Shown here: positions 1-64,000 of the stretch, in pieces
How positions within the stretch are numbered: the first letter of the stretch is position 1
Layout: the number at the start of each line of letters is the position of its first letter
Made by a program: the position numbers and the translations under genes
From: Clavaria fumosa
Taxonomy: Eukaryota; Basidiomycota; Agaricomycetes; Agaricales; Clavariaceae
Assembly: GCA_951802425.1 (NCBI GenBank)
Contig: OX637797.1
Coordinates: forward strand, 3,224,001 to 3,288,000
Length of the DNA stretch: 64,000 nt
Direction: 5' to 3'
Notes under the pieces: generated by a model
What the model saw: the letters and a program-made list of their open reading frames with translations, nothing else
Told to the model about the DNA's origin: nothing
Databases searched by the model: none

Positions 1-1540
1 CCGCAACCCGGCGACGAGTGCCAATATTGTCACGAAAAGGGGCATTGGGCAAGTAACTGCCCAAAGCTCGAAGGGAAAGAAAAGAAGTCGAGTGGCGCAC
101 CCACGGGCTCCTCGACTAACGCCGGAACGGCCAACGTGGCCGTCGACAACCTTCAGGACCTAGGCACGAAGGCTGTGGGGCGAGCTTACCTCGCAACTAG
201 TCCGCGTGCCGCTACAGGGATCATCCTCGATTGTGGGGCGACAGCCCACATGTTCTGCGACCGGCAGTTATTCTGCTCCTACACCCCGTCATCAGGACAA
301 TCCATATCGGTAGGTGATGCCCGCGACATACCTGTTGCAGGACACGGTAGCGTGCGCCTAAAGGCACGACTACCCAGGGGATACCGAGAGGTAACACTCC
401 ACGGTGTCATGCACGCACCGAACCTGGCTATGAATTTAGTGAGTCTCGGGGCTCTCCAGCGCGAGGGAGCCGAGTACCGAAGCTTCGCCGGCGGACTCGT
501 CGTAACGCACGAGGAAGACGACCTCCTGCGTGCGAGGCTAGAGGGAGGGTTGTACCACCTGGAGCAGATCGATGAAAATCCGCAGGCCGCCTACGGCGCC
601 ATGGCCGGCGCGAACATGCGGCTATGGCACCGCAGGTTCGGCCACCTGCATCTCGAAGCGATTCGTGAGCTAGCACGAAAGGATATGGTGAGCGGACTCA
701 CCATCTCGAACCCCGGTGATTACGACCGCATCTGCGAAGGGTGCGCGATGGGGAAGTCCCACCGGCTCCCCTTCCCACGCGCCAGCACCACACAGTACGA
801 AAAGATGGGACTTATCGTCGTGGACTTGACTGGGCCCATGTCCGTCGAGACCTGGTCCGGGATGCTGTACGCCCTTGTCCTCGTAGAGGCTCACTCTAGG
901 TATGGAGTAGGCCGACTCTTGAAGTCTAAGGACGGCGAGACCGTTTCAGATACCCTGAAGGCGACGATTGCCATGCTGGAGCGTCAGTCGGGTGCGAAGG
1001 TCAAAAAATTAAGGACTGACAATGGCAAGGAGTTCGTTAACAGCATTGTCGAGGCGTTCTGCAAGCGTGAGGGGATCCTCCATGAGACGACGGCCCCCTA
1101 CACCCCAGAACAAAACGGTATCGCAGAGCGAGCGATCGCGACCTACTTCGAAATGGTGAGATGTATGTTACATTCATCTGGGATGGACTTACGCTACTGG
1201 GGCGAGGCCCTTATGTACGCCATCCACATCCGGAACCTCTCACCGACATCAGCAATACCGGGGAAGGTCCCCTACGAGGTCTGGACAGGGCGGAAGCCCG
1301 ACGTGTCGCACCTACGGGTATTCGGGTCGGTCGCCTATGCAAACATCCCAAAGAAAGTCCGCGGTGGTAAACTAGAGGCCACCGCGGTGAAGTGTCGCCT
1401 CCTGGGATGGTGGTCTGATGAAACGAAGGGTTATAGGCTTGAAGACGTCGAGACAAAGGACCTAATCACCTCACGCGACGTGCGCTTCATTGAAGATGAG
1501 GGCCCGAAAGACTTGGCCACTGTGGAGTTAGCGAACCCCC
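1..1540 (+). pseudogene. gag-pol: Copia polyprotein, 5' half (zinc knuckle, protease, integrase)
   Basis: The frame is open from base 1. A CCHC knuckle (C-X2-C-X4-H-X4-C) is encoded at about 25-60. The aspartic protease signature ILDCGATAH follows at about 223-249. The GAG-pre-integrase H-H-C-C module (WHRRFGHLH ... CEGCAMGKS) is at about 625-765. The integrase core shows VVDLTGP, LRTDNGKEF and PYTPEQNGIAERA, the three acidic positions of the DDE triad. The frame then enters the LTR of Gyp-A1 at 1541 and stops at 1563, so the last residues are LTR-encoded. In life this polyprotein would be cleaved into capsid, protease and integrase in the cytoplasmic particle. Here it cannot be completed. 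Confidence 0.93.
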
Positions 1541-2108
1541 TGCTACGGTATGTAAGCACGTGACGAGCCACGACCTTTAGCGCCCCGCGACCTTCACTGG
1601 ATACTCGCGATCTGGGACTAGCAGCCTTAGACCCTCTACGACCACATGACTCACAAGCGCCCAGTCACGTGAGCCTTACCGAGAGGACGGCCCATATTCG
1701 TGATGGGACGTCTGTGCGGGATGCCATCATCCTGTCACCAGCCGACAGCTGTCGCCCTGTTCCCATCAACATTAAGCCTAATCCGGCTCTTCTTTTATCT
1801 CTTCCCCTCGCTACCACTATCCCGTCCCCCTAGCGCCCTTATACTCCCCATCAATATCCCATCGCCCCGCCAACCCCGCCCTCGCAACCACGTGATCGTC
1901 CCCTTGGTACACCACCTCCTCCCTACCGTTGCCGACCTTCCCTTCGTCCCTTGTACCTACATTGTTACTGTACCACCATAATTCAGTATAAATACAGGTA
2001 GATACGTGTCCTGTATTCCCCAGACTTGTTATTCTCGCAATTTACTCTCTCTGCTTGCATCCTGCCCAGCTAGCCTGCCCAGGACTGACTCAGCAGTAAG
2101 CCGTAACA
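1541..2108 (+). repeat. Gyp-A1 5' LTR
   Basis: 568 bp, TG...CA. TATAAATA is at 1987-1994, about 35 bp before the inferred RNA start near 2022. Three CACGTG E-boxes lie at 1557-1562, 1666-1671 and 1889-1894. Confidence 0.95.
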
Positions 2109-3028
2109 TAATAACAAGTCTACCCATAACCACCTCCCCTCTGGACCTGGTTCTCTTTTCAAACCTGGCTTCTCCCACTATCCTTGCGACTCGTACGAAC
2201 GACCCCGCCGACCAAGCCTACCGCACACGACAATACGCCTTGCACCTGCCACCCCCTCCTGGACTAATTGAAATCCGCGAGACCTGGCGACGAAACCGTC
2301 TGCGACACATCGACAGACGTACCCCGACCGCAATCACATGCCCGCCCACTCCCGAGTACCGAAAGTACCCGAAGAGCGTCGTTTATCATTCCGTTGAGAG
2401 ACAGTTTATCCCCACCAGACTACTTACCTCCAGAACCCTCCGCGTACAACGCATATTCGAGACCTATAGTCAGGTCGAATTCATAGAAGGCCTGCACGAG
2501 CGCCTAACCGATCTTTGGATTGCCCAACAACAAGAAGACATCGCTGAGGTCTTAGAAGGCCTCAATATCAAAGAGCTCGACAATATCCCGACCCCCGCTT
2601 CCACCGAAGCCTCGCCGTCTCCGCGTCCCGCCTCGCCCGTACCCACCACCCGAACTTTCGCCAACAAGTGCACGCAGACCCAGCACAGCGAACGTTTCAT
2701 TACAATCACCGGACACCGAGCCGAATACCTCATCGATACCGCCACGCGATACATCGTGGACTGGAAACCTCGTACCACTCAGCCCTATCCCACCGTTCCT
2801 AGCAGACGCTCCCGGATCCCCATTAACGTTCCAGTCTCCCCCATCACCCCGACCAACATCCCCGATCTCTTGGCAGCTAGAGCACTCGCCGCCAGATACC
2901 GAGCCGCCGTCCACATACCACAGCCCGAGCCTCTCAACCCACTCACTGACACCGACGATGTCTCATCCCCCGGACCCTCAGACATCTCATCAATCCAACC
3001 GTACGACCTTGACAGCGACAGCGAGTAG
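2006..3028 (+). CDS. Gyp-A1 upstream open frame (ORF0), unknown product
   Basis: A 340-codon open frame runs from inside the LTR through the leader and overlaps the start of gag by about 70 nt in another frame. It contains no ATG, so translation would need a non-AUG start or splicing. The encoded chain is proline/arginine-rich. A helical, acidic segment (about residues 150-195, QQQEDIAEVLEGLNIKEL) is followed by a Ser/Pro linker and a C-terminal part with CTQTQHSERF. A frame in the same place, with a comparable SVAIQTE motif, exists in Gyp-D. No family is recognised. Its length and conserved location argue for real coding. The absence of ATG argues against it, and high GC content could also keep a frame open by chance. 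Confidence 0.4.
   Translation: MSCIPQTCYSRNLLSLLASCPASLPRTDSAVSRNIITSLPITTSPLDLVLFSNLASPTILATRTNDPADQAYRTRQYALHLPPPPGLIEIRETWRRNRLRHIDRRTPTAITCPPTPEYRKYPKSVVYHSVERQFIPTRLLTSRTLRVQRIFETYSQVEFIEGLHERLTDLWIAQQQEDIAEVLEGLNIKELDNIPTPASTEASPSPRPASPVPTTRTFANKCTQTQHSERFITITGHRAEYLIDTATRYIVDWKPRTTQPYPTVPSRRSRIPINVPVSPITPTNIPDLLAARALAARYRAAVHIPQPEPLNPLTDTDDVSSPGPSDISSIQPYDLDSDSE
2110..2121 (+). promoter_or_regulatory. Predicted self-primer binding site of Gyp-A1
   Basis: AATAACAAGTCT starts two bases after the LTR and is the exact reverse complement of AGACTTGTTATT at 2022-2033, the expected 5' end of the transcript (about 35 nt past the TATA start). No TGG-starting tRNA primer site is present. This is the arrangement known from Tf1 and the sushi group, where the mRNA 5' end folds back to prime minus-strand synthesis. 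The prediction rests on sequence pairing alone. Confidence 0.7.
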
Positions 3029-3932
3029 CGGCCTTACCGTCAGAGACTTCGATGGCACCCAGGCGACCTACCGCACCTTCAAACGCCAATTCACCCTCCT
3101 CTTTGCCTGCGAGCTGGAACGCTTCGAATCCCACGAAAAGAAGATCTATTTCGTGCTCAACAAGATGTGCCTTGGATACGCGGAACTATGGGCTAATGCC
3201 CGTGTGGACCACATCATAGAAAGAGATACCACCGGTACTTGGACTAACTTCATCCAAGACCTAGATGACGAGTTCCTCGACACGACTGAGGAAACGCGGG
3301 CCCTCGCTAACCTCCAGAAACTCCGACAAAGCGGAAAGACCACCCACGAATTCTTTACCGATTTCGACCGCCTCTACCGCCAGGCCCACCTCTCCATCGC
3401 CCACCACGAATCGGTACTCATTGAGTACCTCAAGAACGGTCTCAACCAGCCCCTGGTTGAAAAAATTTACAATAGCGACGAACTCCCCGCAACCTATGTT
3501 GGCTGGAGGAACAAAGCCATCAGGATGGACGACCTATGGCAAGAGTTCAAATCCTTGTGCAAGGCTCGCGCCCCAGTTCCGCCTAGCCGACCCGCGACCT
3601 CCCAGATCCGCGCCCCTACTGTACCTGCATCTACTCCCCACCCCGACGCGATGATTGTCGACCGCTCGCGACCCAAGCCTGCCGAGGTACAGTGCTACAA
3701 CTGTCGTGGCTTCGGTCATATCTCGAAGAACTGCCCTCTCCCGCCCACGTGTCGCACCCAGCAGGTCCGAGGAGTCATCTCCCTCCCTGCACCGATCGCC
3801 CCAAGCGCCACGACACCCGCGACTACATCAGGCGATGAATTGGAAGAAGCACAGGCGGAGATCGCGAGGTTGAAAGACCTGGTCGTGCTCAGAGAAAAAG
3901 AAATCGCGGATTTTACAAACGGCGAAGATTGA
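2958..3932 (+). CDS. gag: Gyp-A1 Gag (capsid and nucleocapsid)
   Basis: 324 residues, starting with ATG inside the end of ORF0. The N-terminal two thirds match the Ty3-type capsid fold (FDGTQATYRTFKRQF ... WTNFIQDLDDEF ... EFFTDFDRLYRQA). One CCHC knuckle CYNCRGFGHISKNC sits near residue 250. A short C-terminal coiled coil (EEAQAEIARLKDLVVL) follows. It would assemble the cytoplasmic particle and bind genomic RNA. The stop TGA at 3930-3932 lies in the loop of a perfect hairpin. Pol starts 27 nt further on in the same frame. Confidence 0.92.
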   Translation: MSHPPDPQTSHQSNRTTLTATASSGLTVRDFDGTQATYRTFKRQFTLLFACELERFESHEKKIYFVLNKMCLGYAELWANARVDHIIERDTTGTWTNFIQDLDDEFLDTTEETRALANLQKLRQSGKTTHEFFTDFDRLYRQAHLSIAHHESVLIEYLKNGLNQPLVEKIYNSDELPATYVGWRNKAIRMDDLWQEFKSLCKARAPVPPSRPATSQIRAPTVPASTPHPDAMIVDRSRPKPAEVQCYNCRGFGHISKNCPLPPTCRTQQVRGVISLPAPIAPSATTPATTSGDELEEAQAEIARLKDLVVLREKEIADFTNGED

Positions 3933-3948
3933 GTTCAGACTCTTCGCC
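3921..3948 (+). promoter_or_regulatory. RNA hairpin enclosing the gag stop codon
   Basis: GGCGAAGA (3921-3928) and TCTTCGCC (3941-3948) form a perfect 8-bp stem with a 12-nt loop that holds the gag TGA. A second in-frame stop (TAA, 3951-3953) follows, then the pol ATG at 3960. The layout fits termination-reinitiation better than readthrough, because readthrough would have to pass two stops. This is inferred from sequence only. Confidence 0.6.
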
Positions 3949-3959
3949 GGTAAAAAGTT

Positions 3960-6900
3960 ATGTACCCCCTTGTACCCCCGCCCGTGAATAAACAGGTCCT
4001 GGTGACCCCTTCTCCGTCCCCCAGACTGAACCTGAGGAAAGAGAAAACCAAGGCTAACCCCGAAAAGCCTTGTATGGAAATACCCATTACAATGGAGAAC
4101 CCCGGTAATGGGAGGAGAAAACTGGGATATGCCCTTGTGGACTCAGGATGCTCAGCCTCCGCTATCGACAAAAAATATGCCCAGAGCCTAGGGTTGAGGT
4201 TACGGGACCTCCCCCAACCCCTATACTCGATCAACGCTGACGGAACTCCCAACGCCCTGGGAATGGTAACTAAAACTGCCGACCTGATCATTTCCATTGG
4301 GCAGGACTTCTGCCAGAAGATCACCCTCCTAGTTGGACAGTTTCACCCTCCACACCTCTACCTAGGAGACGACTGGTTGAGAAGGAACAACCCCACAATT
4401 GACTGGATCGACCAAACGATCGAGTTCCCCAAACCTAGCGCGGTACTCACGCGAGGTGCTTTCGTCGAAACCGTAGTACCCCCCTACCATGAAGAATTCC
4501 CGAAGGTTTTCTCGATTGCAGAATTCGCGAAACTACCCCCCTCCCGAGGTGCCATAGACCATCCGATCGAACTAAAGGAAGGGGCCGTCCCCAAGCACTC
4601 AAAAATCTACTCCGTGCCACGTGTGTACTACCCGGAGTTGAAGTCGTGGATCGAGGAAAACCTAAGGAGTGGACGAATACGACCTTCAAACTCACCCTGG
4701 GCCTCGCCTCTCTTCTTTAAGCAAGAAGGGAAAAAGTTACGTCCCATAATCGACTACCGAGAACTCAATGCCATGACTAAGAAGGACGCTCACCCTCTCC
4801 CCCTTATCCGAGACATCCTCGATGCCCTCAAAGGAAAAGTCTTCTTCACCAAAATGGATGTCATACGCGGCTTTAACAATGTCAAGATTCGAGAAGGCGA
4901 CGAATGGCTAACAGCATTCATCTGCCCGGAAGGCCAATTCGAGTACACTGTTATGGGGTTCGGACTAACCAATGCCCCAGCCCGATTTCAGCGCTTCATG
5001 AATGCCATTCTCCGAGAAGAAATAGCCACCGGCCATGTGCACGTTTACATCAACGACATCCTCATCCACACGCCGGACCTGGAGACACACCAGCGACTTA
5101 CTCGTGCCGTCCTCCAAAGACTCGCAGAAAACTCGCTCTGTCTAAGGCTGGAGAAATGCCACTTCCAAAAAAGTGAGGTTGAGTTCCTGGGGCACTATAT
5201 CCGATGTGGACATATCGAGAAGTCAGAACGACTGTGTGCTGGAATACGAGAATGGCCTGTCCCGCGGTCCAAAAGAGAAGTCCAGAAATTCCTTGGGTTC
5301 CTGAATTATTTTAGGAGACACATCCCCGACTTCGCCACGACCGCAATCCCTCTCCACCAACTCACAGGGAATAAAGATTGGCAGTGGGGCTTAAACGAGA
5401 AGAATGCCTTTGACCGCCTCATCCAACAACTACTTGACAGACGACGTACAGCAGTCCCCAAGGATGAGGGTAGCTGGAAGATCGAAACAGATGCCTCCAA
5501 TGTTGCGATAGGCGGTATCCTATACCAACAGCAAGAGGACGGTAACTGGGCAATGATTGATTGTTTTTCTAAAGCTCTCAAGAACGCCGAGAAGAACTAT
5601 GATACCTACAATAAGGAACTGCTAGCCATCGTCCGTGCTCTTGAAGCCTGGCCACAATATCTCATCGCGACCCCTGTACCCTTCGAGGTTTGGACCGACC
5701 ATGCCAACCTGGCCTATTTCCGTAAACCTAATCCGCTTAATGGAAGGCAAAATCGTTGGAGGGCCCTCCTGGCCCTGTATAACTTCGAGATCAAGCACCG
5801 GCCGGGCAAGACCAACACCGCCGCCGACGCACTGTCCCGCCGGCCCGACCATGACGACGCAACCACCCCGACCCTAGCCCCACTACTACCGGATGTCCTC
5901 TTTAAATCGACAACTGAACCAAGTCTTCTTGACCGCATCAAGGCTGGTCAAACGGAAACTACGCATGGACCTGCCATCATACAGGAAGCCGATGGGGTCA
6001 AATACTATCGGAACAAGATTTGGGTCCCCCCTAACCTAGTCGACGATGTGCTGGCTATCCACCACGATGCCCCCTCAGCCGGGCACCCAGGAATCCAGAA
6101 GACCAGCGAAAACGTCCGTCGAAACTTCGACTGGCCCGGACTCGACAGCGACGTTCGATCCCGCATTCAACGGTGTTGGCACTGCCAAAGAAATAAAATC
6201 AATCGTACTGGGAACCGACCTGCTCTACACCCTTTCCCCTCCCCACTGCAGCCGTGGGATGAAATAAGCTGGGACATCGTAGGACCACTAAACCCCTCTG
6301 AAGGCTATGATGGAGTCCTGGTCATTCGGGACCGGGCCACGAGGTCTTCCTTACTAGAGCCCATCAGTATGGACCTAACAAGCGAGGGAGCAGCCCGAAT
6401 ATTCCTACGCCGCGTCTATGCCAGCCACGGACTCCCATCCAAAGTCACAAGTGACCGAGGATCAAATTTCGTGGCTAAGTTCCTCAAAAACGTATATGGA
6501 CAACTGGGCGTAGGAACTAACCCTAGCACGGCATATCACCCCCAAACCGACGGCCTCACGGAAAGGGCCAACCAGGAAGTATTTACGCTACTAAAACATG
6601 TTTGTAGCGAGATGCCCGAGAGCTGGGCTTCCTGGCTCCCAATTACGGAGTTCGCCCTCAACAACCGATCCTACGGAAGCTCTGACGTCTCTCCTTTCCT
6701 ACTCGACTACGCTAGGCACCCTGTCGCCCTCCCTGACCTTCGCCTCATCGAGTCGAACAATCCCGCTGCTGATAGCTTCTTGGAGAAGGCCTACGAGATG
6801 CGGGGGAAAATGAAGAAATTAGTAGAGCAGTCCAACAAGACCATGGAGTGGCGAGGGGGGTACACAACCAACTGGAAAGAAGGGACCTTAGTTTGGTTGG

Positions 6901-7295
6901 AAAGCCGCAACCTGGTACTAGAAGATCTCCGAAAGAAGCTGATGCCGCGACGAGTTGGACCCTTCAAAATAGTCGCAAAACGAGGTGCCGCCGCCTATGA
7001 ACTCAAACTACCGCGACATTGGCGAATACACCTGGTCTTCCACGAATCACTTCTCACCCTGTCTACACCTGGCCCCGACCATCCCGAGCGTCCCGAAAGC
7101 TTGGAGATCGATGGTGAGCCCCAATACGAGGTAGAGTTCGTCCGTGCAAAGCGAAAACGCGGAAGACAAGTGCAGTACCTGGTACGATGGACAGGTTACC
7201 CTCCGGAGGACGATACCTGGGAGCCTGTCAAAAATCTCAAGGACGCACAGGAGGCCATACGCGATTTTGAGATTGCTCAGGAAGCGCAATCTTAG
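3960..7295 (+). CDS. pol: Gyp-A1 Pol (protease, RT, RNase H, integrase, chromodomain)
   Basis: 1111 residues from the ATG at 3960. Protease ALVDSGCSASA has its Asp at residue 61. RT spans roughly 235-415, but the catalytic box reads YIND (residues 363-366, Asn365), where Ty3 RTs have YxDD. The GAC-to-AAC change is a CpG transition, and the related copy Gyp-A2 still has YIDD. RNase H shows ETDASNVAIGG. The integrase has the HHCC finger, WDIVGPL, TSDRGSNF and QTDGLTERANQE, then the GPF module. A chromodomain (YEVEFVRAKR ... YLVRWTGYPPEDDTWEP) closes the protein and probably directs integration to modified histones. The frame is intact, but reverse transcription is likely dead in this copy. Confidence 0.93.
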   Translation: MYPLVPPPVNKQVLVTPSPSPRLNLRKEKTKANPEKPCMEIPITMENPGNGRRKLGYALVDSGCSASAIDKKYAQSLGLRLRDLPQPLYSINADGTPNALGMVTKTADLIISIGQDFCQKITLLVGQFHPPHLYLGDDWLRRNNPTIDWIDQTIEFPKPSAVLTRGAFVETVVPPYHEEFPKVFSIAEFAKLPPSRGAIDHPIELKEGAVPKHSKIYSVPRVYYPELKSWIEENLRSGRIRPSNSPWASPLFFKQEGKKLRPIIDYRELNAMTKKDAHPLPLIRDILDALKGKVFFTKMDVIRGFNNVKIREGDEWLTAFICPEGQFEYTVMGFGLTNAPARFQRFMNAILREEIATGHVHVYINDILIHTPDLETHQRLTRAVLQRLAENSLCLRLEKCHFQKSEVEFLGHYIRCGHIEKSERLCAGIREWPVPRSKREVQKFLGFLNYFRRHIPDFATTAIPLHQLTGNKDWQWGLNEKNAFDRLIQQLLDRRRTAVPKDEGSWKIETDASNVAIGGILYQQQEDGNWAMIDCFSKALKNAEKNYDTYNKELLAIVRALEAWPQYLIATPVPFEVWTDHANLAYFRKPNPLNGRQNRWRALLALYNFEIKHRPGKTNTAADALSRRPDHDDATTPTLAPLLPDVLFKSTTEPSLLDRIKAGQTETTHGPAIIQEADGVKYYRNKIWVPPNLVDDVLAIHHDAPSAGHPGIQKTSENVRRNFDWPGLDSDVRSRIQRCWHCQRNKINRTGNRPALHPFPSPLQPWDEISWDIVGPLNPSEGYDGVLVIRDRATRSSLLEPISMDLTSEGAARIFLRRVYASHGLPSKVTSDRGSNFVAKFLKNVYGQLGVGTNPSTAYHPQTDGLTERANQEVFTLLKHVCSEMPESWASWLPITEFALNNRSYGSSDVSPFLLDYARHPVALPDLRLIESNNPAADSFLEKAYEMRGKMKKLVEQSNKTMEWRGGYTTNWKEGTLVWLESRNLVLEDLRKKLMPRRVGPFKIVAKRGAAAYELKLPRHWRIHLVFHESLLTLSTPGPDHPERPESLEIDGEPQYEVEFVRAKRKRGRQVQYLVRWTGYPPEDDTWEPVKNLKDAQEAIRDFEIAQEAQS

Positions 7296-7306
7296 GGGGG
7301 AGGTTA

Positions 7307-7894
7307 TGCTACGGTATGTAAGCACGTGACGAGCCACGACATTTAGCGCCCCGCGACCTTCACTGGATACTCGCGATCTGGGACTAGCGGCCTTAGACCC
7401 TCTACGACCACATGACTCACAAGCGCCCAGTCACGTGAGCCTTACCGAGAGGATGGCCCATATTCGTGATGGGACGTCTGTGCGGGATGCCATCATCCTG
7501 TCACCAGCCGACAGCTGTCGCCCTGTTCCCATCAACATTAAGCCTAATCCGGCTCTTCTTTTATCTCTTCCCCTCGCTACCACTATCCCGTCCCCCTAGC
7601 GCCCTTATACTCCCCATCAATATCCCATCGCCCCGCCAACCCCGCCCTCGCGACCTTGTTCCCGCCCTTGCAACCACGTGATCGTCCCCTTGGTACACCA
7701 CCTCCTCCCTACCGTCGCCGACCTTCCCTTCGTCCCTTGTACCTACATTGTTACTGTACCACCATAATTCAGTATAAATACAGGTAGATACGTGTCCTGT
7801 ATTCCCCAGACTTGTTATTCTCACAATTTACTCTCTCTGCTTGCATCCTGCCCAGCTAGCCTGCCCAGGACTGACTCAGCAGTAAGCCGTAACA
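7307..7894 (+). repeat. Gyp-A1 3' LTR
   Basis: 588 bp. Compared with the 5' LTR it has 20 extra bases near 7648-7670, in a CCGCCCTCGC/CCGCCCTTGC duplication, and a few transitions, mostly at CpG. Confidence 0.95.
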
Positions 7895-7899
7895 CCCCC

Positions 7900-9818
7900 A
7901 TCCCGCTCACGGTTTGCTGCAGGACCAAGTAAGCGGAGGGGCAACGATTAGCAAGATTGTAGACGACGACCCGACACTACGCACAGATGTGACTACAGAG
8001 GAGGGACTCAATGATACACCCCCCGTTATTGACCCTCCAGCGCCAGCAGCCCCCAAATCGAAGCCCTCGCAATGGGAGAACCTGCCGCCGCGGGATCACC
8101 CAGAGCGCCAGCGAGCGGCGGCCACGCGATACGGCGTAGAGGCGACCGAAGAGGATGTTGAAGCGGCTCTAGCAGGCCAGGAGGGTCAGCATGCCGCATT
8201 CGTTGCAGTGGGAGGTGAGCCGCGTACTCACCGAGAGGCCATGCAGTCCCCACATGCAAAACAGTGGGAGGCGGCTTTGGCCGCCGAGTTTGCCCAGCTG
8301 AAGAGTTCCGCGACCTTTGAGTGGGTCGAGCGAGTTCCGGAGGGCCGCAAAGCGATAGGAAGTAAAGCCGTATATCGAGAAAAACGCGACGGCGAGGGGA
8401 GGATCGTTAAGTACAAGGTTCAAATCGTCGCGAAGGGCTACTCACAGGTACCAGGCCAGGACTTCGACCTAACGTTCTCATCGGTAGTGAAGTTCACAAC
8501 GTTGCGAGTCCTATTGTCTTTGTGCGCTCGTGAGAACTGGGAGTTGCATCAAGTTGACGTCGTGGGAGCGTACCTGCAGGGCGATCTCGATGAAGAAATT
8601 TACATGACACCACCTGAGGGCATCGTCGTCCCTGGGAAAGCCGGCTGGTCGTGGCGACTGCGCAAAGCGCTCTACGGGCTCAAGCAGGCCGGCCGCCAGT
8701 GGAAACTGAAGCTCGACCGAGCCATGGAAAAGCTAGGTTTTACGAAGGGACAGGCCGACGACTGCCTGTACATATGACGTGCTCCGGGCAAGGGCGTCGT
8801 TTTCGTTCTCGTGTACGTCGACGATATGGTGGTTGCCGCAGAGAAGAGCACGGAGGTAGCATGGTTCAAGACGGAGCTGGGAAAGATCTTTGAGCTAACC
8901 GATTTAGGCGAGTTACGGCTCATTCTCGGGATCCAAGTGAAACGCGATCGCAAGGCACGTGCCATTCAGTTGGACCAGACGGCGTACGTCCGAGAACTTT
9001 TATTGCGTCACGGGATGCAGGGCTGCACCCCCGTGAGTACGCCGCTCGTCTCAAAGGAACGCCTTACTGCTGCCCAGTCCCCCACCTCCCCTGCCGACAA
9101 GGCCCTTTACCTGGAATATGCTAAGGAGATGAAGTATCCAGAGGTACTTGGGGGTGTCCTTTACGCTACTCAGACCAGGCCGGACATCCAGCACGCCGTC
9201 AGCATCTGTGCTCAGTTCAGTGCGAACCCTGGGAAACCACACCTTGAGGCCCTGAAACGCGTTCTCCGTTACCTCGCGGGAACGGCCCATTTAGGGCTTA
9301 GGCTAGGAGGGCGTGACAAACCCCTTGATCTAGTGGGTTGGACTGACTCTGATTGGGCTCAGGACCTGGACACGCGTCGCTCCATCAGCGGCTTTGTCTT
9401 CGAAGTCGCCGGTGGGTTTGTCTCTTGGTCATCGAAGAAACAACCCACCGTCGCGCTCTCAACCGTCGAGGCAGAGTACATGGCTGCCTCCAACGCCACG
9501 AAAGAAGCGATTTGGCTCCACACTCTCCTCGACGACCTCGGTTTCCCCCAGACCCGTGCTACTACCATCCGTGCCGATAACCAGGGATGCATCGCGCTCT
9601 CTCACAACCCCGTCACTCATTCTCGTGCTAAGCACATCGACATACGACACCACTTTATTCGTGAGCGCGTTGCTCAATCCGAGATTTCACTTCTATTTTG
9701 TCCCGCTGAAAACATGATTGCCGACATCCTCACAAAAGCGCTGCCCCACGACACGTTCGAGCGATTCCGCATGGCCTTGGGCGTTGTGGACGAGTCGGGC
9801 CACGCCGAGTGGGAGTGA
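7900..9818 (+). pseudogene. pol: Copia polyprotein, 3' half (reverse transcriptase and RNase H)
   Basis: It resumes exactly after the right target duplication, in the frame left at 1540. An acidic, proline-rich linker is followed by the RT_Ty1 region (about 8220-8960), with the conserved ending KALYGLKQAGRQW and the catalytic VYVDDM at about 8809-8826. RNase H follows, with the WTDSDWAQD and STVEAEYMA motifs and the C-terminal IDIRHHFIRE. A TGA at 8775-8777 interrupts RT after DDCLYI. The context suggests an arginine codon CGA hit by a C-to-T change. The stop at 9816-9818 ends EWE. Apart from the one nonsense codon and the Gypsy insertion the half is well preserved, so the insertion is not ancient. 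Confidence 0.92.
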
Positions 9819-10261
9819 AGAAAGACGACGGCACGCCCGCCTCGGATCCACCCACGGATCCGCCACTTCTCTTGTTGCACCGCACCCTCGCGCACTCTTG
9901 TACGTAGCACAAACTCCCACTCTCCTTCTTGGACTGTCCTCTCTCTTTTAACCTTTTATACTATGCTTCTCGTGCTCGTGCGCTCCCCCTTTTATACGGA
10001 CACTCTATGTAGTTAACGGGTTCACGCTTTCTCGTTCTCCCGCGTGAACTCGCAGGTACTGTGGTTAAACTGTTCGCATTGCTTTCATTAACTAATATAA
10101 CATGCTTTCTCGTTCTCCCGCGTGAACTCGCAGCTGCGCCGCTGTGAATGGGTATTGGGTCAACGGGCTTGAGTATGCTTTTCAAGACTTGTCGGAACCC
10201 GGCTTGCACAATCCCGAGGTACCTGAGAGAAGATGGATGCAGTGATTAGAGCCTCGGCACT
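9819..10261 (+). other. Copia 3' non-coding region, probable 3' LTR with unresolved ends
   Basis: No reading frame of interest. A run GAAGAAAGACGACGG just after the pol stop could be the polypurine tract. A TATA-like TTTTATA occurs near 9989. A candidate LTR end in ...TATAACA lies near 10103. Without the 5' LTR the borders are a guess. Confidence 0.35.
10026..10133 (+). repeat. 30-bp direct repeat, 78-bp period
   Basis: The same 30 bases (GCTTTCTCG...GAACTCGCAG) occur at 10026-10055 and 10104-10133. This is a partial tandem duplication of a 78-bp unit at the end of the presumed Copia 3' region. Confidence 0.85.
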
Positions 10262-11440
10262 CAACAAATGGGTGCAGGGAATGTGGAGTGCTTACTTAGC
10301 CTGGCCGTGTATACCCGCAGCATCAGCGCCGTAAAGACAGCAGGCGTAAGCGAAGATATTTCTCCTGGGCTGGCCTGGGAAGACTCTGCAGTGAAGAGGG
10401 AAGAAAAAGTCAGTCTCGTTTTGTGGACGTTAAAGCAGCTGCACACTCATGGTCCGGCCGATGCTTCAGTACTTGGCCAAGTCGAGGGGATTCTTCTCAC
10501 GCATGCCGTAGTGCATCGTCGATAAAGTGCACAATGACGTCATCTGGTGTGAGGGACGTGACGCTGGCCGCATGGCTGGAGAAGGGCAACTGTGGCGACG
10601 ATGCACACGCCTTGGCCACCTCGAGGATGAGGTCAGGCGTGATGTGCGCCTTGTAGATATCGCGCAGGTGCCGCCCTACGACCTTGTAGTCGACGTATTT
10701 GTAGAGGTCCCGCGAACGCAGACGTTCGAAGAGCGCCCATAATGCACTCGGCTCCTAAAAATGACGTCGCTGCGATAGCGATGGGGGGAAAACTCGTATC
10801 AGCGTGGCCAATGACAAGTGATGCAGGCAGAGCGGATGAGTCTGGATGACGACGGTGGCGCCATAAGATCTGGGACCAGAAAGCATGTAGACTCAAAGAA
10901 GGAAAACAGACCGTGACATGGATCTATTGATCTTCTCGCGAATGGCATGCGTATCTCTTGCGAGATAATCAAACCTTCACAAAGAAATGCAAGTAAAACA
11001 AGAATCGAGTGCCAGAAAGCCCAAAGGCCTCACTTGTCGACGCCGATCTCATTGCGCTTCTTCGCGACGATCTCAATCAGGAACGCCTTCTCCTTGTGGC
11101 TGCAGCACTCCAGGATGCACACGATGAGCGCCTTGACGAACAGCGCGTCGGCTCCGCTCATCTGGACCGTGTTGTCTAAGCGCAAGTAACCAAACATCAT
11201 TTCCGACGCGTCTCCGTGCCTCCACTTCTTCCCTGGACTGTGACAAACAAGAAAAAAGAGGGTCCTGGGAGCAGCGCGTATGGGGGCAGTGGTGTGGGGG
11301 AGGGAAGAAGCACACAGGGCCAGGAGGGATGAAGAGGCAGCCCAAGACGTGGCTCCACGGGCCGTGGCCAAAGTCATGGCAGAGCCCCGCGAGCTCGACA
11401 CACTCAACGTCGCGCTACGTGGTGCCCAGCTCAGGCTCCG
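10262..11440 (-). pseudogene. SAMHD1-like HD-domain dNTP triphosphohydrolase, decayed
   Basis: Read on the minus strand, pieces in several frames line up with the SAMHD1 order. [18 protein letters not shown] (HD motif, bases 11373-11378) comes first, then [16 protein letters not shown], then [17 protein letters not shown] near 11050. A plausible intron (donor GTGAGG) leads to FDYLARD. After a stretch that does not align come RDLYKYVDYKVVGRHL near 10690, DDVIVHFID and MREKNPLDLAKY near 10490, and LMLRVYTARLSKHS near 10310. SAMHD1 family enzymes hydrolyse dNTPs to nucleosides. Breaks: an in-frame TAG (11415-11417) unless spliced out, a frameshift between DDVIVHFID and HYGMREKNP, a stop after LAKY, the missing middle part, and no clear N-terminus. 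Identification is from memory of the family. Confidence 0.78.
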
Positions 11441-12185
11441 CTGCAGGTGCTCGTCGACCTGCGAGCCACGTCTTCAAGCACAGTGGTATAAACAGTGGCC
11501 AGGTCATGGCGAAACAAGGTGGGGATAATTCCACCGCGCATACGAGTGTTCTCTCGGATCGAGGCATGCTCCTTGACGAGCGAGAAGTCCAAAGCAGACA
11601 CCCAGTGCGCCGGACGGGTGTCGAGATACATAGTGATGAGCTTCTCGACAAATTCGACATCATAATGGTGCTCTGTCAGGATGGCAATGACCTGGCGCAA
11701 ACAAACGTCGTCGACATCCCATCTTGGAAAGCGGCTTGTGAACTGTTTGACGGGGTCGTCAGACGCAATAGTGGTGTTAACGACAGTCACGGCGAGCATC
11801 TTGCGAAGTTGCGCCGAGGGCTCCAATTTCTCCCGATTATCCGCCGATAGAGAGAGTGGGCATCGGCCCATTGCCTACACTTCAGCAATTCGGCGATGAA
11901 TTTTTCGTATGCGACATTGCGGCAGGAAAGACGACGAAACGGCTCGGAATCAAAAACAGCATGGGCACGATCGCTTGCAACATATTGGTTGGGTGTTTGT
12001 TTTGCATGCCTGATGGCTCGCTTGACGGTGTAAAGGGCACGATTTATCTGGGCGAGCTCAAGCCGGTAGTACGCGCGCTTCGCATCTGCTGCCGCGATGG
12101 CTGTAGTTTCGAATTGAAAGGAGAAAGCTCGAGCCAAGGCAATATTGAGACGGTGATATTTATTCGAAAGGAATGCAATATGCAT
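11431..12185 (-). pseudogene. Unidentified alpha-helical protein, frameshifted
   Basis: Two overlapping minus-strand frames (12185-11787 and 11871-11431) read as one helical protein, joined near 11850 by a single frame change. The first contains AADAKRAYYRLELAQINRAL and ends in WADAHSLYRR. The second continues EKLEPSAQLRKMLAVTVV and DDVCLRQVIAILTEHHYD. Composition and heptad-like spacing suggest a helical-repeat scaffold. The C-terminal part of a Nup120/Nup160-type nucleoporin was considered, but the match is too weak to name. It runs directly into the SAMHD1-like remnant on the same strand, so the two could be neighbours brought together by deletion. Confidence 0.45.
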
Positions 12186-12931
12186 TCAACTCGGGCGCCG
12201 AGTCGTGCTGAGTCACCACTGTTGCCAGTGATGTTATGCCACACTAAATCACAGCAATCATACCCACCATACCATACATACACTATTTACATCCTCACCC
12301 TGTACATCTGCATCACCAAAATCCATGTACCCCATGTACAACTGCATCTTTGCCCTAGCCACATGTTGCAGTACTACAGCAGTAGTCATCAGGAAAAGTG
12401 TGAAGTGACTTAGGCAGTCTTAGACCCAGCAATACTGAACTTGAACATGGGCACCAACTTGAACTTGAACCAATTGAAGGGCCATTTGCTGAGGACTGTG
12501 GCTCCAGAAAGGCCTCTTCTACATAATACTGCATAGATGCACCTTAGTCTATGAAGAGCTGCAGAGGCCTGCATAGATACAACCACTTCTATGCTTCTAT
12601 GGCCTTCTATGGCTTCTACAATCCAAAACCAGGTTTTGCTGATGTAGTATGTAAATGCTGATTCAAAAACATAAAAAAAGTTAATGTCACACAGCATACC
12701 TTGCAAGGGGCATTGTTTTACACAGCCTAAGCAACCATGTGTCAAACTCCTCCTCTTGAGTTACACACTCATATAAAGTGGCAACTGTCACTTTGACACT
12801 CACACGCACTTTGACACTTGCCTCGAACTACCCCCATCCCAACATCCATCCCAACATGCCAAGACTCATCGCTAACCACACAGTACATATAGTGCCAGTC
12901 TCTTGATAACTTCTCTTACTTCTGAACCACC
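12186..12931. other. Intergenic region, promoter side of the 12932 gene
   Basis: No convincing reading frame. It is AT-richer than the flanks. CA-rich stretches (12240-12380) and a short repeat-like patch around CTTCTATGG (12585-12620) are the only visible structure. Confidence 0.6.
12772..12777 (+). promoter_or_regulatory. TATA box upstream of the three-exon gene
   Basis: TATAAA lies 160 bp before the ATG at 12932, followed by CACTTTGACACT-type direct repeats at about 12788-12820. A pyrimidine-rich TTCTCTTACTTCTG precedes the start codon. Confidence 0.5.
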
Positions 12932-14225
12932 ATGTCACTTCGCATCTTCTCTACGAATGTTGATAGTCTCCCTACTGGTGATTTGACTTTCTTCACATGC
13001 AGAACTTTTGGCGACTCGATAAACAGTCCGCAAAGATTCCCGCTCAGTTATGCAGTCGAGTCTAGTATTCCATCTATTGCCCGACATCCAACACAGGATA
13101 TTGTTTAGTAAGTTTGTTACTCTCATAATCTAAAAGGTCATGAGCCTAATTTCAGTAGTGCCACCGATGGAACCAACCTGTTCACCATCCATGTTGATTC
13201 GGGTTGCGGGCTGACCGATGGAACTCCAGAATCGCGGCCACTCATTGCAGACGAAGGCACGAGTGATTGGTGGATTGCGGCTCTACCAGATAAACTTGTG
13301 ACGGTGATGGTTAGTCATTTGGGCATGGGATCACGAATATCACTAATTTCTCAATACCTATCCCCACCAGTCACATGGGGTCACTGGCAAGAGTTACATC
13401 TATCCATTAAACCCGGATGGATCGGTTACACTTGCATCCCGAGTTTCCTTAAACTTTCCAACGGCGCCCTGCGCTACTGACCCGAACTGCAGATGGGCTG
13501 CCAAGCAAATTCTAGTTGATGGCTTGCACGTCTACGTGTCTGGTCGGTACTATTTACATGGTGGTGGAGCACTTAGTTCCGCATCTGGTGGCAGCTCCAA
13601 TAACCGGTTCTATCTCCAACACCTGGATTTGACAAGCGCTGACCCAAAGTGGACAAATAAAGAAAGTGCTGGGCCTTACGAAATAGCTGTGCATAGTAAG
13701 TTACTTTCTGCCCAATCAGGAGAAAAATCTGATGTATGCTCCGCAGACAATTATGTTTTCTACCTCGACACTGGGCTGAAAAAGCTTTATATCCACCCTC
13801 CGCCAGGGTTGGGGGAAGACATATCCCGTGACCTCGATGCGGTCCCTAATGGGTACAATCCCAACAAGATTGCCATTCCACCTTTACCCAGTGGTGACAT
13901 CATAGACATCTACATTGGTTGTTCTCCTTCGCCTGCCACGAACGATCTACCTCTGGTCCAAACGTGGCAGCTTCACGTTGGGACATTCCAATTGTCCTAT
14001 AAGGCAGATGTTAAGTTGAACCAAGGGACACGTTCCCTGGACCAAATGGTACCTGACAGGAACGGACACCACCTTATTGTATCTTATGACAATCCTGCTG
14101 CTCAGCATGAACAGAGGGTCTGGACAATTGACTCGACAAGTGACTCAAATCCATTACTAGTAAAAACTGATACAGGATGGGAAGATTCTTCTGCACGGAC
14201 AGGCCTTATTTTTTGGCTTGATTAG
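12932..14225 (+). CDS. Hypothetical protein, three exons, 394 residues
   Basis: Exons 12932-13107, 13156-13309 and 13371-14225. Intron 1 (48 nt) is GTAAGT...TTTCAG. Intron 2 (61 nt) is GTTAGT...CACCAG with a CACTAAT branch site. Splicing restores one frame of 394 codons with no stop. The protein begins MSLRIFSTNVDS and has no signal peptide or membrane segment that I can see. It contains many short beta-like stretches separated by Gly/Asp/Asn turns (DIVYSATDGTNLFTIHV, KSYIYPLNPDGSV, VYVSGRYYLHGGGA, HHLIVSYDNPA), suggesting a beta-propeller-like fold. No family is recognised. The intact frame amid decayed transposons suggests it is functional, with a secreted or structural role unknown. Confidence 0.8.
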
Positions 14226-14873
14226 TTTGTTCAGTACTATCACTTACAGGGTACTGTACCATTTACTGTAGGTTTGTCACATGTCCAGCATCCAATGAAT
14301 TGGACCTATTTTGCTGTGACAGTCACATCTTTTTGTGAAGTTTGAAGCTACTGTAGTATTTTGACCTTAGGTTCAGTCATGCATGACACAGGGGGGTCAG
14401 TTCAGGCATGGATTGGAAGAGTGGCCTTTTAGGCCTCTGCACATGCTGTGAGTCTCCCCATTTCAGCTTTGCCAATCCCATTCCTTTTCTCTGTTAGGAT
14501 TGCTTACCTAAGCCATCCCAAAGAGGAGTTGTGGAGAAACTAGATGTGCAGACTCACAACACAGAACAGGTAAGAGTCTGACATCTTGAACAAAGCCAAA
14601 CAAAACTTGAACATCTCTGTTGGAACACCTCTCTCCTTCATATTACCACTATGGTGCTACAATCCACTCTCTACACTCTCAACTTTTTGTATAGTTTGTG
14701 TAGTTTGTCTGCTGTTTTTCAGGCTCCTCTGGGTGTTTTCAGCTCCCATGGTTACAACATGGAATTCAGTACCTCCTGAATTGGCCACCAACACCCCTGC
14801 AGAGCCCATGACTAAGGGTAACAGATGAAGAGGACTTTCACCTGTTGGGGAGGAAGCCTCTTTGCCTGCCCTG
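14226..14873. other. Region 3' of the three-exon gene, no gene seen
   Basis: Presumed 3' UTR, then AT-rich spacer. Short open frames here (for example 14586-14828) have no domain and no splice context. Confidence 0.55.
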
Positions 14874-15540
14874 TGTTAGGACTTGTCCCATCTCATGAAT
14901 AGTGCCAAAGGTCGATTCATTGGTGACTGGTCCTGTAAACTCGCTAAGACCAATCAACTGTTGAGTACAATCGAGAATACTCAGTCCTGGAAGGTTGCAA
15001 AGACATCAGACAAGATGTAGGAATGGGAAGAGACTAGTTGGAAGAGGGGAGACATTGCTGGGAATGTTGTGAAGTTGGTAGACGAAGTGCAGGAAGAGAA
15101 ATAAATGAGTTGAGAGGAAACGATATCACTGAGAAGGTTGTGAAGTTGACCAACAAAGTGTAAAGAAGAAAATAGATGAGGTGGGAGAAAGAGATGTTAT
15201 TGAGAAGGTTGCGAGTGGTCAGGATGGTGTTGAGAAGTGAGTTGGTGAAGGCAATGACTTTGTCAACCAATGAGAGAACCTGTGGGGTTTGAAGAATCAG
15301 TACCAAGACAAAGTAAAGGGAATACTTAGGCATGCAAGTTGTACAAGCACAGAGGACAAGTTTAGAGAGAAGCAGAGTAGTCTTGGTGTTGTCAGGGTCA
15401 CCAAGTGAGACAAGACCTATCAATTGTGGTGGTTCCAAGCTCAAAGGGCGTAGTAGCCTCAAGCTTAAACCAAAGTGCATCAATATCAAGTCTACTCTGC
15501 TTCTCTCTAAACTTGTCCTCTGCACTCATACAACTTGCAC
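14874..15540 (+). repeat. Truncated copy of a foldback element (left arm and loop)
   Basis: It begins TGTTAGGACTTGTCCC and matches the left arm and loop of the complete foldback at 47895-49077. Only about the first 50 bases of the right arm remain, then Gypsy RT sequence of Gyp-A2 starts abruptly. The shared loop shows that the foldback, not a chance inversion, was the unit that moved. Confidence 0.8.
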
Positions 15541-15656
15541 ATCATCGACTACCAAGACCTCAATGCAGTAATGAAGAAAGATGCCCATCCGCTCCCTCTC
15601 ATACATGACATCCTCGATGCCCTAAAAGGGAAAATCTTCTTTACCAAGATGGACGT

Positions 15657-16578
15657 TGTAAGGACAATACATGGTTTAAACAAGGAAACTTAACAGATAT
15701 CGACTATCCGGATATTTTGGGATCCAAGGCAATTACATCCGATACGATCCGATAATAATCTGACACTGTCCGATAACACCCAAAAAAAAGCGTCTGATAC
15801 TTATCTGACATCGGACTCTCCGGTCTCCGATCCCCCGTGATGATCACAGCCCGCAGGTCATACACACCGCCCACACCTCCCTATTTCATCACTCCAGCAT
15901 GGTCCACGCTCGACACATGCACTATTCCATTCCCCTTCCTTTATTTCATATACCATGCTGTAAATTTCATATTGTGATCCCTTTCAACCATCCGATCATT
16001 TAAACGTTTCAAACCCTTTGCAGTGCTTCGCCCATTGTTCCTAGTACCCCTTTGCTGTACCAGCCACACTTTCCTTCATTTTACGAGCGGTCCGGACATG
16101 TGCTGATCATCGGACATTTCACTCCTCCGAACCGCATGACTCATTTATGAATTATGGCCCCTATATGACCTTGTACACGATATTGCATTGCCTTCTGTAG
16201 TTTCCAGAGACTTCTGTAGAATCAGATTTGCTGTACTTAGAAAAATGTATTCAAGTACGTACCAGACTCTATGGAAAAGCAGCTTTTTGACTGTCATCCT
16301 CTTGTTGTGACCTTCGACAAGCCCACCCCTTTGTCGTACCTCTCGATCCGCTGGCCTTCGTCATCGCCGGCCTCTCGAACCTTCGATCCGGACATCGGAC
16401 TCTATCAGATCCAATACCAGATACTTCGGACAATGTATATTTTCATTCTCTGAACATTTTACACTCAGCCTCTGCATCATCCAAGGTTCTGTTTAGTGTC
16501 TACGTCGTGTAACAAGACCCCCTGAAGAACCCGGCCGTGAACATCTATTTGCAGCCAACACCTGTACAGCCTACTACA
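15657..16578 (+). repeat. Solo LTR of family B, plus orientation
   Basis: 922 bp, TGTAAGGAC...CTACTACA, aligned end to end with the 918-bp LTRs of Gyp-B but diverged. The flanking duplication is ACGT (15653-15656 and 16579-16582). Removing it restores the RT frame MDVV...GFNNV. Confidence 0.9.
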
Positions 16579-16963
16579 ACGTCGTACAAGGGTTCAACAA
16601 TGTCTGAATCCGAGAAGGAGATGAGCGGAAGACAGCATTTATTTGCCCCGAAGGACAATTTGAATACATGGTAATGGGATTCGGACTCACCAACACCCCA
16701 GCATGATTTCAACAGTTCATGAATGCCATCCTCTGAGAGGAAATTGCCACGGGCCACATACATGTATATATTGATGATATCCTCATCCACATGCCGGACC
16801 TGGAAACGCACCAAAGGATCACACGAGCTGTCCTCAACAGGCTGGCTCAGAACTCGCTCTGCCTACGTCTGGAGAAGTGCCAATTCCAGAAACGCAAGGT
16901 TGAATTTCTAGGGCACTACATCTGGCATGGACACATTGAGAAATTGGAATGACTATGTGCAGG

Positions 16964-17652
16964 TAGTGTTTTCAAGTCCAGTTCAGTCCAGTTGTTGGTC
17001 CTCATTTGGGCTTAACTGTAACTGTAACTGATTGAGACTGTAGCTGAATATATCCATAACTGGACTGAACTGAAGAAAACCGGTTCGTTTCAGTTAAGTT
17101 ATGGTCTATAGACCAGTCTTGACCAGTCTTATTCAGTCTTATTGTCAGTCTAGACCAGTCTATCTACTCTAAAACAACACAACCTAAACAACACAACCTA
17201 AACAACACAACCTAAACAACACAACCTCAATCTCAGGATTGTCCCACCTCACCTGCTCCCCATCAGCAGCCAGTAAGTCACAGTATTCCTTCATTTCATC
17301 ATGTATTTCCTCCACCTGGCTTGAGTTCCAAGCAGCAAGGTCTCTGATGTTATTTTTCCGTGCAGACTTCATGATTTGCAAGCCATGCAAGCATAATTTT
17401 CTGTAGAGTGGCCCCTTGTGCACCTACAAGGGCCTGCTCAGTGACAGTCCCTTATTAATATTTGAAAGATCAGTTATGACCAGTTAGAACCGGTTTCTTG
17501 CAGTCTTTTTGAAAACTCGGCAACCCTTAGACTGTTAACTGGTAGTGTCCAAGAATTGGCTTAACCATAACCAATGGTTCGGTCTTTTGTGGTTAAGTTC
17601 AGTTCAGTTTCGGTCATTTTTTCGGTCCAGTAGACTGGACCTTAAGACACTA
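16964..17652 (+). mobile_element. Non-autonomous hAT-like DNA element, 689 bp
   Basis: Flanked by the 8-bp duplication TGTGCAGG (16956-16963 and 17653-17660). The terminal inverted repeats TAGTGTTTTCAAGTCCAGT and TAGTGTCTTAAGGTCCAGT agree at 16 of 19 positions. The 8-bp duplication and TAGTG termini are hAT hallmarks. No transposase is present. Internally it has CAGTY-rich repeats near both ends, a 14-bp tandem array, and a 79-codon minus-strand frame (17423-17184) of unknown origin. Confidence 0.85.
17173..17227 (+). repeat. Tandem array of a 14-bp unit
   Basis: About four copies of AACAACACAACCTA inside the hAT-like element. Confidence 0.9.
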
Positions 17653-17762
17653 TGTGCAGGAATCTGAGAATGGCCCATCCCAAGATGTAAGAGAGATGTC
17701 CAGAGGTTTCTTGGGTTCCTGAACTACTTCCGATGACATATTCCAGACTTTGCAACAACTGC

Positions 17763-18681
17763 TGTAATGGGTAATACGGTTCTTGCTGCAACTGCTTGCT
17801 TGCAGTCAAGTTCTTCAGGGGTTCCTGTAAGGCATTTAAGGTTCACCAAACACCCTTGAGGATGTGGAGTATGAGTTTAAATTGAGCAAGGAATAGAAAT
17901 GTACAATGTCCGGAATGTCTGGCGTCGGGTCTGATATAACCCGATAAAAGGGGGGTGCGATAAGACGAAGGGCCGGCAACGACGGAGGCCAACAAATCGA
18001 AGGTTGCAACGATGGGTGAACTTAGGGGAAATCTCCCAGAGAGAGAGGGATCCAGAAAGCTGCTTTTTTTGTAGATTCTGGTCTTTGCCTAAATACATTT
18101 TGTATGTACTGGATGATCAGGTCTACAGAAATGTCCGGAAGTTAAATCGGGTAAGGTAACATCATTTGGGCGGTCATATGCAAGAGTTATACCATAAGGA
18201 CAGTTAGTAGGATGGAGAGAGAAAATGTCCGATAAAAGGGGTCCATCCGGACTGCTCATAGGAATGAAAGGGGGTAGTGGTACAGCATAGGGCGCAGCAG
18301 GAACAATGGGCCTGGTACTACGAAGGGTTTGGAGCGCATGGGTGGTTATGATTCAGGAGAAAGACATAATATGAAATTTTACAGCAAGTGCATATGAAAT
18401 AGAGAAGTAATATGAAATATCGATGGAGATGAGCGCTGACCGTGCTGTGTTTCATGGAATGCAAGTGTTCGGGCGGTGTATAGCGCTGGTAGATCCAGGC
18501 GACCACGAGACACTTGTATCCGGGCGGTCCGACGCTCGCACCTATCGGTCGACATCGGATGTTATTGGACGACATCGGATGGTGCTGAGGGTTTATTGGT
18601 CGTGGAGTTGATGTGTCCTAGGGTGTTCGGATAGCCGGGGAATTGCATGTTTACGCATGCGAACTGTGTATTTTCCTTACA
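17763..18681 (-). repeat. Solo LTR of family B, minus orientation
   Basis: 919 bp, the reverse complement of the Gyp-B LTR, inserted in Gyp-A2 pol between the codons for FATTA and IPLHQ. The target duplication is no longer clear. Highly diverged, so older than the copy flanking Gyp-B. Confidence 0.85.
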
Positions 18682-20636
18682 CCACGATTCCCCTCCATCA
18701 ACTCACTGGTAACAAGGACTGGCAGTGGGACCAGGAGGAGAAGAACGCCTTCGACCGACTCATTCAGCAGTTGCTCAATGGATGGAAAACAACAGTGCTG
18801 AGAGACGAGGGGAACTGGAAAATCGAGATGGATGCCTCTAACGTTGCGATAGGGGGAATACTGTACCAACAGCAGGAAGACGGAAGCTGGGCGATGATCA
18901 ACTGCTTTTTCAAGGCACTCAAGGATGCAGAGAAAAACTACGATACCTACGACAAAGAACTCCTTGCTATTGTCCGTGCCCTGGAAACCTGGCCCCAGTA
19001 CCTCATTGGGACTGCCGAACCGTTTGAGATATGGACTGATCATGCTAACCTAGCATACTTCCAGAAACCCAACCCACTCAATGGTCAACAGAACTGATGG
19101 AGGGCCCTCCTCGGCCTGTACTACTTCGAGATCAAACATTGGCCAGGCAAGACCAACACTGCTGCCAACGCGCTCTCCCGCCGACCCGACCATGATGACA
19201 CAACAACTCCCCTTCTAACCCCATTACTACCAGATGCCCTTTTCAAATCTGTAACCGAATTAAGCCTCCTAGGCCGCATCAAAGCCGCCCAAACTGAGTC
19301 AACCCATGGCCCCGCCATCGTACTAGAACCCAATGGGGTCAAGTACTACCGAAACAAGATATGGGTTCCCCCCGAACTAGTCGACGATGTGCTGATCCTC
19401 CACCATGATGCCCCTTCTGCTGGCCACCCAGGAATGTGCAAGACCGGGGAGAACGTCCATCAGAATTTCGATTGGCCGGGACTCGACAAAGATATACAGG
19501 CCTGGATCCAATGATGCTGGCACTGTCAGTGAAACAAGATCAACCATGCTGGAAACCGACCTGCCTTGCACCCTTTCCTGGCCCCACTCCAACCATGGGA
19601 TGAAATAAGTTGGGATATTGTGGGTCCACTGAATCCCTCAGAAGGTTACAATGGAGTCTTGGTCATTCATGACTGTGGTACACAATCCTCCTTGTTGGAA
19701 CCAATCAGTATGGATCTAACAAGTGAAGGAGTGGCCCGTATATTCCTGCAACATGTCTATGCGAGCCATGGACTGCCTTCCAAAGTCACAAGCAACCGAG
19801 GCTCAAATTTCATAGCCAAGTTCCTCAAGAATGTGTATGGACAACTGGGCATAAAGACTAACCCTAGCATGGCCTACCACCCCCAGACCGACGGACTTAC
19901 GGAGAGGGCCAACCAGGAAGTATTCATGCTACTGAAGCATGTCTGTAGCGAGATGCCTGAGGAATGGGCTTCCTGGCTCTCGGTAATGGAATTTGCCCTC
20001 AATAACCGTGCCTATGGGACCTCCGACATAACCCCCTTCCTGCTCGACTATGCACGACACCCTGTCACCCCCCCAGACCTACGCCTCAGTGAATCAAGCA
20101 ACCCTGCTGCTGACAACTTCCTGAAGAAAGCCTATGAGATGCAAGAAAAGATGCAAAAATTAGTGGAGCAGTCCAATCGCACAATGGAAAAGCGTGGCGG
20201 ATACACAACGAACTGGAAAGAGGGGACCCTAGTATGGTTGGAGAGCAAGAATCTGGTACTGGAAGACCTACAGAAAAAGCTAATGCTGAGGCAAGTTGGA
20301 CCCTTCAAGGTTGTTGCAAAACAAGGCACTGCCGCTTATGAACTCGAGCTGCCACTGCATTGGCAAATACACCCGGTGTTCCACAAATCCCTCCTCACTC
20401 TCGCTACTCCCAGACCAGATCACCTGCAACATCCCAAAAGCATAGAAATCAATGGCAAGCCACAGTACGAGGTAGAGTTTGTCAGGGGAAAGCAGAAATG
20501 TGGAAGACAGGTACAGTACCTGGTGCGCTGGACCAGCTACCCTCCAGAGGACGATACTTGGGAACCTGTCAAGAATCTCAAGGATGCCCAAGATGCGATA
20601 CGGGACTTCGAGATTGCTCAGAAAATGCAATCTTAG
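18682..20636 (+). pseudogene. pol: Gyp-A2 RNase H, integrase and chromodomain remnant
   Basis: It continues Gyp-A1 pol from IPLHQLTGNKDWQW to the stop at 20634-20636, covering RNase H (EMDASNVAIGG), the HHCC finger, the integrase core (WDIVGPL, QTDGLTERANQE) and the chromodomain (YLVRWTSYPPEDDTWEP). In-frame TGA codons at 19095 and 19512 replace CGA. The part from 19566 to 20636 is still one open frame of 356 codons. The SDRGSNF box reads SNRGSNF, losing the second catalytic Asp. Confidence 0.9.
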
Positions 20637-20647
20637 GGGGGAAGTTA

Positions 20648-21237
20648 TGTTATGGTACATGGTCAGGTGACTGACACACTGATGTCATGTGACACGCCCG
20701 AGACCCCGGACACGTGACTAACAGACCTATGGTCACGTGGCTGGTAAGCGCCCGATCACCTGACTACAAATCACATGACCAGTACCAAGGAGATGGCCCA
20801 TTTTCATGATGGAACATCAGCACAGGATGCCATCATCCTGTCGCACCTTGACACCTGTCATCCTGACACCCTCAAGACTAGCCTGGATCCAGCGACTCCC
20901 TTGTCTTCCTCGCCTGTTACCATTGTCCCATCCCCTTGCCACCCTTGTTCCTTTTCCTGCCATTGTACCATCCCCTTGCCAACTGCCACTTCCCTTCTCA
21001 TCACTATCATGACCATGTGACCGTTTCTTTGATACATTCATCCCTCCTCTACGATTGTCATCGTTAGGCTCCCTAACTGTTACCTTGTACTGTACTGTTG
21101 CCATACCTCCTGCCCCAGTATATATATGAGTAGATAGATGTCATGTAACCCTCAGACTTGTTACTCCAAATACCACTGCTCTAGTCCTCCTGCCCAGCTA
21201 GCCTGCCCAGGAATTCCTGGCAATGAGAGTCGTAACA
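20648..21237 (+). repeat. Gyp-A2 3' LTR
   Basis: 590 bp, TGTTATGG...CGTAACA, homologous to the Gyp-A1 LTR with most CpGs converted. A TATATATA box lies near 21119, and the transcript-start sequence CAGACTTGTTA is kept near 21153. Confidence 0.88.
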
Positions 21238-21362
21238 GAGTTCCATGCATGGGGGCATTGAGGCCTAGAAGTAGTCTTCTTTGGTTATGAAGAGTTGCTT
21301 CATAAGTTGTCGAGTGGGGTGGAGTTGTTGTTGATAACGAAGTGGGTGGAAAAGGAACAAGA
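21238..21362. other. Spacer between Gyp-A2 and Gyp-D
   Basis: It ends in CAAGA, the left target duplication of Gyp-D. The sequence continues at 43600, so spacer and F remnant were one stretch before Gyp-D arrived. Confidence 0.7.
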
Positions 21363-21880
21363 TGTCAGTCCAGGTCCCTAACAAAAGCGGAAGGGGGAAA
21401 GTAACTCGATTTCAACGTAAGGAACTACACTCATTACATGGATACTATATATATTAGGGGAAGAGGCTGTGTGAAAGATGAGTCACAAAATGGTGAACGA
21501 GGCTATGCGCACTGAGTCGCGCGGGACAGGGGAGGCACTATAGGGAAAAGGGGATGCCAAATAGGGAAGGTAGCGGCAAGGTACAAGTAAGGGGAGGATG
21601 ACAAGAGAAATGCTTAGCATGGGCTTGGCTGGCCGTGGAGGGGCCTGCACCAGTCCCGATTAGGGTAGATTGCTTGATGCGAGCTGTCAGAGCGATTACT
21701 GCTGATCCACCTCCATCATGAATTGCAAAACATGGGAAGTCGTAAGGAACGTGGGTGTGGGGCACGTGATGGGCGCTTATCGCTGGCCTGTGGGCATGCG
21801 AATCCGTACATGTTCCTGGTCGGAAGTACCTAGTGCGCTATGGGGTTCAGTGAGGGTGGCTTACGTAAGCGATCCTGACA
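21363..21880 (-). repeat. Gyp-D 3' LTR
   Basis: 518 bp. TATA-like ATATATA near 21446. The inferred transcript start region (plus strand 21409-21418, ATTTCAACGT) pairs with the primer site at 33183-33192. One CACGTG near 21762. Confidence 0.92.
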
Positions 21881-21891
21881 TGGCCCCCTCC

Positions 21892-24800
21892 TCAAGGCTG
21901 GGCGTCTCGACTGGCCAATTGCGCCTTGTCCGGGTGTTTGAGGAAGAAATCGCGGAGGAGAATTGCGACATTGGTAAGGTTTTGGCAGGGTTCCCAGGTG
22001 TTTTCTTCAATGGGGTAGCCTAGCCACTTTACCAGGTATTTCACTCCCCGTCCTACTTTCTTCACATCCAGGATCTCTTCAACCTCGTATTCCAAATGGT
22101 CATCATCAATGGTTGGAGGAGGTGGAGGAGGTCAGGCCTGGGAGGCAAAAGAAGGGGGAACAAACGGGGTTAGGAGAAGCTCGTTGAATACATCGTGAAT
22201 GCGCCAAGCAGGAGGTAGCTTGAGGCAATACCCTGCTGGTCCTACTTTCTCGATGATGGCAAAAGGCCCAGCCCATTTGTTGTCAAGTTTCTTATTTGGG
22301 CGGTCCATTTTCAAGTTTCGCGTGTCAAGCCAAACCAAGTCTCCCTTCCCATACTCGTGGCTGGGTCGTTTTCCGCTGTCATAGCTTTTCTTCATCGCCA
22401 GCGCGGCTTTCTCCATAGCCTCTTTGGCAGCACGTCACGACTCTTCCAACTTCGCTATCCATTCGTCAGCAGCGGGATTCACCTCCGTCTGGGGATGGAC
22501 ACCTCCATTCCAAGGGTGTCGACCGTAGTCCAAGAAGAAAGGCCTGTAGCCAGTCGCAGAGTGTTCCCAGTTGTTTAACGCGAATTCTGCCGTGCTCAGC
22601 CACTCTGCCCAGTCATCTTGAAGATGGTCGACATACTCCCATAGGTAGGTTTTGATTTCTTGGTTTACTTGTTCCATTTGTCCGTTGGTCTGGGGGTGGA
22701 AAGCGGTGCTCGGGTTGGCCTTTATTCCAATCATCTGGTAGAACTCCTTCATAAATCGTGAGACGGACTGTGGACCGCGGTCACTGACAACCTTCTGAGG
22801 AATTCCATGGTTTCGGAATACTCGGTCTCGCAGGATTTGTGCTGCTCCCAAACTCGTCAGGTCGAACCTGATTGCTTCGATGAGGATGCGCTTAGTGAAT
22901 TTGTTGACGATCACCAGAATAGAGTCAAACCCGCGGGATTGTGGTAGCGGTCCTACTATATCCCAGCTGATTGCCCACCATGGACCATTCGGGACTGGGT
23001 GCGGGTATAGGGGTGCAGCGCGTTTGGTTCGATCGGGCTTGGTCCTCTGGCAACCCTCACATCCAGCCACGTACTTCCCCACATCTTTTACCATTTCAGG
23101 CCACCAATAAGCTTTGAGCACCGCGACTTTCATTTTCTTAGCCCCAGGATGTCCTGCGATGGGAAGGTCGTGTTCATAGTTCAAGACCACTTCGCGCACT
23201 GTCGGGGGTATCCACATGGTGTTGCGTCTCCACCACAATCCAAAGCGGTCTCGCATCCAGCTGTCGTCGAGCTCCTCAGGTTTAGTGACGTATTCCGCGC
23301 TCTTTTTCTGGAGGAGTGTCTCCATTTCCGAAGTGAAGCTGGTCCGGACATCTACTTCAGGGGGGAATATCTGGATGGGGGTGTCTTCTTCGGCTGCTTC
23401 TCCATAGTCTGGTCTCCACGATAAAGTATCGGCCTTGGTATTGCTCTTACCTGTCCGATATTTAATCTCGAAGTCGAATTCCTGCAGTTCTCCATACCAT
23501 CATATTTGTCGGGGCTTCAGTTTCTGGGGTTTCCTGAAGTATTGGAGGTTGGCGTGGTCGGTCCAGATTTCGAAGGTTTCATCCACTTCTACGAGGTACA
23601 CTCTCCACTCCCTCAATGCTCTGATGACTGCAAGTAGCTCCTTGTCATAGATGTCATAGTTTCTCTTGGCTGCCGTGACGGCCTCAGAGATATAGTCGAC
23701 CGGTCTCCAAGTCCCATCGGGCTGCTGCTGAGAGAGGACTCCACCTGTGGCAAGATTACTCACATCCGTTTCTACCTTCCACTTGCCCGTATCCTGGGGT
23801 AGGGCGAGGACCAGGGCAGAGACGAGCGCTCTTTTCACATCCAGGAAAGCAGTGACCTGTTCGCTCTGCCAGCACCAAGGAACATTGCCAGTGAGCTTAA
23901 ACAGGGGTTTGGCCTGCAAGGATAGATTAGGGATGAACCTCTGCAGGTGGTTCACCATTCCCAGAAAGCGTTGGAGTTCCTTGACGTTTCGGGGCTCCGG
24001 CCAGTTTCAGATAGCCTCTGCTTTGGCTGGGTCGTGTTCGAGCCAGTTATGCGAGAGCCTGAGTCCAAGATAGAATACCTCAGCCTTTTCGAACTCGCAT
24101 TTGCTCAGTCGGAGGCACAGCCCATTGTCGCGAAACTTCTGTAGGACTCAGTCCACCCAGTATCAGTGGGTCACGAGGTTGTCAGCAAAAATGATGACAT
24201 CGTCGATGTACATGAGTACGTGTCCACCAGCGATCTCTTCCCTTAAGATATGGTTCATGAATCTTTGGAAAGTCGCGGGGGCGTTCTGGAGTCCAAACCA
24301 CATTACCGTAGGTTCGAACAAACCTTGCGAAGTCAAGAACGCGCATCTCTCTTGGTGCTCCTCCCACAGTCTCATAGATGGAAACCCCCCTTTTGCATCG
24401 ATCTTGGAGAAGATCTTGGCTCCACACAGCTTGTCTACACAATCATGGATGCATGGCAGTGGGAACTTATCTTTGATCAGAAATGAGTTGAGATGTGAAT
24501 AGTCAATGATTGGGTTTGTCCTTTTCTCGCTTGAAAAAGAACGGACTGGCATAAGGCGACTTAGAGGGTCTTATCCTTCCGGAGGTTAACTGTTCATCAA
24601 TCCATCGATTCATTTCAAGCGTTTCTTCTCTGGTCAGTGAATATAATTTGGAAGATAGGTGTCCCGGGTCCTCGCGGAACTCGATCTTGATGTCAAAATC
24701 AGGTTGCAGTTTGGGCAACTTGTCCCATTTAGCTTCACTGAAGACCGTTGGGTATAACAACAGCCAGTCAGGCATATTTCCAGAGTCGGAGAAACGAATG

Positions 24801-25431
24801 TCCATAGACGTTTGAAGCGCATTGTCCCAGTCAGTACTTTTCGGGTAGGCCCATGGGCTGGCGAGAAGCGGGTCAAAGCGGCAACTCTGGGGGCAGCGTT
24901 TGAAGGAGACTTTGCCTAGTGGCCAGTCAATCTCGGGGTTATGCTTTGATAGCCAGTCATGTCCCAAGATGATCTTGTGCGATTTGGCAGCTCTGAGCAA
25001 GAAGTGTATTCGCTCCTGGTGGTCCCCTATCGTTAGCAGGAGATCAATACCGTAGCAGATCAGTCCATTCTTGTTTGCTGAGCTGTCCACATTGTACACT
25101 TTGATCGGGTTTTGTAGAGGGACAGGTTCCAGTCCAAGTTCCTTGCACCAGGTTAGGTCCATAAAACAATTGGTACAACCTGAGTTGATCAGGACCTTAA
25201 CGCCTCCCCATTCAGCCGTGGTCAGAGTCTCAAAGTGAGCCGGTAGGGTCAACTCTCTCTTCTGTCTCTTTGGCTTTTCTTCCGCAACCTTCACTGTGGT
25301 GTTGTCCTCGAGTCTGTTCGCGCTCCGGGCATGTTTCCGTTGCAAGATCGTATATTGGGGTATACTTGCTACAGGTACAGGGGCGGGGGTGGGAACATTG
25401 CTTGTACTGTTACAGAGACGCAAGCTCGGAC
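21892..25431 (-). pseudogene. pol: Gyp-D Pol, multiply interrupted
   Basis: Read from right to left, PASIPQYTILQRKH-like N-terminal sequence is followed by a protease with LINSGCTNCF, where Asn replaces the catalytic Asp (GAC to AAC, a CpG change). RT has the box YIDDV near 24210. RNase H ETDVSNLATGG is near 23770. The integrase has WDIVGPL, VSDRGPQSV and QTNGQMEQVNQE. The chromodomain EYEVEEILDVKKVG lies at 22095-21950. TGA codons at about 22132, 22435, 23500 and 24163 stand where the related Gyp-C1 has arginine, each explicable as CGA to TGA. A frameshift lies near 24505. Not functional. Confidence 0.9.
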
Positions 25432-26480
25432 TTACTGCGTCTCTTCTCCAAAACCCTGCTCCTGGGTGGGAGCCGGTGGGAGCTGTTGTTGTTGTTGCTG
25501 GGCCTGCGGGGCACCAGCCATCTGCCTCTCTCTCTTGTAGATTGCGAGCCTGTCGCGAAGCAGCACAAGTTCGTTCTCGTATTCTTCCACCTCTACTGGG
25601 CCAGGGATCATCGCACGAACCTGTGGCCTCGGGACATAGGGTCGCAAGTCCAGGAAGTGGCAGTTGCGGGCGATGTGTCCTACCTGGCCACAGTGGAAGC
25701 ATCGATGCTCGGCCGCAGGAGCTCGCGTCTGGTCTACAATCATCCGGTCACCGGCACCAGCAGGACGGGGCATGATCTGTGGAGCAGGAGTGCGTTGCTG
25801 CTGCTGCAGGGCGGAGGGGAAGCGAGGCGCGGGTTGCGGGGCGGTGTGGGGAGTGGTCGTGACTGTTGGAATTGGGGTGGGGCAGGACAGCTGGCGTTCT
25901 GTTCGCAAATGATCGCATCCAACCTTCTCTGCTGGGCGTCCAGCATCTCCACTAGTCCTTTCCACTGGGCGTAGGTGGTTGGCATAGGGTTCACATTATA
26001 GATGCGCGTGGTGAGTCTCCGGTTGAGGTTTGACTCCAGCCAGTGGATAAGCACATCAGAGTCGTCGACCGGGTCCAACTCCGCCTTATGCATGAGGGTC
26101 TCGAACAATGTGAAGAACTCCGCGGCTTCTAGTGTGCCCTGTTTCAACTTGGCGATGTCGTTTAGGGCAGTCACGGTGATGTTAGGATCATCGAAGGCCC
26201 TTTGCAGATCCACAACGAAGTCTTCCCAGGTTCTGGCCACTCCAGCATTCAGAATCCCGTCACCCCGCATGTTCGCCCATTCCGCTGTGAACCCTTCTCC
26301 TGTAATCTTACTCAGCGCGAACAGAATCTTGTTCAAGTCATTGGCATAGAGCCCCTGGTTCCCCAGGAACTGCAGTTGGAGGGACCTGAGGAAGGTTTGG
26401 AAATTCTTCTTATTTCCATCAAAAGATGGAACAGCTAGGTCCAGCCTCGGCATTGGGGCTGCGGGGACGGCGTCTGCCAT
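25432..26480 (-). pseudogene. gag: Gyp-D Gag, frameshifted
   Basis: It starts with ATG at 26480 (MADAVPAAPMPRL); a proline-rich stretch upstream stays open but may be untranslated. The capsid region (FDGNKKNFQTFLRSL ... FVVDLQRAFDD) is clear. The frame shifts near 25850, and the knuckle CFHCGQVGHIARNC at about 25710-25670 is read in the other frame. A C-terminal Gln/Pro-rich tail and coiled coil follow. About 55 percent similar by eye to the Gag of Gyp-C1. Confidence 0.88.
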
Positions 26481-26803
26481 TTCGGGTGCGGGCGAGGGCG
26501 GCGGCGAGGGTTCTGGCGGCGATGGATTCACGGGTTGGGGTTGTGGTTCTGGAGTCACGGGTGACTGTGGTGACGGTGCTTGCGGGCTAGGCGCTCGTCT
26601 AATCTCGCGAAGTCTACAGGGGGCTCAGTATGAACTGGTGGTGCTGGGGGGGATGGGGTTGATGGGACGACAGATGAAGGCGAGGGGTCGGTATTCGTGG
26701 ATGATGAATTGTTCAATTCCGATGAGGCTAAGCTCTGTCTGGATCGCCACGGAAATGTGCGTGGGTTCGCTCGTCGGCTTGTCGTTGTCGGTGTTTACGT
26801 AGT

Positions 26804-27108
26804 TGTCAGGATCGCTTACATAAGCAGGTTGGAAAGGCCAAGAAAGGATTGCAAAAGAGTTGCGGGAAGTTTGCGGACGAGTCACGTGACCCGAACGGGT
26901 GGTGGCTTACATAATGGGAACATCATGTGACCCGGGCCTGGACGCATCACGTGACGCACGGGGTCCGAGCGTGGGAACGCCGGCAACTCCCGAACCTCTC
27001 GCTATATATACTACGTCGCTTTCTTACTTGTACCCTTTTCCCCTTATGTTAGTATCGTCATCATTGACCTTACGTTAAGTTGTGTGAACCGTGAGACTAA
27101 GTCTGACA
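26804..27108 (+). repeat. Gyp-C1 5' LTR
   Basis: 305 bp. TATATATA at 27003-27010. The inferred RNA start is close to ATGTTAGTAT at 27046-27055. CACGTG E-boxes, one of them mutated to CATGTG here. Confidence 0.95.
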
Positions 27109-27110
27109 CA

Positions 27111-27120
27111 ATACTAACAT
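27111..27120 (+). promoter_or_regulatory. Predicted self-primer binding site of Gyp-C1
   Basis: ATACTAACAT, two bases after the LTR, is the exact complement of ATGTTAGTAT at 27046-27055, about 40 nt downstream of the TATA box. The same pairing is kept in Gyp-C2 (plus-strand 62327-62336). Confidence 0.65.
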
Positions 27121-27180
27121 CAACCCCTGTCTGCCCTAGCCCCGTGTCCTAACCCGGCTAGCCTGGACCCCTATCTCAAA

Positions 27181-27199
27181 CTGTCACACTCTGTGACAG
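27181..27199 (+). promoter_or_regulatory. Conserved leader hairpin of family C
   Basis: CTGTCACA-CTC-TGTGACAG, a perfect 8-bp stem with a 3-nt loop, about 70 nt after the LTR. The decayed Gyp-C2 keeps it near 62250-62270. It could be a packaging or dimerisation signal (inference). The rest of the 650-bp leader has no convincing frame, but repeats a 31-nt motif (GAGTGCC.AAGGCCCGGAA...TTTACAG) at about 27332 and 27638. Confidence 0.55.
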
Positions 27200-27761
27200 C
27201 TTATCCCCCTCATCCTCTTTCTCTTTACCCTGCCCACGGTGTGCAACAGAACCGTGTGAAATTTTTACTGTGTGTAGATACACGTGACCAGACCCAGAGG
27301 AAGTCTACTGTGACCCTCCCCAAGAGACACCGAGTGCCAAAGGCCCGGAACTTTGCTTTACAGCTACGTACCAGTGAATCGTGTAGTGTACAGGGCACGG
27401 AAAGGCCCTATACATAGTTTTTCTGTAGTTTCCTGGTCCAGTGGACAGGGCCCTTGCTCTGTGACCATTGTCAGAAGGGCACACGGGCAACTCACTAGGA
27501 GTTGTGGAGTGACCACCTGGGACACCATTTGGGCCCCACGCTAGCAACAAGTTTTATAGAATAAGAGTTCTATAAGTACCTAGATACATAGAGAGCAGCC
27601 TGAGAGGACAGGACTGCTAAGAGATCGAAGAAATCCTGAGTGCCCAAGGCCCGGAATTCTATTTACAGCGTCTGCGTCCGAGACCGGGTCGAGCCCAGCT
27701 CCCCCCCGATTCCCCTGTTACCGACGTCCCCGAAACCCCATCACCACCACCAGGGTCTGTG

Positions 27762-28763
27762 ATGGCTGACCACGTCGCCCCGCCTGAAGTCCATGCCACG
27801 AGGCTGGATTTAGTCGTCGCCCCATTCGATGGGCAAAAAAGAAATTTCCGTACATTCCTCCGGTCGCTCCGCCTCCTGTTTATGGCGAATCCGATAATCT
27901 ATGCCACGGACCTGGCAAAGGTCCTCTACACCCTCAGCAAAATTACTGGTGAGGGGTTTGCCGCAGAATGGGCAAATGTGAAGGGAGAGGAAATCCTGGG
28001 TAACAACGAGGTTGGAACCTGGGCAGAATTTGTGGAAGAGATGAAGCGAGCGTTCGATGACCCGAACGACCATGCGACTGCCCTCGCAGATATTGCGAAG
28101 TTGAAACAGGGTGTCATGACGGCACCTGAGTTCTTCGCAAAGTTCGAAACAATGTTCCGAAGAGCAGGGATGACAGAAGTGGCCAATTCGGACATCCTGG
28201 TCCATTGGCTGGAGTCGAATCTGAGCAGGAGGCTAGTGGGAAAGGTCTATGGTGTTTCGCCAATGCCAGAGACCTACGTGCAGTGGAAGGCACTTGCCGA
28301 AAAGCTAGATGCTCAGCAGCATCGCCTCGACGGAGTCATCGCACAACAGAACTCTGTGCGTCCTGCTCTGCCTGCAACCAGCCGCCCCCTCCCTCAACAA
28401 ACCCGCTTCGCCCCAGCCCCCCGTCCCTTCCTGGCCCAGCCTCTGGCCCGCACCCCTGCCCCTCCCACCATGCCGCGTCCCACCAATGCCGGTGATGCCA
28501 TGGTGGTGGATCGTGCCCGTGCCCCTGGAGTGTTGCGCACCTGCTTCCGATGTGGCCAAGCTGGTCACATGGTGAGAGACTGCCAGCTCCAGGACACACG
28601 TCCGCATATCCCGAGGCCGCAGATCCGCGCCGTGGAAAGCCAGGCACGTAGTGCAGAGGACTATGAGAATGAGATCGCACTGCTCCGAGACCGCCTGGAT
28701 TTGCTCGAGAGAGAGAAGAGGGCTCCTGTTGAAGAGCCGGATTTTGGAGACGAGGCCCAGTGA
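27762..28763 (+). CDS. gag: Gyp-C1 Gag
   Basis: 333 residues from the ATG at 27762 (MADHVAPPEV). The capsid region FDGQKRNFRTFLRSLRL ... FVEEMKRAFDD, a proline-rich linker, one CCHC knuckle CFRCGQAGHMVRDC near residue 265, and a C-terminal coiled coil (EDYENEIALLRDRLDLLE). The stop overlaps the start of the pol frame by four bases (28760-28763), with pol in the -1 frame, so Pol is made either by frameshift or by stop/start coupling. Confidence 0.93.
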   Translation: MADHVAPPEVHATRLDLVVAPFDGQKRNFRTFLRSLRLLFMANPIIYATDLAKVLYTLSKITGEGFAAEWANVKGEEILGNNEVGTWAEFVEEMKRAFDDPNDHATALADIAKLKQGVMTAPEFFAKFETMFRRAGMTEVANSDILVHWLESNLSRRLVGKVYGVSPMPETYVQWKALAEKLDAQQHRLDGVIAQQNSVRPALPATSRPLPQQTRFAPAPRPFLAQPLARTPAPPTMPRPTNAGDAMVVDRARAPGVLRTCFRCGQAGHMVRDCQLQDTRPHIPRPQIRAVESQARSAEDYENEIALLRDRLDLLEREKRAPVEEPDFGDEAQ

Positions 28764-31700
28764 GTCCGAACTGGAGTCTCAGGAGTAGATATCCCAGCCC
28801 CCCTCCCGTCCCTGTACCCGCAGCTAGTATCCCAAAATACACTATCTTGCAGCGGAGACACACCCGGATTGGGGCTGAGGTGAAGGACAAAGCGGAAACG
28901 GAAACCGCTAAAAGTGAAATACCGAAAAGAGAAAAGGGGACTAGCAGCCAAGTGGAGCCAACAAAGCACCTTGCAGAGGTGCTGAAGGACACCCTATTGC
29001 GTATGCCCCGAGAGCTCTCCATCCAGGTGCACCTGGAGGCTCTCAGCACTGGCAAAGGGGCAACTACGAAAGCCCTTGTCGACTCAGGCTGCACCAACTG
29101 CTTTATGGACTTGGAGTGGGCGAAAAAAGTGGGATTGGAACCATCTCCCTTGCTGAATCCAATCACCATGTATAATGTGGATGGAACACAGAACAGAGAT
29201 GGTAAGATCCGGTATGGGATGGAGCTGCTTGTGACGGTTGGCGACCACCAGGAGCGGATCCACTTCCTGCTAGGGAAGACTCAGTCCCACACGGCGATCC
29301 TTGGGCATGATTGGCTAAAGCGTCATAATCCAGAGATTGACTGGGTGAAAGCTGAAGTAAGGCTCACCCGCTGCCCCAACTCCTGTGCCTCCTCCCCACA
29401 CAGCCACCGGTCCCCTGTTCGACCCTCAGGTCCACCAAAAGCAAGTACCCTGGCCTCGGCCAGTATCCCGGACACCCGTTTTCCCAACACTGGCCCTACC
29501 CCTGATTGGCCCAGCCGCTACCCTTTGGTTTTTAGTGAAGCAAAGTGGGATGAGCTCCCCCGCTCCCGCCCTGACTTTGATATCAAAATCGAGTTTAAAA
29601 CAGACCCTGGACACCTCTCCTCTAAGCTATACTCTCTGACGCGAGAAGAGATGGTGGAAATGAATCGCTGGGTGGATGAGCAGCTAGCTTCTGGACGAAT
29701 CCGACCTTCGAAGTCCCCGTACGCGAGCCCCTTCTTCTTCAAACGTGAGAAGGACAAGCTGCGGCCGATTATCGATTACTCTAGGCTGAACTCGTATCTA
29801 ATCAAAGACAAGTACCCCCTCCCCCTCATACGAGACACTGTGGATGTGTTAAAGGGGGCGACCATCTATTCCAAGATTGATGCGAAGGGAGGTTTCCCAT
29901 CGATGCAGGTCTGGCCAGAACATCAGCACCGCTGTGCTTTCCTAACGCCCCGTGGACTCTTCGAACCGGCAGTTATGTGGTTTGGGCTGCAGAATGCGCC
30001 TGCAACCTTCCAGCGCTTCATGAACCATGTGTTGAGAGAAGAGATTGCAGGGGGGCATGTCCGAGCCTATGTCGATGATGTTATAGTGTTTGCAGAGGAT
30101 TTGGCTACACATCGGTATTGGATGGATCGGGTCTTGAAGAAGTTTGGGGAGAATGGCCTGTGTCTCAGACTCAGCAAGTGCGAGTTCGAGAAGAGTGAGG
30201 TTTTCTTCCTGGGGATGAAGATCTCCCACAACCGTCTAGAGCATGACCCAGCTAAAGGCGCAGCGATCCGTAACTGGCCCAGACCGAAAAATGTGAAAGA
30301 GGTACAAAGATTCAACGGGATGCTGAACTACCTCCGCCGGCACATCCCAAATCTCTCTGCCCGGGCAAAACCACTCTTCCGGCTGACAGGGAAAGTCCCG
30401 TGGAGATGGGAGGAGGAGGAGGAAGCAGCCTTCCAAGATCTCCGCCTGGCGCTAGTATCAGCCCCGGTCTTGGCTCTACCACAAGACAAAGGGAGATGGA
30501 AGGTAGAAACAGATGCGAGCAACTTGGCGACTGGAGGAGTTCTCTCACAGCAGCAGGTGGATGGGACTTGGAGAGTTGTAGACTACATCTCCAAAGCCCT
30601 CACTGCAGCTGAGAAGAATTACGATGTGTACGACAAGGAGTTCCTGGCTGTAATCCGGGCACTACGCGAGTGGCGGGCTTACCTGATTGGGGTGGAAGAG
30701 ACTATCGAAATCTGGACGGACCATGCTAACCTCCAGTACTTCCGGAAGCCCCAGAAGTTGAAACCGAGGCAGGTCCGTTGGGTTGGAGAGCTCCAGTGCT
30801 TTGACTTCGAGATCAAGTACCGTACTGGGAAGTCAAACACGAAAGCAGATGCACTCTCACGGAGGCCAGACTATGGAGAGATGGTGGAGGAGGATGCACC
30901 AGTACAGGTCTTCCCAGAGGCTGAGACCCGCACATCGTTCACATCGGAGATGGAGACGCTACTCCAGAAAAACAGTGCGGTATATGTGCAGAAGCCGGAG
31001 GAGCTTGATGATGAGTGGACGAGAGATCGGATGGGACTCTGGCGGAAGGCAGAAATCACTTGGGTGCCCCCAGAAGCACGTGAGGCAGTGCTCACCTTTG
31101 AGCATGACCTCCCCATCGCAGGACACCCTGGTCCACGGAAACTGAGGGCGGCTCTGCTGAGGTCCTATTGGTGGGTGGGCATGGTGAAGGATTCCAATCG
31201 GTATGCAGGTGGATGTGAGACATGCCAACGAATCAAGCCTGATCGTACCAGGCGCGCCGCTCCACTCCATCCGCACCCTGTCCCTGAGAGCCCCTGGGCA
31301 GTCATCTCTTGGGACATTGTTGGACCTTTCCCCCTCTCACGTGGTCACAATGCGATCCTTGTCATTGTCGACAAGTTTATGAAACGAACTCTCATCGAAG
31401 CTATTGGCCTTGACCTCACGGGACTTGGTGCTGCTCGGATCCTTCGAGACCGGGTCTTCCGCGACCATGGAGTCCCGCAGAAAGTTGTGAGTGACCGGGG
31501 AACCCAATTTGTGTCCAGATTCATGAGGGAGTTTTATGGGATGATTGGAGTTAAGGCGAACCCGAGCACTGCCTTCCACCCACAAACAGATGGACAGACA
31601 GAGCGGGTCAATCAGGAGGTTGAAGTGTATCTCCGGGCCTATGTTGACCATCTGCAGGATGATTGGGCAGAGTGGCTATCCACAGCCGAATTCGCGCTCA

Positions 31701-32383
31701 ATAACCGTGAGCACTCAGCCACTGGATTCACACCTTTCTATCTGGAGTATGGCCGGCACCCTTGGAATGGTGGTATCCGGCCGCCCTCTGAAGTGAACCC
31801 TGCAGCAGACGAGTGGATGGCCAAGCTCACGGAATCCCGAAGAGCAGCCAGGGATGCAATGGGGAAGGCGGCAGATGCGATGAAGGCTAGCTATGATAAA
31901 GGAAAGCGCCCGAGTTGTGAATACTCAAAGGGGGACTTAGTCTGGCTGGATACCCGGAACCTGAAAATGGATCGACCATCCAAGAAGCTTGATAACAAGC
32001 GGGCTGGACCCTTCACCATCGAAGAGAAGGTTGGACCAGCAGCATACCGACTCAAGCTCCCCCGAGCATGGCGCATTCACCGGGTTTTCAATGAGTTGCT
32101 ACTCACCCCGTATATTGCTCCCTCTTTCCCTTCCCAGAACTTGCCTCCACCCCCACCCCCCACGATTGACGATGACCACTTGGAGTATGAGGTGGAGGAA
32201 ATTCTTGATGTCAAGAAGGTTGGACGGGGAGTGAAGTATTTGGTGAAGTGGTTAGGATACCCTGCAGAGGAGAACACCTGGGAACCTCGTCGCAACCTCA
32301 CTAACGTTGCACTGTTGCTCCGGGACTTCTTCCAGCAATACCCTGACAAGGCGAAGTTGGCAGGTCGAGACGCCCAGCCTTAA
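28760..32383 (+). CDS. pol: Gyp-C1 Pol (protease, RT, RNase H, integrase, chromodomain)
   Basis: About 1207 codons, uninterrupted. Protease ALVDSGCTNCF has its Asp at residue 108. RT has the box YVDDV at 437-441. RNase H ETDASNLATGG has its Asp near 585. The integrase has HDLPIAGHPG...CETCQ, SWDIVGPF (Asp near 852), VSDRGTQF and QTDGQTERVNQE, then KRAGPFTI of the GPF module. The chromodomain EYEVEEILDVKKVGRGVKY ... YPAEENTWEP ends the protein. The first codon of the open frame is GTG, so the true start depends on how Gag and Pol are linked. The best candidate for an active enzyme set in the window. Confidence 0.95.
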   Translation: MSPNWSLRSRYPSPPPVPVPAASIPKYTILQRRHTRIGAEVKDKAETETAKSEIPKREKGTSSQVEPTKHLAEVLKDTLLRMPRELSIQVHLEALSTGKGATTKALVDSGCTNCFMDLEWAKKVGLEPSPLLNPITMYNVDGTQNRDGKIRYGMELLVTVGDHQERIHFLLGKTQSHTAILGHDWLKRHNPEIDWVKAEVRLTRCPNSCASSPHSHRSPVRPSGPPKASTLASASIPDTRFPNTGPTPDWPSRYPLVFSEAKWDELPRSRPDFDIKIEFKTDPGHLSSKLYSLTREEMVEMNRWVDEQLASGRIRPSKSPYASPFFFKREKDKLRPIIDYSRLNSYLIKDKYPLPLIRDTVDVLKGATIYSKIDAKGGFPSMQVWPEHQHRCAFLTPRGLFEPAVMWFGLQNAPATFQRFMNHVLREEIAGGHVRAYVDDVIVFAEDLATHRYWMDRVLKKFGENGLCLRLSKCEFEKSEVFFLGMKISHNRLEHDPAKGAAIRNWPRPKNVKEVQRFNGMLNYLRRHIPNLSARAKPLFRLTGKVPWRWEEEEEAAFQDLRLALVSAPVLALPQDKGRWKVETDASNLATGGVLSQQQVDGTWRVVDYISKALTAAEKNYDVYDKEFLAVIRALREWRAYLIGVEETIEIWTDHANLQYFRKPQKLKPRQVRWVGELQCFDFEIKYRTGKSNTKADALSRRPDYGEMVEEDAPVQVFPEAETRTSFTSEMETLLQKNSAVYVQKPEELDDEWTRDRMGLWRKAEITWVPPEAREAVLTFEHDLPIAGHPGPRKLRAALLRSYWWVGMVKDSNRYAGGCETCQRIKPDRTRRAAPLHPHPVPESPWAVISWDIVGPFPLSRGHNAILVIVDKFMKRTLIEAIGLDLTGLGAARILRDRVFRDHGVPQKVVSDRGTQFVSRFMREFYGMIGVKANPSTAFHPQTDGQTERVNQEVEVYLRAYVDHLQDDWAEWLSTAEFALNNREHSATGFTPFYLEYGRHPWNGGIRPPSEVNPAADEWMAKLTESRRAARDAMGKAADAMKASYDKGKRPSCEYSKGDLVWLDTRNLKMDRPSKKLDNKRAGPFTIEEKVGPAAYRLKLPRAWRIHRVFNELLLTPYIAPSFPSQNLPPPPPPTIDDDHLEYEVEEILDVKKVGRGVKYLVKWLGYPAEENTWEPRRNLTNVALLLRDFFQQYPDKAKLAGRDAQP

Positions 32384-32394
32384 GAGGGGGGTGA

Positions 32395-32699
32395 TGTCAG
32401 GATCGCTTACATAAGCAGGTTGGAAAGGCCAAGAAAGGATTGCAAAAGAGTTGCGGGAAGTTTGCGGATGAGTCACGTGACCCGAACGGGTGGTGGCTTA
32501 CATAATGGGAACATCACGTGACCCGGGCCTGGACGCATCACGTGACGCACGGGGTCCGAGCGTGGGAACGCCGGCAACTCCCGAACCTCTCGCTATATAT
32601 ACTACGTCGCTTTCTTACTTGTACCCTTTTCCCCTTATGTTAGTATCGTCATCATCGACCTTACGTTAAGTTGTGTGAACCGTGAGACTAAGTCTGACA
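32395..32699 (+). repeat. Gyp-C1 3' LTR
   Basis: 305 bp, preceded by the purine tract AAGAGGGGGG. CACGTG at 32474-32479, 32515-32520 and 32539-32544. Confidence 0.95.
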
Positions 32700-33182
32700 T
32701 AGTCCTCGAGGTCGTCGAGGTTAATGTCAATGGTGCTGTGGGCTGGTGACCTCTCTCCTGAGGTCGCGGAGTCTGGTAATGCAACTGCTAAGGCCTCTCT
32801 CAACCTCTGCTCTCGTCTGCTCTGTTCCTGTGCGTATAGCCTTCCGAAGTAAGGTGCGAGTCTTCTCTCCTCTTCGATAATCCAAAGCTCGAAAGGCCAT
32901 AGTTCTCGCAGTCCTACTACTGCTGTTTCCATCTCCGAAACGTCGGATTCCATAGGGGTGTCCGGGTAGATTTCTGCTCTTACACGGGTGTCAAAATACC
33001 TTGCTCAGTATTCGTTTTCTCCAAAATCGAGGACCGTGGTGAGCCACTCGTCTGTGATGTCTTCGTTACGCATCGGGTATGCCAGGGTGATTCTCTCGTC
33101 GTTCTGTCGCACACGATGGGCGGGGGAATAGGAGGGAAGCTAGGCCGACCAGGCTTGACGGGGTCGAGGTAGCTAGGGGGGG

Positions 33183-33192
33183 ACGTTGAAAT
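33183..33192 (-). promoter_or_regulatory. Predicted self-primer binding site of Gyp-D
   Basis: On the minus strand ATTTCAACGT begins two bases inside the LTR border. It is complementary to ACGTTGAAAT in the transcript start region of the LTR (plus-strand 21409-21418). The copy in the split 5' LTR (33241-33250) carries one C-to-T change. Confidence 0.6.
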
Positions 33193-33408
33193 TGTGTCAG
33201 TCCAGGTCCCTAACAAAAGCGGAAGGGGGAAAGTAACTCGATTTCAATGTAAGGAACTACACTCATTACATGGATACTATATATATTAGGGGAAGAGGCT
33301 GTGTGAAAGATGAGTCACAAAATGGTGAACGAGGCTACGTGCACTGAGTCGCGCGGGACAGGGGAGGCACTATAGGGAAAAGGGGATGCCAAATAGGGAA
33401 GGTAGCGG

Positions 33409-34326
33409 TGTAAGGACCATATGCGATCTAAACACGGAAACATGACAGATACCGACTATCCGGATGTTTTGCGATCCAAAGAAATTACGTGCGATACGAA
33501 CCGATAACGATCCGACACCGTCCGATAACCACCGATAGTATCCGATACATGTCCGATGTCGGACACTTCGGTCTTCAATCCCCCGTGACGATCACAGCCC
33601 ACCGCTCTCACACACCGCCCACGCCTCTCTATTTCACCTCTCCAGCACGGTCAGCGCTCGACATACACACTATTCCATTCCCATTCCTTTATTTCATATA
33701 CCATGCTGTAAATTTCATATTATGATCCCTTTCAACCATTCAATCGTTTAAACGTTTCAAACCCTTTGCAGTACCTTGTCCATTGTTCTTAGTACCCCTT
33801 TGCTGTACCAGCCCCACTTTCCTTCAGTTTATGAGCGGTCCGGACATTTGCTAGTTATCGGACATTTCATTCCTCCGAGCTACTCATTTCCCTTGTGATA
33901 TAACTCCTTCATGTAACCCTTCACGCGACATGGCGCTGTTCCATGTGTTTTCCGGACATTTCCGTACATTCCAATTTGCTGTACTTACAGAACTGTACTT
34001 AAGTACACTCCGGACCTCTCTGAAATACAGCTTTCTGAACCCCTTCTCTCTGTTAGAAACCTCACCTAAGCTCACCCGTCGTCGCAACCTTCGATCCGCT
34101 GGCCTCCGTCGTTGCCGGCCCTTCGTCTTATCGCACCATCCTTATCGGATTTTATCGGACACATAGCAGAATATCCCGGACACCGTATATTTCTATTTCT
34201 CACATATTTTGAATTCATACTCCACATCCTCAAGGGTGTTTGGTGAATCTCTAACGCCTTACAGGAACCCCTGAAGGACTTGACTGTAATCAAGCAGTTG
34301 CAGCAAGAACCGTAATACCCACTACA
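33409..34326 (+). repeat. Gyp-B 5' LTR
   Basis: 918 bp. Rich in CCGGACA/TCCGATA-type motifs. The partner at 42351 is virtually identical. Confidence 0.96.
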
Positions 34327-34330
34327 ATTC

Positions 34331-34349
34331 TGGAGCCCACCGCGAGGGG
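34331..34349 (+). promoter_or_regulatory. tRNA-type primer binding site of Gyp-B
   Basis: TGGAGCCCACCGCGAGGGG starts four bases after the LTR with the TGG expected opposite a tRNA CCA end. The complement continues into a T-loop-like GTTGAACC. The tRNA species was not identified. This differs from the self-priming families A, C and D. Confidence 0.55.
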
Positions 34350-34715
34350 TTCAACAAGACGTCTTCACTACCACCCTCAAGGATTCCCAGAGGCTCATCC
34401 GCTCCTCAGCCTCGACGCTCCGAACGCCTGAGAAGTCGAAACCCGAATCCGATCACAGAACCACCGCCCTCCGAACCCCCCGGAGAAGTAATTGAAACTT
34501 CCCACCTTCTTCCATCGGACATTCCCAGTATCTCATCCATTGTCTACTCCCACACGAGTTTCACCACTCCGGATCCCTCACTACCACAGACCTTCGAACA
34601 ACCACACTCACCGCTTACACCACTTCCCCTTGAACCAGACATCCTTCATTTCCCGCCCGAAACACCTCAGAATTCACCAGACGAAGTTCACTCACCGCCC
34701 CACGCACCAATACAA

Positions 34716-36713
34716 ATGGCCAACCAACCGAGATATCCGCTCCGTGGCGCCCACGGGGCCCCTGCCTTTGACGGAGTACCGACACACCTCAACCGGTACT
34801 TCGAGGACATCGACATCGTGCTCACCGGCGTCAACCCGGACGTTCCAGAACCCGATTTAATTCGGTACGCCAAGCACTATCTCGACACCGATACGTGTCT
34901 CCTCTGGGAGACTCTTTCACCTGACCCGGACCCGGTATGGACGTGGGATACCTTCAAAGCGGCCGTCCGACGACTTTATCCAGGATCTGATGGAGGTCGC
35001 TTATTTTCCGTCGCCGACCTGGACCGTTTCATATCGGACTCGGCCCAAAAGGGAGTTTACACGCGCGCAGAACACGGAGAATACTATCGGGACTTTCTCC
35101 GGATCACCTCGCACTTGATCACATCACAGCGTATGTCCACAAATGACAGGAACCGACTTTACATCCTCGGATTTGGGGATCATACAAGGCGTCGGATCGA
35201 AAGCCGACTCGCTATCATACTACCAAACCACCATCCGGAGGATCCTTACCCCATGAATGAAGTACATGGTGCAGCTGAATTTCTTCTCTCCTCGACGTCC
35301 CCCCACTCTGCGACAACCGATCAACTTTCCGGACCCGTCCGTCTCGCATCTTCAGCCCCCGGGAGAGAAACGAAACCGGTAGTCAAGAAGGAAGAATTTG
35401 ATATGTCCGCAGCCTGGGCAACATTCGCTTCCACAATGGCTCGCCTGGAATCGATTTTGACAGCCCAATCTCTCGAACCGGCAAGACACTCCGCTCCCCG
35501 GACAACGAACTCTCCCGCAGGCCGGACGTGTAATTTCTGTTCGGAAATAGGTCATTTTGTTAGTGCCTGTCCGAAGGCCCTCGAATACATTAAGTCCGGC
35601 AAATGTATACGGAACACAGAAGGCAGGATTTGTCTCCCCTCCGGACGATATTTGCCAGGCACTATCTCAGGGAACAACCTATCCGAGCGCTTCGACAAGT
35701 ACTACGCTACATACCAATCCCAGAACACGCAACCGGCGACAACCGCGGTATTTGAAGCACAGCCGATCGGACAATCCGCTCACCCCCCGGACATGGAAGA
35801 CGATTCGGACGAGGAAGATGACGAGAATACCGTGTTGGAAAACATGGTCCGCACCTTTGCAAATGATGTCGCGAAGAAAGTAGACAAGGGCAAAAGGAAA
35901 GCACCCACACCCAGGAATACCGATCCTCAGCCATCTAGGTTACCGCCCCCACCCGCCGTTGTTATTACGCCGCCTCAGGTCACTCGTCCATCAAAGCCGG
36001 AGAAAATCGAACGACCCGACGTCCAGTACCATTACCAAGCTCCGATCGAAAATCCGGTAACCGTTCAACAAGTATTCGATCGCGCACTCGACATGCCAGT
36101 CCGCGTCACACCTCGCGAACTACTCGCCATTTCCGGAGACATCCGCAAAAAGATGAAGGATGTGGTTACCGCTCGTCGCGTTCCGGTCACCGCGTCCATC
36201 GTACAGGATACGCTCTATACAAACATTACGGTCCCGGACACCTCCGATCTTGTTGTCGCCGTCGACGCTGCTCCGCTCCGCATCGTAGAAGGGATATTGG
36301 ACAACCGGATCGCCGCGGAGTGCCTGCTCGACCAAGGCAGCTCAATCGTGGCAATGCGAAGAGACGTTTGGGAGAAACTCGGCAACCCACTACACTCCGA
36401 GAACGTTATTCACATGGAATCCTCTCATGGCACCATCGCTCCGACCCTCGGACTCATCAAGAATTTCCCCCTACAGATCGGTCCGTGCACATTCCATGTT
36501 CAAATGCAAGTAGCAGACACGTTGCCCTGCGAGGTTCTTGTCGGACGACCGTTTTTCATGTTAACCGGTTCCCAAACGATTGACCATCCCCACGGGGCCC
36601 AGGACCTTATTCTCAACGATCCAAACACCGGAGAAAGAATCATAGTGCCAACGAAGGAGCGAATCCCGATCCGCAAATCCTTGAAGAACAAGAAACCGCA
36701 TCCGGATTTTTGA
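34716..36713 (+). CDS. gag: Gyp-B Gag-protease
   Basis: 665 residues from ATG (MANQPRYPLRGAHG). N-terminal capsid-like region, a CCHC knuckle CNFCSEIGHFVSAC at residue 272, a long acidic and proline-rich linker (DDSDEEDDENT), then a retropepsin-like domain. Its active-site loop reads LLDQGSSIVAM (Asp539), with Gln where Ser or Thr is usual, followed by the ALVGRPFF-type VLVGRPFF strand. Protease is therefore fused to Gag rather than Pol. The pol frame is open from 36584, giving about 130 nt of overlap in the -1 frame. Confidence 0.88.
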   Translation: MANQPRYPLRGAHGAPAFDGVPTHLNRYFEDIDIVLTGVNPDVPEPDLIRYAKHYLDTDTCLLWETLSPDPDPVWTWDTFKAAVRRLYPGSDGGRLFSVADLDRFISDSAQKGVYTRAEHGEYYRDFLRITSHLITSQRMSTNDRNRLYILGFGDHTRRRIESRLAIILPNHHPEDPYPMNEVHGAAEFLLSSTSPHSATTDQLSGPVRLASSAPGRETKPVVKKEEFDMSAAWATFASTMARLESILTAQSLEPARHSAPRTTNSPAGRTCNFCSEIGHFVSACPKALEYIKSGKCIRNTEGRICLPSGRYLPGTISGNNLSERFDKYYATYQSQNTQPATTAVFEAQPIGQSAHPPDMEDDSDEEDDENTVLENMVRTFANDVAKKVDKGKRKAPTPRNTDPQPSRLPPPPAVVITPPQVTRPSKPEKIERPDVQYHYQAPIENPVTVQQVFDRALDMPVRVTPRELLAISGDIRKKMKDVVTARRVPVTASIVQDTLYTNITVPDTSDLVVAVDAAPLRIVEGILDNRIAAECLLDQGSSIVAMRRDVWEKLGNPLHSENVIHMESSHGTIAPTLGLIKNFPLQIGPCTFHVQMQVADTLPCEVLVGRPFFMLTGSQTIDHPHGAQDLILNDPNTGERIIVPTKERIPIRKSLKNKKPHPDF

Positions 36714-37132
36714 GAGCTGGAGCCTCGAATGTCCGCAAACCAACGGACTTACCTCCGATCAATGCGGACACGGAAGCTATACCCAGATACGAGACTCCAG
36801 CCATTTTTCCTACTTCCGTTCACGTTCCCTTATCGTTTTCCCTTATAAACCCAGTCTCTCTCGACCCCTTCCCCTGTATCAGTATCTCGGACGTTTCTCT
36901 CGATTCCGCTGATTCCCCAGTCGCTATCGGACGTGAACCGTCGCGTCCAAATGTTGCAACCCCCTTGTACAACAAAACCCCCGAAATAAATTCCCTGTCT
37001 ACGGACGCCGTTCTTCCAGTTTACTTGGGAAAGAAATATAAGAAAGTCGCGAATCGCGTCAATCCGATCAAAGCGACAGTACCCAAAGAATTCCGGATTG
37101 TCTGACGCCGACACCCGGACCCCCTAGCCGAT

Positions 37133-40100
37133 ATGCCAACTCTTCCGACCCATCCCCCCGATTTCACCCCCGGTCTTCGATACACTCAAAACCGGAAAGA
37201 CACGCACAACGCCAACCCCACCGGATTCTTATGGCCGGAGGAAGAAAAACTCGTTCACCATCTTATTAAAGCCCAGGAAGACGCCTTCGCTTGGAAAGAG
37301 ACCGAAAAAGGACGATTCGACGCAAAATACTTCGATCCGATTATTATCCCGACAGTCGAACATATCCCTTGGATCTTCAAAAATATACCGATTCCCCCCG
37401 GTATTTACGACGAAGTTCTCAAAGTAATCCGGGAAAAGATCGCAGCCGGCGTTTATGAAGAATCCAACTCTTCTTATCGGTCCCAGTGGTTTTGCGTGTT
37501 AAAGAAAGACGGAAAGTCTCTCCGACTCGTGCACAACCTCCAGCCGCTTAACAAAATCACTATCGGCGATTCCGCGGTCCCCCCGATAATGGAGGTTTTT
37601 GCGGAATCATTCGCCGGACGCGGATGTTACGGATCACTCGACCTTTTCGTCTCCTTCGATCAGCGGTCTCTGGACGAACGAAGCCGAGACCTCACCACGT
37701 TTCAAACCCCTCTCGGAGCAAAACGGCTCACCTGCGTCCCCATGGGATACACCAACGCGACGCAGATTATGCATGGAGACGTCACGCATGTTCTACAAGA
37801 TGAAATTCCGCACGTAACTATCCCATTCGTAGACGATGTAGCGATCAAGGGCCCGGAAACCCGATACGAGCTTCCGGACGGCACCTACGAGACGATCCCT
37901 GAGAATCCGCAAATACGACGATTTGTTTGGGAGCATTTAAATAACGTCAACCGGGTGCTCCAACGAATCAAGAAAGTCGGAGGAACCTTTAACGGCAAGA
38001 AAACGACAATTTGCGTTCCCGAAGCAGTCGTTACCGGACATACGTGCACATACGAAGGACGAGTTCCGGATGCCTCCAACGTTCAGCGTATCCGGGACTG
38101 GCCTCCTTGCAAAACCCTGACCGATGTCCGATCATTTTTAGGGGTTTGCGGACTACTCCGGATATTCATTAAAAACTACGCCGTACTTGCCCGACCTCTT
38201 GTCAGTCTAACTCGCAAGGACGTGCCATTCAGATTCGAAAAAGAAGAACAAAACTCGATGGACCGACTCAAACACGCGATTCTGAACTCATCCGCCATCC
38301 GACCAATCGACTACCGCTCCGGACAACCCGTAATCCTCGCCGTCGACTCATCAAATATCGCCGTTGGTTTCGCACTCTTCCAAATTGGAGAAGATGGAAT
38401 ACGATATCCCTCCCGCTTTGGCTCCATTACCTGGAACGAACGCGAGGCCCGATACTCACAAGCAAAAATCGAATTATACGGACTCTTCCGCGCACTTCGG
38501 TCGTACCGGATTTACCTTATAGGCCTTCCGAAATTTACTGTCGAAATGGACGCGAAGTTCATTAAGGGTATGCTAAACAATCCGGACATTCAACCCAACG
38601 CTGCCATGAATCGATGGATTGCCGGTATACTACTCTTCGATTTCGATCTTGTTCATATTCCCGCAGATAAGCACACCGGAGCCGACGGACTATCACGCCG
38701 ACGTGCCGCAGATGGTGAAGAAGATACCGAGTCTGAAGATCACGAAGAATGGATCGATCGGAGCTACGTATTCGCCATGGAACACATGAATCGAGCACCG
38801 GACGCTTCCTACACATCCGAGACACGACTCGCCGGCATCACCCATACTCGCTTCAAAGTTTACACAGGATCGACGCTACTCAATTCGACGGTACCACCCG
38901 AGGAATCACCGACCCCGAACGAATCTTCCGCCGTCCTTATACCCCGATCCGATGCAGCAAACAAAAGAGAAGAACAGATTCGCAAAATTGAATCTTTCCT
39001 TCGAAACCCGATCCGTCCCTCCGGCATTGACGCAAACCAGTTCCGACGACTGGTCCGCTCCGCATCCGAGTTCTTCATCCTAGATGACAAATTATGGCGT
39101 CGCCGACCTAACGGATACCACCAAGTAGTACCTCCGGACCACAAACGTCTCGCAATTATCACAGAGGCACACGATTCACTCGGCCACAAAGGCGTTTACG
39201 TTATCCGGACACGTATTCTAAATCGGTTCTGGTGGCCGGTGCTGGATCAAGACGTAAAATGGTTTGTCAAAACTTGTCACCAATGCCAAACTCGGCAAAT
39301 CCGGAAGATCTTCATTCCACCGACGGTCGCTACACCGGCCGGTCTTTTCCGTCGAGCGCACATTGATACTATGTTCCTACCAAGAGCCCGTGGTTTCCGA
39401 CTTCTCGTCCACGCCCGATGCTCGTTATCCGCATATCCGGAAGCAAGACCGCTACGAAACGAGACCGCCCGACTTCTCGGAACCTTCATATTCGAAGATA
39501 TACTATGCCGATGGGGAGCAGTAGAAGAGATTATCACGGATAACGGAGCCCCATTTATCAAAGCCCTCGATTTCCTTAAGAAACGGTACGGAATCCATCA
39601 CATCCGTATATCCGGATACAACTCCCGCGCTAACGGCGTCATCGAACATGCCCATCGATCGGTCCGTGAGTCGTTAATCAAAGCAGCAGATGGAGACGAA
39701 TCGAAATGGCCGGACGTTTTACCCTCAGTCATTTGGGCAGAACGAACCACGATCCAACGGTCCACCGGCCACTCCCCATTTTACATCGCACATGGCGTCG
39801 AACCGCTTTTCCCCTTCGACATATCCGAAGCAACATATTTAATTCCGACCGCCGACGCCCCGATGACCACTCCGGAACTGATAGCCCTTCGTGCCCGCCA
39901 ACTGCAAAAACGAGAAGAAGATCTAGCAACAATCGCCGATAAAGTGCTCGCTGCCCGCAAACAATCCGTCAAGCAGTTCATCGACGCACACCGGAAGTCT
40001 ATTATCGACTACGACTTCCAACCCGGATCGTTGGTATTGATCCGCAATTCGGCCGTTGAAATGGAATTAAATCGAAAAACAAAACCGCGATTCTTCGGAC

Positions 40101-40447
40101 CGATGATCGTCGTTCGCCGAACACAATATGGCGCCTATATTCTCTCGGAACTCGACGGCGCCGTTTCCAAAATCCACTACGCAGCTTTCCGCATCATTCC
40201 CTACTATCCGAGGTCGCAAACATCGATTCCGGTCACTTCTATCATCGACCAAACGACGGAGATAAACGAGGACATCTCTCCCTATCAAATACACGAGGCG
40301 TCACCCAACTCTATCGACAGAGAAGATGAGCAAAACCAAGCGGCTGACCTATCCGATGAATCCGATAATGAAACCACCGACGACGACACTGCAGAAACTC
40401 GTCCGCAACGCTCCGGAGCAACCCGGAACCTTCGGCCTCGCCATTAA
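37133..40447 (+). CDS. pol: Gyp-B Pol (RT, RNase H, integrase)
   Basis: 1104 residues from ATG. RT has the box FVDDV (first Asp residue 234). RNase H LAVDSSNIAVGFALF has its Asp at 405. The integrase has an HHCC finger (HDSLGHKG...CHQCQ) and Asp745, Asp803 and Glu838, the D-X57-D-X34-E spacing of retroviral-type integrases. The C-terminus is acidic and ends LRPRH with no chromodomain. Upstream, the same frame is open from 36584 but broken by one TGA at 37103-37105, possibly CGA mutated. If so the native Pol would be a frameshift fusion to Gag and this copy is slightly damaged. Otherwise the ATG at 37133 is the start. Confidence 0.9.
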   Translation: MPTLPTHPPDFTPGLRYTQNRKDTHNANPTGFLWPEEEKLVHHLIKAQEDAFAWKETEKGRFDAKYFDPIIIPTVEHIPWIFKNIPIPPGIYDEVLKVIREKIAAGVYEESNSSYRSQWFCVLKKDGKSLRLVHNLQPLNKITIGDSAVPPIMEVFAESFAGRGCYGSLDLFVSFDQRSLDERSRDLTTFQTPLGAKRLTCVPMGYTNATQIMHGDVTHVLQDEIPHVTIPFVDDVAIKGPETRYELPDGTYETIPENPQIRRFVWEHLNNVNRVLQRIKKVGGTFNGKKTTICVPEAVVTGHTCTYEGRVPDASNVQRIRDWPPCKTLTDVRSFLGVCGLLRIFIKNYAVLARPLVSLTRKDVPFRFEKEEQNSMDRLKHAILNSSAIRPIDYRSGQPVILAVDSSNIAVGFALFQIGEDGIRYPSRFGSITWNEREARYSQAKIELYGLFRALRSYRIYLIGLPKFTVEMDAKFIKGMLNNPDIQPNAAMNRWIAGILLFDFDLVHIPADKHTGADGLSRRRAADGEEDTESEDHEEWIDRSYVFAMEHMNRAPDASYTSETRLAGITHTRFKVYTGSTLLNSTVPPEESPTPNESSAVLIPRSDAANKREEQIRKIESFLRNPIRPSGIDANQFRRLVRSASEFFILDDKLWRRRPNGYHQVVPPDHKRLAIITEAHDSLGHKGVYVIRTRILNRFWWPVLDQDVKWFVKTCHQCQTRQIRKIFIPPTVATPAGLFRRAHIDTMFLPRARGFRLLVHARCSLSAYPEARPLRNETARLLGTFIFEDILCRWGAVEEIITDNGAPFIKALDFLKKRYGIHHIRISGYNSRANGVIEHAHRSVRESLIKAADGDESKWPDVLPSVIWAERTTIQRSTGHSPFYIAHGVEPLFPFDISEATYLIPTADAPMTTPELIALRARQLQKREEDLATIADKVLAARKQSVKQFIDAHRKSIIDYDFQPGSLVLIRNSAVEMELNRKTKPRFFGPMIVVRRTQYGAYILSELDGAVSKIHYAAFRIIPYYPRSQTSIPVTSIIDQTTEINEDISPYQIHEASPNSIDREDEQNQAADLSDESDNETTDDDTAETRPQRSGATRNLRPRH

Positions 40448-40504
40448 GTATTTTTTCTCCATCATATCCTTCATTTTTCTATACTTCACATTGATTCAAA
40501 CCTT

Positions 40505-40505
<1 letters not shown>

Positions 40506-40535
<30 letters not shown>
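40506..40535 (+). repeat. A30 homopolymer
   Basis: Thirty adenines about 60 bp after the pol stop, between pol and the end of the antisense gene. They could derive from a retrotransposed poly(A) tail or be a simple slippage tract. Confidence 0.9.
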
Positions 40536-40537
<2 letters not shown>

Positions 40538-40677
40538 GAAATTTCGGACAAGTCCAAACTTTATACCCGACGTTCTTTCAACCATTTTCTCACATTCTCA
40601 CATTCCTCACTTATCCCACACGACATACCATACCAAATAGAAAAAGAAAAACATATATAAAAACAAAAACAAAATAT

Positions 40678-42193
40678 TTACTTAGAGGACGACTCGCCAA
40701 GGAGGAGCATCCGGAGCAGCTCCGCTCCGGCCTTCACCTGGTCCGCCCCCCTCTCCATCATCTCCAGCGCCCTATCGAGCGCCTCCCTCCCGGACACCCC
40801 TCGCGCCACCTCCCGCTCCTTACCCTTCCGACTTGGTCCCGCCTCCGCCTTCTTCTTCTTTGCCGGCGGCTCCTCCACCAGCTCCACACTGGTATCCTCC
40901 TCAATCTCGTCCTCCTCCTCCGGCGTCGTCTCCTCGCGAACCGGTACCCGCGTCGCACCTCGCCTCGGCCTCTTACTTCCGCTCGCTCCCGCCGCCTTCG
41001 GACCTGTTCCGATACGTTAGCAAATGCGGACCCGATACCTTCTCGACATACCTTCCGTTCCGGACACCGCCGCTCTCTCTGTTTTCGCTCCTGAAACACA
41101 CCTATCATTTGTCTCATCATGAAAAATAAAAAGAATACCACTTACCTCGCACAGCCGACAGACTGCACGATACCTTATACGTCCGGCACCACCGGCACGC
41201 TATCCCCTCCACTCCGTAGCACGCCCGCCACTTCCGGGTGCACTCCTTGCACCCCGGAACGTGCTCCTAATCATTATATCAGACGTCGAAAAAGCCTCAC
41301 ATATCTTAATTAACCACTCACCTTATCTCCAGGCTGCCGCGCAGCCCGGGACTCTATGTCGCTCTTCGCCCTCGCTCCGCTGCCTTCCGCCTCGCGATCT
41401 CCACCCACACCGGAGTCGCCATCATCCGCGCACCGTCCCGGTGCACGAACATCGGCTCCTCCACCGACTGCTCGCCTCCCCCGGCCACCGCACTCACCGC
41501 CGCCGCCTCGATAACACCGACGGGCGTCACCCCGTCGGTTCCCCACACGGTCCGATGACCGTCCGGATCCTCCCCTGCCGCCACCTCGTCCACACGCAGC
41601 TCTCCGGCGTCCGGTGATATCGTCGTCGTTGTTACCGCCGCTGCACCGGACTCCGCCGCTCCCGTCGTCGTCGTTGTTGCCGCCGCCGCCGCCTCGCCCT
41701 CGTCGTCGCTGTCACTTACGACAATTAAGCGCGCCCGGGCAAGGCGCGCCCTCTTCTCGGCAGCCCGCCTCTCCTCCGCCTCCGCCTCTGCTGCGGCCCG
41801 CTCAGTAGCCGCCCTCTCCTCGCTCGTGCGCTGTTTCTCGGCCTCGACCTCCTCCCGCCTTCTCGTCCGCTCAGCGGACCACTCGTCCCCGCGGAGCTTC
41901 TGCCACTTCTTGAGCCTTCGCGCGACCCGGACGAGTCCCTCGTCCACCTCCACGTCGTCGTCGATCGCTGCCACATATCCGGCAAGAAAATCGTCCTAAA
42001 AACGTTGTCAGTGCGATACAAAAAGTACGAAAGATTCTCGTTCACGCACCGCGTCACCCGCATACGTCCCCACCCACTCCGCGCACTCTCCATCCTGCCC
42101 CCGATCCGGCAACTCCTCGCCCGGCGCCATGGCCTGCGCCTCGGTCATCGCCTGGACTGCGTTTCGAAAGATTGAAGAATCGAAGTTTTCCAT
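40678..42193 (-). CDS. Antisense spliced gene inside Gyp-B, Zn2Cys6-like protein
   Basis: Model on the minus strand: exons 42193-42050, 41995-41498, 41390-41322, 41266-41146, 41090-41052 and 41003-40678, about 398 residues. Introns of 54, 55, 55 and 48 nt have good donors (GTGCGT, GTGAGT, GTAAGT, GTATGT) and AG acceptors, and phases agree throughout. The 107-nt intron 41497-41391 is less sure; it is needed to avoid a TAG. The product starts MENFDSSIFRNAVQ, then has a charged Ala/Glu/Arg coiled coil, an acidic SDSDDEGE patch, a six-cysteine cluster C-X2-C-X6-C-X7-C-X2-C-X6-C, a basic/acidic segment (GSKRPRRG, EEEDEIEED) and a KKKK nuclear-localisation-like stretch. Probably a nuclear DNA-binding factor carried by the element. 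Function is inference. Confidence 0.75.
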
Positions 42194-42350
42194 TGTCGGA
42201 GAGTTGACGTGTTGCTGTCGCTGGAGAAAACACAAGGGTGTGTTTGGACCTATGTGCACCCACACGACGCGTACTTCACGATCAACAAACCGTTATTTGG
42301 CCTTGTTTGGTTGCAACCGAGGGCGGTTGCATTTTCAGCCCCCGGGAGAA

Positions 42351-43268
42351 TGTAAGGACCATATGCGATCTAAACACGGAAACATGACAGATACCGACTA
42401 TCCGGATGTTTTGCGATCCAAAGAAATTACGTGCGATACGAACCGATAACGATCCGACACCGTCCGATAACCACCGATAGTATCCGATACATGTCCAATG
42501 TCGGACACTTCGGTCTTCAATCCCCCGTGACGATCACAGCCCACCGCTCTCACACACCGCCCACGCCTCTCTATTTCACCTCTCCAGCACGGTCAGCGCT
42601 CGACATACACACTATTCCATTCCCATTCCTTTATTTCATATACCATGCTGTAAATTTCATATTATGATCCCTTTCAACCATTCAATCGTTTAAACGTTTC
42701 AAACCCTTTGCAGTACCTTGTCCATTGTTCTTAGTACCCCTTTGCTGTACCAGCCCCACTTTCCTTCAGTTTATGAGCGGTCCGGACATTTGCTAGTTAT
42801 CGGACATTTCATTCCTCCGAGCTACTCATTTCCCTTGTGATATAACTCCTTCATGTAACCCTTCACGCGACATGGCGCTGTTCCATGTGTTTTCCGGACA
42901 TTTCCGTACATTCCAATTTGCTGTACTTACAGAACTGTACTTAAGTACACTCCGGACCTCTCTGAAATACAGCTTTCTGAACCCCTTCTCTCTGTTAGAA
43001 ACCTCACCTAAGCTCACCCGTCGTCGCAACCTTCGATCCGCTGGCCTCCGTCGTTGCCGGCCCTTCGTCTTATCGCACCATCCTTATCGGATTTTATCGG
43101 ACACATAGCAGAATATCCCGGACACCGTATATTTCTATTTCTCACATATTTTGAATTCATACTCCACATCCTCAAGGGTGTTTGGTGAATCTCTAACGCC
43201 TTACAGGAACCCCTGAAGGACTTGACTGTAATCAAGCAGTTGCAGCAAGAACCGTAATACCCACTACA
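42351..43268 (+). repeat. Gyp-B 3' LTR
   Basis: 918 bp, preceded by the short purine run GGGAGAA at 42344-42350. Confidence 0.96.
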
Positions 43269-43643
43269 GCGGCAAGGTACAAGTAAGGGGAGGATGACAA
43301 GAGAAATGCTTAGCATGGGCTTGGCTGGCCGTGGAGGGGCCTGCACCAGTCCCGATTAGGGTAGATTGCTTGATGCGAGCTGTCAGAGCGATTACTGCTG
43401 ATCCACCTCCATCACGAATTGCAAAACATGGGAAGTCGTAAGGAACGTGGGTGTGGGGCACATGATGGGCGCTTATTGCTGGCCTGTGGGTGTGCAAATC
43501 CGTACGTGTTCCTGGTCGGAATCCGTACAGATTCCTGGTCGGAAGTACTTAGTGTGCTATGGGGTTCAGTGAGGGTGGCTTACGTAAGCGATCCTGACAC
43601 AAGATTGGTTGTGGGCCAAGTTGATGGAGTTCCCAAGGGTGGA

Positions 43644-45639
43644 TGTTAGGATAATGCATGCCTGTTGTACCTTACCATATGTAGTGCTGTCCTATGTTTG
43701 AAATTATGCTGGTATGCGTCTCATTAGTCTACAGACTTACTGCTCTACTCTACATGTGCCTTCTGTACCAATATCCATGAAAACCATTTGTTTTTGGTTT
43801 GCTGTCTAAAGTAAAAGTACAGGAAATTTATCCTCAAAAGAAGGTCAGGCTCTAGAGCAAGAACCAAGAACCGCACAAAGACGCGGTTAATACCGTTGAA
43901 TTCCCATTCTTTGATAACCCTCAATTCCAAATTTACGAAAGGAAACAACGGTTATTCATTCTTTAAATTAGATAATACTATTCTAGTTGCCTCTTCTAAG
44001 TAAAGGATAAATAGCGACAGGATGGCAAGAAAATGGAGGGATCTGAAGAGACAGAAGTGTAGGGAGGGTATGTAGGGTCATACCTGTAGATTTACGAGAG
44101 GAGCGAAGCATTTGCGAGTTCGCTACAAGGTCGCGAACTCGCCAGCATGGGCTGGCAGCACTTTGGTGTTGTGGGGCAGCCTGATCATGATTGGATCTTG
44201 ATCGGGCGATCGAGAACAGGGTCGGCTGGATTCCCACGAAGGCAGGGGCAGTGATCGGCGCTGATGGCCGACACTGCCGCATTGCCAAATATGGAGTACT
44301 CCTCCTTGTGAGCAGGCTGCATGCTCGCGACCTTTGTGCGCAGTCCCTCGGCCCTTCCCTCATCTCCCATTGTACTAGGGTGGTACTAGTATATATTTGG
44401 CATGGAATAGGGTTGAAACATATACTAAATAGGGCTAATACACTTAATTAGGATTAGTCTGGGGGAGATAAGAGGAAGCAAAGGGAATGGAGATGAAGGG
44501 ATGATGCGATCGAGACGGGAAACACTGCGGGGCATCGCAGGAGCAATCGGGGACGGCTGTGGGGTCCTCCCCTACAATCCCCGACGATCACAAACAGAGA
44601 AATGACTCATAATGAGTCATTATGATTATTTTTAGAATAATCTGAAACTTCGAAATGAAATATCTCAATAGGGAAATGAGATAAAATTATGATCTAACCT
44701 AATATGTAAACCCACTGAATTCTCCTTATTTTAGAATACTTAAACGGTAGTTTTGGTATACTATTTAAGGAGCTATGCTGTATACTTCCAAATGTAGTAG
44801 ATAGACGAAATTGAGTATAAATAGCCGCCGGAACTTCGCGTTCCAGGCACCATTAAGTACCCACATATTGTCTGAACCATCCCTGAAAGGGACTAAGCCC
44901 AAGTCTAGCCCAGTAAGGAGCTAAGGACATATTTAGTTAAACTAAGGATTTAATCTAGTTAAACTAAATACAGTAATTACTGACTAAGGACCCTTTCTGG
45001 TCAGATGATTTTAATATTCAGAGGTAGTCATGCTTCGGGACTGCCGCCCTGTGCCGGCTCCCCTCGGCGCGGTAAGTATTGAGCGACTTATGAATATTTT
45101 AGTTTGGTGTGCAAGGTGTTATACTGTACATAGTGCTACTGTATTCATGAGAGTAAGTAAGGGAATATCTAGAGAACCACTGAGAGTTAAGCAAAGGTTT
45201 GCAGAGGTGAAATGGTCTAGACGATCAGGGGAGTTTCTGAGACCCTTTGACGTGTTTCTCCTTTGCCTGGTTAATTAGCTATTCACTATTCTTTTTATGA
45301 CCTATTTACACTAACTTGGCTTAAGTGGGTGATATCTATGGACTGGTCAGCTATTGAGCCATGGTACCAACCTGTGGACTACCACTAGGTTGGGGTGGAC
45401 TCATGGGGGTTAGTAGTTAAGGCCATAGGTTATCAACACTTAGGTTACTGAAATGATAATATCAGCCCAAGGCAGTACCTTGCTGAATTGACTAGTTATA
45501 GTGCATTTGGCAGGAAGGTGTGGAACTGAGTAACCTACTAGTCCTGTAGGTTAGACTATGAATAGATTGGGGAGAGGTTTGAGTCAGTCTGACTCCTGGC
45601 TGCTCAATTCTATTTATAGACAGTACCGGATCCATAACA
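43644..45639 (+). repeat. Solo LTR of family E (copy 1)
   Basis: 1996 bp, TGTTAGGAT...CCATAACA, flanked by GTGGA (43639-43643 and 45640-45644). TATAAATA at 44816-44823. A conserved inverted pair TGACTCA/TGAGTCA lies near 44605. The only other copy is at 53445. No internal region accompanies either, so both are recombination products. Confidence 0.9.
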
Positions 45640-47894
45640 GTGGATCAGACTGGGCAATTGTTGGAAGTTGAAGAGGGAGGGGAGGAGGAGGGGAAAGAGA
45701 TGGATATAGAAATGGAAAAGGTAGTTGAAGGGTCACAGAAGAGAAAGGAGAGGGCTCGCAACCAGTAGATAGTCTTTTTCTTGTGGTATTTTTCTTGCAT
45801 ATATATGATTGTGAACCTGAAATGTGAAAATGAGCGAAGAAAAAGAGGCAAGGAAATTGAGAGGAAAAGGGATTAATTCCAGCCAGCACAAGTATGGGGG
45901 TTGGTTCGTTGTTGCAACTCAGAGTTCCCCTGGGAGCTCCTGAGTCACTTGCTTATTGAACTCTTCATGTGGGTCATCCATATCCTCTTCGACCTCTTTT
46001 GTGACCTTGTAAGCCTCCTCAAAATCTTCTTCTCCTTCCTCCAAGGTGAAAACAGATTGTCCTGTTACTTGTCTGTCAGGGCATGCAGTGCTGAAATAAC
46101 CTGGTTTCCCACATCTCAAACACAGGTTCCCCTGATGGTGTTGTTCTCATTCTTCATCACTAAGTGGAACATAGGGTAGGTTTGGATTTGGCTGGGAGGC
46201 AGATTAGAAGGTTGCGAGGGGGTTGCAGGCATTCCTGCAGCTGGATTGGGCATTGTAGGATTGCTATCAGCGGCGGGATAAGGTCACGATGTTGGTGAGA
46301 GGTTGGGGTTTCCACCAGGTTGGGCAGGAGAACGAGGGGCTGGTGGGTTGGTGCAGAATTGAGTCTGGCGGGTCTCGCTTTCATATTCCCAGTGCCTCTG
46401 GTCGATCTGCATAGCCAAATCTCGAAGTTCCTGGTACATCATGGGTTGTGGAATGACTTTCATAGCCTCCTTGATATGTGTGGACATTGAGTGATATAAT
46501 TCTGATTGTAGAGCAGCTGAGTTCCAATTGGATTTGAAGGCAAAGGATTCAAAGTGAATAATATGGTTTGAGAACTGCTTGTTTTCACCCATCTGCAACC
46601 TACAGAGGTTCTGGTCCACCTCAATCTGTGTGTTTACCACTCCAAACATCCCTCCAAACTTGCAGATGAATCCTTCCCATGAGTGCAAGGCTGGGTGGTC
46701 AGGATTAAATTGGAGGATGGAAGTGTAGTGGCTTTGTGTGGTGTCCATGAGATATGAGGCTGTGAAAGTGACCTTCTCATGATTTCCTTGGAAAGTTATG
46801 GGCTTTGCAAAGAAAGTCATGAGGCATTCCATGATGAAGGGTTTCCATCTGCACTGGTTGTGACCATTGAAGGGCTTGGGACATCTGCTCTCAAGTTTGA
46901 ATTCTTGAGCAAGGGCATCTCGAGTTGATGGTACTTTGGCGGGAGGGGCCTGGTAATAGTAATGGTGATGGTGGGTACCAGGGGCCTCGTCTTGAAGTGC
47001 GGCAGCGACATAGGGGGAACCGGAGGGGCCTGCGGGGCTTCAGCCTGCGAAGGGGTGTGAGATGCGGGTCGTGGGCCCACAGGAGGTCCTGGTTGCAGTG
47101 ACAGTAGCGAGACACAGAAGGGCTTGACCGGAATCTCCATACAGGGGGCAGGCTGGAGGGTTGCTTCAGTTCTTACAGGGTCACGAGGAAGTGTCCTGCT
47201 CAGAGTAGTGGCAACTTGTGTCCAAGTGGGCCAGCTGCTACAAGGGGCAGTATACTTAGGGATCCTGGAAACAATGGTGGGTTGCTTGTCCAGCATGGCA
47301 GGATTGGTGAAATTCTGGAGAGATTGAGCCATGACTTGGAAAAGCAGGGCCATGTTGTGAGGTCCTCTAGCAGGCTGAACCAATCTCGAAGGTCACAAGG
47401 GAGTATCCAGGTCTGAGGGAGTTGGAACTCTGCGGTCAGTAGTTCCTGGATACTGGCATTGACTCTCATATAATCAGTTCTGCTGATCTGTGTGGAATCC
47501 ATCCATCAATCGTACCAAGGCCTCATAGAGGTTTGTGGTCTCTATGAGGTATGCTAGCTCTTTGTCAAGGGTGCCTGTTTCATACTGGCAGTGAGTGTTA
47601 TTTAAAATCTGGTAAGAATGGAGGCAGGGATGATCAAAGTGCAGGTAGCCAAGCTGCTCTATGAGTGATTCAGCCTCTTCTCACAGTGACAAAGGGTGGC
47701 TGGGGGTTGTGATTGAATGATGGATGCCAGTTGCTCTTGAATGGTGGTAAGCAGCTTGTGGATTGTCTCCAAAGCCATAGGAACCTGTACATGTCTGGAA
47801 ATGATGAGTAATGGGTTGGGGAGGAGTGTGACTGGTAGACATAATAAGGTGTTCTGGGTGTTGAGTGGTGGGGCAAGAGTGAGAGTTGATATTA
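45640..47894 (-). pseudogene. gag: Retrotransposon Gag remnant (element F)
   Basis: Minus-strand fragments read from 47500 to 45900. Pieces of N-terminal Gag come first, then a clear retrotransposon-gag segment (FTASYLMDTTQSHY, WEGFICKFGGMFG, near 46780-46600). A knuckle LRCGKPGYFSTACP near 46120 has Tyr where the zinc-binding His should be. The frame is broken at several places. The upstream sequence continues across the E and D insertions at 43605-43643 and 21238-21362. No pol or LTR was recognised. Confidence 0.6.
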
Positions 47895-49077
47895 TGTTAG
47901 GACTTGTCCCATCTTGTGAATAGTGCCAAAGGTTGATTTGTTGGTGACCAGTCCTGTAAACTTGCTAAGACCAATCAACTGTTGAGTACAATCAAGAATA
48001 CTCAGTCCTGGAAGGTCACAAAAACATCAGACAAGATGTAGGAACAGGAAGAGACTAGTTGGAAGAGGGGAGATAATGCTGGGAATGTCACGAAGTCAGT
48101 AGATGAAGTGCAGGAAGAGAAATAGACGAATCGAGAGGAAACAATATTGCTGAGAAGGTCACGAAGTTGACTGATGAAGTGTAAAGAAGAAAATAGATGA
48201 GGTGGGAAAAAGAGATGTTATTGAGAAGGTCATGAGTGGTTGTGACAGTGTCAAGAAGTGAGTTGGTGAAGGCAATGACTTTGTCAACTGACAAGAGAAC
48301 CTGTGGGGTTTGAAGAATCAGTACCAAGACAAAGTAAAGGGAACACTTAGGTGCACAAGTTGTATGAGCACAGAGGACAAGTTTAGAGAGAAGCAGAGTA
48401 GTCTTGGTGTTGTCAGGGTCACCAAGTGAGACAAGACCTATCAATTGTGGTGGTTCCAAGCTCAAAGGGCGTAGTAGCCTCAAGCTTAAACCAAAGTGCA
48501 TCAATATCAAGTCTACTCTGCTTCTCTCTAAACTCATCCTCTGCACTCATACAACTCATGCACCTAAGTATTCCCTTTACTTTGTCTTGGTACTGATTCT
48601 TCGAACCCCACAGGTTCTCTCATCAGTCGACAAAGTCATTGCCTTCACCAACTCACTTCTCAACACTGTTGCGACCACTTGTGACCTTCTCAATAACATC
48701 TCTTTTTCCCACCTTGTCTATTTTCTTCTTTACACTTCACGACCTTCTCAATAACATCTCTTTCTCCCACCTCATCTATTTTCTTCTTTATGCTTCATCA
48801 GTTGACTTTGCAACCTTCTCAGTGATATCGTTTCCTCTCAACTCATCTATTTCTCTTCCTGCACTTTGTCTACCAACTTCACAACATTCCCAGCAATGTC
48901 TCCCCTCTTCCAACTAGTCTCTTCCAATTCCTACATCTTGTCTGATGTCTTTGCAACCTTCTGGGACTGAGTATTCTCGATTGTACTCAACAGTTGATTG
49001 GTCTTAGTGAGTTTACAGGACCAGTCAGCAATGAATTGACCTTTGGCACTATTCACAAGACAGGACAAGTCCTAACA
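47895..49077. repeat. Complete foldback element, arms of about 0.5 kb
   Basis: The left arm 47895-48402 and right arm 48512-49077 are inverted copies around a loop of about 110 bp. Ends are TGTTAGGACTTGTCC and GGACAAGTCCTAACA. The right arm has an extra 58-bp tandem duplication (GACCTTCTCAATAACATCTC repeated near 48691 and 48740). No transposase and no clear target duplication. The arms match the first 0.69 kb of element G (58105-58790). Confidence 0.85.
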
Positions 49078-49136
49078 CCCCAGCAGCACTGGACCTTGAC
49101 TGTCTAGTAGATCTCAATAGCCTTGATGCACAGGTT

Positions 49137-50360
49137 AATCAGACTCAGTCTCATGCTCACACAACTTAATGTAAGGTCAATGATGATGATACTAACATAA
49201 GGGGAAAAAGTACAACAAAGGAAAAGTTGTAGTATATATAGCAGACAGTTCAGGCATTGCTGGCATTCCCACACTCAGACCCTGTGCATCACATGATGTG
49301 CCAGAGGCCTGGGTCACGTGACATGTGATTACCTAATCTGTCAGCGGTCCCAGTCATGTGACTTGCCTGCAATCTTCCCACAACTCTTTCCTGGCTTCTC
49401 TCACCTGCTTATGTAAGTGATCCTGACATCACCCCCTTCTTAAGGCTGGGCATCTCGACCTGCCAACTTTGCCTTGTTGGGGTGTTGCTGGAAGAAGTCT
49501 CAGAGCAACAGCATTACGTTAGTGAGGTTGTGATGAGGTTCCCAAGTGTTTTCCTCCACTGGGTATCCCAACCACTCCACCAAATACTTCACTCCCCATC
49601 CAACCTTCTTGACATCAAGAATTGCCTCCACATCATACTCCAAGTGGTCATCATCAATTGTGGGGGGTGGGGGTGGAGGCAAGTTCTGGGAAGGGAAAGA
49701 GGGGGCAACATATGGAGTGAGTAGCACCTTGTTGAAAACCAGTGAATGCGCCATGCTCAGGGGAGCTTGAGCCGGTACGCTGCTGGTCCAACCTTTTCTT
49801 CAATGGTGAAGGGTCCAGCCTGCTTGTTGTCAAGCTTCTTGGAGGGTCAATCCATTTTCAGGTTCTGAGTGTCCAGCCAGACTAAGTCCCCCTTTGAGTA
49901 TTCACAACTCAGGCACTTCCCCTTATCATAGCTGGCCTTCATTGCATCTGCTGCCTTCCCCATTGCTTCCCTGGCTGCTCTTCAGGATTCCATGAGCTTG
50001 GCCATCCCTGGTTGACCTGTTCTGTCTGTCCATCCATTTGTGGGTAGAAGGCTGTACTTGGGTTCACCTTAACCCCAATCATCCCATAGAACTCCCTCAT
50101 GAATCTGGACATGAATTGGGTTCCCTGGTCACTCACAACTTTCTGTGGGACTCCATGGTTGCAGAAGACCCAGTCTCGAAGGATCTGAGTGGCACCAAGT
50201 CCAGTGAGGTCAAGGCCAATCACCTCAATGAGAGTTCATTTTGTGAACTTGTTGACAATGACAAGGATTGTATTGTGACCATGTGAGAGGGGGAAAGGTC
50301 CAACAATGTCCCAAGAGATAACTGCCCAGGGCCTCTCAGGGACAGGGTGTGGATGGAGCG
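49137..50360 (-). mobile_element. Gyp-C3: truncated, heavily decayed family C element
   Basis: The 3' LTR at 49137-49428 is followed (right to left in pol) by the chromodomain (EYDVEAILDVKKVG, 49640-49600), the GPF region and integrase pieces (PSTAFYPQMDGQTEQVNQ). An internal deletion near 50010 removes sequence between the integrase and the linker. It ends abruptly at 50360, next to a TGTTAC border. Confidence 0.88.
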
Positions 50361-53300
50361 TGTTACATGCATGCTCGGACGGTCAGGGTGAAGTCCAGTC
50401 AGAGTTTGGAGTTCGGGTCCAGGGTGTCTGGGACATCCAGAATAGGACTTCAGGGTTCAGGTGGGACTTTGGCAAACATATTGAAATGATGCCCTTACTG
50501 AGTCCTGGGTGTCCCATATTTCAGAGTTGCCGAAGTTCAGGATATTGGGCTTGGTGTCAGGTGGGATGTCCAGGGTGGACTTCATCATAATCGAGACAAG
50601 GGATGGATGGGAGGGCAGAGACAGAGTTCGGACAGAGTTTGGGTTCAACGAGTGATGAAAGGAGTGGAAGCAGAAGTTGGGTAGGGGAACAGATATGGAG
50701 TTCTGGGGTTCAGAGATGAGTTCTGGAGGTCAGCTGTGGTTCAGGTCTAAGGAGAAAAACCAGACTTGGGGCATGAGCTCAGACTTATATATCTGGGATC
50801 GGAAATTCAAACTCCGCCTGAAATTCCCAATCTGACATTCTGTGTGGAACATTCTGATCCCATCACAACCTGATCTTCTCCAATCTCCCTGGTCTGATCT
50901 AAAGGTCTCAAGGGTTTGACCTTAAAGGGGAGGCTGTTACGGGAAGCAGGGCCGAACACTCGGATGTGCTTTCCGTCAGGTGATTGGGTGCCGGGACTAC
51001 ATTAGTCCTGAGTGTCGGAATAGGAGGGTCAAAGGCTGTTTGGTCAACAGGGTCAAACTGGGATAAGACTCTGTCACTAGGCCTTCTGGGGCCTAAGAGG
51101 GAGCGAAGTAGGGTGGATCTGGCTCTGTACTCAGAGTTGTTGGCTTTGAGGACTCGTTGCCTAAGATTGGCTATTCCACGAAATAATGCATGTTTGAGCA
51201 CTTGGCAGTCGGGGTGATCGCGTCCAAGGATATTGACACAAACAGAATGACTGAACTCAGTCAGGTGGTGTGTGAGTCATGTGATCTGGGTTCGTCGCTG
51301 GTTCAACAATGGGTGGAGCCATCCAGAGGTTGGCATTATCGCTACTTCGGGCCAAGAGGAGATAGGGTATCTCTCATCGGCAGTAGGGAAAGCCAGTGTG
51401 ATTCACCAAAGTATGATAAGGTGATAAGGACAAGTGAACAACGCTAAGGGACTTCCCATGTCACTGCACCCCTTATATACCTAAAGGGGTACTGCGGGTT
51501 CCTGCAGCACAGCTCCTCGTCCGCAGCCCAAGGATGCTATCCATCTACTGTGGCATGTCGTCCTGCAGGCCTGCTCAGTCCGCAGCTGCCTTCTGCGATG
51601 CTTCCACAGGTTTGCACGGTCTGCAGCTGTCTGCTACTGCTCTTCGATGCGGCCCTCCACACTCTCCCATTGCCCCTTATCTTGGACGTCATTGCCTTTC
51701 GCTTATCAGCCCATGTGCTACTCCGCAGTCCTTCACATGGCGCAGCTTATCTCCACATGCTCCTTTGGCCATCATGTGTTCCTGTGTGATGGTTCTTCCC
51801 CACCGCCCTGCTCATCTCCCTGCTCTTATCCGTCCTTTGTAGTATATAAGGAGGGTTTGTACCACTTCTCCCTCCCCATCTCTGCTATGTGCTGAGGCCC
51901 CCACAAACTTAACTTCCTCCCCTCCTTTCATGTCTTCCAACAAGTTGCCCCCCTTGTACTCTCTTGCACAGCCTTCCATTGGGCGATTCAGAGGGGAGCT
52001 GACGACCTCCTCATTCTTACCATTGCCTGATGATGCTATGCTTGCAGCCATCCAGGCCATTTTGCGTCAGGATGCCCTCGAGTCGTCTGCCTGGGCAACC
52101 TTATCTGCAACCTACTCGAGGACCCCCACAGTGTAGTCTTTTCTTCCATTTCTCATTCGCTTTACTGATCCCTTTCTTGCAGAGTGGGATTCCATTCCCC
52201 CTACTCAGTGGGCCTCCCCACCTCCTACTCAGGGTGGAACTCCACTCCTCCACCATCGTCTCCTCCATCAGCCCCTGCGCTGGCTACAGTGGCTTTGCCA
52301 GACGTCAAGGGTGAGTATGTCCAGGTTGGGAAGTCTCCTTCTCAGTCGGTGGATGAGGATAGGCTCTGGGTCTAGTGGCCCAAATGTCAAAGATTCCGTT
52401 TGACGTAATACATAATTTCTGGTTCCAGATTGGTTCTTGTATTACTTAGGTGCTTCGATTCCATAAACCAATCCCCAATGGCCATCAACAGCGAGGAGCA
52501 TCTCCTCACTCTTGATTGCCATTGGTACTTTGGTTTTCTTGCTTCTAGTGTCACAGTTGTCCTTAGTCATATTGCTTTGTCATTGTTTGCCTTGTTTATA
52601 TAATTGACTTTGTCATTCTTCCCATGACAGAGGCACTGTCACATCTGTGCTGCTCCCTTTGGGTCCAGACTGGAAACACTATCTCCAGTCCTGGACTTCC
52701 TATCTCTGGCCCCCAACTTCTGATCTCTGGACCCAGATCTCCAAACTCCCACTCTGGTGCCTCAGCATTGGAGGGTACCTGCCCCACATGTAGGGCAAGC
52801 ACCAAACCCACTTCCAGGGATAGTTCCCCAAGTGGCTGTCCTGATCCCAATCCTGATCCCAATCTCCAAATCCCAAGCCCAACTTCCTGACTGTCATGAA
52901 CCAACATCCATGGTTACTCACCAGCAATGAACTCCAAGTGTGGAAACTGAACAATCCACACAGTTGCTTGGCAGTGTAGCTACCAACCTGATGGTAGTAG
53001 CATCTGACCTCTGGATCAGGATACTGATCCCCATTGCAATTCCCATTGTCCTGTATCAAGTCCTGCAATGTATCTCTGGGACATTCTCCATAGCTACTGT
53101 CAGTACTCTGGGTTGCTGGAAATGCCCCAGATCCATAGTATATATACTCAACTACTTCATAGAGTATTCAGCAGTCCAGATACCACTCTTGTACACCCCC
53201 GTACAACCTCGTCACCCCTGTACCCATATCCTGTCCGACCCCCATCTCCCATCCCTCCATCCATTCCTGCACTTCTGTCCTTTCCACCCACCACCTTGTA

Positions 53301-53444
53301 AATTGTATAATGTCTAATCTGACCCTTGCCCTCCATCTCCTATGCCAGTTGTGCTAAGTCCAACCAACTCCCAACCAACTCCTGACCAACTCCTGTCCAA
53401 CCCCTGGAATCTGTCCCCAACAACCTGCACCATCATCAGGCATG
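50361..53444. other. Unclassified repeat-like region
   Basis: It begins TGTTACATGC exactly where Gyp-C3 breaks off, so an LTR-type border is likely. A second candidate border TGTTACGGGAAG at 50935 follows the purine run AAAGGGGAGG. TATA-like boxes occur near 50790, 51475, 51845 and 53143. A CTCTGG/TCCAGA-rich low-complexity stretch lies at 52660-52870. No polymerase domain found. Confidence 0.45.
51930..52136 (+). CDS. Small hypothetical frame, possibly a first exon
   Basis: 68 codons starting MSSNKLPPLYSLAQ, 85 bp after a TATATAAGG box near 51843. After ...YSRTPT a GTGTAG donor and, 50 nt later, a TTTCTTGCAG acceptor suggest an intron, with a Pro/Ser-rich continuation (PPSSPPSAPALATVAL) to a stop near 52375. 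The intron phase does not fit cleanly. It resembles the start of a retrotransposon Gag in style, but no motif proves it. Confidence 0.25.
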   Translation: MSSNKLPPLYSLAQPSIGRFRGELTTSSFLPLPDDAMLAAIQAILRQDALESSAWATLSATYSRTPTV

Positions 53445-55292
53445 TGTTAGGGTACTTGAGTACCTATAGTACTTAGCCCCTTGAACAGATGATCCAGGCA
53501 ATTATGCATCTCTTCAATACATTCCTATGCTCTTTCTAGGTCCTTTACCCATACTGTACTACTCACCCATGTAAACTTACTCCCAATATGACATAAGCTA
53601 TGGAAAGTGGTACTAGGATGGAAAGAAATGGTTCTACAGCAAGAACGAAGAACCGCACAAACAAACGGTTTTTACCATTGAATTCCCACTGCTCGTTTAC
53701 CCTTATATGCATAAAATCAAAAGGAAGTAACTGTTATTCACTCGCTCAGGCTGGTTCTACTGCTGTTTAGGCCATACTCTAGTATTACTAAAATAGCGCT
53801 AAAGGGAGGTTTTAAATGAAAGGTCTGAACAGACAGAAATGTCGGAAAGGTCTGTAAGGTCATACCCGCGAGTTTACGAGAGACGCGGAGCACTTGCGGC
53901 TGAGCTACAGGGTCGCGAACTCGCTGGTGCGAGTTTGGCACCACTCTGGCATTGTGGGGCAGTCCTGATCATGATTGGACCTTGATCGAGTGATCGAGGA
54001 CCAACAGTTCGGCCCAGTTCTCATGGTGGTGAGGGCAGTGATCAGCAGTGATGGCCGATGCTGCCGCACTTCCAGATATGGACTAGTCATCCTCACAAGC
54101 AGACTGTGCACTCGCGACCTTTGTGTGCAGTCCCTCAGCCCTCCCCTTGTCTCCTTTTGTACTAGGGTGTTACTAGCATGTATTTGGCATAGAATACAGC
54201 TGAAACACATGCTAAATAGGGTTAGTACGCTTAATTATGACTAGTCTGGGGGAGATAAGAGGAAACAGAGGAAGTATAGATGAGATAACGACGCGATCAA
54301 GGCCAGGAACGTCGCGGAAAGTCGTGGAAAGTCGCGGAACGTCGTAGAAGCGATCGGGGGTAATCGTGGGGTCCTTCCCCACAATCCCCGACGACCGGGA
54401 CCCAAGAAATGAGTCATCATGACTCATTTTGATTATTTCTAGAATATGTAGAACCTTCGAGAAGGAATATCTCAATGAGGACATGAGATATAATTATGAT
54501 CTTGCCTGATATGTAAAGCCAGTGAATTCTCCTTAATTTAGAGTCCTTAAAAGGTATGTTAGGATTACTAGTTAAGGAGCTATGTTGAATCTTTCCAAAT
54601 GTAGTAGATATGCAAATTTGAGTATAAATAGCCAACGGAACCTCGCGTTCCAGGCATCATTACCTACCCATACATCGATTACACTATCCTCTAAGAGGAC
54701 TAAGTCTGAGTCTAGCTCCCCATGGAGCTAAGGACATATTTAGCTAAACTATGGACAGGGTCTAGTTAAGCTAAATGTAGTATCTGCCAACTAAGGACTT
54801 AGTCTAGTCAAGTGATCTGGGTACCTTTGGGTACAGGCTTCAGATGAGCCACCCTGTGCCGGCTCCCCTCGGCGCAGTAAGTATTGAGCGAGTTATGAAT
54901 ATTTTGGTATAGGGTACAAGGTGTTCTACTGTACAATGTACCAGTGTATTCATCAGAGTAAGTAGTGAATAACTAGCCAAGTACTGAGAATTAGGCAGAG
55001 GTTTATAGAGGTAGAATGGTCTACAAGACCAGGAGAATCTCATGAACCCTTTAGCTTGTTTCTCCTGTGTCTAGTTAGCTGTGTATTCACTGATCTATTT
55101 TGACCTATGTACATTGATTTGGCTTAAGTGTGCAATACCTATGGAGTGGTCAGTCATTGAGCCATGGTATCAATCTGTGGGGTGATACCAGGTTGAGGCA
55201 GACCATGGGGGTCAATGGCTAAGCCCATGGGATGTTGTGACTTAGGTTACTAACTAATAATAATAATATCTGCCCAAAGCAATGCCTTGCTA

Positions 55293-55596
55293 TGTCAGAC
55301 TTAGTCTCACGGTTCACACAACTTAACGTAAGGTCGATGATGACGATACTAACATAAGGGGAAAAGGGTATAAGACAGAAAAAGTCGTAGTATATATAGC
55401 GGACAGTTCGGGCATTGCCAGTTTTCCCACGCTCGGACCCAAACGTCACGTGATGCGCCCGAGGCCTGGGTCACGTGACGTGCCATTATGTAATCCGGCG
55501 ACCATTCTGATCATGTGACTTTCCTGTGATTTTCCCACAACTCTTTTGTAATCCCATCCTGACCTTTCTTATGTGCTTATGTAAGCAATCCTGACA
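55293..55596 (-). repeat. Gyp-C2 3' LTR
   Basis: 304 bp, with TATATATA near 55390 and CACGTG near 55448 and 55474. Confidence 0.93.
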
Positions 55597-55607
55597 TCAC
55601 CCCCCTC

Positions 55608-58600
55608 TTAAGGCTGGGCGTCCCGACCTGCTAACTTCGCCTTGTCAGGGTGTTGCTGGAAAAAGTCTCGGAGCAACAGCGTGACGTTAGTGAGGTTGCA
55701 ACGAGGTTCCCAAGTGTTCTCCTCCACAGGGTACCCCAACCATTTCACCAGGTACTTCACCCCACATCCCACCTTTTTGACATCAAGAATGGCTTCAACT
55801 TTATACTCCAAGTGGTCATCATCAATCGTGGGAGGGGGGGGCAGAGGTAGACTCTGAGAAAGGAAAGAGGGCGCAATATATGGAGTGAGTAGCAGCTCGT
55901 TGAAGACCCAATGAATGTGCCATGCTCAGGGAGCTTGAGCCGGTACGCTGCTGGTCCAACCTTTTCCTCAACCATGAAGGGTCCAGCCCGCTTGTTGTCA
56001 AGCTTCTTGGAGGGTCGATCCATTTTTAGGTTCTGTGTGTCCAACCAGACTAAGTCTCCCTTCGAGTATTTCCGACTCAGCTGCTTTCCTTTATCATAGC
56101 TGGTCTTCATCGCATCTGCCGCTTTCCCCATCGCTTCCCTGGCTGCTCTCCGAGACTCTGTGAGTTTGGCCATCCACTCATCTGCTGCAGGATTCACCTC
56201 CGAGGGTGGCCGAATTCCACCATTCCATGGGTGCCAGCCATATTCTAGGTAGAAGGGCGTGAATCCAGTGGCTGAATGCTCACGGTTATTGAGCACGAAC
56301 TCAGCAGTAGACAGCCATTCTGCCCAATCATCCTGTAGGTGGTCCACATAGGCCTGGAGATACACCTCAACCTCTTGGTTGACCCGTTCTGTCTGTCCAT
56401 CTGTCTGGGGGTGGAAGGCTGTACTCGGGTTTGCCTTAACCCCAATCATCCCATAAAACTCCTTCATAAACTTAGACACAAACTGTGTGCCCCAGTCACT
56501 CACAACTTTCTGCAGAACTCCATGGTCACGGAAGACCCGGTCTCGGAGGATATGAGCAGCACCAAGTCCAGTGAGGTCAAGGCCGATAGCCTCGATGAGG
56601 GTCCGCTCTGTGAACTTGTCCACAATGACCAGGATGGCGTTGTGCCCACGGGAGAGGGGGAAAGGGCCCACAATGTCCCAAGAGATCACTGCCCAAGGCC
56701 CTTTGGGCACAGGGTGAGGGTGGAGCGGAGCGGCACGCCTAGTGCGGTCAGGCTTCACTTTCTGGCACATCTGACACCCTCCTGCATACTGATCTGAGTC
56801 CTTCACCATCCCCACCCACCAGTAGGACCTCAGCAACGCTGCTCTCAGCTTCCGGGGGCCTGGGTGACCAGTGATGGGAAGGTCATGCTCGAAGGCAAGC
56901 ACTGCCTCGCGTGCCTCTGGGGGCACCCAGGTAATTTTTGAGTCCCATTCGATCTCTCGTCCACTCATCATCCAGCTCTTCTGGCTTCTGCACATGTACT
57001 GCGCTATTTTTCTGGAGCAGCGTCTCCATTTCTGACGTGAATGACGTGCAGGTCTCCACTTCTGGGAAGACTTGCACTGGTGCATCCTCCTCCACCATTT
57101 CTCCATAGTCTGGCCTCCGCGAGAGTGCATCTGCCTTTGTGTTTGATTTTCCAGTGCGGTACTTGATCTCGAAGTCAAAGCACTGGAGCTCGCCAACTCA
57201 ACGGACCTGCCTCGGCTTCAGCTTCTGGGGTTTTCGGAAGTACTGAAGGTTTGCGTGGTCTGTCCAGATCTCAATCGTCTCTTCCACTCTGATGAGGTAT
57301 GCCCGCCACTCACAAAGTGCCTGGATTACTGCCAAGAACTCTTTGTCATACATGTCGTAATTCTTCTCAGCTGCAGTGAGGGCTTGGGAGATGTAGTCCA
57401 CCACTTTCCAGGTCCCATCCACCTGCTGCTGCGAGAGCACTCCACCAGTCGCTAGGTTACTCGTGTCTGTTTCTACCTTCCACCTCCCTTTGTCTTGTAG
57501 TAGAGCCAAGACAGGTGCCGATACTAGTGCTAGGCGGAGGTTCTGGAAGGCCTTTTCCTCCTCTGCTTCCCATTTCCATGGAACCTTCCCAGTCAGCCGG
57601 AATAAGGGTTTGGCTCAGGCTGAGAGATTTGGGATGTGCCGATGTAGGTAGTTCAGCATCCCATTAAACCTCTGCACCTCCTTCACATTCCTAGGTCATG
57701 GCCAGTTCCGCACTGCTTCACCCTTCGCCGGATCGTGTTCCAAGCAGTTGTGAGAGATCTTCATCCCAAGGAAGATGATCTCACTTTTTTCAAACTCGCA
57801 TTTACTGAGTCTGAGGCACAACCTGTTCTTTCCAAACTTCTCCAAAACTCAATCCATCCAGTACCAGTGAGTAGCCAAGTCCTCTGCAAACACTATGACA
57901 TCGTCAACATAGGCCCGGACATGTCCTCCTGCAATCTCCTCCCTCAGCACATGATTCATGAAGTGCTGAAAGGTTGCAGGTGCATTCTGTAGCCCAAACC
58001 ACATGACGGCTGGTTCAAAGAGTCCACGAGGTGTTAGGAAAGCACAACGGTGCTGGTGTTCTGGCCAAACCTGCATCGAGGGGAAGCCACCCTTTGCATC
58101 TATCTGTTAGGGCCTGTCCCATCTCGATAGTAGTGCCGGAGATCAACTTGTTGGTGACCTATGCTGGAAACTCGCTAAGACCAATCAACTGTTGAGCACA
58201 GTCGAGAATGCTCGGTCCCGGAAGGTCGCGAAGATGTCTGAGAAGATGTAAGAGTGAAGAAAGACAAGTATAGAGGAGGAAGACGTCGTTGGGAAGGTCG
58301 CAAAGTCGGTAGACGAAGTGTAAAGGAGGAAATTGACGAGGAGGGGGGAAATGGGTGACGCTGAGAGGGTTGTGAAGTCGACTGATGAAGCGTGAAGAAA
58401 GGAATAGACGAGGTGGGAGAAAGTGATAATGCTGAGAAGGTTGCGAGGTCGACCGATGAAGCATAGAGAAGGAAAAAGACGAGGTGAAAGAAATAGAGAA
58501 TGTTGGAAGGATTGCGGTGGTCGCGATGGTGTTGAGAAATGTGTCGGTGAAGGCGATGACTTTGCCAACCGACGGGTGAACCTGTAGGGTTCCAAGATCA

Positions 58601-60690
58601 GTACCAAGACGAATAATAGAGAATACTTAGATCGCGCGAGTTGTAGGAGTGCAGAGGGCGAGTTAGAACAGAGTAGAGTGTGTCTTGGCAATCTTGTGGT
58701 CACCAAGAGAGACAAGACCTATCAATCATGGTGGTTCCAAGCTCAAAGGGCATACTAGCCTCAAGCTTAAACCAATGTGTGTCAATATCAAGTCTGTCCT
58801 ACAGTAAGTACATGCGAGACTTATATATACGTACGTACAGGGAGTATGACGAGAAAGGGAAAGTACAGAGAGCGCCAGGCGACAAGACTATAGTAGTACG
58901 GGGTATAACTAGTCGTAGAGTGACCGTGCGCGTGTTCTACTAAGATCGCGAGGGGTAAACTAGGCATAGGTAAGGTCGCGGACATGACCGGTCATGGGTC
59001 GCGACCTAACTAAATAAGCATATGTGTAACTACGACTGGGCAGAGGGGCTTGGTCCAGGGCTAATGCAGTTATAGACGACTGAGAAGAAGAAGGGAGAAC
59101 ATAATTTGAAAGGATACACAGCTTGACCACCAGTGGCACATTTCATCGTTAAGGTCGCGCGGTCAGGCGAGTGGTCACGTGGACAGCGCTGGTGAGGCAG
59201 GTGACCTTGGGCGGTCTTTGGGCGGTATGTCACGTGAGTGATGCTGGTAACGCGAGTAACGCGAGTAGTGCCGGTGTGCCGTGCAGCAAGTCACGTGCCG
59301 CTGCAGGAGTCATGTAAGAGCGTGTTGAGCATCGAATAGTGGGTTCGGCGGTGAGTATGCATAAGGTGAGGTGGCGGGAGGTGACGTGAGTATGGTGGTA
59401 TGATTGCGAGTGTCGTGAGGAGATGATGGAGGCCTGAGAGGTGTTCGGAAGTTGATAGCGGGTTTCAGAAGAGTGTAGGGGGGTTCGCGAGGTGGTAGGG
59501 GAACGTCGGGAGGTCCATGAGTGGTGATAGAGTTGTTAGGTTGAGGAAAAATGGATGGGTCCTGACACTATCTTGGAGTAGATAGACGCTCCCTTAAGCA
59601 CATCCACTGTGTCTCTGATGTGTGGGAGGGGGTATTTGTCTTTGATCAGATGCGCGTTTAGCCTCGAGTAGTCGATAATCGGCCGCAGCTTGTCCTTCTC
59701 ATGTTTGAAGAAGAACGGGCTTGCATACGGGGATTTCGAGGGTCGGATATGTCCAGATGCTAACTGCTCATCCACCCATCAGTTCATCTCCACCATCTCT
59801 GCCCGTGTTAGTGAGTGCAGCTTGGTGGAGAGGTGCCCAGGATCAGTTTTGAACTCGATTTTAATGTCAAAGTTAGGGCGGGAGCAGGGGAGCTCATCCC
59901 ACTTTGCTTCACTAAAGACTGTGGGGTGGAGACTGGGCCAATCAGGTGTGGGGCCAGCATTGGGAAAATGGGTGTCCGGAATACTGGTGGAGGCCAGGGT
60001 ACTCGTTTTCGGGGGTGCAGGGGCTCGTTTAGGCGTCGGGCGGCTGTACAGGGGAGAGGCACAGGCATGGGGGCAGCGAGTGAGCTTTACTTCAGCTTTT
60101 GCCCAGTCGATCTCTGGGTTATGATGTTTTAACCAATCATGCCCAAGGATCACCATGTGGGACTGGGTCTTCCCTAGCAGGAAGTGGATCCGTTCCCGGT
60201 GATCGCCAACTGTCACAAGCAGCTCTATCCCATACTGGATCTTGCCATCCCTGTTCTGTGTCCCATCCACATTGTACATGGTGATTGAGTTCAACAGGGG
60301 GGATGGCTCTAATCCCACTTTTCTAGCCCACTCCAAGTCCATAAAGCAGTTGGTGCAGCCTGAATCGACAAGGGCTTTCGTGGTTGCCCCCCTGCCAGTG
60401 CTGAGAGCTTCCAGGTGCACCTGGATAGAGAGCTCTCAGGGGGTGTGTATCAGGGAGTCTTTCAGCACCTCCACAAGGCGCTTAATCGGCTCTGCTTTCC
60501 TGCTAGCCACCCTTTCCTTTTGCAGTATTTCATTATCAGCGGTTTCTGTTTCCACTTTGTCCTTCTCCTCAGCCTCAATTTGGGTATGTCTCCGCTGCAA
60601 GATTGTATATTTGGGTATACTCACTGCAGACACAGGGATGGAAGGGGGGCTGGGGTGACTACTCTTGAGATGCCAGTTCGGACTCACTGG
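55608..60690 (-). pseudogene. pol: Gyp-C2 Pol, interrupted by stops and by element G
   Basis: Collinear with Gyp-C1 Pol. The protease ALVDSGCTNCF is intact near 60360. RT is split at 58104/59568 by element G, and its YVDDV box near 57910 is intact. RNase H, the integrase (SWDIVGPF; VSDWGTQF with Arg to Trp) and the chromodomain EYKVEAILDVKKVG at 55811 follow. Stops TGA at 59779, 57849 and 57198 fall on arginine or tryptophan codons of Gyp-C1. Near 56940 a small deletion replaces the WRKAE stretch. Non-functional. Confidence 0.92.
58105..59567 (+). mobile_element. Element G: 1463-bp TG...CA insertion in Gyp-C2 RT
   Basis: TGTTAGGGCC...GTCCTGACA, flanked by CTATC (58100-58104 and 59568-59572). 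Removing it restores the RT frame (YSKI then DAKGG). No coding domain. A TATATATA box near 58833 and three CACGTG sites (59175, 59231, 59292) suit an LTR, so a solo LTR or short non-autonomous LTR element is likely. The first 0.69 kb match the arms and loop of the foldback element. Confidence 0.85.
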
Positions 60691-61688
60691 GCCTTGTCTC
60701 CAAAATCCAGTTCCTCAGTAGGAGCCCTCTTCTCTCTCTCCAACAACGCCACATGGTCTAAGAGCAAAGCAATCTGATTCTCGTAGTCCTCAGCACTTCG
60801 TGCCTGGCTTTCCACGGCACGGACCTGCGGCCTCGGGATCTGTGGGCATGTGTCTGGGAGGAGACAGTCTCTCACCATGTGGCCAGCTTGGCCACATCGG
60901 AAACAGGCGTGTCCTACTCCAGGGGCATGTGCATGATCGACCAACATGGCATCACCAGCACCGGCGGGATGCGGCATGACGGGAGGGGCAGGGGTGCGGG
61001 CCTGTGGCTGGGCCAGGAAGGGGCGAGGGGCTGTGGTGAAGCGGGTTGGTTGGGGGAGGGGTCAGCTGGCTATGGGCAGAGCTGGGCAGACAGAATTCTG
61101 CTGCGCAATGACTCCATCAAGGCGGTGCTGCTGGGCATCAAGTTTTTCTGCTAGTGCCTTCCACTCCACATAGGTCTCGGGCATCGGTGAGACGCTATAG
61201 ATCTTCCCCACCAATCTCCTACTCAGGTTCAACTCTAGCCAGTGAACAAAGATATCTGAATCAGCTGCCTCAGCCATTCCTGCTCAGCGGAACAGTGTCT
61301 CGAACTTTGCAAAGAACTCTGGGGCTGTCACAGAGGCCTGTTTCAGCCTCGCAATGTCTGCGAGGGCAGTCACACAGTCATTTGGGTCATCAAATGCCTG
61401 TTTCATCTCCTCCACAAAGTCTACCCAGGATCCAGCCTCATCATTTCCCAGGATCTCTTCTCCCTTCATATTTGCCCACTCAGTGGCAAACCCATCCCCA
61501 GTGATCTTGCTGAGGGTGTAGAGGACCTTTGCTGGGTCCGTGGCATAGATAACCAGATTCGCCATAAACTGGAGGCGAAGCGAACAGAGGAATGTGCAGA
61601 AATTCTTTTTCTGCCCATCGAAGGGGGCAACAGATAAGTCAAGCCTTATTGGTTGGGCTGCAGGCGGGGCAATGTGGTCAGCCATCAC
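60684..61688 (-). pseudogene. gag: Gyp-C2 Gag, two nonsense codons
   Basis: It starts like Gyp-C1 Gag (MADHIAPPA). Capsid segments FDGQKKNFCTFLCSL and FVEEMKQAFDD are followed by TGA at 61284-61286 and a second stop at 61062-61064. The knuckle CFRCGQAGHMVRDC near 60895 and the C-terminal coiled coil follow. The four-base overlap with pol is preserved. Confidence 0.92.
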
Positions 61689-62338
61689 AGACCCTGGTGG
61701 TGGTGATGGGGTTTCGGGGACGTCAGTAATGGGGGAATCGGGGGGGAGCTGGGCTTGACCCGGTCTTGAACGCAGATGCTGTAAATAAAATTCCGGGCCT
61801 CAGGCACTCAGGATTTCTTCAATCTCTTAGCAGTCCTGTCCTCTCAGGCTGCTCTCTATGTATCTAGGTACTTATAGAACTCTTATTCTATAAAACTTGT
61901 TGCTAGTGTGGGGCCCGAATGGTGTCCCAGGTGGTCACTCCACAACTCCTAGTGAGTTGCCCATGTGCCCTTCTGACAATGGTCACAGAGCAAGGGCCCT
62001 GTCCACTGGACCAGGAAACTACAGAAAAACTATGTATAGGGCCTTTCTGTGCCCTGTACACTACACAATTCACTGGTATGTAGCTGTAAAGCAAAGTTCC
62101 GGGCCTTTGGCACTCGGTATCTCTTGGGGAGAGTCACAGTAGACTTCCTCTGGGTCTGGTCATGTGTATCTACACACAGTAAAAATTTCACACGGTTCTG
62201 TTGCACACCGTGGGCAGGGTAAAGAGAAAGAGGATGAGGGGGATAAGCTGTCACAGAGTGTGACAGTTTGAGACAGGGGTCCAGGCTAGCTGGGTTAGGA
62301 CATGGGGCTAGGGCGGACAGGGGTTGATGTTAGTATTG

Positions 62339-62642
62339 TGTCAGACTTAGTCTCATGGTTCACACAACTTAATGTAAGGTCGATGATGACAATACTAACA
62401 TAAGGGGAAAAGGGTATAAGACAGAAAAAGTTGTAGTATATATAGTGGACGGTTCGGGCGTTGCCAGTTTTCCCATGCTCGGACCCAAACGTCACGTGAT
62501 GCGCCCGAGGCCTTGGTCACGTGACGCGCCATTATGTAATCCGGCAACTGTTCTGATCATGTGACTTTCCCGTGATTTTCCCACAACTCTTTTGTAATCC
62601 CATCCTGACCTTTCTCATGTGCTTATGTAAGTGATCCTGACA
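62339..62642 (-). repeat. Gyp-C2 5' LTR
   Basis: 304 bp, differing from its partner by several CpG transitions. The self-primer complement ATGTTAGTAT lies just to its left at 62327-62336. Confidence 0.93.
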
Positions 62643-62803
62643 TGCTAGCAGTGTTGGTTTCAATACTGTTAGCAGGAAGGTATGGAACTGGAGGATCTAC
62701 TAGTCCTGTAGACCAACTGCATAAGGAATTGAGGACCTGTCTGAGTCATCCTGACTCTCAGTGACTCATTTCTGACTGCATCCAGTACCAGATCCATAAC
62801 AGC

Positions 62804-63124
62804 ATGGCAGATGATGGAAATGACTTAGAAATAAATTTTCAAAAGCTGCAGGCAGAGATAGAGGCATTGCAGGTGGAGCAGACATGGAGGGAGAAAGAGG
62901 CGGAGGAGCAGAGAAGGCAGGAGGTGGAGGAAGCAGAGCGGGTTTGGAAGGAGGCAGAGGAGCAAGTGCAGAGGGAGGCGGAGGAGGTGGAACAGGCAAG
63001 ACAGAAAGTGGAGGAGTGGAAGTGGGTGCGGGGAAGGGATTGGAGCTGGGGCTGGCTCCAGCGGAGAAAGCAACCTGTCATGACCCATACAGGATGGGAG
63101 AGTGACATTACATGTGCTATATAA
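62804..63124 (+). CDS. Small coiled-coil protein, hypothetical
   Basis: 106 residues from an ATG lying within the right GCATG duplication of LTR E. Before that insertion the ATG was preceded by the sequence ending at 53444. The product MADDGNDLEINFQKL continues as an almost pure Glu/Arg/Gln coiled coil (residues 15-70). Such frames are often the N-terminus of fungal retrotransposon Gag-like proteins, but no other Gag feature follows. Confidence 0.3.
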   Translation: MADDGNDLEINFQKLQAEIEALQVEQTWREKEAEEQRRQEVEEAERVWKEAEEQVQREAEEVEQARQKVEEWKWVRGRDWSWGWLQRRKQPVMTHTGWESDITCAI

Positions 63125-63467
63125 GGACCAACTGGCATACTCAATCTGGATTGAGTATTGTGGCCTTTTGGCTGAGTAGTCTTAAGCACCAGTAGTTGGC
63201 CTGGTGTGGCTGTCCTCACACAACCACAGGCAATGACAAGTTGCCTGCATAGAAGTACATACAGTGTAATACTGTTCCCTTGACCACAACTTTGAATTAT
63301 TATTTTCTCCATGTGATGTCAATATTTATTGCCCATATTTTTTCACTGACCAATTTAAATGCTTTCTACATGTCCCACAAAATTAAGGAATTATTACTAC
63401 CAGCAGCAAAGTCTTTTAAATCTCAATGTGAGCTGGCAGCATTGAAAAGTCACATTTCATCGTTCCT
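63125..63467. other. Non-coding spacer
   Basis: An ACTCAATCTGGATTGAGT inverted repeat near 63136-63153 and the 12-mer GGCCTTTTGGCT (also present in U2 snRNA) are the only structure seen. It is AT-rich from 63290. Confidence 0.4.
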
Positions 63468-63499
63468 TTGACCAGTGTGATGTCACATGTGACATGTGA

Positions 63500-64000
63500 C
63501 ATCTGTCACAGGCTCTTGTCAGCCTCATCTCCATGCAACTCCCCCACTTGTCCAACATCATCAGGAAGCATTGGCTTCTTTGGTCACACCGGCTCTGGGG
63601 GCAAATTCTGCTTTGCAATGCCTTCTTCTGTCAGGTGTGCACACTCAGCCTCCCAGGCTAAAATCGCAGCTGCATGTGCGGCCTTCAACTCGTCCCATTG
63701 GGCATTGATTGCTGACCTTGCATTCTTCCTTGTAGCCCTGTTTATTGCCCTCTGTTCCTTCTCGGCAGCCTCCTCTGCCTTCCGCTGTGCCACTGTCCTC
63801 AATTTCTCCTCAAACTCATCAGCAGTCAATGCCACAGCCTTGCCATCAAAGAGCATGGTACGGTCATCCTTCTTCCGGTTCTGCTTGCTATTCAAGGCCT
63901 CATTTTGCTTGTCCAGGAACATGTGCTGGAAGATCAGCTGTGCAGATTGTCTCTCAAGCATCGAGTCTCGGGCATGAATGTGTGAATGGGCAAGTTTGAG
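63500..64000 (-). pseudogene. C-terminal tail of a pogo/CENP-B-like DDE transposase, running out of the window
   Basis: Minus-strand frame from 64000 to 63584 with QSAQLIFQHMFLDKQNEAL, DDRTMLFDGKAVALTADEF and a Glu/Arg/Ala-rich helical tail ending in NLPPEPV-stop-PKKP. This order (AQLVIQN-like helix, RT-LF motif, basic helical tail) is typical of the region after the DDE domain of basidiomycete pogo-type transposases, as I recall it. The TGA at 63584 again sits where CGA would give arginine. The catalytic domain would lie right of the window. Confidence 0.55.

Follow-up and report, generated by a model that had tools for sequence, protein, structure and literature searches.

A predicted spliced antisense gene for a cysteine-cluster protein accompanies pol in a Ty3/Gypsy lineage of the fungus Clavaria fumosa

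In plant Gypsy elements, antisense open reading frames are described between pol and the 3' LTR, as in maize Grande (gene23), rice RIRE2 and Silene Retand, and the antisense ORFs of Retand contain a TRP28 domain (PF04195) (PMC7264820, PMC11963269). Among retroviruses, HTLV-1 carries HBZ, an antisense gene that is expressed from the 3' LTR as a spliced transcript and encodes a nuclear regulator controlling the 5' LTR, with APH-2, APH-3 and APH-4 as relatives among the antisense retroviral proteins (PMC10186651). In the open-access literature searched, no fungal LTR element was named as carrying a spliced antisense gene. Antisense genes of mobile elements are already known from plants and HTLV-1; the locus analysed here has a multi-intron, Cys-cluster version that occurs across a fungal Gypsy lineage and was not named in that literature.

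The window under study is a stretch of 64,000 nucleotides, corresponding to C4:3224001-3288000 of the genome that we searched (48.8 Mb, 17 contigs). A preliminary description, made from the letters of this DNA, had recognized in it a 9.86-kb Ty3/Gypsy element, Gyp-B, with near-identical LTRs, and this element was confirmed. It spans 33409-43268 and is bounded by two plus-strand LTRs of 918 bp each, the 5' LTR at 33409..34326 with TG...CA ends and the 3' LTR at 42351..43268, which match each other at 99.9% with a single mismatch. Both were delimited by self-match, by their ends and by an empty target copy at window 21363-21825, from which a target-site duplication of 4-5 bp, (A)GCGG, can be read. 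The two LTRs, the target-site duplication and the RT-RNase H-integrase order assign the carrier to Ty3/Gypsy. The gag ORF (34716..36713, plus strand) encodes a zinc knuckle and an aspartyl-protease-like region, both as sub-threshold Pfam matches, and the pol ORF (37133..40447, plus strand) encodes RT, RNase H and an integrase zinc-binding domain, arranged as in Ty3/Gypsy elements; the Pfam scores of RNase H and of the integrase domain exceeded their cut-offs, and that of RVT_1 fell just short (28.2 vs 29.6). The pol frame of the window copy has an in-frame stop at 37103, and most near-identical copies possess an open pol of 1287 aa. The window element is recent judging by its LTRs, yet two of its genes are damaged.

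Between pol and the 3' LTR, the minus strand holds the multi-exon frame that had been described, running from a start codon at 42193 to a stop codon at 40678, with the pol stop at 40447. Its four introns of 48-55 nt, joined in phase, were also found as reported (54, 55, 55 and 48 nt in the window). Exon 1 (42050..42193, 144 nt) is separated by intron 1 (41996..42049, GTGCGT...TTTTAG, 54 nt here and 54-60 nt in other copies) from exon 2 (41322..41995), intron 2 (41267..41321, 55 nt) precedes exon 3 (41146..41266, 121 nt), intron 3 (41091..41145, 55 nt) precedes exon 4 (41052..41090, 39 nt), and intron 4 (41004..41051, 48 nt) precedes exon 5 (40678..41003, 326 nt), which ends with the stop codon. 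The near-identical family has the same five exons and four introns, with intron lengths of 54-60, 55, 55 and 48 nt, and in one copy the G+C content is 62-70% in exons and 31-50% in introns. Two further elements of the preliminary description, an uncertain fifth intron of 107 nt and a protein of about 398 codons, had to be abandoned. The supposed intron is an artefact that bridges a 19-nt deletion near 41366 in exon 2 of the window copy; these 19 nt are present in 39/39 other fetched copies, and exon 2 of intact copies is open right up to the second intron. Exon 2 measures 674 nt in the window; most of the intact copies have 693 or 708 nt. Because of the private deletion, the window copy's own spliced frame breaks off after 261 codons. 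In the 32 intact copies for which the length was determined, the protein has 440 or 445 aa, except for lengths of 419, 433 and 475 aa, and exon 2 differs by an in-frame 15 nt between the 440- and 445-aa forms.

The near-identical set comprises 40 copies, the window included, and at least three further near-identical copies exist in the genome outside it. Free accumulation of stops and frame changes, which would speak against a gene, is not what these copies display: 35 of the 40 have an open frame with its start codon and every splice site preserved, the others being the window copy, L039, L041, L045 and L047. The sense strand had been said to lack a comparable frame, and this holds in that each sense frame contains 4-10 stops in the four copies inspected; uninterrupted stretches on this strand nonetheless reach up to 317 codons. 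Upstream of the start codon, a minus-strand leader of 157 bp (42194..42350) reaches to the 3' LTR and is a candidate antisense promoter or 5' UTR. A block within it (GTCCAAACACA..CTTGT) is recognisable in most divergent relatives, in an alignment that reached to -75 only. At the other end of the intergenic region, a plus-strand poly(A) tract lies directly after pol (window about 40505-40560) and differs in length in nearly every copy. It is adjoined by a short palindromic block, GGACTTGTCC on the minus strand, which is preserved without mismatch in 13 of 18 rows, distant relatives included. We considered that the tract might derive from the tail of the antisense gene itself and rejected this, the poly(A) being on the other strand.

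Splice sites are kept far beyond the near-identical family. At the four intron places of 16 divergent relatives, GT..AG was found in 60 of 64 pairs, against an exon background in the same comparison of 689/1235 for GT and 1255/2129 for AG. The exceptions (intron 1 in L048 and L062, introns 1 and 4 in L059) all fall in damaged stretches, and the relatives with kept splice sites and exon frames have 47-68% protein identity. Exons change length in frame in most rows, introns take any length from 47 to 62 nt when damaged rows are set aside, and mismatch was higher in introns than in exons in 13/13 relatives compared, a set drawn from the 16 divergent ones. Measurement of dN/dS, which the preliminary description had named as a check, pointed to purifying selection, with values of 0.21-0.30 for ten divergent relatives against the intact copy L020 (12 of 18 rows entered the set, six frame-broken or truncated rows being left out). 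Third codon positions changed about twice as often as first or second ones (63, 60 and 127 changes for L020-L056). When six pairs of four rows were pooled by exon, dN/dS amounted to 0.18 for exon 1, 0.31 for exon 2, 0.25 for exon 3 and 0.21 for exons 4-5. The pol tail gave similar figures, 0.16-0.51 in 20 of 21 pairs, with one pair not computable. Internal stops or frame breaks are present in 12/16 divergent relatives, and because the divergent copies are mostly dead now, the dN/dS figures understate the constraint on their active ancestors. Among the young copies, we counted 15 synonymous and 31 non-synonymous variants and 0 stops vs 14.4, 30.1 and 1.5 expected (38 of 40 copies; L045 and L047 were left out for large deletions). 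This fits neutrality, and no selection was detectable among these 38 near-identical copies, as young insertions should show. The splice sites, the exon frames, the purifying selection and the missing sense-strand rival support a spliced, protein-coding antisense gene, and we hold it as close to certain that the antisense frame represents a real protein gene under selection.

The first account had understated how widely the gene is distributed, as the comparisons indicate that it is common to the whole Gypsy lineage instead of belonging to one element. When the genome was searched with the exon 3-5 protein, 202 matches were obtained, and our counts use the 136 among the matches listed that reach past the end of exon 2. 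Among these 136, 96 are less than 95% identical, and 95 of the 96 lie tail-to-tail beside a pol relative, 53 being paired when the final 455 residues of pol served as query and 42 of the other 43 when its final 150 residues did. For the one divergent match left, C9:3082885, neither pol search found an adjoining pol tail. Conversely, the 455-residue query gave 94 pol matches; for 91 of them a gene match lies tail-to-tail at a distance of no more than 3 kb, and the three other loci (L047, L064, L065) hold gene remnants on inspection. The gap between pol and the gene is about 200-340 bp in most cases, with outliers up to 3.1 kb, the partner pols have diverged to 56-66% in the last 150 residues, and the pol tail lies on the opposite strand in 16/16 fetched divergent relatives. 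Homologues at the same place in other LTR elements, for which a search had been proposed, are present within this genome. In addition, 11 related metagenome proteins (P0001-P0011) were obtained from three protein searches, among the best 7,991-7,994 candidates scored in each, and five of the six exon-2 relatives continue into the same donor, GDK|V.

Beside two more distant pols (44-45% tail identity), no recognisable relative of the antisense gene was seen. Directly after these pols, an unrelated small antisense ORF of 85 codons, TRVWIFGHLGSLYGTVVKTVRM..., occupies L066 535-789 and L067 735-989 (minus strand in both), and its end may contain an intron. This ORF has 26 genome matches, with open frames and whole-query identities as low as 57%. 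Antisense genes between pol and the 3' LTR may have more than one origin.

Retrotransposons that copy through RNA lose introns on their sense strand. The proposal that antisense placement preserves the introns of this gene fits the data: every intron is still present in the readable divergent relatives, and a genome-wide search for processed, intron-less copies, made with one pattern spanning the joined ends of exons 2 and 3 (the only junction searched), had 0 matches at up to three mismatches. What is reverse-transcribed is the genomic RNA, which is the sense strand; in that orientation the introns are reversed and stay unspliced, which explains their persistence. Placement on the opposite strand is in this way a route for a retroelement to hold a spliced, host-style gene over long times.

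The encoded protein carries in exon 3 the motif C-x2-C-x6-C-x7-C-x2-C-x6-C, a spacing that lies exactly within the limits of the Zn2Cys6 pattern. The motif had earlier been called DNA-binding in type, and this was borne out in one respect, as the six cysteines are present and invariant in 8/8 rows of alignment A1 (8 of 12 rows; alignment A2 comprises 5 of 12 rows plus P0001-P0004), but not in another, as the profile score falls short. Zn_clus (PF00172) is the Pfam family that most members match, six of eight doing so, all below the threshold, with a best E of 0.16 and a score for the first member of 8.2 bits vs a cut-off of 21. The middle homology domain of Zn2Cys6 factors was not found in the antisense protein, a PDB search with the Cys motif returned no relevant relative, and a single-sequence structure model of exon 3 reached a pLDDT of 62.6, which is unusable for the fold. 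The Cys motif is predicted to bind zinc and DNA. Exon 2 encodes a charged, presumably coiled-coil-like stretch and an acidic hydrophobic motif, LIVVSDSDDE, that we take to resemble a SUMO-interacting motif. Exon 5 encodes an acidic stretch, basic stretches (PPAKKKKAE/SRKGKERE) that we take to be NLS-like and a C-terminal end that is presumably helical. Because of the basic stretches the protein is predicted to enter the nucleus, and it is probably, with appreciable room for doubt, a nuclear regulator.

A second feature that may be connected with this function is found in U3 of the LTRs, where CCGA[T/C] (= [A/G]TCGG) sites form chains on the plus strand, with five sites at 10-11 bp spacing in the 3' LTR (42443..42488) and six sites in the 5' LTR (33501..33557), the single LTR-LTR difference falling in the sixth site of the latter. 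The site offsets in the LTR are 92, 103, 113, 123 and 133. Within the 64-kb window, chains of at least three sites at 10-11 bp are confined to the LTR pair of Gyp-B, and no site pair at this spacing is present in five other repeat families there (LTR status confirmed for three). A related LTR at window 15654-16372, about 79% identical, bears a partial chain with one pair at 10-11 bp. Upstream stretches of 11 divergent relatives were fetched, and in 10 of them the beginning of the LTR could be located. With the window LTR this makes 11 LTRs, of which 10 have one or more pairs at 10-11 bp (shuffle P 0.001-0.016) and the L075 LTR has none; the L077 upstream region contains no recognisable LTR start and no CCGA[T/C] site. 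The core positions of the array differ less between LTRs (0.34) than the same comb slid by 1-5 bases (0.37-0.51), also in the most divergent LTR (0.30 vs 0.36-0.57), and many lost array sites are CpG changes. Since the LTRs share descent, we treat the array as a single instance of conservation. Genome-wide, the triple pattern was matched 781 times vs 16 for a backward control, but a visible part of the matches lies in a different repeat (CCGACCAACTCCGAC...). CCGAC/CCGAT units placed exactly 10 bp apart also occur in a second repeat (CCGACCAACTCCGACGGACTCCGAT), noted, for example, at C1:244467, C1:412566 and C1:713542. In old divergent copies, the stops in pol are mostly TGA and the lost U3 sites mostly read TG or CA for CG, which suggests a CpG-directed decay of silenced copies.

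Several accounts of the antisense frame compete with that of a regulatory gene. Exons of 62-70% G+C lengthen chance open frames, and permissive splice-site guessing, of which the discarded fifth intron was an instance, could join such frames; the kept splice pairs (60/64), dN/dS of 0.2-0.3 and the exon/intron contrast led us to reject this account, which we regard as practically without weight. That the antisense RNA is itself the functional unit, for instance as a small-RNA silencing trigger or decoy with the open frame being secondary, is an idea discussed for plant antisense retrotransposon transcripts (PMC7264820), but it is very unlikely here, given a constraint at the codon level with third positions changed about twice as often and dN/dS of 0.2-0.3, frame-keeping indels and precise splice sites. 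Slightly less probable still is that a single, recently amplified family captured a host gene once, by transduction, and that the gene is no component of the lineage. Four spliceosomal introns do look like those of a host gene, and C9:3082885 is a gene match with no adjoining pol tail; the pairing of gene and pol across divergent pols decided us against this account, as the gene also accompanies pols whose last 150 residues have diverged to 56-66% and 42 of 43 initially unpaired matches gained a partner in the second pol search. An ancient capture of a host gene at the base of the lineage is possible.

The strongest competitor accepts the gene and assigns its product to another step, such as nuclear import, integration-site choice or protection from silencing, with the Cys motif serving protein or RNA contacts and the array belonging to a host factor. 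LTRs normally carry host-factor sites, the Zn_clus match is sub-threshold only, and exon 2, with its charged, presumably coiled-coil-like stretch and SUMO-interacting-like motif, would suit such a role. An exact and invariant Zn2Cys6 spacing and an array core formed by CGG triplets, the usual half-site of Zn2Cys6 proteins, argue in the opposite direction, and we judge this account rather unlikely, though a good deal less so than those of the preceding paragraph. What the sequence itself establishes is the gene structure, the conservation of splice sites, frames and cysteines, the purifying selection and the fixed place beside pol. The explanation that we prefer, and consider reasonably probable, is an accessory nuclear regulator gene of a Ty3/Gypsy lineage, HBZ-like and encoded in antisense. 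The gene would be transcribed from the 3' LTR side, its transcript would be spliced through the four short introns, and translation would yield a nuclear protein of ~445 aa of the Zn-cluster type. This protein would regulate the element at its LTR, where the helically phased CCGA[T/C] sites in U3 are possible points of action, and could tune both the sense promoter in the 5' LTR and its own antisense promoter in the 3' LTR. Binding to the array is suggested by the CGG core; an action of the protein on U3 is a tentative proposal, which we would sooner doubt than assert, and the array could alternatively serve a host factor, a point that we count against the preferred explanation. On the same side we place the sub-threshold Zn_clus scores, the lack of a PDB match and of a usable exon 3 model, the neutral variation of the young copies, the decay of most divergent relatives and the deviating L075 and L077. 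A shade more speculative is a closed control circuit, in which a Zn-cluster protein would bind phased CGG-type half-sites in its own U3 and set sense vs antisense transcription, with the antisense placement keeping the spliceosomal introns.

In fungi, this gene provides a counterpart to HBZ and to the antisense genes of plant elements. About 35 intact near-identical copies, a defined protein and a candidate array make the role of antisense retrotransposon genes directly testable. For annotation there is a warning: such genes, which accompany almost all pols of the lineage, may be mistaken for host genes of zinc-cluster proteins.

Compared to the fungal Zn2Cys6 (PF00172) factors, the protein shares the Cys spacing, weak matches in 6/8 members and a CGG-core LTR array, whereas it stays below the curated cut-off, gave no sign of a middle homology domain and is encoded in antisense within a retrotransposon. 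It resembles the plant antisense ORFs in place, orientation, lineage-wide presence and a predicted DNA-binding or nuclear product, and differs from them in its fungal host and its four introns, introns in the plant ORFs not being mentioned in the main texts of PMC7264820 and PMC11963269. TRP28 (PF04195) was not among the Pfam matches of the window exon 2 part, the exon 3-5 rows and P0001-P0004, so that by this domain the gene does not classify as a plant-type antisense additional ORF (aORF-3R). HBZ and the APH proteins, as described in PMC10186651, belong to primate retroviruses and have a bZIP or no known domain, whereas the fungal gene has a Cys cluster and four introns inside its coding region. 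The resemblance to HBZ is an analogy, with no sequence relation implied, between antisense genes with spliced transcripts, expression from the 3' LTR and control of the 5' LTR, which in the fungal element are proposed features.
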